64,000 bases of DNA, taken from positions 38,425 through 102,424 of the forward strand of contig JAISXH010000037.1 in NCBI GenBank assembly GCA_031270825.1, read 5' to 3'. Numbering within the stretch: position 1 is the first letter of the stretch; every line of letters starts with the position of its first letter. Position numbers and translations under genes: made by a program. This stretch comes from Bifidobacteriaceae bacterium (GTDB lineage: Bacteria > Actinomycetota > Actinomycetes > Actinomycetales > WQXJ01). Under the pieces are notes generated by a model that saw nothing but the letters and a program-made list of their open reading frames with translations, was not told the origin of the DNA and did not search any database. Below are positions 1-64,000 of the stretch, piece by piece.

Positions 1-1463
1 GCGCGGTGGATTCGAATTGATCCGCCGCCGATCTCGTTGCCGTTGCAGACAATGTCGTAGGCGTAGGCCAGGGCCGCGCCAGGGTCGTCTTCGAACCGCT
101 CGATCCATTCGGGGGTGGGACTGGTGAAGGCGTGATGCACAGCGGTCCAAGCGCCGGCTCCCACCGCCACGTCGTCGTCTTCGCCGGTCGGCTTGAACAG
201 CGGCGCGTCCACCACCCAGACGAAGGACCACTCCCCCTCCCGGACCAGCCCAAGGCGTGCCGCGATCTCGGCCCGGGCGGCGGCCAAGAGCGCCCGCGAC
301 GGCCCCGCCGCGCCGGCCGCGAAAAAGACCGAGTCTCCTGGCTGAGCGCCTACGGCGGCGGCCAAACCGGCCCGCTCGGCATCGGAAATGTTCTTCGCCA
401 CCGGACCGCCGAGCTCGCCGGAATCTAAGACGGTCACGTAAGCCAGTCCCGGCGCGCCTCGCTGCTTGGCCCATTCCTGCCAGGCGTCGAAGGTCCGGCG
501 CGACTGCGCCGCGCCGCCGGGCATGACCAAGGCCCCAACATAGGGAGCTTGGAAAACGCGGAACTGCGTGGCAGCGAAGAAATCTTGCAATTCGACCAGT
601 TCCAAGCCGTAGCGCAGATCGGGTTTGTCAGAACCGAACCGACGCATCGCCTCCGCGTAAGTCAGACGCTCAATCGGAGGAATCTCGTAGCCGATCAACC
701 GCCAAATCGCGCGCAGAACTTCTTCTGCCAGGGCGATCACGTCATCTTGGTCCACAAACGACATCTCGACGTCGAGCTGGGTGAACTCAGGCTGACGGTC
801 GGCCCGGAAATCCTCGTCGCGGTAGCAGCGCGCGATCTGGAAGTAGCGTTCCATACCGGCCACCATCAGCAATTGCTTGAACAACTGCGGCGACTGCGGC
901 AGCGCGTACCACTTGCCCGGCGCCAACCGCGCCGGCACCAGGAAATCGCGGGCGCCTTCGGGGGTGGAGCGCGTCAGCGTGGGCGTTTCGATCTCAACGA
1001 AGTCATGGGCGTGAAGCACATCGCGAGTGACCCGGTTCACCTCCGAACGCAGGCGCAACGCGGCCGCCGGCTTGGCTCGCCGGAGATCCAGATAGCGGTA
1101 CTTGAGGCGCGTTTCCTCGCCCACCTCGACATGGTCGTCGATCGGGAACGGCAGCGGCTTAGACGGGTTGAGGACTAACACGTCTTCGGCCGCGACTTCG
1201 ATCTGCCCGGTCGCCAGCTCTGGATTCTCGTTTCCCTCGGGCCGGCGCCGGACCAGGCCTTTGACTTGGAGCACGAATTCCGAGCGCAATTGGTGGGCCG
1301 TGGCCTCGTCGTGGATGACCACCTGGGCCACCCCGGAGGCGTCACGCAGGTCGATGAACGCCACCCCGCCGTGGTCGCGCCGCGAGGCCACCCAGCCTGC
1401 CAAGGTGACGATCTGGCCGATCTGCTCGGGGCGCAAGTCGCCGCAGCCATGAGTACGTAGCAC
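1..1463 (-). CDS. aspS: Aspartyl-tRNA synthetase, N-terminal 487 residues (partial)
   Basis: This class II aminoacyl-tRNA synthetase charges tRNA-Asp in the cytoplasm. The ORF track missed it because it runs off the left edge. Translating from a GTG at 1463 gives [16 protein letters not shown] followed by an OB-fold anticodon-binding domain (about residues 1-110), the AspRS motif RYLDLRR near residue 122, a class II motif 2 region ([18 protein letters not shown]) and, at the window edge, GGGSIRIH. About 100 C-terminal residues, including motif 3, lie outside the window. The gene sits 82 bp downstream of hisS on the same strand, a usual actinobacterial pairing. Whether the enzyme is discriminating or also charges tRNA-Asn cannot be judged from the visible part. 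Confidence 0.95.
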
Positions 1464-1545
1464 GGCTAAGAATCCTAGCCTCCTCGCGCAGATCGGCTGC
1501 CGTGGAGTCGCGTCCGGGCGCGAAGGCTGGCCAACGCCGGCTGGT

Positions 1546-2910
1546 CTAGGGGTCGTTCCGGACGGGTTTGGCGAAGCCGACCGCCAGGTCCGCCAACGGC
1601 GGCGCCCAGGTGGCGGCGTCAGCGTCCACCTGCTCCCCCGAACGCAGGTCCTTGACCTGGTCGCCGTCGCCCTCAGACCCGGGAAACCACACGAAGGGTA
1701 TGCCTCGCTGATCGGCGTACTTCAGCTGTTTGCCGAACTTCGCCGCCACCGGCGCCACGTCAGCGGGTATCCCCCGGCGGCGCAGTTCGGCGGCAATAGT
1801 GTCCGATGCCGTCCGGTCGCCCTCGGCCACCACCGCCACTAGCACCGCCGCCGGCGAGAGCCGGGAGGGCGCCAGCAAGCCAAGCGCCAGCACGCGGCTG
1901 ACCAGACGCGACACTCCAATGGACAGGCCCACCCCAGGGTAGGTTTGACCGCCCGAACAGGCCAGCGAATCGTAACGGCCGCCTGAACAGACCGAGCCCA
2001 AAGACTCCTGACCCAACCAGACGGTCTCGTAGACCGAGCCGGTGTAATAATCCAAGCCCCGGGCGATCTTCAGGTCCGCCACCACACTGCCCGGCAGCCG
2101 CCGTCCAGCCGCTTCCAAGAGCGCGCTCAATTCGTCTAAGCCCTCATCCAACAAAGGGCCGCCCGTCCCAGCCGAAGCGGCAAGGCGACGCACGTCGTGG
2201 GCCACCTGGGCGGCATCGGACCCTGAGATAGCGGCCAAGTCCAAAGCGGCGCGGGCCTGGTCACTGGACAGGCCCTCGCCCGCCAGGCCTGCGGCCACCG
2301 CCTGCGGGCCGATCTTGTCCAACTTGTCGATCCAGCGCAGAACAGCGTCGATCGCGTCGCCCGAGCCGAGCCCGCGATAGAAGCCTTCGGCCACCTTGCG
2401 GTTGTTGACCAGCACCCGGAACTGGCCGATCCCCAAGGCGGCGAGCGCCTCCGCCATCACCAACGGCAACTCCACCTCATAGTGGAAAGGCAATTCGCCA
2501 AGCCCGATCACGTCCAGGTCGGCCTGGATGAATTCGCGGAAACGGCCTTCTTGCGGCCGCTCTCCCCGCCACACCTTCTGGATCTGATAGCGCTTGAATG
2601 GGAAATCGAGCCGGCCGGCGTTCTCTAAGACGTAACGGGCCAGCGGCACCGTCAAATCGAAGTGGAGGCCAAGCGTCTTCGCGTCATACCCGGTCTTGCC
2701 GGCGTCCTGGAGCCGTCCCAGCACATAGACCTCTTTCGAGGTCTCGCCCTTGCGGAGCAGATCGCCCAGCGGCTCGACTGCCCGCGTCTCGATCTCGACA
2801 AAGCCGTGTAGGGCGAAGACTCGGGCCAGCGTCTCGATCAGATGGCGCTCCACCGCCCTACCGGACGGCAGCCATTCCGGGAACCCAGACAAAGGGCGGG
2901 GACGAGCCAT
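1546..2910 (-). CDS. hisS: Histidyl-tRNA synthetase
   Basis: Charges tRNA-His; class II synthetase of about 454 residues. The motif 2 region appears as [12 protein letters not shown], and the two HisRS-specific segments are [13 protein letters not shown] and [12 protein letters not shown]-terminal anticodon-binding domain follows ([21 protein letters not shown]). The ORF track starts at 2982, but the ATG at 2910 (MARPRPLSG) has AAAAGGAG seven bases upstream and fits the family start, so it is preferred. The gene is divergent from the cyclophilin gene at 3142, with about 230 bp between them. Confidence 0.95.
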
Positions 2911-3141
2911 CAAGACTCCTTTTCCGCTAGATCGGACACAATTGGCGTGGAGTTTCCACCGGGCGGCTCGGCCCCGCCGCAAGCGGGATTCGGGCCGCCC
3001 ACGTCAAGGTGGCCCAAGCCCGGCGGTGCACCACAGTGCCACCCGGCCGGCCGCGCAGGCGCGCTCTCCAGAGTAGTGGAGCCCGTACCGATAGACTTTT
3101 CGCTCGCCGGTAGTTGTCAAGGTTGGGGAGGTTCTTCGAGC

Positions 3142-3942
3142 ATGGTGGCCAAACGCAACTTGCAGCGCGAACGCGAGCGTCGCAAGGCCCTGGCGCGTCA
3201 GCAGCGCCTGATCGCCAAGGCCAAGCGGCGGCGGCGCAACCAAATCATCGCCGGAGTGACCGTGGCGGCGGTCGCTGTCGGCGGTCTGGCCGCCGTGGTG
3301 GTCACCTCCGTGCTGTCCGGTCGCGACAAGACGTCAACGGCAGACTCCGGCACAGGCACGGCTGTCGTCTCCACTGATCCAGAAGCCACCGGCGACGCGA
3401 CCACTCCCGGCGACGGCAAGGCCACCTACACGGCCGTGCCGGATCCGTCCTTAGCCGAGGGCCGCGAATGGACTGGCGCCATGGTGACATCGGCCGGCGA
3501 GATCGGCTTCACCCTGGACGGCGTGGCCGCCCCGCAGGCCACCGCCAATTTCATCCAGCTGGCCAACGACGGCTATTACGACGGCTCATCCTGTCACCGA
3601 CTGACCACGGAGGGCATCTTCGTCCTCCAATGCGGCTCGCTGACCGGCGACGGGACCGACAGCCCCGGCTACCAGTTCGGCCCGGTGGAGAACGCGCCCG
3701 CCGACAGCGTCTACCCCGCCGGCACCATCGCCATGGCCCGCGCCACGTCCGAAGACTCCCAAGGAGCGCAGTTCTTCATCACTTACCAAGACAGCACCAT
3801 CCCCGGCGGATACAGTGTATTTGGGCATGTCACGTCCGGGCTCGAAGCAGTTGAGCAAGTCGCCGCCGGGGGCACCGAGGATGGCGGCACGGATGGGCGG
3901 CCCGCCATTGCCGTGACGATCGATGGGATTGAACTACAGTGA
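3142..3942 (+). CDS. Membrane-anchored cyclophilin-type peptidyl-prolyl isomerase
   Basis: Predicted to catalyse proline cis-trans isomerisation outside the membrane. The 266-residue product starts with a very basic stretch (residues 1-35, [15 protein letters not shown]), then one transmembrane segment (about 36-58) and a Thr/Ser/Gly linker. The cyclophilin fold runs from about residue 110 to 266, with [25 protein letters not shown] and [10 protein letters not shown] recognisable. The ATG at 3142 has GGGGAGG ten bases upstream; the longer track ORF from 2842 is not needed. The stop overlaps the GTG of the DUF349 gene, so the two are translationally coupled. The same neighbourhood near rel is known in mycobacteria (PpiB-like). 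Confidence 0.9.
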
Positions 3943-6167
3943 CCACCCCTGACACCAGCGCCACGCCGGCCCCGCCAGCCGACAGTGCCGCTGTTCCCCT
4001 TCCGAGCGCCGCCGACGCGGACGCGCCGTCACAGGCCGAACCGGAACCGGCTGACGCCGCCGCAGACGCCGATGCCGCCTCGACGCCGGCCGTAGATCCA
4101 GCAGAACCAGTCGAGGTCGCAGGCGAAGCCCCCGAACCGCAGGCCACGCCGGAGCCCGAGCCGGAGCCCGAGCCCGAGCCGGAGCCCGAGCCCGAGCCAG
4201 AACCGGAGCCGGAACCCGAGCCCGAGCCGGAACCCGAGCCCGAGCCGGAACCGGAGCCCGAATCAGAACCGCCAGCCGACGCGGACGCTGACGTTGACGC
4301 CGATGCCGCCTCGCCGCCGGCCGTGGAGCCAGCAGAACCAGCCGAGGTCGCCGGGGAGGCACCCGAACCACAGGCCACGCCTGAGGCGGAACCCGAACCC
4401 GAACCCGAGCCAGAACCGCCAGCCGACGCGGACGCTGACGTTGACGCCGATGCCGCCTCGACGCCGGCCGTGGAGCCCGCAGAACCAGCCGAGGTCACAG
4501 ACAAGACGCCCGAGGCGGAACTCCAGACCGAGCCAGAACCACCGGCCGGCGCCGTGCCGCCGCCACAGGCTGAGCCAGAACCAGCCGAGGCCACAGGGGA
4601 GGCCTCCGAACCCCAGGCCAGACCCGAGCCGGAACCAGAGCCGCTGGCTAACGCTGAGGGCGTCTCGCCGCCGGCCGAGCCCACAAGCGGCCGGGCGGAC
4701 GCCGCTATGGCGCCCGAGGCGACGGAGGGCGCCGAGGGTGAGCAAACGGCATCGGACACAGAGTCTGAACCAACCCCGGCCGGCCCCCCGATCCCGATCC
4801 CCAAGCCCGCGCCCCCGCGCCCCGGCCCCCGGCCCGGAATGGGCCCAAAACCGGGTGCGGCGACGGCGCCCCGACCGCCAGCGCCGGCCGCGGCGCCCAC
4901 CCACGCCGACGAAGACGTGACCAAAGCCTCGAAATGGGGCCGAGTCGATCCGGACGGGACGGTCTTCGTTGTCGACGGCAAGTCGGAGCGGCCCGTGGGC
5001 CAATTCCCGGGCGTGCCGGCTGAAGAGGCCCTGGCGCTCTACGCCCGGCGGTTCCTGGACCTCGAGGCGCAAGTCGACCTATTCGAGGCCAGAGTCGAAC
5101 AGCTGACTCAGCGGGACATCGACCAGACGCTCTCCAGCCTCAAGCAGGCTCTGGCCGAGCCGGCGGCGGTCGGTGACCTGGAGGGCCTGAGGACCAAGTA
5201 CCGAGCCGTCAAGGCTCACGCGGCGGCTGTGCGCCAACGCATCGAGGCTGAGCGGGCGGCAGCCAAAGCCGAGGCGCTGGCCGAACGGACCGCGCTGGTT
5301 GAGCGCGCCGAAGCCATCGCCGAGCTGCATTCCGACCAAGTCAACTGGAAGCAGGCCTCGACCGAACTCAAAGAGATCCTCGATGTCTGGCGCGAGGCCC
5401 AACGCACCGGTCCCAAGATCGATCGCCCCACCGAGGACGAGTTGTGGCGCCGGTTCTCGCATGCCCGCACCGGTTTCGACCGCAAACGGCGGGCCTTCTT
5501 CACCGAATTGGACAAGCGCCAAGGCGCCGCCAAGCTGGCTAAAGAACAGATCGTGACCGAGGCCGAGAAGCTCGCCGCGTCGCAAGACTGGGGAAACACC
5601 GGGCGCGAGTTCCGCAATCTGATGGACCGCTGGCGCGCCGCCGGCAGGCTGTCAAGGCGCGAAGACGACGCCCTTTGGGAACGCTTCCGCGCCGCCCAGG
5701 ACCAGTTCTTCAAACGGCGGGACGCCCAGCACGCCGCCAACGACGCCGAACGGGAAGCCAACCTCGCGGCCAAGCTGGAGGTTGTCCAAGAGGCCGAGCA
5801 GTTGCTGCCCGTCCGCGACATCAAGATCGCCAAAGCCAAGCTGCGGGACTTGGAAGACCGCTGGGACAAGATCGGCCATGTGCCCCGACGCGACCAGGAC
5901 AGGGTCGAGGCCCGCATGAAGGCGGTCGAAGACGCCGTCCGCTCAGAGGAAGAACGTGGCTGGAGGAAGTCCAACCCGGAGACCATAGCCCGAATGGAAT
6001 CGATGACCAGCCAACTCGAGGCCGTCATCGCGGGCCTGGAACGCAAACTGGTCAAAGTCGAGGCCACCGGCGACGCGACATCCATCGCGGCCCTCAAAGA
6101 GGACATCAAGGGCCGCCGCCAGATGCTCGACAGCCTGCGCCAATCCGCGCAGCAGGGTTGGGAGTAG
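3939..6167 (+). CDS. DUF349 repeat protein with a long acidic Pro/Glu-rich N-terminus
   Basis: The 742-residue product overlaps the cyclophilin gene by GTGA. Residues 1 to about 325 are low complexity: an uninterrupted run of Glu-Pro dipeptides (around residues 70-108) set within imperfect repeats of about 60 residues ([22 protein letters not shown] and [11 protein letters not shown]). From [19 protein letters not shown] the protein becomes helical, with successive DUF349 repeats of about 70 residues rich in W, R and E ([45 protein letters not shown]). DUF349 has no firmly established biochemical role. Actinobacterial members usually lie between ppiB-like and rel genes, as here. The acidic tract may be disordered; its length probably varies between strains by slippage. 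Confidence 0.85.
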
Positions 6168-6210
6168 CGGGACCGGTCGGGCCGCCTCTCGCGGCCCTCA
6201 AAATCGGCCG

Positions 6211-6342
6211 CTAGGAGCGTGGTGAATAGCCACGCTCCGACCGTGTTGACTTGGGTCAGCGAAGCGCTGACCTAAGGAAACGCGGCAAGCAAGTGCGGCT
6301 TCGGGCCTAGGAATCCGGTTCATTCACCGGATTCCTAGGCCC
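6211..6342 (+). repeat. Three-hairpin intergenic element, copy A
   Basis: It lies between the convergent DUF349 and rel genes. A first hairpin has arms GGAGCGTGG and CCACGCTCC around a 7-nt loop. A conserved middle (GACCGTGTTGAC, CGCTGACC, GGAAACGCGG) follows. A final 17-bp perfect stem has arm GGGCCTAGGAATCCGGT and loop TCATTC. Two further copies in the same orientation lie at 40680-40807 and 40862-40989. In this position the last hairpin could also serve as a bidirectional terminator, although no U-tract is visible. The 220 bp between the two genes hold nothing else that I recognise. Confidence 0.85.
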
Positions 6343-6386
6343 GCGCCCCGTTGGCCAACGCTCCGGGGCGGGACTCGCCCGCCTCG

Positions 6387-8678
6387 CTAGGCGTGATGAC
6401 GCCCGGAGCCGGTGATGCGATAGGCGTCGAAGACGCCGTCCACGCGGCGGATGGCGGCCAACACCGCATCCAAGTGAGACGTGTCAGCCAATTCGAAGAC
6501 GAAGCGATTGATGGCCACGCGGTCTTTGGTCGTGGACACCTCGGCCGACAGGATGTTCACATGGGCCTCCGAGAGGGCCTTGGTCACATCCGAGAGCAGA
6601 TGGTGGCGGTCCAGCGCCTCGACTTGGATCTGGACCAGGTAGGACCCTTGGACGTGATCCCGCCATTCGACATCGACAATCCGCTCCGGCGATGTCTTCT
6701 CCGCCTCCTGGACGTTGGCGCAATCGACCCAGTGGACCGAGACCCCCGAACCGCGGGTGATGAAGCCAATGATTTTGTCTCCCGGCACTGGCGTGCAGCA
6801 GCGGGCCAACTTGACCCAGACGTCATCGACCCCGTGGACCACAATGCCGGGATCACCGCTGGCGCCGGCGGGGCTGAGCCGGTGTGACAATCCCGGCCGG
6901 GAGACCTCGACCACGTCTTCCTCGTTGGCGGCCTCCCCGCCCAGGGACGCCACCAGTTTCTCGACCATGGAATGGGCCGAGTAGCGGCCCTCGCCGACAG
7001 CCGCATACAGGGCCGAGACATCTTGGAACCGAAGCTCATTGGCCAGGGCGAGCAAGGTCTCATGCGACATCAGCCTCTGAATCGGCAGATTCTGCTTACG
7101 CATCTCCTTGGCGATTTGGTCCTTGCCGCGCTCGACCGATTCCTCGCGACGCTCCTTGGTGAACCACTGCCTGATCTTGTTGCGCGCGCGCGGAGACTTG
7201 ACGAACACCAACCAATCGCGCGAGGGCCCCTGGCCGGGCGTCTTCGAGGTGAAGATCTCAACCACGTCGCCGGTTTGGAGTTCCGTGTCCAAAGCCACCA
7301 GGCGCGAATTGACCCGGGCGCCAACCGTCCGGTGGCCCACTTCGGTGTGGACGGCGTAAGCGAAGTCGACTGGAGTCGAACCCGAGGGCAGCGCCAACAC
7401 GTCGCCTTTGGGCGTGAAGACGTAGACCTCCGCCCGACCGATCTCATAACGCAGTGAATCGAGGAACTCGCCCGGATCCTGGGTTTCGCGCTGCCACTCG
7501 ACCAACTGGCGCAGCCAATCCATATCGGCGCCGCCATTGGCGGTCGAATGCGCCCCTTCCTTGTACTTCCAGTGCGCGGCCACCCCGTATTCGCTGCGTC
7601 GGTGCATCTCATGGGTGCGGATCTGGATTTCGACCGGCTTTCCGGAAGGCCCGATCACGGTGGTGTGCAGCGACTGGTACATGTTGAACTTGGGCCGGGC
7701 TATGTAGTCCTTGAAGCGTCCCGGCACGGGATTCCAGCGCGCATGCATAGCCCCCAGAGCGGCGTAGCAATCCCGCACCGAATCAACCAGGACACGAACC
7801 CCGACCAGGTCATAGATATCGGTCAGGTCGCGTCCCCGGACAATCATCTTCTGGTAGATCGAGTAGTAGTGCTTCGGCCGGCCGGTCACCACGCCCTTGA
7901 TTTTGTTGGCCCTGAGGTCGGCCTTGACCTGCTCGGCCACCACCCGGAGGTATTCGTCGCGGGCCGGGGCGCGTTCGGCCACCACCCGGACCACTTCCTC
8001 GTAGACCCGGGGGTGCAGCGTGGCGAAGGAAAGGTCCTCCAACTCCCATTTGATCGTGTTCATGCCGAGACGATGAGCCAGCGGAGCGTAGATCTCAAGG
8101 GTCTCGCGCGCCTTCCGCTCCGCCGATTCCGTCGAGACATACTTCCAAGTCCGCGCGTTGTGCAAACGGTCGGCCAACTTGATCAACAGCACTCTGATGT
8201 CTTTGGCGGTGGCGATCACCATCTTGCGCACAGTCTCCGACTGCGCCGCCTCGCCGTACTCGACCTTGTCGAGTTTGGTCACGCCATCGACCATCTGCGC
8301 GATCTCGTCGCCGAACTCGCGCCTGAGTTCGGTCAGCGAGTAGGTCGTGTCCTCGACCGTGTCATGCAGAAGCGCCGCCGCCAAGGTGGACGGCGTCATG
8401 CCGAGTTCAGCCAAGATGGTGGCCACGGCCACCGGATGCGTTATGTAAGGCTCGTCGTTCTTGCGCACCTGGCCTTCATGGACGCGCTCGGCCACCGCGT
8501 AGGCCCGCTCCACCAATTCGGTGGAGGTCTTCGGGTGCGAAGCTCTGAGAGCCGCCAACACGGGTTCCAGGGCGGCTGGCACCGCTGGGTGCGTCCGGAA
8601 GCCGGGGAGCCAGGACAGCGGGCCGGTGTGGGCGCCAGACTCCACCTGAGCTCTGGGGGTGGTGCCGGCCTCAGTCAT
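6387..8678 (-). CDS. rel: Bifunctional (p)ppGpp synthetase/hydrolase (Rel/RSH)
   Basis: Makes and degrades the alarmone (p)ppGpp. The 763-residue protein has the full long-RSH domain order: an HD hydrolase domain (LLHDTVEDT near residue 90), a synthetase domain with [12 protein letters not shown] near residue 320 and [22 protein letters not shown], a TGS domain (about 400-460, [31 protein letters not shown]), a zinc-finger/helical region with CCTPVPGD, and a C-terminal ACT domain. The RxKD-type synthetase motif and the intact HD residues argue for both activities, as in the single actinobacterial Rel. It lies downstream of apt in the conserved secDF-apt-rel order. Confidence 0.95.
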
Positions 8679-8765
8679 GCGCTAATTGTAGAACCGCCTG
8701 CGGGCCGAACCCCGGCTTTTCGCCATCGGCCCAGTCTGGCCGCCCGCCGCGCGGGCGGCGAACCA

Positions 8766-8793
8766 GTGAGCACAATCACCGTCCCCCTGCGGG
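8766..8793 (-). repeat. Short REP-like motif next to the apt 3' end
   Basis: On the minus strand this reads GGGGGACGGTGATTGTGCTC, immediately after the apt stop. The same core occurs twice in tandem (29-bp period) at 16651-16708, directly after the LemA-like gene, in the same orientation relative to the gene end. The flanking CTAACCAA is also shared. Function unknown. Confidence 0.55.
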
Positions 8794-8799
8794 ATTTGG

Positions 8800-9351
8800 T
8801 TAGGTGGTCCAGATGCACTCTAGGTCGCGGCCGGGGAGTTTGGCGCGGCCGGCCAGGGAGGCCAATTCGATTAGGAAGCTCATGCCGATGACCTTGGCGC
8901 CAGCGCGCTCGAGCAGGTCGGCGGCGGCAGCCGCCGTGCCGCCGGTGGCCAGGACGTCATCCATGATGACCACGCGCGTGCCCGGCCTGATGGCGTCCTC
9001 GTGCATCTCCAGGGCCGCCTCGCCGTATTCCAGCGCATAGGACTCGCGCAGAGTCACCCCGGGCAACTTGCCCGGCTTGCGCAACGGCACAAAGCCCAGA
9101 CCGGTGTGAAAAGCGGCCGGGGCGGCCACGATGAAACCACGCGCCTCGATTCCCACCACCAACTCACAGCCGACGCGCTCCAAGAAATCGGACAGATACT
9201 CGATCACCTGCCCAAAGGCGTACGAATCAGCCAGCAGCGGGGTGATGTCTTTGAAGATCACGCCGGGGGTGGGGAAATCGGGGATGTCCCGGCAGTGGGC
9301 CTCGACCAGGTCGCGGACCTGCCCCGGGGTGATCAAACCCACCGCTGTCAC
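8800..9351 (-). CDS. apt: Adenine phosphoribosyltransferase
   Basis: Salvages adenine to AMP using PRPP. The 183-residue length fits the family. The PRPP-binding loop is clear at about residues 125-140 (VVIMDDVLATGGTAAAA), with the earlier GVIFKDITPLL and GIEARGFI segments typical of Apt. The GTG start at 9351 overlaps the secF stop by GTGA, so it is translated from the secD-secF transcript. Actinobacterial apt genes commonly sit between secF and rel. Confidence 0.93.
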   Translation of the reverse strand: MTAVGLITPGQVRDLVEAHCRDIPDFPTPGVIFKDITPLLADSYAFGQVIEYLSDFLERVGCELVVGIEARGFIVAAPAAFHTGLGFVPLRKPGKLPGVTLRESYALEYGEAALEMHEDAIRPGTRVVIMDDVLATGGTAAAAADLLERAGAKVIGMSFLIELASLAGRAKLPGRDLECIWTT

Positions 9352-10451
9352 CTCCCCGAACGCGGCTTGCGCCGCGGTTGGGAGACCTGTCCGCGGTGCT
9401 CGCCCGCGCGCATCGCGCCGATGCCAGACAGGGCCGCCGTGCCGATCCCGGCGTCGGCTCCGGCCGCGACCGCTTCGGCCCGCTTGGCCAGCACCCGTTC
9501 GGTGTGCTCGCGAATCCGCGGCTCCCGGTTACGCAGAGCCACCTCCAGCGGCGTGGCCAAGAAGATCGACGAGTAGGTTCCGGCCGCCATGCCCACGAAC
9601 AAAGCCAGCGAGATGTCCTGCAGCGACGACGGCCCCAACAACGCCCAGCCGATGAACAGAATCGCGGCCACCGGCAGCAGCGCCACCACCGAAGTGTTGA
9701 TCGAACGCACCATGGTCTGATTGACCGCCAGGTTGGCGGCCTCTCCATAGGTGTACTGCGACTGGTCCAACGCGCCCTGAGTGTTTTCACGCACCTTGTC
9801 GAAGACCACCACGGTGTCATACATCGAGTAGCCCAGAACGGTCAGGAAGCCGATCAGCGTGGCCGGGGTGACCTCGAAGCCGACCGCCGCATAGACCCCC
9901 ACGGTCACAATCAGGTCGTGGATCAGCGCCGTTATGGCCGACACGGCCATGGCCCAGTTCCGGAAGTACATGATCATGGCCAGGGCGACCAGCGCCAGGA
10001 AGATGATCGAGCCCCGTATCGCCTTGCCGGACACGTCCGAGCCCCAGGACGCCGACACCATCTGGTTCGACACGTCGGTGGTCGGCACATCATAGGCTTC
10101 GGCCAGAGCCGTCTTGACGCTTTGGGTTTCCTCACCACTGAGCTTGCCGGTCTGCACGCGCACGCCGCCGTCGCCAAGCGAGGAGACCTTGGGCGAGGCG
10201 TCGGCGCCCAGTTCGTCGCGCAACGCGTCCAGGGCCGGGCCCTGATCGGTCGAGGTGGTGCCGGACACCCGGAACTCGGTGCCGCCCACGAACTCCATGC
10301 CGAGGTGCAGGCCGGGCTTGAAAACCAAAACGCCGCAAACAATCACCACGCCGACGGCCACCGACAGCCAGATCTTGATCTTGGGCACCACCGCGTACGA
10401 CCGGCGCCCGGTGTAGAGGTCGTTGCCCCACTGCGAGAAGCCCCTAGCCAT
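9348..10451 (-). CDS. secF: Protein translocase subunit SecF
   Basis: Inner-membrane partner of SecD that uses the proton gradient to help complete export through SecYEG. The 367-residue protein has an N-terminal membrane segment after a GNDLYTGRRSYAVVP start, a periplasmic loop, and five further membrane helices including DLIVTVGVYAAVGFEVTPATLIGFLTVLGYSMYDTVVVFDKVREN, the SecF signature. A charged cytoplasmic tail of about 60 residues follows. It overlaps the secD 3' end by eight bases. Confidence 0.95.
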   Translation of the reverse strand: MARGFSQWGNDLYTGRRSYAVVPKIKIWLSVAVGVVIVCGVLVFKPGLHLGMEFVGGTEFRVSGTTSTDQGPALDALRDELGADASPKVSSLGDGGVRVQTGKLSGEETQSVKTALAEAYDVPTTDVSNQMVSASWGSDVSGKAIRGSIIFLALVALAMIMYFRNWAMAVSAITALIHDLIVTVGVYAAVGFEVTPATLIGFLTVLGYSMYDTVVVFDKVRENTQGALDQSQYTYGEAANLAVNQTMVRSINTSVVALLPVAAILFIGWALLGPSSLQDISLALFVGMAAGTYSSIFLATPLEVALRNREPRIREHTERVLAKRAEAVAAGADAGIGTAALSGIGAMRAGEHRGQVSQPRRKPRSGR

Positions 10452-12756
10452 CGCTATCGCCCCCTTCCCCCTCGGCGCCTGATTCTCGGGCCTGTTGAGC
10501 CGCCCGCCGCTTGCGCTCCGCTATCGACAAACCGGCGTCGCCGGCGACTTTGGTCGGCGGCTTCTTGACGGCCGGTTCTTGGTCAGGCCCGTCGTCCGGG
10601 CCGGACTCGTCCCCGGCCCCAGGGCCGCCGCCCGCCTCGCCGGCGCCCCCCGGACGTGTTCCAGCCGGGCGTGCCTTCTTGCCCGATGCCGTTTCGACCG
10701 TCAGGCTGTCAACTTCCGCCAGGTCCTCCTCAGCTAGGTCGTCTGCTTCGTCGAGGTCCTCCAAGACGGCCACAGCGCCACCCGAGCCGGCGCCGGCGAC
10801 CGCCCGGTCGGCATCGGCGGCCGCGGCGAAACGACCCCTGCCGACATAGCGAACCGCGCCCGGCGCGCCCAAACGGAACGGATCCAGGCCAGACCAGGGA
10901 TGGCCCTCGCCCCAGAAACGAGTCTTGGTCGCCAGCAACACCACCGGATGGGTGAACAGCATGACCACCACCAAGTCCATAACCGTGGTCAGGCCCAGGG
11001 TGAAGGCGAAGCCGCGCACGCCGCCCACCGCCACCATGTACAGAACGATCGCCGCGAGGAAGTTGACCGCGTCCGAGGCCCAAATGGTCCGCCGGGCCCG
11101 CAACCAGGCCATCTCCACCGCCACGCCGATCGGACGGCCGACCCGCAGCTCGTCACGGATGCGTTCGAAATAGACAATGAACGAATCAGCCGTGATGCCG
11201 ATAGCGATGATCAGGCCGGCCACGCCAGCCAGCGACAGCCGGTAACCCTGCGTCCAGCCCAGCAGCACAATGGTGCCGTAGGAGATGCCGATGGCCAAGA
11301 TCAGCGACAGCACCGTCACCCCAGACAACGCCCGGTACTGGAAGAAGGAGTAGACAGCCACCAGGATCAGGCCGATCAGACCGGCCCAAAGCCCGATTTC
11401 CAGCTGTTCGGATCCGGCCGTGGCCGAAATCTGGTCCTGCGACTGGACCACGAAGTTGATCGGCAACGAGCCGAACGACAGCTGGTCGGCCAGGGTTTTC
11501 GAGGTCTGTTGGGTGAACGAGCCCGAGATTTGGGCCTCGCCGGTCAGGATCGGGTCGTTGCACACCTCAGGCGCGGAGATGACCAGGTCGTCCAAGACGA
11601 TCGCGAACTGCCGCTTGGGGTCTTCGGCATTGGCCTTGCAGGCCGCGTCCAGTTTGGTGGTGACGGCGCCGAACTGCTTGCCGCCGGCGGAGTTGAAGGC
11701 GATGTCCACTATCCACTGACCAGTGGTGTTGCCCTGCTGGGTGGTCGCCATGCCGTTGTTGGCCTTGGTCAGCTCGGAGCCTTGGACCATGACCGGGCCG
11801 AGGATGTAGGCCGCCGTGCCTTCCTCGTCGCAAGTGACCAGCGGCTTGTCGGGATCAGAGGGATCGTTGCCGCGCGATGAGCCGACCATTGAGCAGTTGA
11901 TGGATTCGGCCACGGTCTGGGCTTTGGCGGCCTCTTCGGTGATGCCGGTGGCGGTCTTCTGGGCGATCGTGGACTCGGCGCCTTCCAACAGCTTGGCGTA
12001 CTCCTCGGCCACGGCCCCGTAAACGATCGTGTCGTTGAGGCCGTTGTCCAGCCGCGCGGTGTAGGCCTCGTCCGGCGGGACCGGCATATTGCCGGTAGAG
12101 GCGTCGACCTTCGACGTCGGGGTGGGCGCCGGGGAAGGACTGGTGGACGATGCCGTGGGGCTGGGCTCCACACTCTCCTCGGTTGTCGGGGTGGTTTCGC
12201 CGGTCTCAGTCTCAGCGCCGTCGCTGGGCTCTTCTCCTGTTTCGCCTTCTTCGCCTTCTTCGCCTGTTTCGCCTTCTTCGGCGCTGGGCTCGGGCGACGG
12301 CGTGTAAGACGGGTTCGGGTAATACCGGGTCGACCAGGCTTCGCCTTGGTCAGGCGTGGCGCCGGTGACATACAGGACAGTCCTAAAGGTCATCTTGGCC
12401 GACTTGGTCACCAGGTCGAGACTCTCTTGGCTGGGGTCGCCGGGAATCGAAACGACGATATTCGAACTGCCCTGACGGGCGACCTCGGCCTCGGTCACGC
12501 CAGAAGCGTTGACGCGCTTTTCGATGATCTCTTTGGCCTGGTCCAGCTGCTCGTCCGTGACCTGGGCATTTGATTCGGAGGCCTGGGGGGTCAGGACCAG
12601 CTCGGTGCCGCCTTCGAGGTCGAGGGCGAACTTCGGCAAGAACCCGGTCTTGCCCGCCGCGGCGCCAATTCCGATCGCTCCGAACAGAAGGATCACCAGC
12701 ACCACCAGCACCAGCAAAGTGCGGCCAGGCCGGGCCTTTCGAGAGTGTGTAGCCAC
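10444..12756 (-). CDS. secD: Protein translocase subunit SecD with acidic insert and long C-terminal tail
   Basis: Partner of SecF in late-stage protein export. The 770-residue product is longer than typical SecD. It has an N-terminal membrane helix (about 11-33), the FALDLEGGTELVL region, then an inserted Glu/Thr/Ser/Pro-rich stretch at about residues 150-215 (EEGETGEEGEEGETGEE) built from 9-bp DNA repeats. The conserved C-terminal helices include GLIIAIGITADSFIVYFERIRDELR. About 130 hydrophilic residues follow the last helix. The GTG start is placed by AAGGAG ten bases upstream, and yajC lies 52 bp upstream. Confidence 0.95.
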   Translation of the reverse strand: MATHSRKARPGRTLLVLVVLVILLFGAIGIGAAAGKTGFLPKFALDLEGGTELVLTPQASESNAQVTDEQLDQAKEIIEKRVNASGVTEAEVARQGSSNIVVSIPGDPSQESLDLVTKSAKMTFRTVLYVTGATPDQGEAWSTRYYPNPSYTPSPEPSAEEGETGEEGEEGETGEEPSDGAETETGETTPTTEESVEPSPTASSTSPSPAPTPTSKVDASTGNMPVPPDEAYTARLDNGLNDTIVYGAVAEEYAKLLEGAESTIAQKTATGITEEAAKAQTVAESINCSMVGSSRGNDPSDPDKPLVTCDEEGTAAYILGPVMVQGSELTKANNGMATTQQGNTTGQWIVDIAFNSAGGKQFGAVTTKLDAACKANAEDPKRQFAIVLDDLVISAPEVCNDPILTGEAQISGSFTQQTSKTLADQLSFGSLPINFVVQSQDQISATAGSEQLEIGLWAGLIGLILVAVYSFFQYRALSGVTVLSLILAIGISYGTIVLLGWTQGYRLSLAGVAGLIIAIGITADSFIVYFERIRDELRVGRPIGVAVEMAWLRARRTIWASDAVNFLAAIVLYMVAVGGVRGFAFTLGLTTVMDLVVVMLFTHPVVLLATKTRFWGEGHPWSGLDPFRLGAPGAVRYVGRGRFAAAADADRAVAGAGSGGAVAVLEDLDEADDLAEEDLAEVDSLTVETASGKKARPAGTRPGGAGEAGGGPGAGDESGPDDGPDQEPAVKKPPTKVAGDAGLSIAERKRRAAQQARESGAEGEGGDSDG

Positions 12757-12808
12757 CTAAGTGTTTCTCCTTGGATGATTTGCGGGCGAAGCCTAAGAGC
12801 TGAAAGAC

Positions 12809-13321
12809 CTACTTGTCTTGGTCTTCCGGCTGCGATTGGTCCTGTCCGCCGGCGGGGTCCGTGTCGGCATCTGCGGGCGAGCCGTCAAGCTCTGGCTCTT
12901 CGGCCGAGCCGTCAAGCTCTGACTCCTCGGCCGAATCCGGCAGCTCATCCTCGTCGAGAGGATACGGTTCGGTCAGATTGCCCCATTCCTCATCCGAGAC
13001 CACCGACTTGATCGCCCGGCGCAGGTAGGCCGATTCATCGCCGCTAGGCGACATCAGCGTCAACACGTCGCCGTTGACTTGGGTGACCACACCGATCATG
13101 CCGCCCACGGTCATGACTCGCTGGCCGACGTCCAACGCCCGGCGGAAATCACCCTGCTGTTGTTGCTGCTTCTTGTTCCGCCGAGACATGAACCACATCA
13201 ACAGGATCATGCCGCCAATGAAGATCAGCAACACGTAGTTGCCGCCGCCTCCCCCTGGCTGGGTCGCCGGCTCCTCACCTTCGGCCAACACGGCGACATC
13301 GAAAATAGTCAACGAAAACAC
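12809..13321 (-). CDS. yajC: Preprotein translocase subunit YajC
   Basis: Small accessory protein of the SecDF complex. One transmembrane segment (about residues 28-46, YVLLIFIGGMILLMWFMS) is followed by RRNKKQQQQQGDFRRALDVGQRVMTVGGMIGVVTQV, the YajC signature. The 170-residue length exceeds the usual ~110 because of an acidic tail with a tandem duplication (SELDGSAEEPELDGS) encoded by a 27-bp imperfect DNA repeat. It leads the yajC-secD-secF-apt-rel series. Confidence 0.92.
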   Translation of the reverse strand: MFSLTIFDVAVLAEGEEPATQPGGGGGNYVLLIFIGGMILLMWFMSRRNKKQQQQQGDFRRALDVGQRVMTVGGMIGVVTQVNGDVLTLMSPSGDESAYLRRAIKSVVSDEEWGNLTEPYPLDEDELPDSAEESELDGSAEEPELDGSPADADTDPAGGQDQSQPEDQDK

Positions 13322-13351
13322 TCCTCGGTCAATGGGATGCGAAAAAAGACA

Positions 13352-14455
13352 TTACGTCCGGGGTGAGTCTAGCCCACCCCACGAAAGGTCCGGCCGAAGC
13401 AGAGAAATCTCTGGGCTGAGGTCGGGGGCGCCGCCGATGGGCTGGCCCAGATGGGTGTAGGCCGCAGGGGTGGCCAAGCGACCGCGAGGCGTCCGCGCAA
13501 TCAAGCCTTCGCGCAGTAGGAAGGGCTCCACCACCGTCTCAATGGTGTCCGGCTCCTCGCCCACGGCGGCCGCCAAGGTGGTCAATCCGACCGGCTGGCC
13601 GACGAAGCGGCGGACCAGCACCTCGAGGATGGCTCGGTCGAGTCGGTCCAGTCCGCGCTCATCCACCTGGTAGACGTCCAGAGCGGCCAGAGCGGCCTCG
13701 ATGTCGGCCACGCCGGTGCCCCGGACCTCGGCCCAATCCCGCACCCGGCGCAGCAGACGATTGGCGATCCTGGGCGTGCCGCGCGAACGCGAGGCCACCT
13801 CCCGGCCCGCCTCGGCGGTGACCACCAGGGCGAGCAGCGCCGCCGAGCGCGCGATCACCCTTTCCAACTCCTCGGCCGAGTAATAGTCGAGCTGCCCGGT
13901 GAACCCGAACCGATCCCGCAGAGGAGCGGGCAACAGCCCCGCTCGGGTGGTCGCGCCGACCACCGTGAATGGTGGCAAGGTCAGAGGAATGGCGTTGGCG
14001 CCGGGCCCTTTGCCGACCACGACATCGACCCGGAAATCCTCCATGGCCACGTACAGCATCTCTTCAACTGGCCGGGCCAAACGATGGATCTCGTCGACAA
14101 AGAGGACTTCGCCCTCTTCCAGCGAGGTCAGCACCGCCGCCAGATCGCCGGCGTGTTGGATCGCCGGACCGGATGTGACCCGCATCGAGACACCCAGTTC
14201 GGCCGCGATGATCATGGCCAGAGTGGTTTTGCCCAGCCCCGGCGGCCCGGACAACAGAACATGGTCTGGCGGCATGTTCCGGGCCCGGGCGGCTTCCAGC
14301 ACCAGCGAAAGCTGATCCCGGACCACTCGCTGGCCCACGAATTCGCCCAGGTTCTTGGGCCGCAAGGCGGCCTCGATAGCTCGTTCTGTTCCGGACGCCG
14401 CCGGTGAGAGCGCTTCGCGCGCCAGCGGCTCGGCGCTGATCGATTCGTCGTTCAT
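13352..14455 (-). CDS. ruvB: Holliday junction branch-migration ATPase RuvB
   Basis: Hexameric AAA+ motor that drives branch migration with RuvA. The 367-residue protein has Walker [10 protein letters not shown] (about residue 69), Walker [10 protein letters not shown], sensor 1 [10 protein letters not shown], an arginine-finger region PLRDRFG, and the C-terminal winged helix ([16 protein letters not shown]). The ATG at 14455 lies in a sequence duplicated from the ruvA 3' end (see findings). Confidence 0.96.
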
Positions 14456-14513
14456 CGGTTCGCCTGCCGTCCAACCGCGCTTCGGCGCCGCGCGCAGGCG
14501 GCCCCCCGGCTAT

Positions 14514-15122
14514 TCATCGGTTCGCCCGCAATCGTCCCAGCGCGGCCCTCAGCAACCCCGCCACCTCTGTCGGCGCATCCGGTTCGGACTGGACGGCCGC
14601 CACCGCGGCGGTCGCCGCCTGGGCGTTGAAGCCGAGCTGCATCAGCGCCATCAGAACCTGTTCGCCCTCAGCGCCGGCGCCCGGCAGTCCGCTCGATCCG
14701 GGCACCCCGGCGCCGCCTGTGGCCGGGGCCAGCTTCCCAGCCAGTGTGATGACCAGCTTCTGCGCGCCCTTGCGGCCGATGCCCGGCACCGTGGTCAGGG
14801 CCGTGACATCTTCGGCGGCCACCGCCTTGGTCAGCCCGTCCGCGCCGAGGGCCGAGACCAAGGCCAGCGCCAGCTTCGGCCCCACGCCGCTGGCGGACTG
14901 CGCCACCACGAAAACGTCACGTTCCACGGCATCGGCGAACCCATACAAAGTCAGGGAATCCTCACGCACCACCAGGTGCGTCAGAATCGTGGCCTGAGCG
15001 CCTTGGCGGAGGCGGTCGCGGGCGGCGGGCGTGAGGGTGACGGCCATGCCGACGCCGCCGCATTCAATGACGGCGGTGTTGGCGGTCAGGGACAACACTT
15101 CCCCCCGCAGCGAGGCGATCAC
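14514..15122 (-). CDS. ruvA: Holliday junction DNA-binding protein RuvA
   Basis: Tetrameric junction-binding partner of RuvB. I place the start at the GTG at 15122 (VIASLRGEVLSL), which overlaps the ruvC stop by GTGA and matches the family N-terminus; the track ORF starts 18 codons earlier inside ruvC. The OB-fold, the helix-hairpin-helix segment (LTTVPGIGRKGAQKLVITLAGKL) and the C-terminal RuvB-binding domain (ALMQLGFNAQAATAAVAAV) are all visible in 202 residues. Confidence 0.94.
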   Translation of the reverse strand: MIASLRGEVLSLTANTAVIECGGVGMAVTLTPAARDRLRQGAQATILTHLVVREDSLTLYGFADAVERDVFVVAQSASGVGPKLALALVSALGADGLTKAVAAEDVTALTTVPGIGRKGAQKLVITLAGKLAPATGGAGVPGSSGLPGAGAEGEQVLMALMQLGFNAQAATAAVAAVQSEPDAPTEVAGLLRAALGRLRANR

Positions 15123-15691
15123 GCCGTCACCCAAGTCTTGCGGCCGCGGCGGGCCGCCCGGGCGGCTTCGACCCAAGCTTTCTGGGCCGCCGTGGCGGCC
15201 TGGCCGGTGGGACTGAGCGTGCTGGGGCGCCAGGCGTGGCAGATGGCCAGGGCCAAGGCGTCGGCGGCGTCGGCCGGGCGGGGCGGTTCGGACAGGCCGA
15301 GCAGGCGTGTGACCATCCTGGCGACCTGATCTTTAGGAGCGTCCCCGTTGCCGGTGACGGCGGCTTTGACCTCGGTCGGGGTGTGCAACGCCACTTCGAC
15401 GCCGCGCCGGGCCGCTTCGACCATGGCCAAGCCGGCGACCTGCATGGTGCCGGAGACGGTGTAGGCATTGTGTTGGGCGAAAACCCGCTCGACCGCCAGC
15501 GCGTCCGGCCGGTAGCGCTCGATCCAGGCGCCAATCGCGTCCGCCACGGCCGCCAGGCGGCGGTCGACGGTGTCATCCGGCGGGCTGGTGGCGATTCCGA
15601 AGGCGACCATTTGGACCCGTCGGCTGGGCTCGGAATCGACCACGCCCAGGCCGCAACGGGTCAGGCCCGGATCGACGCCCAGCACGCGCAT
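15119..15691 (-). CDS. ruvC: Crossover junction endodeoxyribonuclease RuvC
   Basis: Resolves Holliday junctions. The catalytic acidic residues of the RNase H-like fold are recognisable: D7 in RVLGVDPGLTRCG, the glutamate in DALAVERVFAQHNAYTVSG, and the paired aspartates in RPADAADALALAICH. The 190-residue length is normal. It starts six bases beyond the yebC stop and overlaps ruvA, in the standard yebC-ruvCAB order. Confidence 0.95.
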   Translation of the reverse strand: MRVLGVDPGLTRCGLGVVDSEPSRRVQMVAFGIATSPPDDTVDRRLAAVADAIGAWIERYRPDALAVERVFAQHNAYTVSGTMQVAGLAMVEAARRGVEVALHTPTEVKAAVTGNGDAPKDQVARMVTRLLGLSEPPRPADAADALALAICHAWRPSTLSPTGQAATAAQKAWVEAARAARRGRKTWVTA

Positions 15692-15697
15692 AGACGG

Positions 15698-16456
15698 CTA
15701 AGCTCCCATCGCTTCGGCCAGGACCTCTTCGGAGGCGTCGAAGTTGGTGTAAACGTTCTGCACGTCGTCCGAGTCCTCCAGCGCGTCCACCACGCGCATG
15801 ATCTTCTTGACGCCATCGGCGTCCAACGTCACCTCGAGCGAGGGCACGAACTGCACCTCGGCCAAGTCGTAGTCGATCCCGGCCGCCTGCAGGGCCCGGC
15901 GGGCGGCGACCAGATTCTCCGGCGCGGTGATGATCTCGAAACCGCCGTCTTGGGCGCTGACCTCTTCCGGATCCGCGTCCAGCACGGCGTCCAGGACCGC
16001 GTCCTCGTCCACGCCCTCGGCCGCAGGCACCTCGATGACGCCTTTGCGCGAGAACATGTAGGCCACCGAACCCGGATCGGCCAGCGAACCGCCGTTGCGG
16101 CTGAGCGCCAGCCGGATGTCCGATGACGCCCGGTTGCGATTGTCGGTCAAGGCCTCCACCAGCACGGCCACCCCGCCCGGCCCGTACCCTTCGTAGATGA
16201 TCGACTGATAGTCGGCGCCGCCGCCCTCCGCGCCGGAACCGCGCTTGACCGCCCGGTCGATGTTCTCATTCGGCACCGACGACTTCTTGGCTTTTTGAAT
16301 GGCGTCGAAAAGAGTCGGGTTGGCGGCCGGATCGCCACCGCCGGTCCGTGCCGCCACCTCGATATTCTTGATCAGCTTGGCGAACAGCTTGCCGCGTTTG
16401 GCGTCAATCGCGGCCTTCTTGTGCTTGGTGGTGGCCCACTTGGAGTGACCCGACAT
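15698..16456 (-). CDS. YebC/PmpR-family protein (TACO1 family)
   Basis: Members act as transcriptional regulators or, as recently shown for several bacteria, help ribosomes through polyproline stretches. The family signature [30 protein letters not shown] is intact, so I start at the ATG at 16456 rather than the TTG at 16486 in the track. The remaining segments [28 protein letters not shown] and [24 protein letters not shown] are typical. A translation-assisting role would suit a genome with many proline-rich proteins, but that link is inference. Confidence 0.92.
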
Positions 16457-16536
16457 AGATGGCTTCTTCCCCTCTTCCTTAGGCAAAACCTGCGGTCAGT
16501 CTACCGGGGCGCCCTGAAGCCATCCTGGCCGACACA

Positions 16537-16575
16537 CGCCGGCGACCGCTTGGCGTAGCCGAACGGTCGCCGGCG
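16537..16575. terminator. Strong intergenic hairpin between yebC and the PIM-gene operon
   Basis: Perfect 12-bp stem, arms CGCCGGCGACCG and CGGTCGCCGGCG, around a 15-nt loop. It lies upstream of yebC and about 150 bp downstream of the LemA-like gene stop on the same strand, so it could end the pgsA-pimA operon. No U-tract is visible, hence moderate confidence in termination. Confidence 0.5.
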
Positions 16576-16650
16576 CGCAGAGCCACTACTTCGAGTCCAG
16601 CGCCTTCCGGGGCCGGCTGGCTCCGCCGAGTTCGACGGTTTGCAGTGCGG

Positions 16651-16708
16651 AATCAGCACAATCACCGTCGCCTTGCGGAAATCAGCAGGATCACCGTCCC
16701 CTTGCCTG
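16651..16708 (-). repeat. Tandem 29-bp REP-like repeat after the LemA-like gene
   Basis: Two copies of a 29-bp unit; on the plus strand each begins AATCAGCAC or AATCAGCAG followed by a variant of ATCACCGTCCCCTTGC. The same core is found once near 8766 beside the apt stop. Both sites immediately follow a minus-strand gene, which suggests a dispersed extragenic repeat. Confidence 0.6.
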
Positions 16709-16723
16709 GGGGCGGCGGGTTGG

Positions 16724-17254
16724 TTAGATGAGGCCGTCGGGGGGGGAATCGTCGATGTCGCAGGACTGGGGCATGGGGGTGCGGCCGGCCAGGTGCAGCC
16801 AGCGGACCAGGTGGCGCGAGCGCAAGCGCGTCGTCATCGACACCGCTTCGTTGAGGAAACGCCGGGCCAGGATGGCTCGGTACCAGGCCGCGCCCAGCTC
16901 GCGCAGCAGTGGCTCCCGGTCCGGGCGTTCCAGGTCCGCCTCGACCTGGGCGCGGTCGCCGGCGGCCGCGCGCAGCACCGCCGACAGCTCCGAATGCTCG
17001 GACCCCCATGGCGGCGCGTCCAGGGCCGCTCGCGCCGCCTCCGCCGCCACCATCGAAGTCACCGGGTCCCAGAGGTCCTCGTGGGCCAGGTCGAGCGCCA
17101 CCGAAGCCCGGCGCATGAGCTGCAATTGGAGCGAATTCCAAGCGTTTTCCACCCGCCGGTGCATGCGGTCCACCCGGCTGGCGGCATACCAAACCGCCGT
17201 CACCACGGCTGCTGCCACCACCACCGCGATCAGCACGGCCCGCGTCCAGTCCAT
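16724..17254 (-). CDS. LemA-like membrane protein
   Basis: The 176-residue product (start at MDWTRAVLIA, ATG at 17254, preferred over the track's longer ORF) has one N-terminal membrane helix (about 5-25), then SRVDRMHRRVENAWNSLQLQLMRRASVALDLAH. This resembles the LemA pattern of a helix followed by AW..I/L..QL.RR. The C-terminal part (WYRAILARRFLNEAVSMTTRLRSRHLVRWLHL) resembles the end of LemA, where the chain runs back toward the membrane. Function of LemA proteins is unclear. Position directly after pimA suggests co-transcription with PIM synthesis genes. Similarity is by eye only. Confidence 0.6.
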   Translation of the reverse strand: MDWTRAVLIAVVVAAAVVTAVWYAASRVDRMHRRVENAWNSLQLQLMRRASVALDLAHEDLWDPVTSMVAAEAARAALDAPPWGSEHSELSAVLRAAAGDRAQVEADLERPDREPLLRELGAAWYRAILARRFLNEAVSMTTRLRSRHLVRWLHLAGRTPMPQSCDIDDSPPDGLI

Positions 17255-17262
17255 TGCCGCGC

Positions 17263-18369
17263 CTACCGACCCGTGACCGTGTCGTAGACGGCCAGGATGC
17301 TCTGCGTCACGGCCGACCAGTCGTAGCGCCACACCGCCCGGCCGGCCGCTTCCACCCGCTGTTGGGCGTCTTCCACGTCGCTCAACACGCCGACGATGCC
17401 GGCCCCCAAGGCCCCAGCGTCACCAGGCGTGAACAGGCGTCCCAGCCGGCCGCCGTCGAGGACGCGGGAGAAAGCCGGCAGATCGGACGCCACCACTGGC
17501 GCGCCGGCCGCCATCGCCTCGACCAGGACTATCCCGAACGACTCGCCGCCCAACTGCGGCGCTATATACACCGAACAGCCTGCGAACAGACCGGCCTTGT
17601 CGGCGTCGGAGATCGGACCGACCGGCTCCACGGCCGAACGTTCGGGACCCAGCTGACCGAGTTCCTCGGCGGCATCGCCGGCCCCGGCGATCACGAACCG
17701 GACTCCCGGGAAGGCGGCCTGCACCGTCGGCACGGCCGCCAAGGCGACCTTCAACCCTTTGCGGGGCTCGTCCACGCGGCCCAGGAACGCCACCACCGGG
17801 CGATCCTGGGTGGATTGCCAACGCGGGTCCGGATCGGATTGCGCGAAGGTGTCCACGTGCACGCCGTTCGGGATGATGACTGAATCGACGCCGAGATGGT
17901 CCATGACCGTGCGGCGGGCGTCCTCGCTCACCGCGATGGCGCCGACAATCTTCTCCATAGAGGCTCTGACCAGCGGGTACGCGGCGCGCAAGGCGCGCGA
18001 GGCGGTCTGGGAAGAATGGAAAGTGGCCACCAGCGGACCGTGCGCGTTGAGCATGGCCAGCATCCCCAGGGACGGGGCGATGGGCTCGTGGATGTGCAGC
18101 AGGTCGAATTCTCCCTCGGCCAGCCAGCGCCGGGTCCGGCGTGCCGACAGCGGGCCGAAGCTGAGCCGCGCGACCGATCCGTTGTAATGGATCGGCAACG
18201 ACCGGCCGGCCGCCACGACATAGTCTGGCAGCGGCGTGTCCTCTTCGGCCGGCGCCAGAACCGAGACCTCATGTCCCAGCTCGATCAGCTCCCCGGCCAG
18301 GTCGCGAATGTGGAACTGCACCCCGCCGGGGACGTCATAGGAGTACGGACACACCAAGCCGATCCGCAT
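17263..18369 (-). CDS. pimA: Phosphatidyl-myo-inositol mannosyltransferase (PimA-like)
   Basis: GT4-family GT-B glycosyltransferase predicted to transfer the first mannose from GDP-mannose to phosphatidylinositol at the inner face of the membrane. The N-terminal MRIGLVCPYSYDVPGGVQFHIRDLA matches the acceptor-side loop of PimA; LHIHEPIAPSLG and VATFHSS are conserved. The C-terminal E-x7-E nucleotide-sugar motif is in GGESFGIVLVEAMAAG. Its length of 368 residues is normal. The GTGA/ATG-linked order HIT-pgsA-acyltransferase-pimA is the mycobacterial one, which strongly supports the specific name. Confidence 0.9.
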   Translation of the reverse strand: MRIGLVCPYSYDVPGGVQFHIRDLAGELIELGHEVSVLAPAEEDTPLPDYVVAAGRSLPIHYNGSVARLSFGPLSARRTRRWLAEGEFDLLHIHEPIAPSLGMLAMLNAHGPLVATFHSSQTASRALRAAYPLVRASMEKIVGAIAVSEDARRTVMDHLGVDSVIIPNGVHVDTFAQSDPDPRWQSTQDRPVVAFLGRVDEPRKGLKVALAAVPTVQAAFPGVRFVIAGAGDAAEELGQLGPERSAVEPVGPISDADKAGLFAGCSVYIAPQLGGESFGIVLVEAMAAGAPVVASDLPAFSRVLDGGRLGRLFTPGDAGALGAGIVGVLSDVEDAQQRVEAAGRAVWRYDWSAVTQSILAVYDTVTGR

Positions 18370-19379
18370 CAGGCCTCCCCCAACCGCCCGGCCGGATCAT
18401 GTTCGACCGGCGCCGCCTGGTTTCTGCGGGCCCGGCGAGCCGGGTCCAGATCGGCCACGAACACTTTCTGCAGCATGTGCCAATCGGCCGGGTGGCGCCG
18501 GATGGCGTCTTCGAGAAAACTGGCCCAGCTCTGGGTCATCGCCGCGACCTGTTCGGCTTTGGCCAGGCCCGGCGGCGCCTCGACCAGGTCAGAGAACTCG
18601 AGCACGTAGCCGGCGCCCTCGCGGTACATCGCCACCGCGTACAGTGGCCGGCCGGTGGCAAGGGCCAAAGCCGCCGGCCCCGGCGCCATCAGCGCCTTCT
18701 CCCCGAAGAAGTCGACCTCGAGACCGCCGCGACCCAAGTCACGATCGGCCAGCAGAGGCACCAACCACGGCTCTGCGGCCGCGCTGGCTTTTCGGGTGAC
18801 TTCCAGCAGGCGTCGAAAAACCGGCTTATTCGGTTCCAAAGCGATGATGTTCAGGCCGATATGGCGGCGCATGGCCAGGAAATCCTGGAACACCTCTTCT
18901 GGCCGCAGGCGTTCGGCCACGGTCGTGATGGGCGCCAAGTTGCGAGTGGCCCAGGCGCCGGCCAGGTCCCAGTTGCCCAGGTGGCCAAGGGCCAGCACCG
19001 CCTGGACCGCGCTGCCGGAGGAAGAATTCGCCCCACCCACTTCAGCCTGGTCGGGACGCCGACGCGACTCTCCCAATTCGGCGCGGATCCGGTCCTCGTT
19101 AGCCAGCCGGACCATGCCGGTGGCCCGTTCGGGGGGCCACTTCCCGAGCTGAAAAGCCTCGCAGTAGTAGCGCATATAACGCCGCATGGCTTCGCGGACC
19201 AGCCGCCTGAGCGCGCGGCGGTCCAAGTCGGGACAGACCCGGCGCAGATTGGCCTCCAACTGGCGGACGCCTTTGCCCCGCCGCCAACTCGCCCAGTCGG
19301 CCGCCCCGGCGAAGCCGGCCCGAGCCAGACCTTCCGGCAGCCTCGGCACCCATTTCCAGGCCAGCGCGGTCAGGTTCAC
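18369..19379 (-). CDS. PIM acyltransferase (PatA-like, LpxL/HtrB family)
   Basis: Predicted to acylate the mannose of phosphatidylinositol mannoside. The 336-residue product has the acyltransferase HX4D motif (HLGNWD, about residue 131) and FLAMRRHIGLNII and FFGEKALMAPGPAALA, matching the bacterial lauroyl-acyltransferase fold. The GTG start overlaps the pgsA stop, and its own stop touches the pimA start, so all three genes are coupled. Confidence 0.88.
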   Translation of the reverse strand: MNLTALAWKWVPRLPEGLARAGFAGAADWASWRRGKGVRQLEANLRRVCPDLDRRALRRLVREAMRRYMRYYCEAFQLGKWPPERATGMVRLANEDRIRAELGESRRRPDQAEVGGANSSSGSAVQAVLALGHLGNWDLAGAWATRNLAPITTVAERLRPEEVFQDFLAMRRHIGLNIIALEPNKPVFRRLLEVTRKASAAAEPWLVPLLADRDLGRGGLEVDFFGEKALMAPGPAALALATGRPLYAVAMYREGAGYVLEFSDLVEAPPGLAKAEQVAAMTQSWASFLEDAIRRHPADWHMLQKVFVADLDPARRARRNQAAPVEHDPAGRLGEA

Positions 19380-20143
19380 GGGCCCTCTACTGACGAGTCG
19401 ACTTCTTCGACCGCAGCCGGTGGCGCCGGGTGGTCCCCGCCCGCCGGCGGGCCGCTGGCCAAGTCGGCGCCGGCGCCTGGGGGCGTGGCCAACTCGGCCG
19501 CCGCTGGATCGCAGGCGGCTGGTTCGGACTGGCCGGCCGACTCAGCCCGCGCCTGGCGGTAGACGGTCGCCGCCCGCTGTCCCACCGTCACGAAGCTGGC
19601 CGCCGCCAGCACCGCCAGGGCCACGGTCAGCACCACCGGGCTCAGACCCAGGCCGGTCACGAACGCCGCCACCAAGACCACGATCAACCGGTCCGTCCGC
19701 TCGGCGATTCCGACTGAGGCCTGGTAGCCCAACGCCTCCGCCCGCGCGCGCGTGTAGGGGACGATCGCCCCGGCCGCCAGCGCCGCCACGCCCGCGATCA
19801 CCCCGCCGGTGTAGCCTTCGCGGGCCAGGTAGATGGTCAGCCCGGCGATGATGGCCGCATCCGCCAGGCGGTCGAGGGTCGAATCCAGAAACGCCCCCCA
19901 CTTCGAGGCCGTGCCGGCCAGCCGGGCCATGGTCCCGTCCAGCGCATCCGTGGTCACCACCACGGACAGGACCACCGCGCCTTGCCACAGGTACCCGAAG
20001 GGGAACAGCGTCAGCGCCACCGCGCATTGCGCCAGAACCCCGACCACCGTCACCGTGTTCGCCCGGACATGGTGCTTGACCAGCCAAGCGGCCGGCCGCC
20101 CGAAAATCCGTTGCTCCAACGGCTTGGAGTTGGCCCCGAGCAT
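19376..20143 (-). CDS. pgsA: CDP-alcohol phosphatidyltransferase, probable phosphatidylinositol phosphate synthase
   Basis: Integral membrane enzyme with the CDP-alcohol motif DALDGTMARLAGTASKWGAFLDSTLD (D-x2-DG-x2-AR-x8-G-x3-D-x3-D), about residues 70-95, and roughly six hydrophobic helices. Context with PimA and PatA-like genes points to PgsA1-type phosphatidylinositol phosphate synthesis rather than phosphatidylglycerophosphate synthesis; that is an inference from synteny. I start at the ATG at 20143, whose TGATG overlap couples it to the HIT gene; a TTG at 20158 is the alternative. A Pro/Ala/Gly-rich hydrophilic tail of about 50 residues closes the protein. Confidence 0.87.
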   Translation of the reverse strand: MLGANSKPLEQRIFGRPAAWLVKHHVRANTVTVVGVLAQCAVALTLFPFGYLWQGAVVLSVVVTTDALDGTMARLAGTASKWGAFLDSTLDRLADAAIIAGLTIYLAREGYTGGVIAGVAALAAGAIVPYTRARAEALGYQASVGIAERTDRLIVVLVAAFVTGLGLSPVVLTVALAVLAAASFVTVGQRAATVYRQARAESAGQSEPAACDPAAAELATPPGAGADLASGPPAGGDHPAPPAAVEEVDSSVEGP

Positions 20144-20847
20144 CAGGACCCGTCCCAAGCGGCGGCAACGGCCTCGCGGGTGGCGCCCAGCAACTCCGGC
20201 AGCGCCCGCGAATGGGCCAGGATCGGGAAGAAGTTGGAATCGCCAGTCCAGCGCGGCACCACGTGCTGGTGCAGATGGGCCGAGATGCCCGCCCCCGCGA
20301 CAGCGCCCAAGTTCATTCCCAGGTTGAAGCCTTGAGGCGCCCGGGCCCGGCGGACCGCCTCGACTCCCCGGCGGGTGAACTCCATCAGCTCCGAGGCTTC
20401 CGCGCTGGTCAGATCGGTTAGCTCGGGCACATGCCGGTACGGGCAGATCAACAAGTGCCCCGGGTTGTAGGGAAACAGGTTGAGCAGCGCGTAAACCATC
20501 TCGCCGCGGGCGACGATGAGCGCCTCGGCGTCTTCGCGTCCAGGCGCCAGGCAGAACGGGCAGTCATCCGGCTCGGCATTGGCCGGACGCGACGCGCCGC
20601 CCACATAGGCCATCCGGTGCGGCACCCACAGCCGCTCGATGCCGTCCGGCACGCCGCCCAGGTCCGCTCCCGCCTCGACGCCGGCCACCGCTACCGGTCC
20701 CGCCAATGCCTCCGCCGGGCCGCCCGGGTCAGTCGCGGCCCCGGCGCCGGCCAGGCCCGAATCACCAGGAACCGCCGGGCCGCCCGATGCCGCGCCCCCG
20801 GCCGGCGCCAAGCCGCCCGGGTCGCCGGAGTCGGCCTTTTCAGTCAT
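20143..20847 (-). CDS. HIT-family nucleotide hydrolase/phosphorylase
   Basis: The histidine triad is HLHQHVV, preceded by [14 protein letters not shown] and followed by [12 protein letters not shown]. Together with CPFC (zinc-ligand type) this matches the mycobacterial Rv2613c group, reported to act as a diadenosine tetraphosphate phosphorylase. The start ATG at 20847 lies inside the thrS end and has GGGAG nearby; the track start at 20889 is too far inside thrS. The first 70 residues are a Gly/Ala/Pro-rich low-complexity leader not typical of HIT proteins. Confidence 0.87.
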
Positions 20848-22810
20848 TCTCCCGCCGTTCGATGGTCCCCAAAATGCGGGCCACGGCATCGTCCACCGGG
20901 ATGCCGTTGTCTTGAGAACCGTCCCGCAAACGGAACGACACCGCCCCGGCGGCGGCGTCTTCGGCCCCGGCGATAAGCACGAAGGGGATCTTGTCCTTGG
21001 CGGCGTTGCGGATCTTCTTGCCGAAGCGGTCGTCGCCGTGGTCCACCTCGACGCGCACGCCGTGTTCGCGCAGACGCCGGGCGACCTGTCCCAGGTAGCC
21101 GTCGAATTCGGCCGAGACCGGGATCGCGCGAACCTGGATCGGGGACAGCCAGGTCGGGAAGGCCCCGGCGTAATGTTCGGTCAAGATGGCGAAGAAGCGC
21201 TCGATCGAGCCGAACAGGGCGCGGTGGATCATGACCGGGGTCTGGCGGGAACCGTCCGGCGCGGTGTACTCCAGGCCGAAGCGCTGCGGCATGTTGAAGT
21301 CGAGTTGGATGGTCGACATCTGCCAGGTGCGCCCGATCGCGTCGCGCGCCTGGACCGAGATCTTGGGACCGTAGAAGGCCGCGCCGCCCGGATCGGCCCT
21401 GATCTCCAACCCGGAGGCCATGCCGACCTCTTCGAGGGTGCGGGTGGCCTCGCGCCAGACCTCATCCGAACCGACGTACTTCTGGGGGTCCTTGGTGGAC
21501 AGTTCCAAGTAGAAGTCGTTCAGGCCGTAATCCCCCAACAGGTCGACCACGAAGGCCAGCAGCGACGACAGCTCGTCCCGCATCTGGTCCTTGGTGCAGT
21601 AGATGTGGGCGTCGTCCTGGGTGAAGCCGCGCGCCCTGGTCAGGCCATGGACCACGCCGGACTTCTCATAGCGGTAGACGGTGCCGAACTCGAACAGGCG
21701 CAGCGGCAACTCGCGGTAGGACCGGCCGCGGGCGGCGAACACCAGGTTGTGCATGGGACAGTTCATCGGCTTGAGGTAGTAGTCCTGGCCCTGGCGTTTG
21801 ATGTGGCCGTCGGGGCCGCGTTCCTCATCCACGCGCATGGGCGGGTACATGGCGTCGGCGTACCAGTCGATGTGTCCGGACAGCTCATACAGCCGGGACT
21901 TGGTGATGTGGGGGGTGTAGACGAAGTCGTAGTCGGCCGCGATGTGGCGCCGCCGCGAGTATTCCTCCATCTCCTGGCGGATGACCGCGCCTTTGGGATG
22001 GAACACCGCCAGGCCGGAGCCGATCTCTTCGGGGAAAGAGAACAAGTCCAGTTCGGCGCCGAGCTTGCGGTGGTCGCGGCGTTCGGCCTCGGCCAGGCGC
22101 TCGGTGTATTCCTTGAGATCCTCGGCGGTGGGCCAGGCGGTCCCATAGATCCGCTGCAGCTGGGGACGGTGCTCGTCGCCTCGCCAATAGGCCGCCGCCG
22201 AGCGCATCAGCTTGAAGGTGCCCTTCTTGACGAACTTGGTCGAGGGCAGGTGCGGCCCCCGACAAAGATCCTTCCAGACCACCTGGCCGTCGCGGCGGAG
22301 GTTGTCGTAGATGGTCAGGCCCCCGGCGCCGACTTCGACACCGGCGTCTTCGCCCGCCTCGCCGGGCTGGCTCTTGAGCCCGATCAGCTCCAGTTTGTAG
22401 GGCTCGTCCTGAAGTTCCTCGCGGGCGTGTTCGTCGCTGACCGCCCGGCGGTGGAAGGTCTGGCCCTGGGCGGCCAATCGGGTGACGACCTTTTCGAGCT
22501 GGCTCAGTTGCTCGGCGGTGAAAGGCTCGGCCACATCGAAGTCGTAGTAGAAGCCATCCTCGATCGGCGGGCCGATTCCCAGCTTCGCGTCCGGGTTCAC
22601 CTCCTGGACCGCCTGCGCCAGCAGATGCGCCACCGAGTGGCGCAAGACCTTCAACCCGTCCGGCTCCATTATGGTGACCGGCTCGACCGTCGCCCCGTCA
22701 GGAATCGGTTGGTCAAGATCCTGCAATTCGCCGTTGACGCGCGCCACCACCACGTCATCGCGGTCGGCGAACAACTCAGCGCCCGTCTTGCCAGCCTCAC
22801 CAGTGGACAC
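20840..22810 (-). CDS. thrS: Threonyl-tRNA synthetase
   Basis: Full-length ThrRS (656 residues): N-terminal TGS domain, editing domain with [11 protein letters not shown] and [12 protein letters not shown], class II core with [11 protein letters not shown] (zinc cysteine), [14 protein letters not shown] and [13 protein letters not shown], and C-terminal anticodon domain ending [19 protein letters not shown]. It leads the HIT-pgsA-acyltransferase-pimA run, overlapping HIT by eight bases. The 724-aa plus-strand ORF over this region is a shadow. Confidence 0.97.
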
Positions 22811-22851
22811 TAGGTTCCCTTCCTCGAACTACCCGACTTGCCGCAACGAGC

Positions 22852-24603
22852 CTACCGCCTACCTCCCAAGTCCAACTGGCGGGTCGGTCCGATTCCCGAG
22901 CCGAAGCGCCGGTCGTGGCTGACCACGATCAACGCGCCCGGATAGGCGGCCACGGCTTCGGCTAGCAGTGCTTTGGCGTCCAGGTCCAACGAATTGGTCG
23001 GCTCGTCCAGCAACAACAACTGAGCGATGGGCCGGGTCACCAGCAGCGCCGCCAGATTGGCCCGCCAACGTTCGCCGCCGGACAGGGCCCAGACCGGCCG
23101 CTCGACTTTGGCGCCACGCAGGCCGAGTCCGGCCAGAGCCGACCTGACCCGCTGGATCTCTTCGGCGCTGGGCGGCGCCGGGCCCGCCTCCGGGCCGCCT
23201 GAGGCTCTCCCCTGGTTGCGCGCCGGGCCCGCCTCCGGGCCGTCTGAGACCCCGCCTTGGTCGCGCGCCCGGTCCCGCGCCGCCGCCGAGGCGTCCGGGC
23301 CGGATCCAGACCGCCCGGCCAGCGCCAGCACGCCCGTCGGCGCGAGGATGTTGTCCAGGGCCGATCGGTTGGGGTCGAGCAAGTCCAGGCTTTGCGGCAG
23401 CCAGCGCACCGGGACGTGCAAGCGGATCTCACCCGCGGCCGGCCGGGCCGCGCCGACCACACACCGCAACAAGCTGGTTTTCCCGATGCCGTTCGGCCCG
23501 GTCATGACCACACGCTCGGGTCCACGCAGGTGCAGTGTGACGTCGAGATCGGTGTGCTGGGGACGCACGTTGATCAGTTCCAGGACGTCGCGTCCGGGCG
23601 GCACCCGCGCCCCCGGCAGGTCGATCTTCCCCCTCTCAGCGCCGCCGAAAGCGTCTTTGGCCTGGTCCAGCCGTTCCCGCGCCGCCTCCAGGCGGTCCTC
23701 GTGAAGGCGTTTTGATTTCCCCGCAGTGGCTTGAGCCCGGCGCTGGCGCGCGTTGGCGAGGATCTTCGGCAGCGATGCGGCCGACTTGCGCCCAGCGGCG
23801 TCCCGCCTGGCCTGATGGACTTGAGCCTCGGCCCGGTCGCGTTGTTCGCGCCTGAATTCGGCCCGCGCCTCAGTCAGGGCCTGCCGACGGGCCGCCAACT
23901 CGGCTCGTTTGGCCGCCATGAAGGCGTCGAAGGGCGCCTGATACCAGGTCAACCGTCCCTCCCGGAGCTCTCCGATCCGGTCCATCCGGTCCAACAGGTC
24001 CTCATCGTGGCTGACCACCAGCACCAGTCCCCTATGCCGCACGATGCCGTCGACCAGGTTCGCCCTGAACCGCTGGTCGAGGTTGTTGGTCGGCTCGTCC
24101 GCCACCAGGATCGGGGCGCGGCGCCGGGCCAGCGCCGCCCAATAGACCATGACCGCCTCACCACCGGACAGACTGCCTAAGGGCCGGCCCAAGTCCAGGC
24201 CGGGCAAACCGAGCCTGGCCAACTCCGCCTCGGCCCGCTCGGCCACATCCCAGTCCTGGCCGACCAGGTCGAAGTGGCGCTGATCCAGACTGCCTGATTC
24301 GATCGCCGCCAACGCTTCAAGCTGGCGTTCGATCCCCAGCAGAGCGCCGACCGGCGCGGCCGGATCGAACTCGATCCGCTGCGGCAGGTAGGCGACCTCT
24401 CCCTGGACGGCCACCGTCCCGGCGGTCGGTCGCAACTCGCCGGCGACCAGCCTCAGCAGGGTGGACTTGCCGCCCCCGTTTGGCCCGGTCAACCCATGGC
24501 GACCCGGCCCCAAAGCCATCGACAGGCCGGAAAACAACGGCGCGGCATCGGGCAAGGCGAAGCCCAAATCGGAAACGGAAATAGATGGTGTGAGCCGAGG
24601 CAT
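22852..24603 (-). CDS. ABC-F family ATPase
   Basis: Soluble protein with two ABC cassettes and no membrane segments: Walker A GPNGGGKST and GPNGIGKTS, signatures LSGGEAV and LSGGERW, Walker B LVADEPTNNLDQ and LLLDEPTNSLDL. ABC-F proteins bind the ribosome E site and either regulate translation or protect it from antibiotics; which one applies here is not decidable. An ATG at 24603 with GGAG six bases upstream is preferred over the track's TTG. The second cassette carries an insert of about 50 residues with two copies of a DGPEAGPARNQG-like unit, absent from typical members. The first part of the inter-domain linker is basic and helical as usual. Confidence 0.88.
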   Translation of the reverse strand: MPRLTPSISVSDLGFALPDAAPLFSGLSMALGPGRHGLTGPNGGGKSTLLRLVAGELRPTAGTVAVQGEVAYLPQRIEFDPAAPVGALLGIERQLEALAAIESGSLDQRHFDLVGQDWDVAERAEAELARLGLPGLDLGRPLGSLSGGEAVMVYWAALARRRAPILVADEPTNNLDQRFRANLVDGIVRHRGLVLVVSHDEDLLDRMDRIGELREGRLTWYQAPFDAFMAAKRAELAARRQALTEARAEFRREQRDRAEAQVHQARRDAAGRKSAASLPKILANARQRRAQATAGKSKRLHEDRLEAARERLDQAKDAFGGAERGKIDLPGARVPPGRDVLELINVRPQHTDLDVTLHLRGPERVVMTGPNGIGKTSLLRCVVGAARPAAGEIRLHVPVRWLPQSLDLLDPNRSALDNILAPTGVLALAGRSGSGPDASAAARDRARDQGGVSDGPEAGPARNQGRASGGPEAGPAPPSAEEIQRVRSALAGLGLRGAKVERPVWALSGGERWRANLAALLVTRPIAQLLLLDEPTNSLDLDAKALLAEAVAAYPGALIVVSHDRRFGSGIGPTRQLDLGGRR

Positions 24604-24750
24604 GCGCGCTCCAAGCAAATGTGGTGTTAGTCAGAATCTTGGCAACAGACTCAAATCCACATCTTGAAACGCGACCTCCGGCTCGACGACAGAACTCCCC
24701 GATCATACCAAGCAACAGCCTGACCGCGTCAGGAAATCAGAGCCCGCGCC

Positions 24751-25006
24751 GGTCGTTTGCGGTCTAGGAGTCGGGCGGCGGGCCCGGCGCGCGTTGGCCG
24801 CTGATGGCCTGGTTCTCCCCAGGGCCGGCCCTGCGCGTTCGCGGTCTAGGAGTCGGGCCGCGGCCTCGGCGCGCGTTCGCCGCTGAAGGCCTGGTTCGCC
24901 CGGGCTAGCGTTGCGCGTTTGCGGTCTAGAAGTCGTGCGGCGTGCCCGGTGCGCGTTCGGAACTGAAGGCCCGGTTCGCCACGGCCAGCGCCCCGGGGGT
25001 GTGCTC
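24751..25006. repeat. Three tandem copies of the acetyltransferase gene's 3' tail
   Basis: The last ~60 bases of the acetyltransferase gene, its stop codon and about 13 bases beyond it recur twice downstream, with stop codons at 24926, 24846 and 24764 (periods 80 and 82 bp). The tails would read ANRAFSSERAPGTPHDF, ANQAFSGERAPRPRPDS and NQAISGQRAPGPPPDS, each followed by TAG. The downstream copies have no start of their own and are not in frame with the gene. This accounts for most of the 322-bp gap between the ABC-F start and the acetyltransferase stop. Confidence 0.85.
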
Positions 25007-26227
25007 GGCGATCAGGCCGGCCCCGGCCAAAGCGGTGGCGCTGAGGCCGCCCAGATAAAGCGATCCCAACTCACGGACGTCGAGCGTGAGGTCGGCGACG
25101 GCATCGTCCGCCAGATCGGCGACCTTGGTGACCCGGGCGCCGTCCGGCCCACCCTCCAGACGCCAAACCGCGGCGTTGTCGCCGAGCAGGCGGTCCTGGA
25201 CCGCCAAGCGTAGGTCAAGCGTCACGGCGTAGCGGCGGGCCCCGAGCGCGGCCGGGACATCGACCAGGCGGACGTGCTCGCGGTCGATCACGACCGGGCG
25301 GGCGCTGCGCCAATCCTCCAACCAGGCGAACAGCGGATCGTCCAACGGCAACGGCGGCGTCTCGACGTTGGCCACCAAAGGCAACGTCAAGAGCTGACGC
25401 CACAGCTCATGACCGCTCGGCGGGTCCACGGCCTGGAAAACCCGCACCGTGGCGGTCCCGTCCGCGACCCAACCGTCCCATTTGCCATCACGGCGCACCA
25501 GCGCATAGCCGGTCGGCTGACCTGCCCGGCTGGCGACCAGAATCCGCCAGGGCTCCAGGGCCGCGTCCTTCGGGCCCTCGTCTTTGAACAGCAGCCGGCG
25601 GCGCGCCTGAGCAGCCACATCAGTCCAGCCCGGGCGGGCGCCGGGACCCAGGCCGAGACGCCGGTCAACCGCCTCCACCACCGGCCCGTGGGCCTCGAAG
25701 CTGGCCGTCTCGAAGCGCACGTCGACTGGCGGCGTCGGCTTCGGCAGCCCCCGCATGGCCGCACCGCCGGGAACCCGCAACCGCGCGCCGGTGCTGCCCA
25801 GCCCGTAGCCGAAGCGCCCATAAATCGCCATCTGGGAAGCGAACAGCATCGACACCGGCGCCGACCGCTCGCGGCAGTCGGCGAAATGCCGGGCGATCAA
25901 CGCCCGCAAGAACCCCCGTCCGCGGCACTCCGGCCGCACTCCGACCCAGGTCAGACCGGCTGCCGCGACGCGGCCACCAGGCGTCGGCACATCGAAACTC
26001 AGCGCCGAGGCCATGGCGCTCAACCGGACGCCGTCAGCGGCCGGCAGATCGACACCGATCGCCCAAGAGAAGTCCAGCGCTTCGACCGCGAGGCGCCACC
26101 GCTCGCCTTCCAAGCGGTCCGACCACACCAGCTCGTCGACTTCCAGCATTTCCTGGTCGCGCCCGCGGTCCAGACGCACCAGCCTCCCCGGTGCGATGCC
26201 GTTCACGGCCTCAGACAGAAAGCTCAC
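24926..26227 (-). CDS. Eis-like GNAT N-acetyltransferase
   Basis: The 433-residue size and architecture match the Eis group: a GNAT fold at about residues 1-150, a second degenerate GNAT fold, and a C-terminal SCP2-like lipid-binding domain. The acetyl-CoA motif is TWVGVRPECRGRGFLRALI (about residues 93-111), followed by ASQMAIYGRFGYGLGS, typical of the family. The terminal carboxylate catalytic in Eis is here ...HDF. Mycobacterial Eis acetylates many sites on aminoglycosides and some proteins; the substrate here is unknown. The GTG start at 26227 is 58 bp from the pseudogene stop. Confidence 0.82.
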   Translation of the reverse strand: MSFLSEAVNGIAPGRLVRLDRGRDQEMLEVDELVWSDRLEGERWRLAVEALDFSWAIGVDLPAADGVRLSAMASALSFDVPTPGGRVAAAGLTWVGVRPECRGRGFLRALIARHFADCRERSAPVSMLFASQMAIYGRFGYGLGSTGARLRVPGGAAMRGLPKPTPPVDVRFETASFEAHGPVVEAVDRRLGLGPGARPGWTDVAAQARRRLLFKDEGPKDAALEPWRILVASRAGQPTGYALVRRDGKWDGWVADGTATVRVFQAVDPPSGHELWRQLLTLPLVANVETPPLPLDDPLFAWLEDWRSARPVVIDREHVRLVDVPAALGARRYAVTLDLRLAVQDRLLGDNAAVWRLEGGPDGARVTKVADLADDAVADLTLDVRELGSLYLGGLSATALAGAGLIAEHTPGALAVANRAFSSERAPGTPHDF

Positions 26228-26285
26228 CAGGGCAGTCTCTCACGCCGGGCCGTTCGCCAGACACGCCGAATGCGGTCGGCGCCCG

Positions 26286-27452
26286 TCATTGTTCCGCGAT
26301 CGCTTCCAGCACAGGCAGCCGAGTGGCTCGCCGGGCTGGCAACAGGGCCGCCGCCACGGCCGCCTGCACGAGCACCGTTGTGGCCACCTGGCGGGACGAG
26401 GCCCCCAGCGCCCTCAGGATGGCCATTGAACGCAGTTGCTCTCTGACGATCATGGCGAAGGTGTCGGCGATGATGAGGGCCCCCACCAGCAAAGCGGCGA
26501 CAGCCAAGGCGAGAACAACCAATCCAATGAACCCGAAGCTGGCGTCGAATCGGGTCCGCTGCGCCTCGCGCACGGCGCCCCCAAGGGTCGCGCCAATGGC
26601 GTCATCGGCCGGCAGAACCGCCTCAACCGCGCTTTTCACCTCTTCGGGGGCAACGCCGGCGGCCCCAGGCCAGGGCTGGATGAGGGCCGCCAGGGTGTCG
26701 TTGACACGGCTTCCCATCTCCGGCACCGCCGGGCCCGCTCTTTGGACGTACACGTCCGCCGTCTTGGCCGAAGCGGCCAGGGAAGCGAAGGTCTGCGCCA
26801 TCATGGCCCGCACAGTCAAGGTCCCCGAGACGAACGCCACCCCCAGAACCACGGCCGCCAGACTCAGGGCGAATCTGGCCGGGTGGCTGCGCACGGAGCG
26901 CCAAGCCAGGCCTACCATGTCCGGCCGGGTCATCAGGGCGCGGGCGCAGGCCACACGTTGCTGCTGGCCGCCCGAGAGCTGCTTGGGAAGATGGCCCAGG
27001 CGGTCCTCCAGGTCAAGCGCGGCCACGATCGACCGGAACCATTCCCGATCCGTGCCCTCTCCGGCGATTAGCGCCGGCAAGAGGATGTTCTCCTCCGCCG
27101 TCAATGTGGGCGCCAGATTGACAGATTGGAAGACGAACCCAACCGTGTGGCGCCGCAACTCGGTCAGTTGCTTCTCAGGCATATCCGAGACCAGACGACC
27201 GTCGACATAAGCCTGGCCCGCCGTCGGCCGGTCAAGGCCGGCCAGACAGTGCATCAAAGTGGACTTGCCCGAGCCAGACGGTCCCATGATGGCCGCGAAC
27301 TCGGCCCGCGCGAACTCGAGGTCGACCTCGCTCAGGGCCGTGACGGCCGTGGCTCCAGACCCTTAGACCTTGGTCAGATTGACCGCGCTGACCACCCCGC
27401 CAGCCTCAGGCGCGCTGACAGCCCGGCCAGCCTGAGACGGGGGGCGTCGCAT
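26286..27452 (-). pseudogene. Decayed MacB-type ABC transporter (ATPase joined to FtsX-like permease)
   Basis: The frame opens at an ATG at 27452 (MRRPPSQAGR...SAVNLTKV) and meets TAA exactly where the A-loop tyrosine of LTKVYGSG should be; it continues in frame as GSGATAVTALSEVDLEFARAEFAAIMGPSGSGKST. The ATPase has Walker A and LSGGQQQRVACARAL but stops at MTRPD, before Walker B, and runs directly into the start of an FtsX-like permease (MVGLAWRSVRSHPARFALSLAAVVLGVAFVSGTL). A second junction joins RALGASSRQVATTVLVQAAV to the extreme C-terminus of such a permease (LLPARRATRLPVLEAIAEQ). So there is one nonsense codon and two internal deletions, both of which preserved the frame. It is very unlikely to transport anything. 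Confidence 0.88.
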
Positions 27453-27488
27453 CACACCAGGCTAGACGATGCCGCCGAAGAGGCAAGG

Positions 27489-28514
27489 TCAGCAGAACTC
27501 AGGCGGAATCGAGTCGCGATCGAGGATGACCCCTTCGTCGGCCGCCTCCCAAGCGGCCGCCGCGGCTGCTCGGATGGCCTGGTTGGAGGGGCCGGCCTGA
27601 TCAGGGGAAGGGTCTTCGACCACCAGACGGTTGCCGTCCACCCAGGCGCGGGCCGGGCCGCAGGCCCAGTGATCTGATCGCGCGGCCGGGGCCTGATGCG
27701 GTTCGGCCAGCGCGGTCAGATCGCGCGCGATCATACTGGGACGCTCGGCCGCGCAGGCCACGAAAGCGTCGGCCGCGCTAGCGACTCCCGTCAGCACCAG
27801 CAGACCGGGATAGCCGGCGTTGTTGGCGCCGGCCATGTCGGTGTCCAGACGGTCGCCTATGACCAGGGGGTTGATAGCTTGGCGGCGTTCCGCCGCCAAA
27901 CGAAAGATCAACGGATCGGGTTTGCCGGAGGCCTTGGGGCGCACGCCGGTGGTGACCACCACCGCCTGGACCATCGCCCCGTTGCCCGGGGCGAAGCCGA
28001 ATTCGGTCGGGATGCTCAGATCCAGGTTGGTGGCGAAATAGGCCGACCCGGCCTCAATGGCATAACAGGCCTCCTCCAGGTCACGCCAGCCGAGCGTGGG
28101 GCTCCAGCCCTGGATCACCGCCGCCGGCCGTTCCACAGCGGCCGTGGCCAGTTTGAAACCGGCCTTGGCGACCGCCTCGGTCAGACCGTTGCCGCCCACC
28201 ACCATCACTCGGGAACCCGGCTCGATCTCCCCAGCCATCAACTGCACTCCGGCCTCTGCGGCGGTGACGATTTCCTCGCGTTCGGCCGGGATCCGGACCG
28301 ATCCCAGTTTGGCGGCAGCCACTTTGGGCGGCCGCGAAGCGTTGTTGGTGATAAAAACGAAACGGAGCCCGGCCCGGCGAGCGCTGGCGACGGCATCGGC
28401 GGCCTGGGCGATCGGAGCGTTGCCCTTGAACAGCACACCGTCCAGATCGGTCAGGGCCACGTCGAAATGCCGGGCCAGCGGGCTCGGCACATCCGCCAGC
28501 CAGGGCGAGGTCAT
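27489..28514 (-). CDS. NagD-type HAD phosphatase (HAD-IIA)
   Basis: Haloacid dehalogenase phosphatase of 341 residues. The nucleophile motif is DVALTDLDGVLFKG (about residues 18-31), motif II is FITNNASRP, and motif IV is VIGDRLDTDMAGANNAGYPGLLVLTG. A type C2 cap lies between motifs II and III, as in NagD and phosphoglycolate/4-nitrophenyl phosphatases. The substrate is not predictable. The ATG overlaps the upstream TPR-like gene by ATGA. This pair matches a conserved mycobacterial arrangement (Rv1691-Rv1692). Confidence 0.88.
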   Translation of the reverse strand: MTSPWLADVPSPLARHFDVALTDLDGVLFKGNAPIAQAADAVASARRAGLRFVFITNNASRPPKVAAAKLGSVRIPAEREEIVTAAEAGVQLMAGEIEPGSRVMVVGGNGLTEAVAKAGFKLATAAVERPAAVIQGWSPTLGWRDLEEACYAIEAGSAYFATNLDLSIPTEFGFAPGNGAMVQAVVVTTGVRPKASGKPDPLIFRLAAERRQAINPLVIGDRLDTDMAGANNAGYPGLLVLTGVASAADAFVACAAERPSMIARDLTALAEPHQAPAARSDHWACGPARAWVDGNRLVVEDPSPDQAGPSNQAIRAAAAAAWEAADEGVILDRDSIPPEFC

Positions 28515-29203
28515 TCCGGCTCCCAGACGAACTCTTGGCTGGCCGGATCGGCCCCGGCGGCGAGAGCTTCGATCCGCTCCGACGCCTCATCAAGGCGGCC
28601 TAGCTGCTCGGCGTCCAGGCCGGAGCGGCGCAGACGGTCCAAAGCGGCCCGCGCGGCGCCGAATTCGCCCATGTCGGCACGGGCCCCCGCCCCGACAATG
28701 GCCAACTCGACCGCCTCGTCCGGATCGAGCGCCGCGCGAGGGGTGGAGGCGGCGACTTCGACGGCATCGGCCGTCTTGCCGATCCCGCGCAGGGCGTCGG
28801 CCAGAATCGCACTGTGGTGTTTCTCCCCCGACAGGCGCTGGTAGGTCCTCAGCTCGCGCACCGCCTCGCCGTAGCGCTGGGTGTAATAGCTGGTCAGGCC
28901 GGCGTATTCGCGTGCCACCGCCATCCGTCCAGCGCGATCGGCGGCCGCCCGGGCGTGCCGGTAGGCGAGTTCGGGGACTTCTTCGAGATACTCCAGGACC
29001 ATGGCCAGATGCCGGCCGACCAACTCGCCGTTTTGTTCGCCCAGGCCGGTCAACTGCGCCTTGATCCAGGGCGGCAGCGCCGCTGAAGTGATGTGGTCGG
29101 GGATAGTCGGCAGGTCTTCAGGCTGTAACCGGTTTCGCGGCCGCATACGCTGCGCCTCACGCGCCTGGTTGCGATCGGCGAAGTCGTTTTGGTGCGGTGG
29201 CAT
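28511..29203 (-). CDS. TPR-like helical protein
   Basis: A 230-residue soluble protein with helical pairs resembling tetratricopeptide repeats: RHLAMVLEYLEEVPELAYRHARAAADRAGRMAVAREYAGLTSYYTQRYGEAVRELRTYQRL, then AILADALRGIGKTADAVEV and EAVELAIVGAGARADMGEFGAARAALDRL. It is acidic at the end. Members of this group are found beside HAD phosphatases in many actinobacteria; no function is established. The N-terminal 35 residues are polar and probably disordered. Confidence 0.75.
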   Translation of the reverse strand: MPPHQNDFADRNQAREAQRMRPRNRLQPEDLPTIPDHITSAALPPWIKAQLTGLGEQNGELVGRHLAMVLEYLEEVPELAYRHARAAADRAGRMAVAREYAGLTSYYTQRYGEAVRELRTYQRLSGEKHHSAILADALRGIGKTADAVEVAASTPRAALDPDEAVELAIVGAGARADMGEFGAARAALDRLRRSGLDAEQLGRLDEASERIEALAAGADPASQEFVWEPE

Positions 29204-29272
29204 AGCCCCTCGATCTTACGCGAGTTGACTAAGCCCCGGTCCACGGGTCCAGACCGGCCCGCTGGCCGACCC

Positions 29273-30484
29273 TCAGCCTAGGTCGCGACCAAGGCGGGCG
29301 TCGCGGGCGGCCGCCAGCTTCGACTGCATGCCGAAAATCTCAATGAAGCCCCGAGCCTGAGACTGGTCATATGAGTCGCCCTCGTCATAGGTGGCCAGGT
29401 TGAAGTCGTAGAGCGAGGTGTCGGATCGCCGGCCCGTCACCACCGCGCGGCCGCCGTGCAGGGTCATCCGGATCTCACCGTTGACGTAATCCTGGGTTGA
29501 GGCGATGAAACCGTCCAGAGCCCGTTTCAAGGGCGAGAACCACTGGCCGTCGTAGACCAATTCGCTCCAGCGGGTCCCGACCAGTCGCTTGAAACGAGCC
29601 AATTCCCGCTCGACGGTGACGCCTTCGAGGTCGCGGTGGGCCTCGATCAGCGCCATCGCGCCCGGCGCCTCATAGACCTCACGGGACTTGATGCCGACCA
29701 GGCGGTCTTCGACCATGTCGATACGGCCGATCCCCTGCGCCCCGGCCCGGCGGTTGAGCTCTTGGATCGCCTGCAGCGGGCTGACGGCCACGCCGTCGAT
29801 GCTGACCGGCACGCCGCGCGCGAACTCGATCACGACCTCGTCTTCGACCGGCGGGAAGGTCGGGTCGTCGGTGTAGGTGTAGACGTCCTTGGTCGGTCCG
29901 TTCCAGATGTCCTCGAGGAAGCCCGTCTCGACGGCACGGCCCCAGACGTTTTGGTCGATCGAGAACGGCGAAGACTTGGTGGTCTCGATGGGCAGGGCAT
30001 GGCGTTCGGCGTAGTCGATGGCCGCGGCCCTGGTCAGAGCGAGATCCCTAACCGGCGCGATGCATTTGAGGTCCGGCGCCAGCGAGGTGATGGAGACTTC
30101 GAAACGGACCTGGTCATTCCCTTTGCCGGTGCAGCCGTGTGCCACCGTGGTGGCGCCGAACTGGCGAGCCGCCCGCACCAAGTGCTTCACAATGACCGGC
30201 CGCGACAACGCTGAAACCAGCGGATACCGATCCATATAGAGCGCGTTCGCCGCCAATGCCGGCATGCAGTATTCGCCGGCGAACTCCTCGCGCGCGTCCG
30301 CCACGTAGGCCTCGACCGCCCCGCAGGCCAGCGCCCGCTCCCGGATGGTCTGCAAGTTCTCGCCGCCCTGGCCCACATCCACCGCCACAGCCACCACTTC
30401 GGCGCCGGTGGCCTCTCCTATCCAGCCGATCGCCACCGAAGTGTCCAACCCGCCTGAATACGCCAACACCACTCGCTCAGTCAT
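29273..30484 (-). CDS. argG: Argininosuccinate synthase
   Basis: Joins citrulline and aspartate using ATP in arginine synthesis. The P-loop-like motif [10 protein letters not shown] is at residues 8-17, followed by [25 protein letters not shown] and [15 protein letters not shown], all typical. The 403-residue length is normal. It is the last gene of the argCJBDFRG operon and overlaps argR by ATGA. No argH follows in the window. Confidence 0.97.
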
Positions 30485-31047
30485 GAGCCCTCTCCTTCAT
30501 TCGCCAATTCAGTGAACCGGGCCGCGACTTGGGGACCGCCGTCAACTGCCCGTGTCACCAGCACAATCGTGTCATCTCCGGCGATTGTCCCCATGACGCC
30601 GGGGAAGAATGACTGGTCGATCGCCGAGGCCAAGAAGTGCGCCGCCCCCGGCGGCGTCCTAAGCACCACCATGTTAGCGCTTCCCTCGGCGCTGACCAGC
30701 AGTTCCGCCGCCAGTCGAGGCAGTCGCCGGGCCAGTATCTCGCGGCCGAGACCGCCCTCCAGCGCCCCTTCTCCGCCCTCGGCGGGCAGGGCGTAGATGC
30801 GCGAGCCGTCCGCCAGTCGGACTTTGTCCGCCCGCAATTCGACCAGGTCGCGGCTAAGCGTGGCCTGGGTCACCTCGAGACCCTGCTGGCGCAGCCGACG
30901 GGCCAGTTCCGCCTGTGAGCGGACAGCCGAAGCCCGGACAATCTTCCTGATCAACCCTTGGCGCGCGGTCTTAGTGGCAGGCACCGAGGCGGCCACCAAC
31001 AAGGGCTGTGCCCCTAGCTGCGCGACCCCCTCGGGCGTGGCCGCCAT
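30481..31047 (-). CDS. argR: Arginine repressor ArgR
   Basis: Hexameric arginine-sensing regulator of the arg operon. An N-terminal winged helix ([52 protein letters not shown], about residues 26-78) is followed by the C-terminal arginine-binding domain with [15 protein letters not shown] 25-residue leader precedes the usual start. It sits inside the operon it presumably represses, between argF (1-bp gap) and argG. Confidence 0.95.
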
Positions 31048-31048
31048 G

Positions 31049-32008
31049 TCAGCCCTGGGCTCGGGTCTGCGCTTGGGCCTGGGCCAAGAGCCAGATCAAC
31101 AGGGCTTTCTGGGCGTGAAGGCGGTTCTCGGCCTCGTCCCAGACACGCGATTGGGGGCCGTCGATCACCCCGGCCGTCACCTCGCTGCCCCGGTAGGCCG
31201 GCAGGCAGTGGATGAAGATGGCGTCCGGCGAAGCCTTCGCCATCAGCGCCTCATCGACGCGATAGGGCACGAACGGCGAGCGCCGCTCCTCGGCATCGCC
31301 TTCCTGGCCCATCGACACCCAGGTGTCGGTGGCCACGATCTGGGCTGAAACCGCCGCCTCGGCGACGTCCTGGGTGACCGCCACCTTGGCGCCGGTCCGC
31401 GCCGCGATCGCCTCCGCCTCCGCCAACACCGCGGCCTTGGGCCGGTAATCGCCGGGCGTCGCGATCACCACCTCCATTCCGGCCACGGCGCCGCCGAGGA
31501 GGTAGGACTGGGCCATGTTGTTGGCCCCGTCCCCGAAATAAGCCAGCTTGGCGCCGGCCAGACGATCCACCCCGCCCAGGTGTTCAGCCGCGGTCTGCAA
31601 GTCAGCCAGCACCTGACAGGGGTGGTAATCGTCGGTCAGGGCGTTGACCACTGGGACGTCGACCAGCGAGGCCAACTCCTCGATCCGGTCCTGCCCATAG
31701 GTCCGCCAGACGATCGCGGCGACCTGGCGCCCGAGCACGCGGGCGACGTCCGCCACCGACTCGCGCCGGCCCACCCCGGCCAGCTTCCCGTCCACGAACA
31801 TCGGATAGCCGCCGAGTTCGGCCACGCCGACGCAGAACGACAACTGGGTCCTGAGGGTCGGCTTGTCCGTCAACACCGCCACCGCCTGCGGCCCCGCCAG
31901 CGGCTGGCGCTTGAGCCGGTCGGCCTTGACTTCAATGGCCAGGCGCAAGATCTCGGACTGCTCAGCCGGTGACACGGAGGAGTCTTTGAGGAAATGCCGG
32001 ACAGTCAT
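31049..32008 (-). CDS. argF: Ornithine carbamoyltransferase
   Basis: Converts ornithine and carbamoyl phosphate to citrulline. The ATG at 32008 (MTVRHFLKD) overlaps the argD stop by ATGA and gives 319 residues; the track ORF is extended out of frame into argD. Clear motifs are FGDGANNMAQS, DDYHPCQVLADLQT (HPxQ), FIHCLPAYRG (HCLP) and EAENRLHAQKALL. The carbamoyl-phosphate loop, usually STRTR, reads TLRTQ here. Confidence 0.95.
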   Translation of the reverse strand: MTVRHFLKDSSVSPAEQSEILRLAIEVKADRLKRQPLAGPQAVAVLTDKPTLRTQLSFCVGVAELGGYPMFVDGKLAGVGRRESVADVARVLGRQVAAIVWRTYGQDRIEELASLVDVPVVNALTDDYHPCQVLADLQTAAEHLGGVDRLAGAKLAYFGDGANNMAQSYLLGGAVAGMEVVIATPGDYRPKAAVLAEAEAIAARTGAKVAVTQDVAEAAVSAQIVATDTWVSMGQEGDAEERRSPFVPYRVDEALMAKASPDAIFIHCLPAYRGSEVTAGVIDGPQSRVWDEAENRLHAQKALLIWLLAQAQAQTRAQG

Positions 32009-33297
32009 GCCGCCTCCTTGATCAGGTCGGGGAGCGCTGTGGCGAACCGCTCCGCTTGGTCTTTGGTCAGGATCAGGGGCGGCGCCAGGCGCAGCACCTC
32101 CGGCCCGGTCGCGCCGACCAGGAATCCGGCCGCCTGGGCCGCTTTCACCACCGCCGCCGCGTCCGGCTCCTCTAGCACGATGCCGATCAGCAGCCCCGTC
32201 CCCCGGGCCGCCTTGACGCCGTCCACTTTGGCCAGCTCCCGGCGCCACCAGGCGCCCAGCTCGGCCGCGTGGCCGATGAGGCCTTCATTCTCGATGGCCG
32301 ACAGGGTCGCCAACGCGGCCGCGCTCGCCAGCGGGCCGCCGCCGAAGGTGTTGCCGTGGTCGCCGGCCTGGAGCAGGCCGGCCGCAGTCGCGTTCATCGC
32401 CACCATCGCCCCGATCGGAAACCCCCCGCCCAGGCCCTTGGCCAGCGTCACCAAGTCCGGGGCCGGCCCCACCCGGGCGCCGCCCCGGCCGGTCGCCTCC
32501 GCCAACGCCGCCGCCGGGTCAGCCTCGTTCCGCAGGCTCGCCGCCGGCTCGCCGTCCCGCAGCGGCCCACCCAACTCTGGGTTCAGGTAAGCCATCCAGG
32601 CGCCGGTCCGGCCAATGCCGGCCTGGACCTCGTCAATCCACAGCAGCGCGCCGTATTGCCTGGTCAAACGCCTAGCCTCGGCAAGATAGCCGGGCGGCAG
32701 GGGGATCACGCCGGCCTCGCCCTGGATGACCTCCAAGACCAGGGCGGCCACATCGCCCGGCGCCAACTGCGCCTCCAAGGCCGCCACGTCGCCCGGCGCC
32801 AAGAACTCGGCCGGGCCGGTGAACTCGGCGAAAGGCGTCCGGTAGGCCGGCTTGGCGGTCAACGACAGCGCCCCCAAAGTGCGGCCGTGGAAAGAGCCCT
32901 CCAGGGCCAACAGCCGGTGGCGTCCGCCCTGGCGGCGCAGGACCGCCTTCAGAGCGGCCTCATTCGCCTCGGCGCCGGAATTGGTCAGGAAGACCCGCCC
33001 GCCCGGTCCCGCGCCAGTGATCTCCAGCAACTTGCCCGCCAACTCGAGCTGGGGCTCGCTGGCATACAGATTGGAGATATGCCCCAACTTGGCGGCTTGC
33101 CTCGAAATCGCCTCGACCCAGGCCGGATGGGCGTGGCCGAGCGCGTTGACCGCGATCCCGCCCAGCAAGTCCAGGTACTCGCCTCCGTCGGCGTCCCAGA
33201 CCACCGCGCCTTGGCCGCGCGCGAGCGCCAGGACAGGGTTGAAAACCGGCAGCAAACGCTGACGGTAGCGTTCCAGCAACTGGTCACCGGACGGCAT
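32005..33297 (-). CDS. argD: Acetylornithine aminotransferase with an internal insert
   Basis: PLP-dependent class III aminotransferase, fourth step of arginine synthesis. [33 protein letters not shown] and the lysine-bearing [16 protein letters not shown] are present. Between the Asp-containing WIDEVQ segment and the lysine loop there is an unusual insert of about 40 residues ([35 protein letters not shown]), making the protein 430 residues against the usual ~395. The start overlaps the argB end by 14 bases. Confidence 0.95.
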
Positions 33298-34237
33298 CGT
33301 CCACCCCCTCGACGCCGGAACCGGGCGGGCTGGGAGCGGCCGGGGCTGACGGCGCCGGCGGATCGACCACCATGGTGCCGACCCCCTGGTCGGTGAAAAT
33401 CTCAGTCAACAACGAGTGCGGCTGGCGGCCGTCAATGACATGCGCCTGGGGCACCCCGGCCCGGACAGCCCTGAGGCAGGCCTCCATCTTGGGCTGCATG
33501 CCGGTGGCGATCTGCGGCATCATCTGGGCCAGTTCGGCGGCGGTGATCTTGTCGATCAGCGATCCCTGATCAGGCCAGTGCCGGTAGAGGCCCTCGACAT
33601 TGGTCAAGATCACCAGCTTGCGCGCGCCCAACGCCACCGCCAGGGCCGCCGCCGCCGAATCGGCGTTGATGTTGAACACCTGCCCGGCGTTGTCCACGTC
33701 CGGCGCGATCCCGGAGATGACCGGAATCCGGCCGGCTTCGAGCAGGTCGCGGACGGCGCTCGAATTGACCTGCACCACGTCTCCGACCAGGCCGACGTCC
33801 ACCTCCACGCCTCCCACCGAGGCGGTCCGCCGGCGGGCCTGGAACAGCGCCGCGTCCTCCCCCGACATGCCCACCGCGAACGGTCCGTGAGTGTTGATCA
33901 GGCCCACCAATTCGCGGCTGACCTGCCCCGTCAACACCATCCGGACCACGTCGATGGTCTCCGGCGTGGTCACGCGCATGCCGCCCTGGAACTCGGAGGT
34001 GATGCCGAGCCGGCGCAGCATCTGGTTGATTTGGGGGCCGCCGCCGTGGACCACCACCGGCTTGAGGCCCACCCGCCGCAGGAACACCATGTCCTCGGCG
34101 AAAGCCTCCTTCAACCGCTGGTCGATCATGGCGTTGCCGCCGTACTTGACCACCACCACGGCGCCGCCGAATCGCTCCAGCCAGGGCAGCGCCTCGATCA
34201 GGACGGCCGCCTTTTGGTCGGGGCTGATTCCGGTCAT
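33284..34237 (-). CDS. argB: N-acetylglutamate kinase
   Basis: Second step of arginine synthesis and usually the feedback-controlled one. The ATG at 34237 ([23 protein letters not shown]) overlaps the argJ stop by ATGA and yields 317 residues; the track's 489-aa version extends wrongly into arg[45 protein letters not shown] and the N-terminal helix found in arginine-sensitive kinases are present. A Pro/Ala/Ser tail of about 25 residues follows the kinase fold. Confidence 0.95.
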
Positions 34238-35427
34238 GACGGGTAGTCCGCGTTGATGGAGACGTATTCGTGGGTCAGGTCGTTGGTCCAGATGGTGGCC
34301 CGGCTCGGCCCGGCGTTCAGGTTCACGACCACATCGACCTGCCGGCCGCTCAAATCGACCAGGTGGCGCGGTTCGCCCACGCCGCCATGGCGGCAAACCG
34401 TCACACCGTTGATCGCGACGTCGACTTGGTTCGGTTCGAAGGGCGCGTCTTCGGGCGGGACGGTGCCGGCCGCGCTCAGAATCCGCCCCCAGTTCGGGTC
34501 GCCGCCGGCCACGGCCGTTTTGAACAGATTCGAGCGCACGATGCCGCGCGCCACCTTTAGCGCCCCGTCTTCGGTCAGCGCGCCGGTGACGGTCACCGAG
34601 ACCTCGTGGTGCGCCCCTTCGGCGTCCGCGATCAGCTGCCTGGCCAAGTCCTGGGCGACGGCCGTCAGCCGGTCGGCGAATTCCTGCGGCTCGGGCTGGT
34701 TGCCCGAGGCGCCCGAGGCCAGCAAGATGACCGTGTCGTTGGTCGACATGCACCCGTCGGAGTCGATGCGCTCGAATGACAGCCGACAGGCCTGCTCCAA
34801 AGCTTGTTGGGCGGTCGGATTGTCGATCTGGGCGTCGGTCGTGATCACAGCCAGCATGGTGGCCAGCGCTGGCGCCAGCATGCCGGCGCCTTTGGCCATG
34901 CCGCCAATGGTGTAGCCGCCGGCGGCGCCGGTGGCAACGGCCGTCTTGGGCACGGTGTCGGTGGTCATGATGGCCTCGGCGGCGGCCAGTCCGGCCGCCT
35001 CGGTGGCCCCCAGATTGACCACCGCCTGGTGCGTTCCCGCCAGCAACCGGCCCATCGGCAGGCGCTCCCCGATCAGGCCGGTCGAGCCGACCAGCACCTC
35101 TTCCGTCTTCAACCCCAGGCGCCGGGCGAGGGCTCCGGCCGCCTGTTTGGCGTCGTCATAGCCGTCCTGGCCGGTGCAGGCGTTGGCGCCGCCGGAGTTG
35201 AGCAGGACCGCTCTGGGCAACGAGTAGCCGCCTTCGGCCAGCGCCATGGCCTCGCGGCTGACCAGCACCGGGGCGGCCGCGAAACGGTTGACGGTGAAGA
35301 CGGCGGCGACGGCCGAAACCGCGGCCACGGCATCGTTCACCACTAAAGCCAAGTCCTTGGCGCCGTTGCATTTGATTCCGGCGGCCAGGCCGACGGCCCT
35401 AAATCCTTTGGCGGCGGTGACGCTCAC
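34234..35427 (-). CDS. argJ: Glutamate N-acetyltransferase (ornithine acetyltransferase)
   Basis: Recycles the acetyl group from N-acetylornithine to glutamate; some members also use acetyl-CoA. The self-cleavage site and nucleophile threonine are in [19 protein letters not shown] (cleavage before the Thr of ATML), and [18 protein letters not shown] is conserved. The 397-residue length is normal. Presence of argJ with no argA or argE in the operon implies the cyclic acetyl pathway. Confidence 0.95.
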
Positions 35428-36812
35428 GGGGCGACTCCATTCAGTTCGAGACCGGTTGCTTCGGGCAGTCCCAATGCCAGGTTGATCGATTGAATGGCCT
35501 GGCCGGCGGTGCCCTTGACCAGATTATCGATCACGCAGACCAAGACCACGCGGTCGGCCCGCGTGTCGTGGGCGACTTGGATCAGCGCCGTGTTGGCGCC
35601 GAGCGTCTGGGCGGTCGAGGGCCATTGGCCCGGCGCCAGCAGGTGGACGAACCGTTCGTCGCCGTAAGCCAGCTCCCAGGGGCGGCGCAGCTGGGCCGGG
35701 TCGAAGCGCGGTCCCGGTTTGGCGGTGACGGTGGCCAGGATGCCCCGGCTCATCGGCACCAGCGTGGGTGTGAAGCTGATGGTCGGCCTGGGTCCGGCGG
35801 ACCGGCTTGGCGATGGGGCCGGCGCGGCCGCAGAACCGCTGGTTGAACCGGGCGCGGTTGTCTGGTCTGGACGCGCGCCCGGGACCGCGCCGGCCGCACC
35901 GGGCGAACTTCTGGGGGCCCCGGCCGCTTTGGCCAGGTTTTGGATGATCTCGGGGATGTGACGATGGCTGCCGCCAACGCCGTAAGGGCTGGCCGCGCCC
36001 AGGATTTCGGCGGCCGTCAGATGGGGTTTCAGACCCTTGCCGGCGCCGGAGACGCCATTGGCCAAGACCGCGGTCAGATCGACGGGGCTGAGCTGCCCAG
36101 AGGCGATCCCCGGCGCCAGCGCCAAGGTGACCGCGGTGACGTTGCAGCCCGGCACGGCGATGCGCCGCGCGCCCTGGAGCGCTGTCCGCTGCTTGAGCGC
36201 AATCAGGGCCGTCTGGTCGCCGGCGCCCGGTGTTTCGGGTGTTTCGGGTAGCCCGGGTAGCCCGGGTGGTCCGGGTGGTTCGGGTGGTTCGGTGGGGGCT
36301 TCTGCGCTGAGGTCCTCGGCGGGGAGGGCGCCGCCGGGGCGGCTTGTCCCGCCGATCGCGCTGATCGCGCCGGAGTTGGGATCGGCCGTCCCGCTCAGGC
36401 CGGCCGGCCATCCCAGCAGCAGCTCTGGCATGCCATAGGTCCAGGCGCCGGGATGCTCGCCGCCGTAGTAGTCGGCCCAATCCTGAGCGCTCTCGAGGCG
36501 GTGGTCGGCGCCCAGGTCGACCAAGATCGAATCAGGGCTGGCCACCTCCAACGCGGTCGCCAGCTCGCCGGACTTGCCATGCGGCAAGGCCAGCACAATG
36601 ACGTCATGTCCGGCCAGAACGTCGGTGGCGGTCTCTTCCAACACGCGGGCGCCCAGCGAGGCGAGGTGGGGATGGTGCCGGCCAAGACTCTGGCCGGCGC
36701 TGGCATTAGCGGTGATCGCGCCGATCTGGGCCTCGGGGTGGGCGGCTAACAGCCGCAAGGTCTCACCTCCGGCGTAGCCTGAGGCCCCTGCCACCGCGAC
36801 GGAGAAACTCAT
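35424..36812 (-). CDS. argC: N-acetyl-gamma-glutamyl-phosphate reductase with two proline-rich inserts
   Basis: NADPH-dependent third enzyme of arginine synthesis and first gene of the operon. The Rossmann start [18 protein letters not shown] and the catalytic cysteine region [13 protein letters not shown] are intact, as are the SHRHIPEI and [11 protein letters not shown] segments. At 462 residues it is about 115 longer than usual. Two inserts explain this: about residues 145-205 (ending [25 protein letters not shown], encoded by 9-bp tandem DNA repeats) and about 305-345 (Ala/Pro/Ser-rich). Both appear to lie in surface loops between conserved segments, so the enzyme could remain active. Confidence 0.93.
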
Positions 36813-36826
36813 GGCGCCCAGCTTAC

Positions 36827-36870
36827 CGCATGGTTATGCGCGCCATCGCAAAATCATTCAGCGACGACTG
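36827..36870 (-). promoter_or_regulatory. Possible arg operon control region
   Basis: Just upstream of argC lies the inverted repeat CGCAT-N4-ATGCG (36827-36840), and next to it, on the minus strand, TGAATGATTTTGC, which resembles half of an ARG box. With argR in the operon this is the expected place for an ArgR operator. No clear -35/-10 pair was identified. Confidence 0.35.
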
Positions 36871-36886
36871 GTGCGTCACGTGGTTA

Positions 36887-37042
36887 GGCTTCGCCTCGCC
36901 ACGTCACCGCCACAGCCGGCGGCGCCAGACCAGAACCGCTCGACCGAGGCTAGACCGGCCGGGCCGAGCTTCGCTTCACCACGTCACCGCCACAGCCGGC
37001 GGCGCCAGACCAGAACCGCTCGACCGAGGCTAGACCGGCCGG
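36887..37042. repeat. 80-bp direct duplication across the lysX 3' end
   Basis: Bases 36901-36962 are identical to 36981-37042 (62 of 62), with imperfect matching for about 14 further bases on the left. The right copy contains the last codons of lysX (RPV and TAG); the left copy repeats them outside the gene. Together with the arg control region it fills the gap between argC and lysX. Confidence 0.9.
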
Positions 37043-40000
37043 ACGAACGGGAAGGTCAAAGTGTCCCGGATGGTGGTGCCCGTCAGGGTCATCACCACAC
37101 GGTCCACGCCCAGGCCCAAACCCCCGGTGGGCGCCAGGCCGAAGTCCAAGGCGTTCAAGAAGTCCTCGTCCAGTTCCATGGCCTCCGGATCGCCGGCCGC
37201 CGCCTTGGCCGATTGGTTGGTCAGGCGCTGACGCTCGTCCACTGGATCAGCCAGTTCCGAATAGGCGGTGCCGACCTCGGCGCCGAAGGCCACCAAGTCC
37301 CACCGCTCGGCCAGCCCTGGGATGGACCGGTGAGCGCGGGTCAACGGAGACGTCTCAACCGGGAAATCTTGATAGAAGGTCGGCTCGAAGGTCTGGCCCT
37401 CGACCAACTGGTCGTACAACTCGGCCACGATCTCGCCGGCGGTCCATTCGTCGCGCCAGGCGACGCCCGCCCGCGTCGCCAAAGACCTCAGCTCAACCAC
37501 TCCCGTGGCCACGGTGACGGAAACGCCCAAGGCCGCCGAGACGGCATCGTGCACCGAAATCACCGGCCAATCCCCCGCCAACGGCACCTGGCGCCCGTCC
37601 GGTGCCACCGCCACCGCCTCGCCGTGGACCGCCAAGGCCGCCGCCCGAATCAACTCCTGGGTCAACAAGCGCATGCCCTGGTAGTCGGAGAAGGCCTGAT
37701 AGGCCTCCAGCGAGGTGAACTCCGGGTTGTGCTTGCGGTCCACGCCCTCGTTGCGGAAGTTCTTGCCCAACTCGAAAACACGCTCGACTCCGCCCACGGC
37801 CAGCCGTTTGAGGTACAACTCCGGCGCGATCCGAAGGTAAAGATCCATGTCATAGGCGTTGATGTGGGTGCGGAAGGGCCGCGCGTTGGCGCCGCCGTGA
37901 ATCGGCTGCAAGACCGGCGTCTCGACCTCGATGAAACCGCGCTCCTGAAGGGCCGCCCGCAAGGCCGCCGTCGCCGCCGAGCGCGCGTAGACCAACCCCA
38001 TCGCCCGATCATTGGTCGCCAGCAGCAAATGCGGCGCCCGCGCCAGCGCCGCGCCGGTCTTGGGCGTGACCGCCTCCAGGCGCCGTTTCGACGGCGGATG
38101 CGCCACCGACTTGGCGGCCATGGTCCACCTAGTCGCGTCCAGGGCCAACTGCCCGCTGCAGGTGCGCGTCAACGACCCGGTCGCGGACACCAAATCGCCC
38201 AATTGCGCGTGCCGCTTGAACAGGTCGAATCCGGCGGTTTCCCGCCGCTGCGCCATCAGTTGGAGTTCGACCACGCCCTCGCGCAGGTCGGCGAACACCA
38301 CCCCGCCGTGGTCCCGCTTGCGCAAAATCCGGCCGACGATTGAGATCTCCCCCGCCGATGCCGTGGCCGCGCCTTCCAGCCCCACCGCCAGGGGCAGGCT
38401 CCCCGGCGCCGCGCCCGCATCCGCAACCACACCCGCCGAGGCGGATTGGACCTTGGCCGGCCCGGTTCTGGACCTGTCGGTTTCAGGCCTCTCAATTTCG
38501 GTCGTCTCGGTTTCGGTCGCCTTAACCTTGGCCGTCTCAGTGCGGTCCGCGCCAGCCGCGCAGGCTCTGTCTTCGCCGACAACCGTGGGGACGTCCACGG
38601 CGCGCTGGACCGCCTGACGCAGCGACATGGTGCGAGGCACGGCCACCGGATTGGGCGCCATTCCGGCGGCCGCCAAGGCCTCCCGGTGCTTCAAGCGCGC
38701 CGCCACCACCCGGTCCGGGGGCTTGGAGCTGATGGGCGCCAGGAGCTCGGAGCGGTCCAGCCGCGCGACCGCCTCCGCCAGGGCCGGGTCGCTCCGGGCC
38801 TCGAAGCGGCCGGCGCCCGGAAGCAGTTCCGCCGGCGAGCGGTTCGGCAGGAAGCCCTCGGCCCGGCCGATCGCCATCACTACTTCTGCCAGGGAGGCGC
38901 CGTGGTCGAAGCAGATCATGCGGGGCTGCCACTCTGGCAGATATTTCTCGTTCGACCGGTAGAGCCCGTCGATCTGCCACCAGCGCGAGGCCACCAGGAG
39001 CAGTCGGCGCACCAGCCGCGCCATCGGGTAGGCCCCGACCTGGCCTCCTTCCACCAAGAACCTTCGCAGGACGGCGAAATTCAGCGAAATCCGCTCGATT
39101 CCCAGATCCCGCGCCGCCTCGATCAGCCCCGTCACCATTAGCTCGGTGGCGCCGCCATGGGCCCTGGGATCGTGGCGCATGACGTCCAAAGAGGCCCCCC
39201 GCCGCCCCCATGGCGCGAACGTCAGCAGCGCCCGGACCTGCCCGGACGGATCGTGCGCGGTCACCACCAGGTCGCGCCCGTCGGTCGGGTCGCCAACCCG
39301 GCCGGACGTCATCGAGAACCCCCGCTCGTCGCCGCGCCGCCAGAATTCGGCATCGCGCGCCAGCACCGCCAACTCTGGCGGCGGGATCTGGTCCTGGCGT
39401 CTGACCTTGACGGTGTAACCGGCCCGGCGCGCCCGCCGCGCCGTCTCGGCCACGGGTCGCAATCTGGGATCGCGCAGCGAGAACTGGTCGGGGTGGATGA
39501 CCGCCTCGTCGCCCAGTTCGAGCGAGCGCAGCCCGGCCGTTTCCCAGGCCCGGCCGCCTCGCCTGGTGGCGGAGACCACCGCCGGGGTCCAGCCGTTGCG
39601 TCTGGCCAGCTCAATCCAGCGCCCGATGCCGTCCGCCCACGAGGCGCGGTCCCCCACCGGATCGGAACTGGCCAGCAAGACGCCGCCGATCAGCTTGCCC
39701 ACCACGGCGGCCCGTCCGTCGCCCGAGAAGACAGCCGACTTGTCGTGCCGCAGGTTGTAATAGCCCAGGGAATCCTGCTCGCCAAACTGCCACAGCAAAC
39801 GTCGCAGCGCCAGTTCTTGATCGTCGGTGATGGCGGGCAGACTGCGCTCGGAACGGGTGAACACGATCAGCGCGGCCAGGACGGCGAGCATGCCCAGCAC
39901 CGATGTGGTGCGAGGCACCCACCAGGGCGCGACTGCGGCCGCTCCGGTGGGCAGCAAGTGAGGCCGCGCCATCCCCGCTCCGGTGACGATCTCCTCTGGT

Positions 40001-40632
40001 CCCTGTCCCAGCGCCACGTTGAGCGCCCACCAGGCCTTCAGAGCCAGTGAGGCGCCACTCGATCCGACTGTGGCAGCCCATGCGAAAGCCCACGCCGCCG
40101 CCACAGCGAGGCCTGCCGCCAAAGTGCTGGCCGCCCGTCCCACCGCCCGCCGGGAGACCGGCGCGCCAAAGGCCCGGCGATGTGACACCAGCCACCATGA
40201 GCTTGCGACAGCCACCACGACGCTGACCGCCACCCGTGCCGGAACGGCCTGGAGGCCCAGGCGGTGCAACAGGCCGGGATAAATCAGATCATGCCAATCG
40301 AAACCGGCCGCCGAGGCCACCGCCAGGACGCCGGCATAGATCAGCGCCGGCGCTTGGATCACCAAGATGACAGTCCACAGTGCGGCCCGCTTGCGGTGTC
40401 GGATGGCCGAGGCCAAAACCGCCAGAGCGGCGAAATTGAACAACGAGGGGTTGCCGGGCAGGTTGACGGCGTCAAGGGCGGCCCAGATCAGCTGGTACGC
40501 ATGCGGGAACAGGCGGCGCACCGGTAGGGCGATCAGAGCCCAGATAGCGGCGAAAGCGAGAATTCGGGCGGTCCAAACCGGCGTTCGACTAGCCCTCCAG
40601 TCACGGGCCTCGACAGCGCTCCGCTTGGCCAT
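37030..40632 (-). CDS. lysX: LysX-type fusion: lysyl-phosphatidylglycerol synthase and lysyl-tRNA synthetase
   Basis: Predicted to charge tRNA-Lys and transfer lysine to phosphatidylglycerol, which lowers membrane negative charge and helps resist cationic peptides. The 1200-residue protein has N-terminal transmembrane helices (about residues 20-280), an MprF-type DUF2156 transferase domain (about 290-610), a Thr/Glu-rich linker (about 650-750), an OB-fold starting near [15 protein letters not shown] (762) and a class II LysRS core with [26 protein letters not shown] (about 950) and [11 protein letters not shown] (about 1172). An ATG with AAAGGA upstream sets the start. A separate housekeeping lysS may exist outside the window. 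Confidence 0.92.
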   Translation of the reverse strand: [1200 protein letters not shown]

Positions 40633-40679
40633 GGCGGTTCCTTTCCCCCGATGCGGCCGTGAATACTGGCCACGGCGCG

Positions 40680-40807
40680 CTAGGAGCGTGGTGAATAACC
40701 ACGCTCCGACCGTGTTGACGCAAGGCAGCGGGACGCTGACCAGCGGAAACGCGGCAGTAGGCGCTGCCTCGGCCCTAGGAAGCCGGTTTATTCGCCGGCT
40801 TCCTAGG
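40680..40807 (+). repeat. Three-hairpin intergenic element, copy B
   Basis: It lies 48 bp upstream of lysX in the divergent lysX/malE gap. The first hairpin is identical in stem to copy A (GGAGCGTGG/CCACGCTCC). The last stem is CCTAGGAAGCCGG with CCGGCTTCCTAGG; the T-A pair of copy A is replaced by G-C on both arms, a compensatory change. Confidence 0.85.
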
Positions 40808-40861
40808 ACCTATTCTGCCGCACCCTGCTCCGCGCTTGCCGTGAGGGGCTGCGGGCGCCCA

Positions 40862-40989
40862 CTAGGAGCGGGGCGAACAACCACGCTCCGACCCTGTTGA
40901 CGCGGGGCGCCGGAACGCTGACCAGCGGAAACGCGGAAGGCAAAGGCTGCTTCGGCCTAGGAGACCGGGTTGTTCACCGGTTCCCCAGG
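40862..40989 (+). repeat. Three-hairpin intergenic element, copy C
   Basis: Tandem neighbour of copy B, 54 bp apart, same orientation, more degenerate. It keeps CCTGTTGACGCGG, ACGCTGACCAGCGGAAACGCGG, GCTGCTTCGGCCTAGGA and a weakened last stem. The right arm of the first hairpin (CCACGCTCC) is unchanged, but the left arm has GGAGCGGGG. Confidence 0.75.
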
Positions 40990-41320
40990 ACGAGCGTGTC
41001 GCGATCCGCCTACGCGCGCCGCCCGCTCTTGCGAATGACAGCTATTTCCGCCCCGCGAAGAATTGCAATTTGATAACGGGAGTCGACCTGGCCGGCGGCC
41101 GTTTGACGGCCGCCCCGGCCACGAAACCGCTGGTCGGAGCGCTAATCGAGGCTATACCTAGGTGAACCCAGGGGCTCACGGCGCCGGTCCGGCATATGAC
41201 AGGCGGACGCCGATTCGTGTTTCGGGCGTGTTAACGGCGCTAGCGTTACACCGTGACGACCGTCGTCACGGGGACGTCGAGCGTCCACGCGGACGTCACA
41301 GAAAGAGGAGGCGACAGTAA
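40990..41320 (+). promoter_or_regulatory. malE upstream region with two inverted repeats
   Basis: Before malE lie TAACG-N7-CGTTA (41232-41248), which looks like a LacI-family operator, and a perfect 7+3+7 repeat GTGACGACCGTCGTCAC (41253-41269). The ribosome site GAGGAGG precedes the ATG by about ten bases. A carbohydrate-responsive repressor is the likely user, but no regulator gene is in the window. I could not place -35/-10 boxes. From 40990 to about 41150 I see nothing identifiable. Confidence 0.5.
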
Positions 41321-42571
41321 ATGAAACGATTTGCAATTCTGGCCGTGCTGAGCTTGGGGCTTACCGCCAGCCTGGCGGCCTGCGGCGATAGCAAGAAAGA
41401 TGATGAGGGAGGCGGCGGCTCAAGCGGCGGCGTGACCAACGTCACGCTGAGCGTGTGGGGCCCGCAACAGGACCAGGTCGATGCCTCGTCATGGCTCCTG
41501 GTTCAGGAGGCCGCTTTCGAAAAGGCCCACCCCGAGTGGAAGATCACTTGGAAGAACTCGGTAGTTTCCGAGGGCGACGCGGCCACCACTGTGAAACAAG
41601 ACGCATCGGCCGCCGCCGACGTCTACATGTTCGCCAACGACCAACTCGGCACCCTGGTCGAGGTCAGCGCTATCGGGGTGGTGCCAGCCGACACCCTGAC
41701 CCAGGTGCAGGAGCAGAACAACGACATCATCATTAACTCGGTGACCGGCACCGACGGCAACGTCTACGGCGTGCCTTTCACCGCCAACACCTGGTTCATG
41801 TACTACGACAAGTCCGTCTTTAGCGAAGACGACGTCAAGAACCTCGACGCCATGCTGGCGAAGGCCAAAGTCGCCTTCCCGCTCGACAACTCGTGGTACC
41901 TGCCGGCCTTCTACATGGGCAATGGCTGCACCCTTTACGGCCCGAACGGAGATGACGCCGCCGCCGGTGTCGATTTCGCCGGCGCCAAGGCCACCGACGT
42001 GACAGCGTATCTGGCGGGCCTGGTGGCCAACGCGAACTTCGTGGTCGACACCAACGGGGCCGGATTGGCCGGCATCCAAAACAAGACCGTCAGCGCCTTC
42101 TTCTCTGGTTCTTGGGACGCCGAGGCGGTCCAAGAGGCTCTCGGCGACAACTTCGGAGCCGCCCAGCTGCCGACCTTCACCTTGAACGGCCAAGAGGTTC
42201 AGATGAAGTCCTTCGCTGGCTCCAAGGCGATCGCCTTCAACCCGAATGCGTCCAATCCCAAGGCGGCTGCCACCTTTGCCGCTTTCCTCGGCTCAACCGA
42301 GGCTCAGAAGTCCCATTATGAGCTGCGCGGAATCATCCCGACCGACTCCTCGCTGGCGTCTGACGCCGCCGTCGCCGCCGACCCGGTGGCGATCGCGCAA
42401 ATAGACACGGTTGAGAACACCTCGGTGCTCCAACCGACTATTCCGGCGATGAGCAACTACTGGGATCCTTCGGAGAACTTCGGCAAGGCGCTGGTTTCCA
42501 AAGAAGTCACCGCCGCCAACGCGGCCGAGAAGACCGAGGCCTGGAACACTTCTCTGAACGCCGGGAGCTAG
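41321..42571 (+). CDS. malE: Maltose/maltodextrin-type ABC substrate-binding lipoprotein
   Basis: Extracellular sugar-binding lipoprotein of 416 residues. The signal peptide MKRFAILAVLSLGLTASLAAC ends in a lipobox with cysteine 21, followed by a Gly/Ser linker. The mature part resembles MalE: VTLSVWGPQQDQ, FEKAHPEWKITW, DVYMFANDQLGTLVEVSAI, YGVPFTANTWFMYYDKS and AFFSGSWDAEAVQEALGDNFGAAQLPTF. The following malF and malG support maltodextrin as substrate; other alpha-glucosides are possible. The ATPase (MsmK/MalK) is not in this locus and is probably shared. Confidence 0.88.
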   Translation: MKRFAILAVLSLGLTASLAACGDSKKDDEGGGGSSGGVTNVTLSVWGPQQDQVDASSWLLVQEAAFEKAHPEWKITWKNSVVSEGDAATTVKQDASAAADVYMFANDQLGTLVEVSAIGVVPADTLTQVQEQNNDIIINSVTGTDGNVYGVPFTANTWFMYYDKSVFSEDDVKNLDAMLAKAKVAFPLDNSWYLPAFYMGNGCTLYGPNGDDAAAGVDFAGAKATDVTAYLAGLVANANFVVDTNGAGLAGIQNKTVSAFFSGSWDAEAVQEALGDNFGAAQLPTFTLNGQEVQMKSFAGSKAIAFNPNASNPKAAATFAAFLGSTEAQKSHYELRGIIPTDSSLASDAAVAADPVAIAQIDTVENTSVLQPTIPAMSNYWDPSENFGKALVSKEVTAANAAEKTEAWNTSLNAGS

Positions 42572-42627
42572 CCACTCGCTCAAGAGCGTCCTTGCGGGCG
42601 CGCTGGCGGGCGATCAGCTTGCGGGGC

Positions 42628-42657
42628 GGACTCGGCCCGGTGTTCCGGGCCGAGTCC
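42628..42657 (+). terminator. Strong hairpin between malE and malF
   Basis: Perfect 13-bp stem (arm GGACTCGGCCCGG) with a TGTT loop, 57 bp after malE. No U-tract follows. It probably reduces transcription into malF or protects the malE mRNA 3' end, giving more binding protein than permease. In the rest of the 350-bp gap I see no gene that I can support; a minus-strand ORF ending KTQPYTPDELGELPLA is discussed in findings. Confidence 0.6.
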
Positions 42658-42921
42658 GAACCTCGCAGCGTCTAGACCGCGCCTTAGCCAGCGAGCGCCG
42701 GGGCCCGGCCCATGAATCTGTTGTTTGACGAGTTCTTGGGCCTAACCCGAGTGGGGACAGATGGCGCGGCGGGTCAGGCCAACGGCAGTTCGCCGAGTTC
42801 GTCAGGGGTATATGGTTGAGTCTTGGAGGTTTTGTGAAGGCTGCGGGCGCCCCCTTTCGGCACAGGCTCTGGGTCGTCGCTCCCCCAGTATCTCTTTCCA
42901 GTTAGAGAAAGGTGATAGTAA

Positions 42922-44349
42922 GTGACACAAGCGGCAGCCCCGCCGGGCGCATCGAGGCGCCCGAAGGGCAAACAGCGAGGGAAACCCGTCGCCCTGGCGC
43001 CGTCGCCCTATTCATTGGGAGCGGCCTTTCGCCGGGGAGACGTTTACACCAAGGCCAGCGCGGTCGTCATGGGCCTGGGCAACATCGTCCGGGGCCAGAT
43101 CGTCAAGGGACTGGTCTTCCTAGCGGCCGAGATCGGCTTCTTGTGGCTGTTCATGGTCTCGGGAATCCACAGCCTGAAGGGATTGGGCCAGCTGGGCCCG
43201 GTCACCAAAGGCACCCAGGAGTGGGACGCCGAGGGCAATTACGTCATGGTCAGCCCCACCAACTCGGTCGAAGTCCTGTTGTACGGCATAGCCTGGGTGC
43301 TGGCGATCATGTTGTTCATCGTCTTGTGGACCTTCGCCGTCCGGAGCGCTTACAAGGCCCAGGTGTTGGCTGGCGCCAGGGGCAAGGCCCCGTCCTTTCA
43401 AGACGACTTGAAGAGTCTGGCGGACCAGCGTCTTTACGGCACGCTAATGACCCTGCCGACGCTCGGGTTGCTGCTCTTCACGGTCCTGCCGCTGATCTTC
43501 ATGATCTCGATGGCGTTCACCAGTTTCGACAACGACCACACACCGGCGTTCAACTGGGTCGGCCTGAAGAACTTCGCCGTGGTGCTGTCCTCCTCTGGAT
43601 CGGGCGACATCGGCGTCAACGCCAAACTGTTCCTATCGGTGCTGATCTGGACCTTGGTGTGGGCGTTTTTCGCCACCTTCCTGAACTTCTTCCTGGGCAT
43701 GTTCATGGCCATGATCATCTTGCGGGCGGGGACGCGGTTCAAGAGCTTCTGGCGGGTCTGCTTCTCGATGTCGATCGCCGTGCCGCAGTTCGTGTCGCTG
43801 CTGGTGGTCAACCAGATGTTGCAGCAGGAAGGGATCGTCAACAAGCTGCTCCAAAACTGGGGTTGGATCGACGAATCCCTGCCTTTCTTCACCAACGCCA
43901 CCTGGGCCCGGGTGACCGTGATCGTGGTCAATCTGTGGATCGGTATCCCGTACACAATCATGCAGGTCACTGGCATCTTGCAGAACATTCCGGCCGAAAC
44001 CAACGAGGCTGCCAAGATCGACGGCGCGAACTGGTGGGAGCGCTACATCTACGTCACCATGCCGTACATCTTCTTCGTCATGACGCCGTACTTGATCACG
44101 ACGTTCACGGCCAACGTCAACAACTTCAACGTCATCTACCTGCTATCGAAGGGGGCGCCGACACCCGTCGGCGACTCGGCCGGCAAGACCGACTTGCTGA
44201 TCACCTGGCTCTACAAGCTAACGGTCGATCGGGGCAATTACAACGTCGGCGCGGTCATAGGCATTTTCACCTTCATTGTGCTCGCAGTGGTCTCGCTGAT
44301 CACTTACCGGAGCAGTGGGTCTTACCGGAATGAGGAGGGATTCCGCTGA
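42922..44349 (+). CDS. malF: Maltose-type ABC permease MalF
   Basis: Membrane subunit of the sugar importer, 475 residues. Two N-terminal helices (FLAAEIGFLWLFMVSG and a second near residue 125) with a loop between precede the six-helix permease core, an arrangement typical of MalF. The ATPase-contacting EAA loop is NEAAKIDGANWWERYIYVTMPYI. The GTG start follows GAAAGGTGA. The stop overlaps malG by TGATG. Confidence 0.92.
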   Translation: MTQAAAPPGASRRPKGKQRGKPVALAPSPYSLGAAFRRGDVYTKASAVVMGLGNIVRGQIVKGLVFLAAEIGFLWLFMVSGIHSLKGLGQLGPVTKGTQEWDAEGNYVMVSPTNSVEVLLYGIAWVLAIMLFIVLWTFAVRSAYKAQVLAGARGKAPSFQDDLKSLADQRLYGTLMTLPTLGLLLFTVLPLIFMISMAFTSFDNDHTPAFNWVGLKNFAVVLSSSGSGDIGVNAKLFLSVLIWTLVWAFFATFLNFFLGMFMAMIILRAGTRFKSFWRVCFSMSIAVPQFVSLLVVNQMLQQEGIVNKLLQNWGWIDESLPFFTNATWARVTVIVVNLWIGIPYTIMQVTGILQNIPAETNEAAKIDGANWWERYIYVTMPYIFFVMTPYLITTFTANVNNFNVIYLLSKGAPTPVGDSAGKTDLLITWLYKLTVDRGNYNVGAVIGIFTFIVLAVVSLITYRSSGSYRNEEGFR

Positions 44350-45260
44350 TGAGCGTGGCAGTCACAGACAAACTGGAGGCGCCTGGCGCCAAGGAACCCT
44401 CTGCCGGGGGGATGAAGACCAGGAGAGTCCTCGGCGACGTGGTCAGCCATGTCTTCTTGGCCGTCATGGCGGTGGCCTGGCTGGTGCCGGTGGCGTGGGT
44501 GTTGATGGAAAGCTTCAACGCCAACACGAAGCCGTACACCACCACCTTCTTCCCCACCGAGTACACCATCGACAACTACGTCAAACTGTTCACCGACACC
44601 GAGGTGATGAACTTCGGCCAGATGTTCATGCGGACACTGTTCATAGCCATCGTGGTCTGCCTGATCAGCGTGTTCTTCGTGCTGTCGGTCAGCTTTTGCA
44701 TGAGCCGCTTGCGCTTCCGCTTCCGCAAGCCCTTCATGAACGGGGCCCTGATCCTGGGCATGTTCCCCGGCATCATGTCCGTCGTCGCGATCTATTTCAT
44801 CCTCAAGGCAATGGGGCTGACCAGCAGCTCGAGCGGAACCGTGGCCGCGTTGATCATTGTCTACGCGGGCGGTTCGGGCGCCCTGTTCTATGTCATGAAG
44901 GGGTTCATGGACACCATCCCCTTCTCGCTCGACGAGGCCGCCATCCTTGACGGCTGCACCCGCTGGCAGGTGTTCACCCGGATTATCCTGCCGATCACCC
45001 AACCGATGATCGTCTATCAGGCGATCGTTGGATTCATGGTCCCGTGGCTCGACTTCGTCTTGGCCAAGGCGATCTGCCGGACCCAGGAGAACTACACCGT
45101 TTCGCTGGGGCTGTGGCAGATGCTGCAGAAGGAATACATCGGCACCTGGTTCGCCCGCTTCGCCGCCGGAGCGGTGTGCGTGTCGGTGCCAATCGCCATC
45201 CTGTTCGTGTTGATGCAGCGGTTCTACCAAAGCTCCATGTCCGGGGCCGTCAAGGGCTGA
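44349..45260 (+). CDS. malG: Maltose-type ABC permease MalG
   Basis: Second permease subunit, 303 residues with six helices and the EAA loop DEAAILDGCTRWQVFTRIILPI. It pairs with MalF to form the transmembrane channel. The last residues (YQSSMSGAVKG) match the MalG C-terminal tail that reaches into the channel. Translationally coupled to malF. Confidence 0.93.
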   Translation: MSVAVTDKLEAPGAKEPSAGGMKTRRVLGDVVSHVFLAVMAVAWLVPVAWVLMESFNANTKPYTTTFFPTEYTIDNYVKLFTDTEVMNFGQMFMRTLFIAIVVCLISVFFVLSVSFCMSRLRFRFRKPFMNGALILGMFPGIMSVVAIYFILKAMGLTSSSSGTVAALIIVYAGGSGALFYVMKGFMDTIPFSLDEAAILDGCTRWQVFTRIILPITQPMIVYQAIVGFMVPWLDFVLAKAICRTQENYTVSLGLWQMLQKEYIGTWFARFAAGAVCVSVPIAILFVLMQRFYQSSMSGAVKG

Positions 45261-45318
45261 CCACCGGAGCGGTCCTTTGGGCCGCCGGGCAGCCAGGCAG
45301 CTACGGCTAGGGAACCAG

Positions 45319-46083
45319 ATGGATCAGGCCAAAGGCCGCCGGAAACGGCGCGGGGTATCTGACCGCGGGCTGAAGATCGTCGGTTTGGCGCTGCTCCTGA
45401 CCTCGATGGTCAGCACCGGCGTGGTTCTGAAAGACATGCCGCCGGACCTGGAACAGCTCGGCTTCGCCCGCCTGACCGTCGCCATGGTGCTAGAGGCCCT
45501 GTCCTGGGCCGCGATCCCGATCTACGCCTGGCTGGTCTGCACGGGCTTTGCCCACACCCGTTCAGCCCCGCGCTACGCCCTGCGGTTGGCCGGGCTCGCG
45601 GTGATCGCAGAGGTCCCGTACGATCTGGCCACCAGCGGCGCCCTGTGGGACATGTCATCGCAGAATCCGGTCTTCGCCGTGCTGACGAGCCTGTTGGTGC
45701 TGATGCTGGGCCAAAGCGCGACGCGGTCACAGGCATTGTCACGCGCGGCCCGCGGCGGCCTCTGGGCGGCGCTGGCGATCGCCGGCGCTCTCTGGCTGAC
45801 GCTGTTCAACATCGGCCTGCGGCTTGGCGTGCTGCCGACGGGGGTCTTGGTGCTCGCGTTCACCCTCCTGTTCCAGCTCCTGGCCAAGCGTCAGAACACC
45901 ATGATGTTCGCCGGGGCGCTGATCGGCGTCTTGGGTGGCATCACCACCGCCTTCGGATTCGTCTTCCTGCACTTTCGCAATGATCGCCTGGGCATGGATC
46001 GCGGGCGCGACAAATACATCTTCTACGCCCTGTATCCCCTCTGCCTGGCCGCCGCCGCCGTCTACCGCACCTGGCCGGCCTAA
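45319..46083 (+). CDS. TraX-family membrane protein in the maltose locus
   Basis: A 254-residue polytopic protein with about seven hydrophobic helices. The TraX pattern is visible: RGLKIVGLALLLTSM near the start, PIYAWLVCTGFAHTRSAPRYALRLAGLAVIAEVPYDLATSGALWDMSSQNPVFAVLTSLL, then further helices and a C-terminal YALYPLCL. Plasmid TraX acetylates pilin, but chromosomal relatives have no known role. The ATG at 45319 has AGGGA upstream and is preferred to the track start. It lies 58 bp after malG on the same strand, so co-expression with the importer is likely. Confidence 0.8.
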   Translation: MDQAKGRRKRRGVSDRGLKIVGLALLLTSMVSTGVVLKDMPPDLEQLGFARLTVAMVLEALSWAAIPIYAWLVCTGFAHTRSAPRYALRLAGLAVIAEVPYDLATSGALWDMSSQNPVFAVLTSLLVLMLGQSATRSQALSRAARGGLWAALAIAGALWLTLFNIGLRLGVLPTGVLVLAFTLLFQLLAKRQNTMMFAGALIGVLGGITTAFGFVFLHFRNDRLGMDRGRDKYIFYALYPLCLAAAAVYRTWPA

Positions 46084-46177
46084 ACCCCAACCCCTGCCGG
46101 CCCAGCTTCCCGCGCCGAGCAGAACCCACAGGGTGAGGGCCTAGGATTGCCCAGTCACTTGAAACGAAGGAGTCGGC

Positions 46178-47146
46178 ATGCAGAAACGTCTGGCGTTAGC
46201 GACGTTGGTTTGTGTTGGATTGGCCACAGCCGCCTGCGGCGGCCCAACCAAAGGCGATGGCGAATCGCCGACACCGTCCGACGGCGACACAGCCGGCGGA
46301 CCCCTGGCGGCGATCACATGGGTCGATGGCGACCCGCCCTCGCTCGACTTCGCCAAGCCGTTCAACCTGGGCCAGGAGAGCGCCTCGCGGGTGATGCAGC
46401 CCGGCGACGGGGAAGAGATCAAGGCCGGGGATCTGGTGCTGATGAATTACGTGGTGCTGACTGGCGAGGACGGCACGGCGACTGGATCGACCTATGATGC
46501 CGGCAGCCCAGACCCCATTGTGCTAACCGAGACCCAGGCCGACGGTGACTACATTTGGCCGGCTGTTGTCGGCCAACAGGTGGGCGCCAAAGTGGTGGTC
46601 GCCTTCACCATCCCAGCGGAGCAATTGTCGTCCGACGCCACGGAACCGCCCACAGTGGACCCGACTTATCTGGTGGCGCTGACCCTGACCAAAGCGCAGG
46701 ACTTGCTGGCTAGCGCCGAGGGCGAAACTGTGGTCCCCGATGGCGAGGCTTCGCTCCCGGGCGTGCCGACGGTGTCGTTCGGCACCGAGGGCAAACCCTC
46801 GATCGCCATTCCCGAGGGGGTTGATCCGCCCACCGAACTGGTCAGCGAATTGCTGATCGAGGGCACCGGGGACGCCGTGGCCGCAGACCAGGCAGTTGCG
46901 GTCAACTACTCCGGATGGCTGTGGGACGGCACCATGTTTGACAGCTCCTGGGAGGGCGGCCAGCCCGCCGCCTTCTTCCTGGACCAGGTCATCGCCGGCT
47001 GGACCCAAGGGCTGGCCGGACAAGCCATCGGCAGCCGCGTGCTGCTGGTGATTCCACCCGACCTGGGCTACCAAGACCAGGACCAAGGCTCGATCCCGGC
47101 GAACTCGACCCTGATCTTCGTGGTCGACATCCTGGGCGCGGCCTAA
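46178..47146 (+). CDS. FKBP-type peptidyl-prolyl isomerase lipoprotein
   Basis: Secreted lipoprotein of 322 residues: signal peptide with lipobox ATAAC (Cys 20), a Gly/Ser/Thr-rich linker, a first degenerate FKBP-like domain (LVLMNYVVLTGEDGTATGSTYDAG...VVGQQVGAKVVVAFTIPAE) and a C-terminal FKBP domain (VNYSGWLWDGTMFDSSWEGGQPAAFFLDQVIAGWTQGLAGQAIGSRVLLVIPPDLGYQ). It probably assists folding of exported proteins. GAAGGAG precedes the ATG. It ends 63 bp before the first CRISPR repeat. Confidence 0.88.
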   Translation: MQKRLALATLVCVGLATAACGGPTKGDGESPTPSDGDTAGGPLAAITWVDGDPPSLDFAKPFNLGQESASRVMQPGDGEEIKAGDLVLMNYVVLTGEDGTATGSTYDAGSPDPIVLTETQADGDYIWPAVVGQQVGAKVVVAFTIPAEQLSSDATEPPTVDPTYLVALTLTKAQDLLASAEGETVVPDGEASLPGVPTVSFGTEGKPSIAIPEGVDPPTELVSELLIEGTGDAVAADQAVAVNYSGWLWDGTMFDSSWEGGQPAAFFLDQVIAGWTQGLAGQAIGSRVLLVIPPDLGYQDQDQGSIPANSTLIFVVDILGAA

Positions 47147-47209
47147 CTTCGGGCTGGTCGGGCGGGCGATCCCGATCGGGTCCCCGTGTCAGCGACCGCC
47201 CCGCCCGCC

Positions 47210-49560
47210 GGATTATCCCCGCATTCGCGGGGAACACGCCATGTCCCGCATTCTGGTCAAACTGGTCGGCGGATCATCCCCGCATTCGCGGGGAACACGA
47301 AGGCCCACGGTTGGCAGCCATCCCCGCATCCGGATCATCCCCGCATTCGCGGGGAACACATACAACCTCCCGGGACCATACGTTGCACCAGCGGATCATC
47401 CCCGCATTCGCGGGGAACACTTATTGTGGCTGAAAAAATCACAAAAACTGTTGGGATCATCCCCGCATTCGCGGGGAACACTATCCTGTCCGGTTTTTCG
47501 AGACCGACGCCACCGGATCATCCCCGCATTCGCGGGGAACACGCTAGCAGTCTCGCTGCTCCTGCGCGGCAACGCGGATCATCCCCGCATTCGCGGGGAA
47601 CACATTTGTCCGTTGCTTTTTTGTCTCCTCTTTTGAGGATCATCCCCGCATTCGCGGGGAACACGTGGCCGAGACCGATCATGCGGGTCTGCCAGACGGA
47701 TCATCCCCGCATTCGCGGGGAACACTGACGCCGGCCCGGGCCAGGGCGGCGTGCCAGAGCCGGGGATCATCCCCGCATTCGCGGGGAACACCCGGGGCGT
47801 GGCCGTGGCCGGCCCGGACGGGACGGATCATCCCCGCATTCGCGGGGAACACGTGGTGCCTAGTTTTTGCGGGCTGACCAGCGTGGGATCATCCCCGCAT
47901 TCGCGGGGAACACAAGAACCACAACTCCCAGCGGACAGCGGCCGCGGGATCATCCCCGCATTCGCGGGGAACACGTCGGCCATCACATTGCCGGTAGCGC
48001 CCGTGCCGGATCATCCCCGCATTCGCGGGGAACACACCGCAAGCCCGAGAGACAGGACCGGATGCCGGGGATCATCCCCGCATTCGCGGGGAACACTCGG
48101 GGCCCGGATGGCTAGTCTTGCGTGATTCGGGATCATCCCCGCATTCGCGGGGAACACTTTGAGAGAACTATGGCTTGTCCAGTGAGCGAGGGATCATCCC
48201 CGCATTCGCGGGGAACACCTCGTCGCAGCAACCGTGAATGTGCGAGAAAGCGGATCATCCCCGCATTCGCGGGGAACACGCCCCGACCCGGCCTGAGCGT
48301 TGAAGATCCGCGGGATCATCCCCGCATTCGCGGGGAACACCGGCCGACCTGGCAGACACCGCTATCGAAAGACGGATCATCCCCGCATTCGCGGGGAACA
48401 CGAGCCTGAGCGGAACGAGATATATGATGTTCTGGGATCATCCCCGCATTCGCGGGGAACACTGGTTTTTGTCGGCCATGGAGCTGGAAGTAGTGGGATC
48501 ATCCCCGCATTCGCGGGGAACACGGGGCGACTAAGAGCACGATGACGAGTTCGCAGGGATCATCCCCGCATTCGCGGGGAACACGCCAAAACCAGATCCT
48601 CGCTCATCACAGCCTCCGGATCATCCCCGCATTCGCGGGGAACACGGCCTGTTTCCAGGCCTGCTGGGGGGTGGACGGGGATCATCCCCGCATTCGCGGG
48701 GAACACCTTTTTCACCAGCAGCCCGGCGGCTCTGGCCTCGGATCATCCCCGCATTCGCGGGGAACACGGGTTGGATTGTGGTGAGAGCTTCGGTCGTGTA
48801 GGATCATCCCCGCATTCGCGGGGAACACTTGTGGCACCACGGATTGTCGATCTCCGCGCGGGGATCATCCCCGCATTCGCGGGGAACACTTGGTCGAGCG
48901 CGTCGATCAGGTCGGCGAGGGAGGATCATCCCCGCATTCGCGGGGAACACCAAATCCCACACGCCGACCCGGGCCGCGATGCGGGATCATCCCCGCATTC
49001 GCGGGGAACACGCACCGCAGTACCGGCACAAGCCTGTCACCGGGGGATCATCCCCGCATTCGCGGGGAACACAACCTTTACAGCATAGAGGCGGCCAGCC
49101 ACTACGGATCATCCCCGCATTCGCGGGGAACACTCCATCCCGACATCGCCGACCTTGTCGAGCGGCGGATCATCCCCGCATTCGCGGGGAACACTCGGCC
49201 GAGGGTGGGGCTTCAGTGCTGCTGACGGGATCATCCCCGCATTCGCGGGGAACACGGGACCCTGAGACTAAAGAGGGTCAGCAGCGAGGGATCATCCCCG
49301 CATTCGCGGGGAACACCCCCCCATCTGCGAAAACGCAGTTTACTGATTGGGATCATCCCCGCATTCGCGGGGAACACCTCGTCGCAGCCACCGTAAATGT
49401 ACGAGACACCGGATCATCCCCGCATTCGCGGGGAACACGGGAGACGGCCTAGACTCGCCAGTCTTGTCGTCGGATCATCCCCGCATTCGCGGGGAACACA
49501 TGATAGTAGTGTCGTATAGATATAGCAGGAGGGGATCATCCCCGCATTCGCGGGGAACAC
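47210..49560 (-). CRISPR. Type I-E CRISPR array, 39 repeats and 38 spacers
   Basis: The 28-bp repeat, read on the minus strand, begins GTGTTCCCCGCGAATGCGGG and ends GATGATCC, the standard type I-E form with a short palindromic stem. Counting line by line gives 39 repeats with a 61-bp period; 37 spacers are 33 bp and one (47726-47763) is 38 bp. If position 29 is counted as repeat, spacers are 32 bp. The leftmost repeat (47210) has a C-to-T change (GGATTATCC) and all others look identical, so the left end is the old, leader-distal end. The array is therefore transcribed leftwards from the leader at 49561-49892. Thirty-nine near-perfect repeats indicate an active, well-maintained array. Confidence 0.98.
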
Positions 49561-49892
49561 TCTTGCTAACCTGCGGATTCACACTACCACCGAGGCTCTG
49601 CGGTGCAGAAGCCAGCTGACGGCCGGTTTGCGGTGTGCCCGGTTGGGGCCGTGGTCAGCTTGCTACGGTGGAACTGCCGGGCTCTTCCGGGCCCGGGTTG
49701 GCTGTGTTTGGCGGCCCACCGAGGTTGGGCATGACCCGGAGTACGGCGACGGTACTGCGTGCTCCTCACATCTGTGGGGCAAGCGACCTGCCCGCGTTCT
49801 CGGACACGTTTCGGAGCGCGGGCAGGGGCATATCGACGCCACTAGTGGCGAAAGAGTACGGTGAAGGTTGACAGCCCGCCAGCCCCAGTGCC
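49561..49892. promoter_or_regulatory. CRISPR leader and divergent cas promoter region
   Basis: This gene-free 332-bp gap separates the newest repeat from cas3. It must hold the minus-strand array promoter/leader and the plus-strand cas promoter. Visible structures are a 9-bp stem CTGCCCGCG/CGCGGGCAG (49788-49825) and the perfect palindrome CGCCACTAGTGGCG (49837-49850) 42 bp upstream of cas3. I could not assign -35/-10 boxes confidently. Several short ORFs in the track here have no family resemblance. Confidence 0.7.
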
Positions 49893-52853
49893 ATGATGTC
49901 CACCATGGCCCCGTCCCCAGCCCATGAGTTAAGCCCAGCCACGCGAATGCTTTGGGCAAAGACCTACCCCGACGACCAAGACGCTTTCTACTCCCTGCAC
50001 AGACACATGGAAGATAGCGCCGCCGTCGCCCAGTTGCTTTGGCGCGAATGGCTCCCGGAGCGTGTGACCACAAGCATCGCGTCCGCCGCCGGCGGCCCGG
50101 CGGCCGGCGAGACGCTGTTGGCCTGGCTGGCCGGCCTCCACGACCTGGGCAAGGCCACCCCTTCCTTCCAGAGCAAAGTGGAACGCTTGGCGAACCGTGT
50201 TCACGACGCCGGCCTTCAGGTGCCCGCAGCGGCATCTCAGCACTCGATTTACCATTCGACCGCCAGCTACATCCTGTTGGACGAGATACTCGCAGACGCG
50301 GGCTGGCCGCCCGCGTCCCGCAAGGGACTCGCCTCGGTCATCGGCGGCCACCACGGCGTGCCGCCGACCTCCCAGGAGCTTCGCCACATCAAGAGCGGCG
50401 ACAGGCGGGCTTCCCTTGGAGACGGCGAGTGGAGCAAGTCGCAACACGAACTCGTCCAACACATCACCCGGCTGACCGGCGCCGACCAATTCCTGGAGAG
50501 CTGGCGCGAGCTGCAGTTTCCCGTCTCGCTGCTGCCGGTCCTAACCGGCGCGGTGATCGTCGCCGACTGGATCGCGTCGAACGCCGCTTTGTTCGGCCCG
50601 CGATTCTCCGAGCCGGCCCAAGCGCAGGCAACTAAAGCCTGGTCCGCTCTGGGCCTCCCAGGACCATGGCGAGCCGTGCCACCCCCTGACGATCCGCCGA
50701 CCGCCCTGCGAACCAGATTCGATTTCCCCGCCGCCGCGAAACCGCGACCTATCCAGCAAGACGCGCTGCGCGCGGCCAACGCCTTGGCGGGCGCCGGGCT
50801 GATAGTCATCGAAGCGGCCATGGGAGAAGGCAAGACGGAAGCCGCCCTCCTCGCGGCTGAAGCCCTGGCGGCCAAGACCGGCGCGGGCGGCATCGCCTTC
50901 CTGCTGCCAACCCAGGCCACCTCCAACGCGATGTTCGGCCGCGTTCACAAATGGATTGAGCGTCTACTCCGCGCAACTGGCTCCCAGGCCACCCAAACAA
51001 TGTTCTTGGCACACGGAAAATCCGAGTTCAACGAAGGATTCGGGTCGCTTCCCAAATGGACTGCCAGTTCGATGGGCGATGACGCCCACCCACTTTCGCG
51101 CTCATCCGACCTGGCCGTGGCCCATACCTGGCTTCTCGGCCGCAAGAAGGGAGTGCTGGCCAACTTCGTCATCGGCACCGTTGACCAAGTCCTGATGATG
51201 GCCCTGAAAGCCAAGCACCTGGCGCTGCGCCACCTGGCATTCGCCGGAAAGGTCGTGATCATCGACGAGGTTCACGCCTACGACGCCTACATGAGCGCTT
51301 ACCTCGACAGGTCTTTGCATTGGTTGGGCGCGCACCAAGTGCCGGTGGTCCTCCTATCTGCGACCCTGCCCCCCAGCCGCCGGGCAAAGCTCGTCGCCGC
51401 CTACCGCGATGGGCTCGCCGCCCAACAGGGTTCCGGGTTTCCCGCGCCCCCCGCACCCGAGCGCCACATCTCCGGTCCCTCGCCTTATCCGCTGATCACA
51501 GTCGCCGCCGCCGATGCCGTGCGACAAGTTGAGCCCAAAGCCGGCTTGGGCACGCGGCAAGTTCGCCTCGCCCCCCTCGATGACGACGACGCCACGCTGG
51601 TGGAGACGTTGCGGCAGGTGTCTGAACAGGGTGGTTGCATCGGAATCATCAGGAACACCGTTGACCGCGCGCAAAAGACCGCCCGACTGTTGGAGAAAGA
51701 GCTTCGCGCCGAGGTGGTCTTGGTCCATTCCCGATTGATCCCCGAAGACAGATCCGCAGTGGAATCTCGCCTGGTCCGCGAACTCGGGCCTGACAGCGCC
51801 ACCCGACCGGAGTCGTTGCTCGTGGTGGGGACCCAAGTGTTGGAGCAGTCGCTCGACATCGATTTCGACCTGCTCATCACCGACCTGGCACCCATGGATC
51901 TGCTCCTGCAACGGATGGGCAGACTTCACCGACACGCCCGGGGAACAGCACAAAGCGAACGACCTGCCACCTTGCGCCAGCCCACCTGCTTGGTGACCGG
52001 GGTGTCGGACTGGCAAAGCGTTCCCCCAACTCCCGACGGTTCCGTCAACGCCGTGTACGGAACTCGAGGTGACGCCAAGGGGCGGGCTTCGGCCGCGTCA
52101 TCGCCCATTGTCCGTACTCTGGCCGCGCTGCGACGCTTCATTGAACCGGCCGGGACCGCACTGGAGTTGCCACAGGACATACCACGTCTGGTTGAAGAGG
52201 TCTACGAACGAACCGGCGTCTTGCCAGATACTTGGGAGGCAGCCGCAGCTGCGGCGGACTTGGCTTGGGACGTGTTCCTGGACAAGAAGCGGGCCGCCGC
52301 CGGGGCCTTCCTGTTAGGGCGGGTGCCGACCCCTCGGATAGGAATGCTCAATTGGCTATCCGGCAAAGTTGAGAGCACGGGCAGCGGCCACGTTCAGCCC
52401 GGAGCCACAGACGATTCGGCTGAAGGGCAACGCCAGGTACGCGATTCCGAAGACTCGATCGAAGTTATCTTGGTTCAGCGCCGCGACGGCGCCATCAGAT
52501 TGTTGCCTTGGCTCACGCTGTCAGACCAACCTGACAGCATTACCGACATGAGCGACAGCACGGTAATCCCCACTGACGCCGAGCCGGATTGGCGCCTGGC
52601 CCGGAGGGTAGCTCGCTGCACCGTGATGCTGCCCCCTCGGCTGGCCAGTCCCTGGCTTGCAGACAAGGCCATTGGGGAACTCGAACGCGACTGTTTCCCG
52701 GGCTGGCAGGCTTCGCGCTGGCTCCGCGGCAAGCTGGTGCTGGTGCTGGACCAAGAGCTTCAGGCGACCATTGCCGGCGTCACTTTGACTTACGACCAGC
52801 GCTACGGTCTGCAAACAACCCAACCAACCGAGAAGAAAGGGGGCCCCGCGTGA
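49893..52853 (+). CDS. cas3: CRISPR-associated nuclease-helicase Cas3 (type I-E)
   Basis: Degrades target DNA once recruited by Cascade. The 986-residue protein has an N-terminal HD nuclease (YSLHRHMEDSAAVAQ, WLAGLHDLGKATPSFQ, VIGGHHG and VIVADWIASN supply the metal ligands) and a superfamily 2 helicase: Walker A MGEGKTEAAL, DEVH box IIDEVHAYDAYM, SATLPPSRR and the C-terminal motif QRMGRLHRH. All catalytic motifs look intact. No strong Shine-Dalgarno precedes the ATG; a second ATG follows at codon 5. Confidence 0.96.
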   Translation: MMSTMAPSPAHELSPATRMLWAKTYPDDQDAFYSLHRHMEDSAAVAQLLWREWLPERVTTSIASAAGGPAAGETLLAWLAGLHDLGKATPSFQSKVERLANRVHDAGLQVPAAASQHSIYHSTASYILLDEILADAGWPPASRKGLASVIGGHHGVPPTSQELRHIKSGDRRASLGDGEWSKSQHELVQHITRLTGADQFLESWRELQFPVSLLPVLTGAVIVADWIASNAALFGPRFSEPAQAQATKAWSALGLPGPWRAVPPPDDPPTALRTRFDFPAAAKPRPIQQDALRAANALAGAGLIVIEAAMGEGKTEAALLAAEALAAKTGAGGIAFLLPTQATSNAMFGRVHKWIERLLRATGSQATQTMFLAHGKSEFNEGFGSLPKWTASSMGDDAHPLSRSSDLAVAHTWLLGRKKGVLANFVIGTVDQVLMMALKAKHLALRHLAFAGKVVIIDEVHAYDAYMSAYLDRSLHWLGAHQVPVVLLSATLPPSRRAKLVAAYRDGLAAQQGSGFPAPPAPERHISGPSPYPLITVAAADAVRQVEPKAGLGTRQVRLAPLDDDDATLVETLRQVSEQGGCIGIIRNTVDRAQKTARLLEKELRAEVVLVHSRLIPEDRSAVESRLVRELGPDSATRPESLLVVGTQVLEQSLDIDFDLLITDLAPMDLLLQRMGRLHRHARGTAQSERPATLRQPTCLVTGVSDWQSVPPTPDGSVNAVYGTRGDAKGRASAASSPIVRTLAALRRFIEPAGTALELPQDIPRLVEEVYERTGVLPDTWEAAAAAADLAWDVFLDKKRAAAGAFLLGRVPTPRIGMLNWLSGKVESTGSGHVQPGATDDSAEGQRQVRDSEDSIEVILVQRRDGAIRLLPWLTLSDQPDSITDMSDSTVIPTDAEPDWRLARRVARCTVMLPPRLASPWLADKAIGELERDCFPGWQASRWLRGKLVLVLDQELQATIAGVTLTYDQRYGLQTTQPTEKKGGPA

Positions 52854-54556
52854 ATGACCCTCCCGCCAGTTTCGACCTAATTGACCAACCCTGGATCCGG
52901 GTCTTGGACCAGGACGCGCGCCTCTCTGCCGCGTCTATCCGCACCGTGTTCCACTCAGCCAGGGAGATCAGCCAGATCGCGGGCGAACTCCCCACCCAGA
53001 ACTTTGCGATCCTGCGGGTGCTGCTCGCGATTCTGCAACGATCAGTCCTGCCGAGACTAGCCAATTCAGATCCGATTGACGTTTGGCAGGAGCTCTGGAA
53101 GTCCAGCACGCTTCCTTTGGAGGACATCGACCAATACCTTGAGCGCCACCGGTCGAGATTCGACCTGCTATCAGCCAAGACGCCGTTTGGCCAGGTGGCG
53201 GATTTGCGCACAGCGAAGGAGGAGGCCGGGCCGGTCAGGAAGCTGATTGCCGAAGTTCCCGACGGCCACCCGTTCTTCACCGTTCGCACCGGGAACGGAT
53301 CCGACCAGCTTGATTTCGCGGAGGCCGCGCGCTGGATCATTCATGTCCAGGCGTTCGACACAGCAGGCATCAAGAGCGGCGTGGTCGGCGATCCCACCGT
53401 CAAGGGCGGCAAGAGCTACCCGATCGGCACCGGCTGGGCGGGCAAACTAGGGGGTGTCTACGCCGAAGGCCCCAATCTGAAAGAAACTCTGTTGTTGAAC
53501 CTAGTCTTGGACCCGGCGTTGTGGTCGGACGACCCATACGCGGACGTCCCCCTTTGGGAGCAACAGCCGCTCACCCCAGACCCAACCGCCCACGCCAGCG
53601 CACCCGCCGGACCGGCTCAGCTATACACCTGGCCATCACGGGCCGTGCGCCTGATCCATGACGGCGACAAGGTCACCGGCGCCGTGCTGACCAATTCCCT
53701 GCGCCTCGACGCTCCCAACAAACATCAGATCGAGCCGATGAGCATGTGGAGGCGCAGCGCCGCACAAGAAAAGGCCCTCCGCTTGCCCGTCGTGTTCATG
53801 CCCAAGCAGCACCAGCCGGACCGGGCGCTGTGGCGAGGGCTGGAAGCTCTCTTGCCGGAGTCATCCGGCGCCTCCCCAGCCGACCACAGCGTGCCGGCGC
53901 CGGGAGTGTTGGACTGGATCGGTGTTCTGCGGGAGTCGGAAGCCTTGGCGCCAGACACGGTCGTTGGAATACACGCCGTCGGCATCTCATACGGATCCAA
54001 CAATTCCGTTGTCGACGAGGTGATAGATGACGCTTTGTCTGTGCACGCCGCGCTCTTAGACCCGCAAAACCGGCAACTCCGCGAGAGTGCCAACCGGGCC
54101 GTCGCCGCGGCTGACGGGGCGGTCTGGGAACTCGGCCGCCTGGCGACGAACATAGACGTCGCCAGCGGCAGCTCCCAGCCAACGGTTGGCGCAACCGCGC
54201 GAGCCGCCGCTTATTTCGCACTGGATCAGCCTTTCCGGGCGTGGCTGGCCGGCCTCGGTCTGGACAGTGATCTGACCGAGTCGTTGGCGGCCTGGGAGAC
54301 AATCGTCCGCCGCATCCTGAGGCGGGCCGGGGAAGACTTGGAGCGGCAAGCGCCGCCGAACGCCTTCACGGGCCACCCATACAAAGAAAAAGGGAAGAGC
54401 CGCGTCGGCCAGGGGACGCAGCCTGAGCGGTGGATGACAGTTGGGCGGGCTTCGGCCATATTCCGGCGCAGACTCGCACTTGCGTTGCCTAACTCGCGAA
54501 CTCCAGACGAAACCAAGCCCTATCCAAACGAACCGGCGATGGAGACCAAATCATGA
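52850..54556 (+). CDS. casA: Cascade large subunit Cse1 (CasA, Cas8e)
   Basis: Recognises the PAM and helps load target DNA. The GTG at 52850 overlaps the cas3 stop by GTGA and starts VNDPPASFDLIDQPWIRVLD, the family N-terminus; the track ORF extends wrongly into cas3. The 568-residue length is typical. AREISQIAGELPTQNFAILRVLLAIL and the WxxxxWGGVYAEG-like segment (GWAGKLGGVYAEGPNL) are present, as is a C-terminal helical bundle. Confidence 0.94.
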   Translation: MNDPPASFDLIDQPWIRVLDQDARLSAASIRTVFHSAREISQIAGELPTQNFAILRVLLAILQRSVLPRLANSDPIDVWQELWKSSTLPLEDIDQYLERHRSRFDLLSAKTPFGQVADLRTAKEEAGPVRKLIAEVPDGHPFFTVRTGNGSDQLDFAEAARWIIHVQAFDTAGIKSGVVGDPTVKGGKSYPIGTGWAGKLGGVYAEGPNLKETLLLNLVLDPALWSDDPYADVPLWEQQPLTPDPTAHASAPAGPAQLYTWPSRAVRLIHDGDKVTGAVLTNSLRLDAPNKHQIEPMSMWRRSAAQEKALRLPVVFMPKQHQPDRALWRGLEALLPESSGASPADHSVPAPGVLDWIGVLRESEALAPDTVVGIHAVGISYGSNNSVVDEVIDDALSVHAALLDPQNRQLRESANRAVAAADGAVWELGRLATNIDVASGSSQPTVGATARAAAYFALDQPFRAWLAGLGLDSDLTESLAAWETIVRRILRRAGEDLERQAPPNAFTGHPYKEKGKSRVGQGTQPERWMTVGRASAIFRRRLALALPNSRTPDETKPYPNEPAMETKS

Positions 54557-55215
54557 TTGACACTGAGAGTGCCAAGCCACAACGAATTAGCCATTGGCAA
54601 GCGCGGTCTATGGTGAGCGCTTACGTGGATCGCCAGGTCAACTGGATCTGGGGACGTTCAGACAGGGCCGGGGTACTGGCAAACTTGCGCCGGGCGGTGA
54701 ACTTGACGCCAGGAGACGCCGTGTCCACTTGGGGGATTGAGTTCGGGACCTTTCCCGAAAAGCTGCTGGGACAGGGCGATCGGCCCAGTAAAGCTGAATC
54801 CGCTGTCCACGCGGCCCTCACGTTGTACGCCATCCACCAGCAAAGCCACCACTCGACCCCGATGCATCATCCAGGCAGGTCATTGGCGGCAGCGGTGCGT
54901 GTCCTCGCGCTGCAATTGTCGCCGGACAACCGAGTGCCAGAACAGCCTCCGCACCGCTTCACGGCATTGGCCACCGCTGGGAGCCAAGCGGAGCTGCTAA
55001 ATCATGCTCGCGGCCTGATCCGCCAGTTGGGCACCAGCAAGCCGCCCATACCGCTTGACTACGGTCAACTGGCCGCAGACTTGTACTCCATTCAGTACTC
55101 GAGCTCGGCTCCAGGAGTGCGCCTGCGGTGGGCACGCGAATTCGCCTTCACGCCGCCAGCCGCGACATCCGACCACCAAGACCAAAGAACTGACCAACCT
55201 AACGGAGGTAAATGA
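54553..55215 (+). CDS. casB: Cascade small subunit Cse2 (CasB)
   Basis: Helical dimer that stabilises the R-loop. The 220-residue product resembles the family in LANLRRAVNLTPGDAVSTWGIEF, AVHAALTLYAIHQQS and GRSLAAAVRVLAL. It overlaps casA by ATGA and ends two bases before casC. Confidence 0.9.
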   Translation: MIDTESAKPQRISHWQARSMVSAYVDRQVNWIWGRSDRAGVLANLRRAVNLTPGDAVSTWGIEFGTFPEKLLGQGDRPSKAESAVHAALTLYAIHQQSHHSTPMHHPGRSLAAAVRVLALQLSPDNRVPEQPPHRFTALATAGSQAELLNHARGLIRQLGTSKPPIPLDYGQLAADLYSIQYSSSAPGVRLRWAREFAFTPPAATSDHQDQRTDQPNGGK

Positions 55216-55216
55216 C

Positions 55217-56329
55217 ATGTCCCCTGCACCGCTCTTCATCGACATCCACGTGCTCCAAAGCGTGCCACCAAGCAACATCAACCGAGACGACACAGGCAGC
55301 CCAAAGACCGCCACCTACGGTGGCGTGCGGCGCGCGCGGGTGTCTAGCCAGGCCTGGAAACGCGCCACGCGCCGGGCATTCCAGGACAAGCTCGACCCGA
55401 GCACCTTGGGAGTGCGGACCAAGAAGGTCGTGGACCTAATTGCTGAGCACATCGCCTCCCAAGCAGAAGATCTCGGCGAGGACGCCATCGGCCTCGCCGC
55501 TGGCATCCTCAACGCGGCTGGGATCAAGACCGCTGCGAGTTCGGCCGAAGCCAATCCCGAAACCGGCTATCTGCTGTTCGTCAGCCGGCGCGAAGCCTCC
55601 GACCTGGCGGCGATCGCCATCGAAACTCACCGCAATGGTGACAAGCCGTCCAAGAAGGCGGTCAGCCAGGTGCTGACCGGCGTGCAGGGCATTGACGTGG
55701 CGCTGTTCGGGCGCATGGTGGCGGACGCCCCGGACCTCAACACCGACGCGTCCGCGCAGGTTGCCCACGCCATCAGCGTCCATGCCGTTGAGCCGGAATT
55801 CGATTATTTCACCGCCGTCGACGACCGGGCCCCGGAGGACAACGCGGGCGCAGGCATGATTGGAACCGTCGAATTCAATTCCTCCACCTACTACCGGTAC
55901 GCCACCCTAAACGTGCCGCTGTTGGAGGAACAGTTGGGTTCTGCTGAGGCGTCGGCCCGCGCGGCCAGGGCCTTCGTAGAGGCGTTCATCACTTCGATGC
56001 CGACCGGCAAACAGAACACGTTCGCCAACCGGACTTTGCCTGCCGTCGCGATAGTCCAGTTCCGCTCGGGTCAGCCCATCAATCTGGTTGGCGCATTCGA
56101 GACCGCAGTCACGCCCGGCCCCGACGGCGGATACTTGGCGAAGGCGTGCAGCGCCCTCAAAGACGAACTCGACCAGGTTGACAAAGCCTACGGCTCTCCC
56201 GCTGAGCGGACCTTCGTGCTGCGACTTGGTCCGAAGACGGATCCGCTGGCAGGCATTGGCGAAGAGGTCTCGCTAGCCGAACTGGGCAACGGGGTGGCAA
56301 CAGAGGTCGAGGTTAGGCTGCAGTCGTGA
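55217..56329 (+). CDS. cas7: Cascade backbone subunit Cas7e (CasC)
   Basis: Six copies of this protein coat the crRNA. The ATG at 55217 (MSPAPLFIDIHVLQSVPPSNINRDDTGSPKTATYGGVRRARVSSQAWKRATR) has GGAGG upstream and gives 370 residues. That N-terminal segment, the HAISVHAVEPEFDYFTAVDD stretch and TFANRTLPAVAIVQF are hallmarks of the type I-E Cas7. The track ORF start at 55055 is inside casB and is wrong. Confidence 0.95.
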   Translation: MSPAPLFIDIHVLQSVPPSNINRDDTGSPKTATYGGVRRARVSSQAWKRATRRAFQDKLDPSTLGVRTKKVVDLIAEHIASQAEDLGEDAIGLAAGILNAAGIKTAASSAEANPETGYLLFVSRREASDLAAIAIETHRNGDKPSKKAVSQVLTGVQGIDVALFGRMVADAPDLNTDASAQVAHAISVHAVEPEFDYFTAVDDRAPEDNAGAGMIGTVEFNSSTYYRYATLNVPLLEEQLGSAEASARAARAFVEAFITSMPTGKQNTFANRTLPAVAIVQFRSGQPINLVGAFETAVTPGPDGGYLAKACSALKDELDQVDKAYGSPAERTFVLRLGPKTDPLAGIGEEVSLAELGNGVATEVEVRLQS

Positions 56330-57087
56330 GTACCTTGCTCCTCAAGTTGGCTGGTCCTATGCAGTCATGGGGGGACTCCAGCCGTTTCACGGTGCGCCAA
56401 ACGCGTCACGAGCCGACCAAGAGCGGCGTGATCGGACTGCTGGCGGCGGCTCAAGGGCGGCGGCGATCAGATCCAATCGAGGATCTCGTGGCGGTCAGGT
56501 TCGGAGTGAGGATCGACCAGGCGGGACACCTCCAACGCGACTTTCAAACCGCACACCACCAATCAGGCAAGTCGATGCCGCTTTCCAACAGGTATTACCT
56601 GGCTGACGCCATCTTTCTGGTGGGGATCGAGACAGATCCGGGCCTGATTGAGACGCTTGAGTCAGCTCTCAGACAGCCGGCCTTTCCGCTGTACCTAGGT
56701 AGGCGCTCCTGTCCGCCCGGTTCCCCTCTAGTTGTAGGAGTTCAACCCGACCTCGGGCTGTCGGCATCCCTTCGATCCGCCCCCTGGCAAGCGGCTGACT
56801 GGCACAAACGAATGCTGAGCTCGTCTTCGCACCTGTACTTGGAGATGATTCGCGACCGTTTGCCAGACGATCCGCCCGGCCTGTCCGGCGAATTGGTCCG
56901 AGATCTGCCCATCAGCTATTCGCCTGAATCTCGAAACTACGGCTGGCGAACCGTGGTGCGCGAGGCCGAGATCGAGGTGGTCAACGACCTTCACCGGCCT
57001 CCGCTGGAGGTGGATTCGCTCGGAGACACCCACGACCCATTTACCGCATTGGAAGACACCTCATGTTCCTCACCCGTTTTGCCATGA
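56326..57087 (+). CDS. cas5: Cascade subunit Cas5e (CasD)
   Basis: Binds the 5' handle of crRNA. The 253-residue RAMP protein begins STLLLKLAGPMQSWGDSSRFTVRQTRHEPTKSGVIGLLAAAQG, the type I-E signature. The GTG start overlaps the cas7 stop by GTGA; its end overlaps cas6e by 25 bases. Confidence 0.94.
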   Translation: MSTLLLKLAGPMQSWGDSSRFTVRQTRHEPTKSGVIGLLAAAQGRRRSDPIEDLVAVRFGVRIDQAGHLQRDFQTAHHQSGKSMPLSNRYYLADAIFLVGIETDPGLIETLESALRQPAFPLYLGRRSCPPGSPLVVGVQPDLGLSASLRSAPWQAADWHKRMLSSSSHLYLEMIRDRLPDDPPGLSGELVRDLPISYSPESRNYGWRTVVREAEIEVVNDLHRPPLEVDSLGDTHDPFTALEDTSCSSPVLP

Positions 57088-57767
57088 ACCGTCAGCGGCG
57101 CGGCGCAAGAGAGCTGCTAGCCTCGCCGTTCAAGATGCACGCCGCCATTGAGAGCGGCTTTCCGCCCGCGGCCGGACCAGCGGTCGCCCAATCGCCCGGG
57201 CGCGTTCTGTGGAGGATAGATCCAACCGAGCGAGCCACTCTTCTTTATGTTTCCAGCCCAACTCCACCGGACTTCTCTCATCTCGTCGACCAGGCTGGCT
57301 GGCCCGCATCTGGCCAAAGCTGGGAGACACGCGACCTGACTCCTTTGCTGGACCTGCTTGAAAAAGGCCAAATATGGCGTTTTCGCTTGACGGCCAATCC
57401 GACCCGCAGAGTCTTGGAAGACAAGGCGAAGAAACTCGGCGCTGACGGGGAGGGGCGAAACGTCGTTGGCAAGCGCATGGCCCACCTGACCGCGCAACAG
57501 CAGCAGGACTGGTTGTTGAGCAAGACTCAGGGCCTGGGCTTCAGCATCCCTGACGACGACGGAGAGCCGCAGCTCATGGTTACATCCCGAGCCAGACTCC
57601 GCTTTGAGCACGGTAAGGGACGTCCTGTCACCCTAACTGCGGTGGGCTATGAAGGGGTGTTGGCCGTTGATGACCCGCAGGCCCTGAGGCAGGCGCTGAT
57701 CGGCGGGATCGGCGCGGGCAAGGCTTTCGGATGCGGCCTGATGACCCTGGCCAAGCCGCCGGGCTGA
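57063..57767 (+). CDS. cas6e: CRISPR RNA endoribonuclease Cas6e (CasE)
   Basis: Cleaves the array transcript inside each repeat. The 234-residue protein shows SPFKMHAAIESGFPP, containing the catalytic-type histidine, NVVGKRMAHLT, and the glycine-rich loop GGIGAGKAFGCGLMTLA near the C-terminus. It overlaps cas5 and is followed six bases later by cas1. Confidence 0.94.
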   Translation: MFLTRFAMNRQRRGARELLASPFKMHAAIESGFPPAAGPAVAQSPGRVLWRIDPTERATLLYVSSPTPPDFSHLVDQAGWPASGQSWETRDLTPLLDLLEKGQIWRFRLTANPTRRVLEDKAKKLGADGEGRNVVGKRMAHLTAQQQQDWLLSKTQGLGFSIPDDDGEPQLMVTSRARLRFEHGKGRPVTLTAVGYEGVLAVDDPQALRQALIGGIGAGKAFGCGLMTLAKPPG

Positions 57768-57773
57768 GTCGCA

Positions 57774-58733
57774 ATGGCTCCGCTGCGCGGCGCACCGCCG
57801 CCTGACCTAAAGGATTTGGTCCGGGCCCAGGACCGCATCTCATTCATCTATGTGGAGCGGTGCTTCGTCCATCGCGACTCCAACGCCATCACCGCTCGCG
57901 ACCAACGCGGCACCGTGCACATACCCGCCGCCAGCTTGGGGGCGTTGATACTCGGTCCTGGAGCCACGGTCAGCCATCAGGCCATAACCCTGTTGGCTGA
58001 AAGCGGCTCGACTGCCGTGTGGGTCGGCGAACGGGGCGTTCGCTACTACGCGCATGGCCGATCTTTGAGCGGCAGTTCAAGACTCCTTGAGGCCCAGGCA
58101 CGCATAGTGTCAAACAAGAACGAGCGGATGCGGGTGGCGCGAGCCATGTACGGAATGCGTTTCCCGGACGAAGACGTGTCCCGACTGAGCATGCATCAAC
58201 TGCGCGGCCGCGAGGGCGCGCGCGTGCGCCGGGCCTACAGGCAAGCTTCTCAAGACTCTGGCGTCGCCTGGGACGGCCGTGCGTATGACCCGAACGACTT
58301 TGACGCCGGCGACACAGTCAATAAAGCCCTGTCTGCGGCGACCGCCTGCCTATATGGCGTCGCGCACGCGGTCATCGTCGCACTCGGGTGTGCGCCCGGC
58401 CTCGGCGTAGTCCACACCGGGCACGCTCGTTCTTTCGTTTATGACATTGCGGACCTCTATAAAGCCGAAATCGCTGTCCCTGTGGCCTTTAGTGTGGCGG
58501 CCGCCGGTCCGGAGGACGTCGGTGGAACCACACGCCGCGCGGTTCGAGACGCGATCCGGGACGGGCTCATTATGACCCGCATCTCGCGCGACATAAAGCT
58601 GCTGCTGCTTGGACCCTCCAGCGACTCTGACGAGGACTCGCCGGAGAACTATGACGTGATCGAATTATGGGACGGCCGCACCGGCACCGTCTCAGGAGGC
58701 ATCTCCTACGGACAAGAGGCGGTGATCGTCTAA
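57774..58733 (+). CDS. cas1: CRISPR integrase Cas1 (type I-E)
   Basis: Integrates new spacers with Cas2. The 319-residue type I-E form has RISFIYVERCFVHRDSNAITARD and the metal residues glutamate in LRGREGARVRRAY, histidine in HTGHARSFVYDIADLYK and aspartate in the same stretch (IADLYK). All are present, so adaptation should be possible. The stop overlaps the cas2 start by TAATG. Confidence 0.96.
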   Translation: MAPLRGAPPPDLKDLVRAQDRISFIYVERCFVHRDSNAITARDQRGTVHIPAASLGALILGPGATVSHQAITLLAESGSTAVWVGERGVRYYAHGRSLSGSSRLLEAQARIVSNKNERMRVARAMYGMRFPDEDVSRLSMHQLRGREGARVRRAYRQASQDSGVAWDGRAYDPNDFDAGDTVNKALSAATACLYGVAHAVIVALGCAPGLGVVHTGHARSFVYDIADLYKAEIAVPVAFSVAAAGPEDVGGTTRRAVRDAIRDGLIMTRISRDIKLLLLGPSSDSDEDSPENYDVIELWDGRTGTVSGGISYGQEAVIV

Positions 58734-59092
58734 TGGTGGTCTTAGTCCTAACAGCTTGCCCGGAGGGACTGCGGGGTCTGCTGACACGTTGGCTCCTTGA
58801 AATCAGCCCCGGCGTGTTCGTGGGCCACGTGACCAAACGAGTGCGCGAGAGCATCTGGGAACACGTCCGAGGCATGGCGAACACTGGACGGGCTCTGATG
58901 GTCCACACCGCCCGAAACGAGCAACACCTCGAGTTCAAAGTCCACCGCCACGATTGGCGTCCGACAGACTTCGACGGGGTGGTGTTGATGCTGCGGCCTG
59001 ACAGCCAAGACCCTTCAGAGCTGCCCGCAACTGCCAAGAAAGGTTGGAGTTCGGCCAGCATCTACCGAAGAGCCCGGCGCCGAGCCGCCTAG
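58733..59092 (+). CDS. cas2: CRISPR adaptation protein Cas2 (type I-E)
   Basis: Structural partner of Cas1 in spacer integration. The 119-residue product has the Cas2e pattern MVVLVLTACPEGLRGLLTRWLLEISPGVFVGHVTKRVRESIWEHV and SNEQHLEFKVHRHDWRPTDFDGVVLM-like middle (ARNEQHLEFKVHRHDWRP). The track's longer ORF includes the cas1 end. It is the last cas gene. Confidence 0.95.
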   Translation: MVVLVLTACPEGLRGLLTRWLLEISPGVFVGHVTKRVRESIWEHVRGMANTGRALMVHTARNEQHLEFKVHRHDWRPTDFDGVVLMLRPDSQDPSELPATAKKGWSSASIYRRARRRAA

Positions 59093-59146
59093 CCCGCAGC
59101 CACCCGAGCCAATCGGTCGCCGCGACCCCGCCGACAATTCTCCACA

Positions 59147-59205
59147 GGGGTCACAGGCAGGGGTCACAGGCAGAGGTCACAGGCAGAGGTCAGAGGTCAG
59201 GGTCC
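59147..59205. repeat. 13-bp minisatellite at the end of the anti-sigma gene
   Basis: Units GGGGTCACAGGCA (twice) and GAGGTCACAGGCA, then shorter GAGGTCA units, run up to the stop codon of the minus-strand gene that ends at 59197. Nothing else is seen in the gap after cas2. Confidence 0.8.
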
Positions 59206-59865
59206 CTCTGCGGCCTTGAGGATCTGATCAGCTAACTCCGCGTGAGCCGCGTCAAAGGTCACTGTGACTCTGAGGTCTCCGACGATCACCGACCGCTCGG
59301 ACCAGACTGCTGACTGCGGACTCCACGGAGCAGGTTGTTCGGCAGGGTTGACGGTCACGTGCATGACTTGGGTTTCGTCGGGGAATTCGACATCGCACGG
59401 TTGGGCCGCTGGGTCGCCGGTGTACTCAAGATCTATGTAGGGCCGCTGCGACAGCGCGGGTTGACGGCACCAGTCCGGTCCCGGAGCCGAACCCGTCTCC
59501 CAGCTGTCAGGAATAGCGATGAGGGCGCCTCCAACCGCCTCCCAATGGAAACCGTCGGGGGCTTCCCCGGCCGACTCATTCTTGATGGGGGAATCCGCGC
59601 CGATGTAGTCGGGATCGCGGTTCGGCCGAGCGTTAAGCGCGCCCACTATGACAACGGCGACGATGACGCCGGCAGCCAGTGAAAAGCCGCCGGCGACAGC
59701 TACGGCTTTTCTGCGCTTCTTCCTGATTGCCCTGGACTTGATATCCGCGAGCAGCGACGGGGTCAGCGGCGCCACGCCAGGCTGGCTGAGACCTTCAAGC
59801 CCGAGTTTCACGCGCTGCGCGTCCGAACCGCCCGGCTGCCCGCCACCGAAATCTTCGCCGCTCAC
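59197..59865 (-). CDS. Single-pass membrane protein, probable sigma-factor partner
   Basis: The 222-residue product starts at the GTG at 59865, overlapping the sigma-factor stop by GTGA; the track start lies inside the sigma gene. A cytoplasmic part of about 55 residues (GVAPLTPSLLADIKSRAIRKKRRKAVAV) leads to one membrane helix (GGFSLAAGVIVAVVIVGAL) and an extracellular domain with two cysteines (DWCRQPALSQ, QPCDVEF). I see no zinc-binding anti-sigma motif. Position makes an anti-sigma or sensor role likely, but this is inference. Confidence 0.7.
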   Translation of the reverse strand: MSGEDFGGGQPGGSDAQRVKLGLEGLSQPGVAPLTPSLLADIKSRAIRKKRRKAVAVAGGFSLAAGVIVAVVIVGALNARPNRDPDYIGADSPIKNESAGEAPDGFHWEAVGGALIAIPDSWETGSAPGPDWCRQPALSQRPYIDLEYTGDPAAQPCDVEFPDETQVMHVTVNPAEQPAPWSPQSAVWSERSVIVGDLRVTVTFDAAHAELADQILKAAEGP

Positions 59866-60395
59866 TTCTGTGCCTCCGGAGCCATCTTTCTCATCGACTC
59901 CAACGCATATCGCGCCACGGAACGCGCGGCGGCTTCCGTGCAGCCGCAAACCGACGCGATGTCGGCATAGGTCAGATCCTCCAGGTACCGCAACACCACG
60001 ATCGCTCGCTGGCGAGAGGGCAGTCCGCCGAGCAAGTCCGCCACCAGCATCGCATCCGTGACCGATGCCGTCGGGTCGCCTGTCGGTCCTGCCAGCGCCT
60101 CAATGTCGTGGTAGGGCGCCGTGTCGCGTGTCTTGCGCCAAGCGCTGATCCTCGCGTTCGTGATCGACCGCCGCAGGTACGCTCCCGGGTTACCCCGTGA
60201 TCGAACCCGCTGCCACCGCGGGTACAGTCCGGCCAGCGCGTCCTGGACGGCGTCCTGGGCGTCATCCCGGTTGCCGGTAACCAGGTAGGCGAAGCGGCAC
60301 AGCGACTCCCACTGCTCTGCCACATAGCCATCGAAGTCGGCCGGGATCGCGCGCGCTTCTTCAGGTTTTCCGCCCGGAATCTCCGAATCCCGCAC
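59862..60395 (-). CDS. SigE-family RNA polymerase sigma factor (ECF-type)
   Basis: The 177-residue protein contains sigma region 2 (FDGYVAEQWESLCRFAYLVTGNRDDAQDAVQDALAGLYPRWQRV) and region 4 (LPSRQRAIVVLRYLEDLTYADIASVCGCTEAAARSVARYALESMRK). This is the compact actinobacterial SigE-type layout. The GTG at 60395 starts it. The linked membrane protein and downstream exported proteins suggest an envelope-stress response. Confidence 0.9.
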   Translation of the reverse strand: MRDSEIPGGKPEEARAIPADFDGYVAEQWESLCRFAYLVTGNRDDAQDAVQDALAGLYPRWQRVRSRGNPGAYLRRSITNARISAWRKTRDTAPYHDIEALAGPTGDPTASVTDAMLVADLLGGLPSRQRAIVVLRYLEDLTYADIASVCGCTEAAARSVARYALESMRKMAPEAQK

Positions 60396-60497
60396 GCCGC
60401 CATCCTTCCATATGCCGCGGCGTGGGTCCGGCCACCCAGACCACGCGCTTCCAACTTGTGAGCGCCGTGGCGCTGTGCGTCAATGATCGCGAGCCGC

Positions 60498-60893
60498 TTA
60501 TCGGGTCGCGACGTCAACATGGACTTCAGTTGTCTCGCCGTCCTTGACTTCAACTGTCTGCTCCGACCTGTCGGCAGCGTCGGAACACTGGAATCTGAGC
60601 ATCCATCGGCCCTCGGCCAACCGCACCTCAAACTTTCCATCTTCATCGGTGACGACACCGATATCTTCCACCGAAATGGCTGGATCGTCGGGAATCCGGT
60701 CGACATAGCAGTCTGGTACTGGCAAACCGTCATTGCCGGTCACCCATCCGGTGACTTGGCCAACCCCGCCGGCAGTCGGTTCTTCCTTGGGCGCCGTGTC
60801 CGCCCGCCCAAGAGACCATAGGATCAAGATCACGGCCAACCCCGCAGCGACAATGATCACGCAAACTAGAGTGATGAATCTCGATTTGCCCAT
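60498..60893 (-). CDS. Membrane-anchored carboxypeptidase-regulatory-like domain protein
   Basis: A 131-residue protein with an N-terminal membrane anchor (about residues 6-28) and a beta-sandwich of the CarboxypepD_reg type: GQVTGWVTGNDGLPVPDCYVDRI, GVVTDEDGKFEVRLAEGRWMLRFQCSD, EQTVEVKDGETTEVHVDV. Such domains often occur in surface adhesion or binding proteins. It lies 3 bp after the small secreted protein gene and about 100 bp before the sigma gene on the same strand. Confidence 0.72.
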   Translation of the reverse strand: MGKSRFITLVCVIIVAAGLAVILILWSLGRADTAPKEEPTAGGVGQVTGWVTGNDGLPVPDCYVDRIPDDPAISVEDIGVVTDEDGKFEVRLAEGRWMLRFQCSDAADRSEQTVEVKDGETTEVHVDVATR

Positions 60894-60896
60894 TCC

Positions 60897-61277
60897 TCAG
60901 TGCCCTGCCGCCCCTAATTCCTTGCCGCGCTTGTCGGTCCCAATGATGCTCTGCGTCTGAGGAGGGTTGTCCGCCGTCCCCAGGGACGCAGGGCTCGACA
61001 AGGAAGTGGCAGGCGCCTCGGCGGCCGCCTGCGCGGGCGCCAACACCTCTGGGCCGAGTTCGCGGCCGTTGGCGTCAGCGCCGACCGGAATAGCTGGCGC
61101 GTCGAGCGCGACAGTCTTCCCTGGCTCGGCCGGGGTCTGGACGGCCCCGTTGTCTTCGGCCGACTCCCCTGGCAGGGGCGCGGACTCAGCCCGCGCGGAG
61201 TTGTCGATGCCGAATGGCATACCTGCCGCAAACAACAAGGCGATCACGCCAACAGCGACTTTCCTTGTGCTTCTCAT
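60897..61277 (-). CDS. Small secreted protein of unknown function
   Basis: The start is the ATG at 61277 (MRSTRKVAVGVIALLFAAG), with AAGGAGAGG upstream; the track's 161-aa version is too long. The 126-residue product has a signal peptide with probable cleavage at ARA-ES, then an Ala/Pro/Glu-rich mature part with two related motifs, GADANGRELGPE and GTDKRGKELGAA. I do not recognise a family. Upstream, 61278-61518 (241 bp) contains no supported gene. Confidence 0.6.
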   Translation of the reverse strand: MRSTRKVAVGVIALLFAAGMPFGIDNSARAESAPLPGESAEDNGAVQTPAEPGKTVALDAPAIPVGADANGRELGPEVLAPAQAAAEAPATSLSSPASLGTADNPPQTQSIIGTDKRGKELGAAGH

Positions 61278-61518
61278 CGTTGCCTCTCCTTCGTATCTCC
61301 TTGTCTCGGTCGTGCTGGCGGTCCAGTTGTCGGCGCCCGTGGACTTCCTGCCTTGGCCGTGTCCTGGGCCGACCGTCGCCACGCTTCATCGATTGACACG
61401 CAGCGGCGCGGCGTTTCGTGCGAAGTATGACGCGACTCGCCGGAAACGGGGCCACGTGCCGGGCGCCGCTGTCGGGGTGCCGCGCGCGGCGGCCGGCAAC
61501 GCCGCCGGCAGCGCCGCG

Positions 61519-62415
61519 TCAGGTCCCGGCCGCGAATTGGTGACGGTTGCGGCCAACAGCCCACAACGCCGCGCACAAGACACACAGCCCGGCCGATGCC
61601 GCCGTCAACAGTCCCAAGTCGAGCAGGCCCAGTTCAGGTGTGGACACTCCCGACGCTTCCCCCAGCAAGACAACTGTCGCGACCGTGCTGGCGCACGGCG
61701 CCGCCAGGCAGACTAGATAATCCAACGTTCCCATCAGCGCGAGGTCCCAGCGCCCCAGGCCGTACAGACGGTAGACGGCGCGATCGCGTCTTGACAGCAG
61801 CAATCGCACAGCCGCGGCGATGGCCAGGAAGGCCGCGGCCACGATGGGCCACAGCCTCTCCTTGTGGTCGCGGGCCAAGTCGTCCGGAGTGGGCTTGGCC
61901 TCTTCCGAGCCGACCACGGGAACCGCGATCACACCGTGAGAAAAGGCCGTCGCCGCGATTTCTAACGCTGCCGCCTCAACCATCTCCGGAGGCGCCTCGG
62001 CCAGGCAATAGCTCACCTCGGCCAGGGTCTCGCTCACCACCAGCACTCCCCCGTCCAGAGGCGGATAGCGACCAGCGCCGGTGACGGCCCGCACCGGCAA
62101 AGCCACGGCCTTGCCGCCGACATCCTGGTAAAGGACTCCCGGTCCCAGTTTGGTCAGCGCCTGGAAACCAGGAGTCAACCGACCCGGCGTTGTTCCCAGG
62201 CCGTCCTCGGGCCAGGCGATGCGCGCGGCCTGCGCGCTGATAGTGGTTTGCGCGAGGCCCGCCTCCAGACCCAGCACCCGCGCTTCGCGCGTGCTCCCCA
62301 CGGCCCCTGCGGCGATCACGCTGGGCGACTGTGCCACCGCCTCGCACGCGGCTGCGGCCAAGCCCGCGCCACTGGCGTCCGACACCACGATCAGGCCCCA
62401 GCCCCGGGCCCTAAC
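61519..62415 (-). pseudogene. 5'-truncated membrane permease cut by the IS element
   Basis: The readable part VRARGWGLIVVSDASGAGLAAAACEAVAQSPSVIAAGAVGS continues through an extracytoplasmic region (TTPGRLTPGFQALTKLGPGVLYQ) and a C-terminal part with about three membrane helices to AVGRNRHQFAAGT. It resembles the middle and end of FtsX/MacB-like ABC permeases in actinobacteria. The N-terminus is missing: homology stops at 62415 where the IS begins, and the start of the 325-aa track ORF (MRSHPLLPTPHP...) is IS sequence. Confidence 0.75.
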
Positions 62416-62486
62416 TGTCAAGCTGTGGTGAGACGTCGTTGGCGTTGATGGTTTTGTCGTTGGGTGAGGAGTTGGGAGGAGTGGGT

Positions 62487-63164
62487 GTGAGCGCATCGGA
62501 TGAGGGGGCTCGGGGTCCGGGGGGACGGGGACGGGCTGGGGGCGCGGGGCCGCGCAGGGGACGGTTGAGGGCTGCGGACAAGGCCCGGATCGTCGCGGAG
62601 CACGACGCTTTGGACGAGTTGGGGCGGGGCGCGCTGCTGCGGCGGGAGGGCTTGTACGGAGCGGACGTGGACAGGTGGCGGCGCGGAGCCGGGCCGCCGG
62701 CCCCGGAGACCGCCCCTGACGCGCCCTGCCCGGAGCCGGACCCGGCGGGGCCCGCGCCGGAGCGCGGGCGGCGTCTGAGGACGCCCGCGGAGAAGCTCGC
62801 GCTGCTCAAGGAGTACGACGCCGCCCCGGACGCGGCCGCCCGGGCGGAGCTCGCGCTGCGGGAGGGCTTGAGCCTGTCGAACATCCCCGGGTGGCGGCGG
62901 GCCCGCGACAAGGGCGCCCTCGAAGCGCTCAGCGACCGGCGGTTCGGGCCCAAGGGCCTCGACCGGGACAAAGCCCGCATAGCCGAGCTCGAGTCCCAGA
63001 ACCGGCGTCTGCGCGACGAGCTCGACACCGCCAGGCAGGTGGTGAGAGTCCAGGGAAAACTTGTCGCGCTCTTGGAGCAGCTGCCGGCCGACAGCGCGAC
63101 CCCGCCGTCCGGCAGCAAGCCCGTGAGGCGATCCTCGACGCCGCCGACGAGATCGCCGCGTTGA
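62487..63164 (+). CDS. IS3-family OrfA with duplicated helix-turn-helix
   Basis: The GTG at 62487 has GGGAGGAG upstream and gives 225 residues; the track starts 16 codons earlier at a TTG. Two related helical units are visible: LRAADKARIVAEHDALDELGRGALLRREGLYGADVDRWRRG and LRTPAEKLALLKEYDAAPDAAARAELALREGLSLSNIPGWRRARDKGAL, each like a transposase HTH. A leucine-zipper-like coiled coil (DKARIAELESQNRRLRDELDTARQVV) follows. Most OrfA proteins have one such HTH. Confidence 0.8.
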   Translation: MSASDEGARGPGGRGRAGGAGPRRGRLRAADKARIVAEHDALDELGRGALLRREGLYGADVDRWRRGAGPPAPETAPDAPCPEPDPAGPAPERGRRLRTPAEKLALLKEYDAAPDAAARAELALREGLSLSNIPGWRRARDKGALEALSDRRFGPKGLDRDKARIAELESQNRRLRDELDTARQVVRVQGKLVALLEQLPADSATPPSGSKPVRRSSTPPTRSPR

Positions 63165-64000
63165 CGGGCGTCGACGAGGCGTGCCGGGCCACCGGGATCG
63201 CCCGCGCCACCTACTACCGGCGCCGGCGCCCGCCGGCGCGGCCCGCCGCTCCCGCCCGGCCGGCCGGGCCGCGCCGGCCCCGCTCCGGGCCGGGCTCCCA
63301 GCCCCGCGCGCTCGGCGCCGCGGAACGCGACGCCGTCCTCGCCCAGCTCCACTCCGAGCGGTTCCGCGACCAGTCCGCCGAGGAGGTCTACCACACCCTC
63401 CTCGACGAGGGCGTCTACCTGTGCTCCGTCGCCACCATGCGCCGCCTCCTGCGCGGCCTGGGAGAGGCCAAGGACCGGCGCCGCCAGTCCGCCCACCCGG
63501 CCAAGGCGAAACCCGAGCTGATGGCCGACGCGCCCAACCAGGTCTGGTCCTGGGACATCACCATCCTCAAAGGACCCGCCAAACACGAGCGCTACCACCT
63601 GTACTGCGTGATCGACGTGTTCTCCCGCAAGACGGTCGCCTGGCAGGTCCAGGCCCGCGAGTCCGACCAGCTCGCCCGCGCCATGTTCGAGGACGCGTTC
63701 CAGGCCGAGCGCGTCCAGGCGGGCCAGCTCACCGTCCACGCCGACCGGGGCAGCTCCATGACCTCGAAAACCGTCGCCCAACTCATGGACGACCTCCAAG
63801 TCGCCCGCTCCCACTCCCGGCCCCGCGTGTCCAACGACAACCCCTACAGCGAATCCCAGTTCAAAACCCTGAAATACCGGCCCGAGTTCCCCGACCGGTT
63901 CTACTCCCTCGCCCACGCCCGCGAGTTCTGCGCCGAGTTCTTCAACTGGTACAACCACCACCACCACCACTCCGGGATCGGCTACCACACGCCCGCCGAA
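63059..64000 (+). CDS. IS3-family transposase OrfB (DDE integrase), -1 frameshift product, 3' end missing
   Basis: The frame entered after a -1 slip at 63053-63059 reads TCRALGAAAGRQ...REAILDAADEIAALTGVDEACRATGIARATYYRRRR and then the integrase core. The DDE residues are in VWSWDITIL (D), LTVHADRGSSM (D) and NPYSESQFKTLKY (E). The ORF track does not list it because it has no stop in the window. It ends within FNWYNHHHHHSGIGYHTPAE, so only a few C-terminal residues are missing. Confidence 0.88.

Follow-up and report, generated by a model that had tools for sequence, protein, structure and literature searches.

In BIMEs and REPINs, a linker separates two inverted hairpins that each have a tetranucleotide foot; the units occur in many intergenic copies and in tandem arrays, show compensatory changes in their stems and contain no gene (PMC3116915, PMC8266576). 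The foot is GT[AG]G and stands 5' of each hairpin (PMC6006769), and the cognate Y1/RAYT transposase gene is flanked by the repeat, which its enzyme cleaves in single-stranded form. In the TIRYT families, the Y1-type genes carry a C-terminal extension and are flanked by repeats beginning with GGGG[AT][CG]A[CG] (PMC3733652, PMC6006769). MITEPsy1 of Pseudomonas syringae is an IS5-type MITE of about 100-130 nt with the ends GGAAGGTCTGAAAAAGCC and GGA...GAANAA...CC repeats, which inserts at CTAG or YTAA with a 4-bp duplication (PMC3189936).

Here we describe an element of about 128 nt that lacks genes and is present in about 60 copies in a 2.94 Mb draft genome of the Bifidobacteriaceae. It has the general build of BIMEs and REPINs, with two inverted palindromes, complementary loops (GAAYA/TRTTC), many intergenic copies, tandem arrays and compensated stems. 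It differs from them in its foot, which is CTAG in most copies, in a linker that forms a conserved structured core, in a Y1 gene flanked by GGGGAC repeats of its own instead of the element, and in its siting at CTAG and stop codons. With MITEPsy1 it shares the size range, insertion at CTAG (or YTAA) and the pattern of the repeats, and with MITEs at large the absence of coding capacity, a length below 300 bp and terminal inverted repeats. Unlike MITEPsy1, it has a long compensated hairpin at each end and a structured core, its target duplication is putative, and no IS5-type parent was found. The TIRYT repeats form a distinct family, which these genomes contain as well, together with Y1-type genes with a C-terminal extension. 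The literature was searched for a published account of the element family, and none was found. The family very probably represents non-autonomous, hairpin-ended miniature mobile elements of the Bifidobacteriaceae, similar to BIMEs/REPINs or to MITEs.

Results

The window, a stretch of 64,000 nt from contig JAISXH010000037.1, contains three copies in the same orientation (+ strand), the ends of which were set by the CTAG boundaries seen throughout the family. Copy 1 extends from CTAG to CTAG (6211..6338) between two convergent genes, a DUF349-type gene (3939-6167, +) and relA (6387-8678, -). It is composed of a left-end hairpin with a 10-bp stem and the loop GAATA (6214..6238), a core hairpin (CCGTGTT GA ... 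GA AACGCGG, 6241..6285) and a right-end hairpin whose 14-bp stem takes in the terminal CTAG (6306..6339). Copy 2 (40680..40806, CTAG to CTAG) and copy 3 (40862..40988, CTAG to a mutated CCAG) are located between divergent genes. The left-end, core and right-end hairpins of copy 2 occupy 40683..40707, 40710..40754 and 40774..40807. In copy 3, the core (40892..40936) stands between imperfect left-end (40865..40889) and right-end (40956..40989) hairpins. Copy 3 is the most decayed of the three; the minimum free energy z-scores of the + strand against shuffled sequence were -11.1, -7.8 and -2.1 for copies 1, 2 and 3, respectively. A preliminary description of this DNA had reported the three copies, their tripartite build and their gene contexts, all of which were borne out. 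Its reading of the conserved core as single-stranded had to be revised, as most of the core is base-paired. Close to the N-terminus of the protein that we read as DUF349-type lies an extended EPEPEP repeat, the DNA of which gave weak matches elsewhere in the congeners. Another open reading frame of the window (37030-40632, -) encodes 1200 amino acids, in which we read the fusion of an MprF-like domain with a lysyl-tRNA synthetase.

Across the family, the unit runs from CTAG through a left hairpin (10-bp stem, loop GAAYA), a core hairpin (CCGTGTT/AACGCGG around a GA/GA internal loop) and a short variable part to a right hairpin (14-bp stem, loop TRTTC) that ends in CTAG. The two end hairpins are inverted relatives of each other with the pattern GGA-N7-GAAYAA-CC. 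In 119 copies the left-end hairpin was paired to 90-97% at each position, with several types of base pair. Among 71 aligned copies, 90.9% of the cells of the three-hairpin structure were paired and 27 pairs had changed on both sides, values reached by none of 500 shuffles; the core hairpin alone also had covariation support, although weaker. These pairs were counted on the named structure instead of the RNAalifold consensus, which kept only 6 pairs on the 71-sequence alignment, probably because some subfamilies are base-shifted in it. Mispairs of the types G.T and A.C were about equally frequent in the end stems (52 versus 54), indicating that the stems behave as DNA palindromes rather than as one RNA strand.

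Several copies depart from this plan. Tandem copies have a period of about 123 nt and one CTAG in common. Two divergent copies (L011, 1374-1505; L053, 1498-1647) possess ordinary ends and a replaced or lengthened core, and a unit of about 66 nt (L076 of G004:C26, 4081-4146) joins the left end almost directly to the right end, without a core. In two tandem copies at 1500-1752 of L067 (G003:C201), the right-end loop is GAATAA in place of the usual TTATTC and shares the strand sense of the left loop. Kissing loops between the end hairpins were considered but not adopted: the loops do covary, yet inverted repeats that a single protein reads would be expected to do so just as well, and the right loop of the L067 copies has the opposite orientation.

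The copy number in the host genome was assessed by several approaches. BLAST yielded 41 near-full matches and a profile model 61 copies above 50 bits, while a left-hairpin pattern with up to 3 mismatches gave 74 matches, some of them one copy counted on both strands owing to palindromy, against none for the reversed control pattern. With the profile model, copies were detected in seven of nine sampled congeners, and two further genera of the Bifidobacteriaceae had them too; G005 and G007 had none, in a set of fragmented drafts with several incomplete relative genomes. The element-rich genomes were G000-G004, G008, G009, G012 and G017. An exact search for the core in one genome per species, covering 85,462 species, matched solely metagenome-assembled genomes of the Bifidobacteriaceae, for which we infer a termite-gut origin from the isolate naming. 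Phages, plasmids and viral contigs contained no match to the element. In the copy-rich genomes, the nearest relatives of each copy were copies of the same genome, which indicates species-specific expansion. Further copies and covarying stems, whose absence the preliminary description had named as speaking against such a family, were thus both present. Inverted repeats of a second terminal-repeat family, of the type GGGGAC[AG]GG(T/C)CC, were observed beside Y1 (IS200-like) genes in L096 (40-1355) and also in L098, L101 and L102.

Comparison with relatives revealed empty sites. The junction between the DUF349-type gene and relA was empty in all six congeners in which the two genes are adjacent (G001-G004, G006, G008), G007 and G009 having other sequence between them. 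The stop codons of phosphomannomutase and aspS, both directly followed by an element in the host, had none directly 3' in 8/8 and 9/9 orthologues, respectively. The copies at these three checked sites are therefore insertions.

Most copies are bounded by CTAG, and TTAG and CTAA also occur. CTAG is four-fold rare in the host, with 714 occurrences observed and 2680 expected. A gene ends at the terminal tetranucleotide in 21 of 61 copies (left end, 12; right end, 9), and in 19 of these 21 the tetranucleotide is CTAG with TAG as the stop codon; the gene-end case of L189 was discounted because the right end of the copy is lost. For phosphomannomutase and the genes ending in ...GRLSP[AV]-stop and ...PVVR-stop, the gene ends (which include ...EPH-stop) agree with those of orthologues without the element, so that insertion did not truncate these checked genes. 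Occupied CTAG sites amounted to 23% of those at stop codons, 13% of the other intergenic ones and 0.5% of those within genes, the excess at stop codons over other intergenic sites being modest (p = 0.009). According to gene calls at the 61 sites, which came from a codon-usage script and not from curated annotation, 19 copies are located between convergent, 24 between co-directional (both orientations) and 12 between divergent genes. Convergent gaps were enriched, with 19 of 55 copies versus 14% of the intergenic bases (p = 1e-4). Despite the CTAG at both ends, the copy-by-copy identity of the 5' and 3' tetranucleotides was not above that of shuffles (p = 0.92); CTAG is its own reverse complement, and drift has altered old copies.

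Discussion

The proposal of a small non-autonomous mobile element, made in the preliminary description, is well supported by the copy number, the species-specific expansion, the empty sites in relatives and the CTAG target. In the mechanism we envisage, an enzyme acting in trans would recognize the two inverted end hairpins, a role suggested by their observed structure, inverted relation and compensatory changes. A unit of about 124 nt would be inserted at YTAG and leave CTAG at each end, either as a true 4-bp target duplication or with one CTAG carried by the element itself. Copies persist where they do little harm, at a CTAG with a TAG stop codon, which is restored on insertion, and in gaps between convergent genes. 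The conserved core hairpin is probably needed for mobilization.

As mobilizing enzymes, Y1_Tnp, DDE_Tnp_1, DDE_3, DUF4096 and DDE_Tnp_4 do not fit. Y1 was the first candidate, and in a strict BIME/REPIN system the genome's single-copy Y1 (RAYT-type) transposase would mobilize a REP and an inverted REP joined by the linker. Such a system would account for the inverted hairpins with a tetranucleotide foot, the tandem arrays and the one Y1 gene of the host; moreover, Y1 occurred in 6 of 11 genomes with the element and in 0 of 7 without it (p = 0.025, with no correction for relatedness), and in G001 an element lies about 170 bp from the Y1 gene. The candidate is weakened by inverted GGGGAC[AG]GG repeats, which stand on both sides of Y1 in G000, G009 and G004 and on one side in G001, compared with a background density of 0.04 per kb, and which thus point to a different terminal-repeat family. 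An element is near only one of eight Y1 loci, many elements occur in G003, G012 and G017, where no Y1 was found, and the feet are not GT[AG]G. Unlike in a non-autonomous IS200/IS605 derivative, the orientation of the 61 copies was unbiased relative to local GC skew (p = 1.0), a rough proxy on contigs. Taken as a whole, mobilization by Y1 appears unlikely. A MITE of a DDE-type, IS5-group element with a 4-bp YTAR target duplication, the parent of which is now gone, is possible though doubtful. The ends of the element (GGA-N7-GAAYAA-CC) resemble those of MITEPsy1 (PMC3189936), and the TTAG and CTAA boundaries as well as the palindromic behaviour of the end stems agree with such a MITE. However, the host has neither DUF4096 nor DDE_Tnp_4 (PF13340, PF13359), none of the examined transposase loci (PF01609, PF13358) has ends matching the element, and IS5-group MITEs would not be expected to carry a long compensated palindrome inside each of their terminal repeats. 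Many elements are also found in G002 and G012, which have no DDE_Tnp_1. The one DDE_Tnp_1 protein of the host, which we take to be an ISAs1-type enzyme, likewise speaks against an IS5-group parent. The search for an autonomous relative with the same ends revealed one copy with a left end only, some truncated copies and no flanked open reading frame, and the left-end pattern led to no parent insertion sequence with the same ends in G000 and G003. IS630, considered as a partner for the TA within CTAG, was rejected, as the host lacks a DDE_3 gene.

Two readings place the function of the repeats in the cell. If selection had spread the repeats as bidirectional transcription terminators or as elements of mRNA 3' ends, their enrichment in convergent gaps would be explained, and the very stable right hairpin can directly follow a stop codon. 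Yet 12 copies are situated between divergent genes, no T-run of an intrinsic terminator was found in the flanks, including 3' of the right hairpin, and the CTAG boundaries are left unexplained, which makes this origin very unlikely. A terminator scan had one match inside copy 2 (40769-40786), which draws on the left arm of the right hairpin and on its loop, not on the hairpin itself. The mixed gene contexts and the missing T-run concur with the earlier view that termination by itself does not account for the repeats, and terminator function may be a secondary use of the element. A multiplied family of cellular structured RNAs or cis-regulatory RNAs is highly improbable. The preliminary description had offered structured RNAs as an option, of which the covarying three-hairpin build supports the structure only; one U.G pair persists in 60 of 71 copies without ever being A.C, and in 56 of 61 copies the better fold is that of the top strand, a difference that may rest on shared ancestry. 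The near-equal G.T and A.C mispairs in the end stems tell against RNA, as do the inconsistent position and orientation relative to genes, the empty element sites in relatives and the absence of an Rfam family for the element (no match at the gathering score, and sub-threshold matches only at a relaxed limit). The data can be explained without a cellular RNA function. It is, finally, highly improbable that the repeats form a new class of miniature elements, in which an unrecognized CTAG-inserting enzyme would be guided by the core hairpin, in the form of structured RNA or of single-stranded DNA, and gene stop codons would be rebuilt on insertion.

Non-autonomous, hairpin-ended mobile elements thus offer the best account of the repeats. 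The repeats constitute a high-copy hairpin-ended family in a lineage for which no such family was found described. Within one genome, two repeat systems can be told apart, the element and the Y1-associated GGGGAC repeats, instead of being taken together for a single REP-RAYT system. Through a rare tetranucleotide in which a stop codon is often contained, an element can spread without breaking genes.
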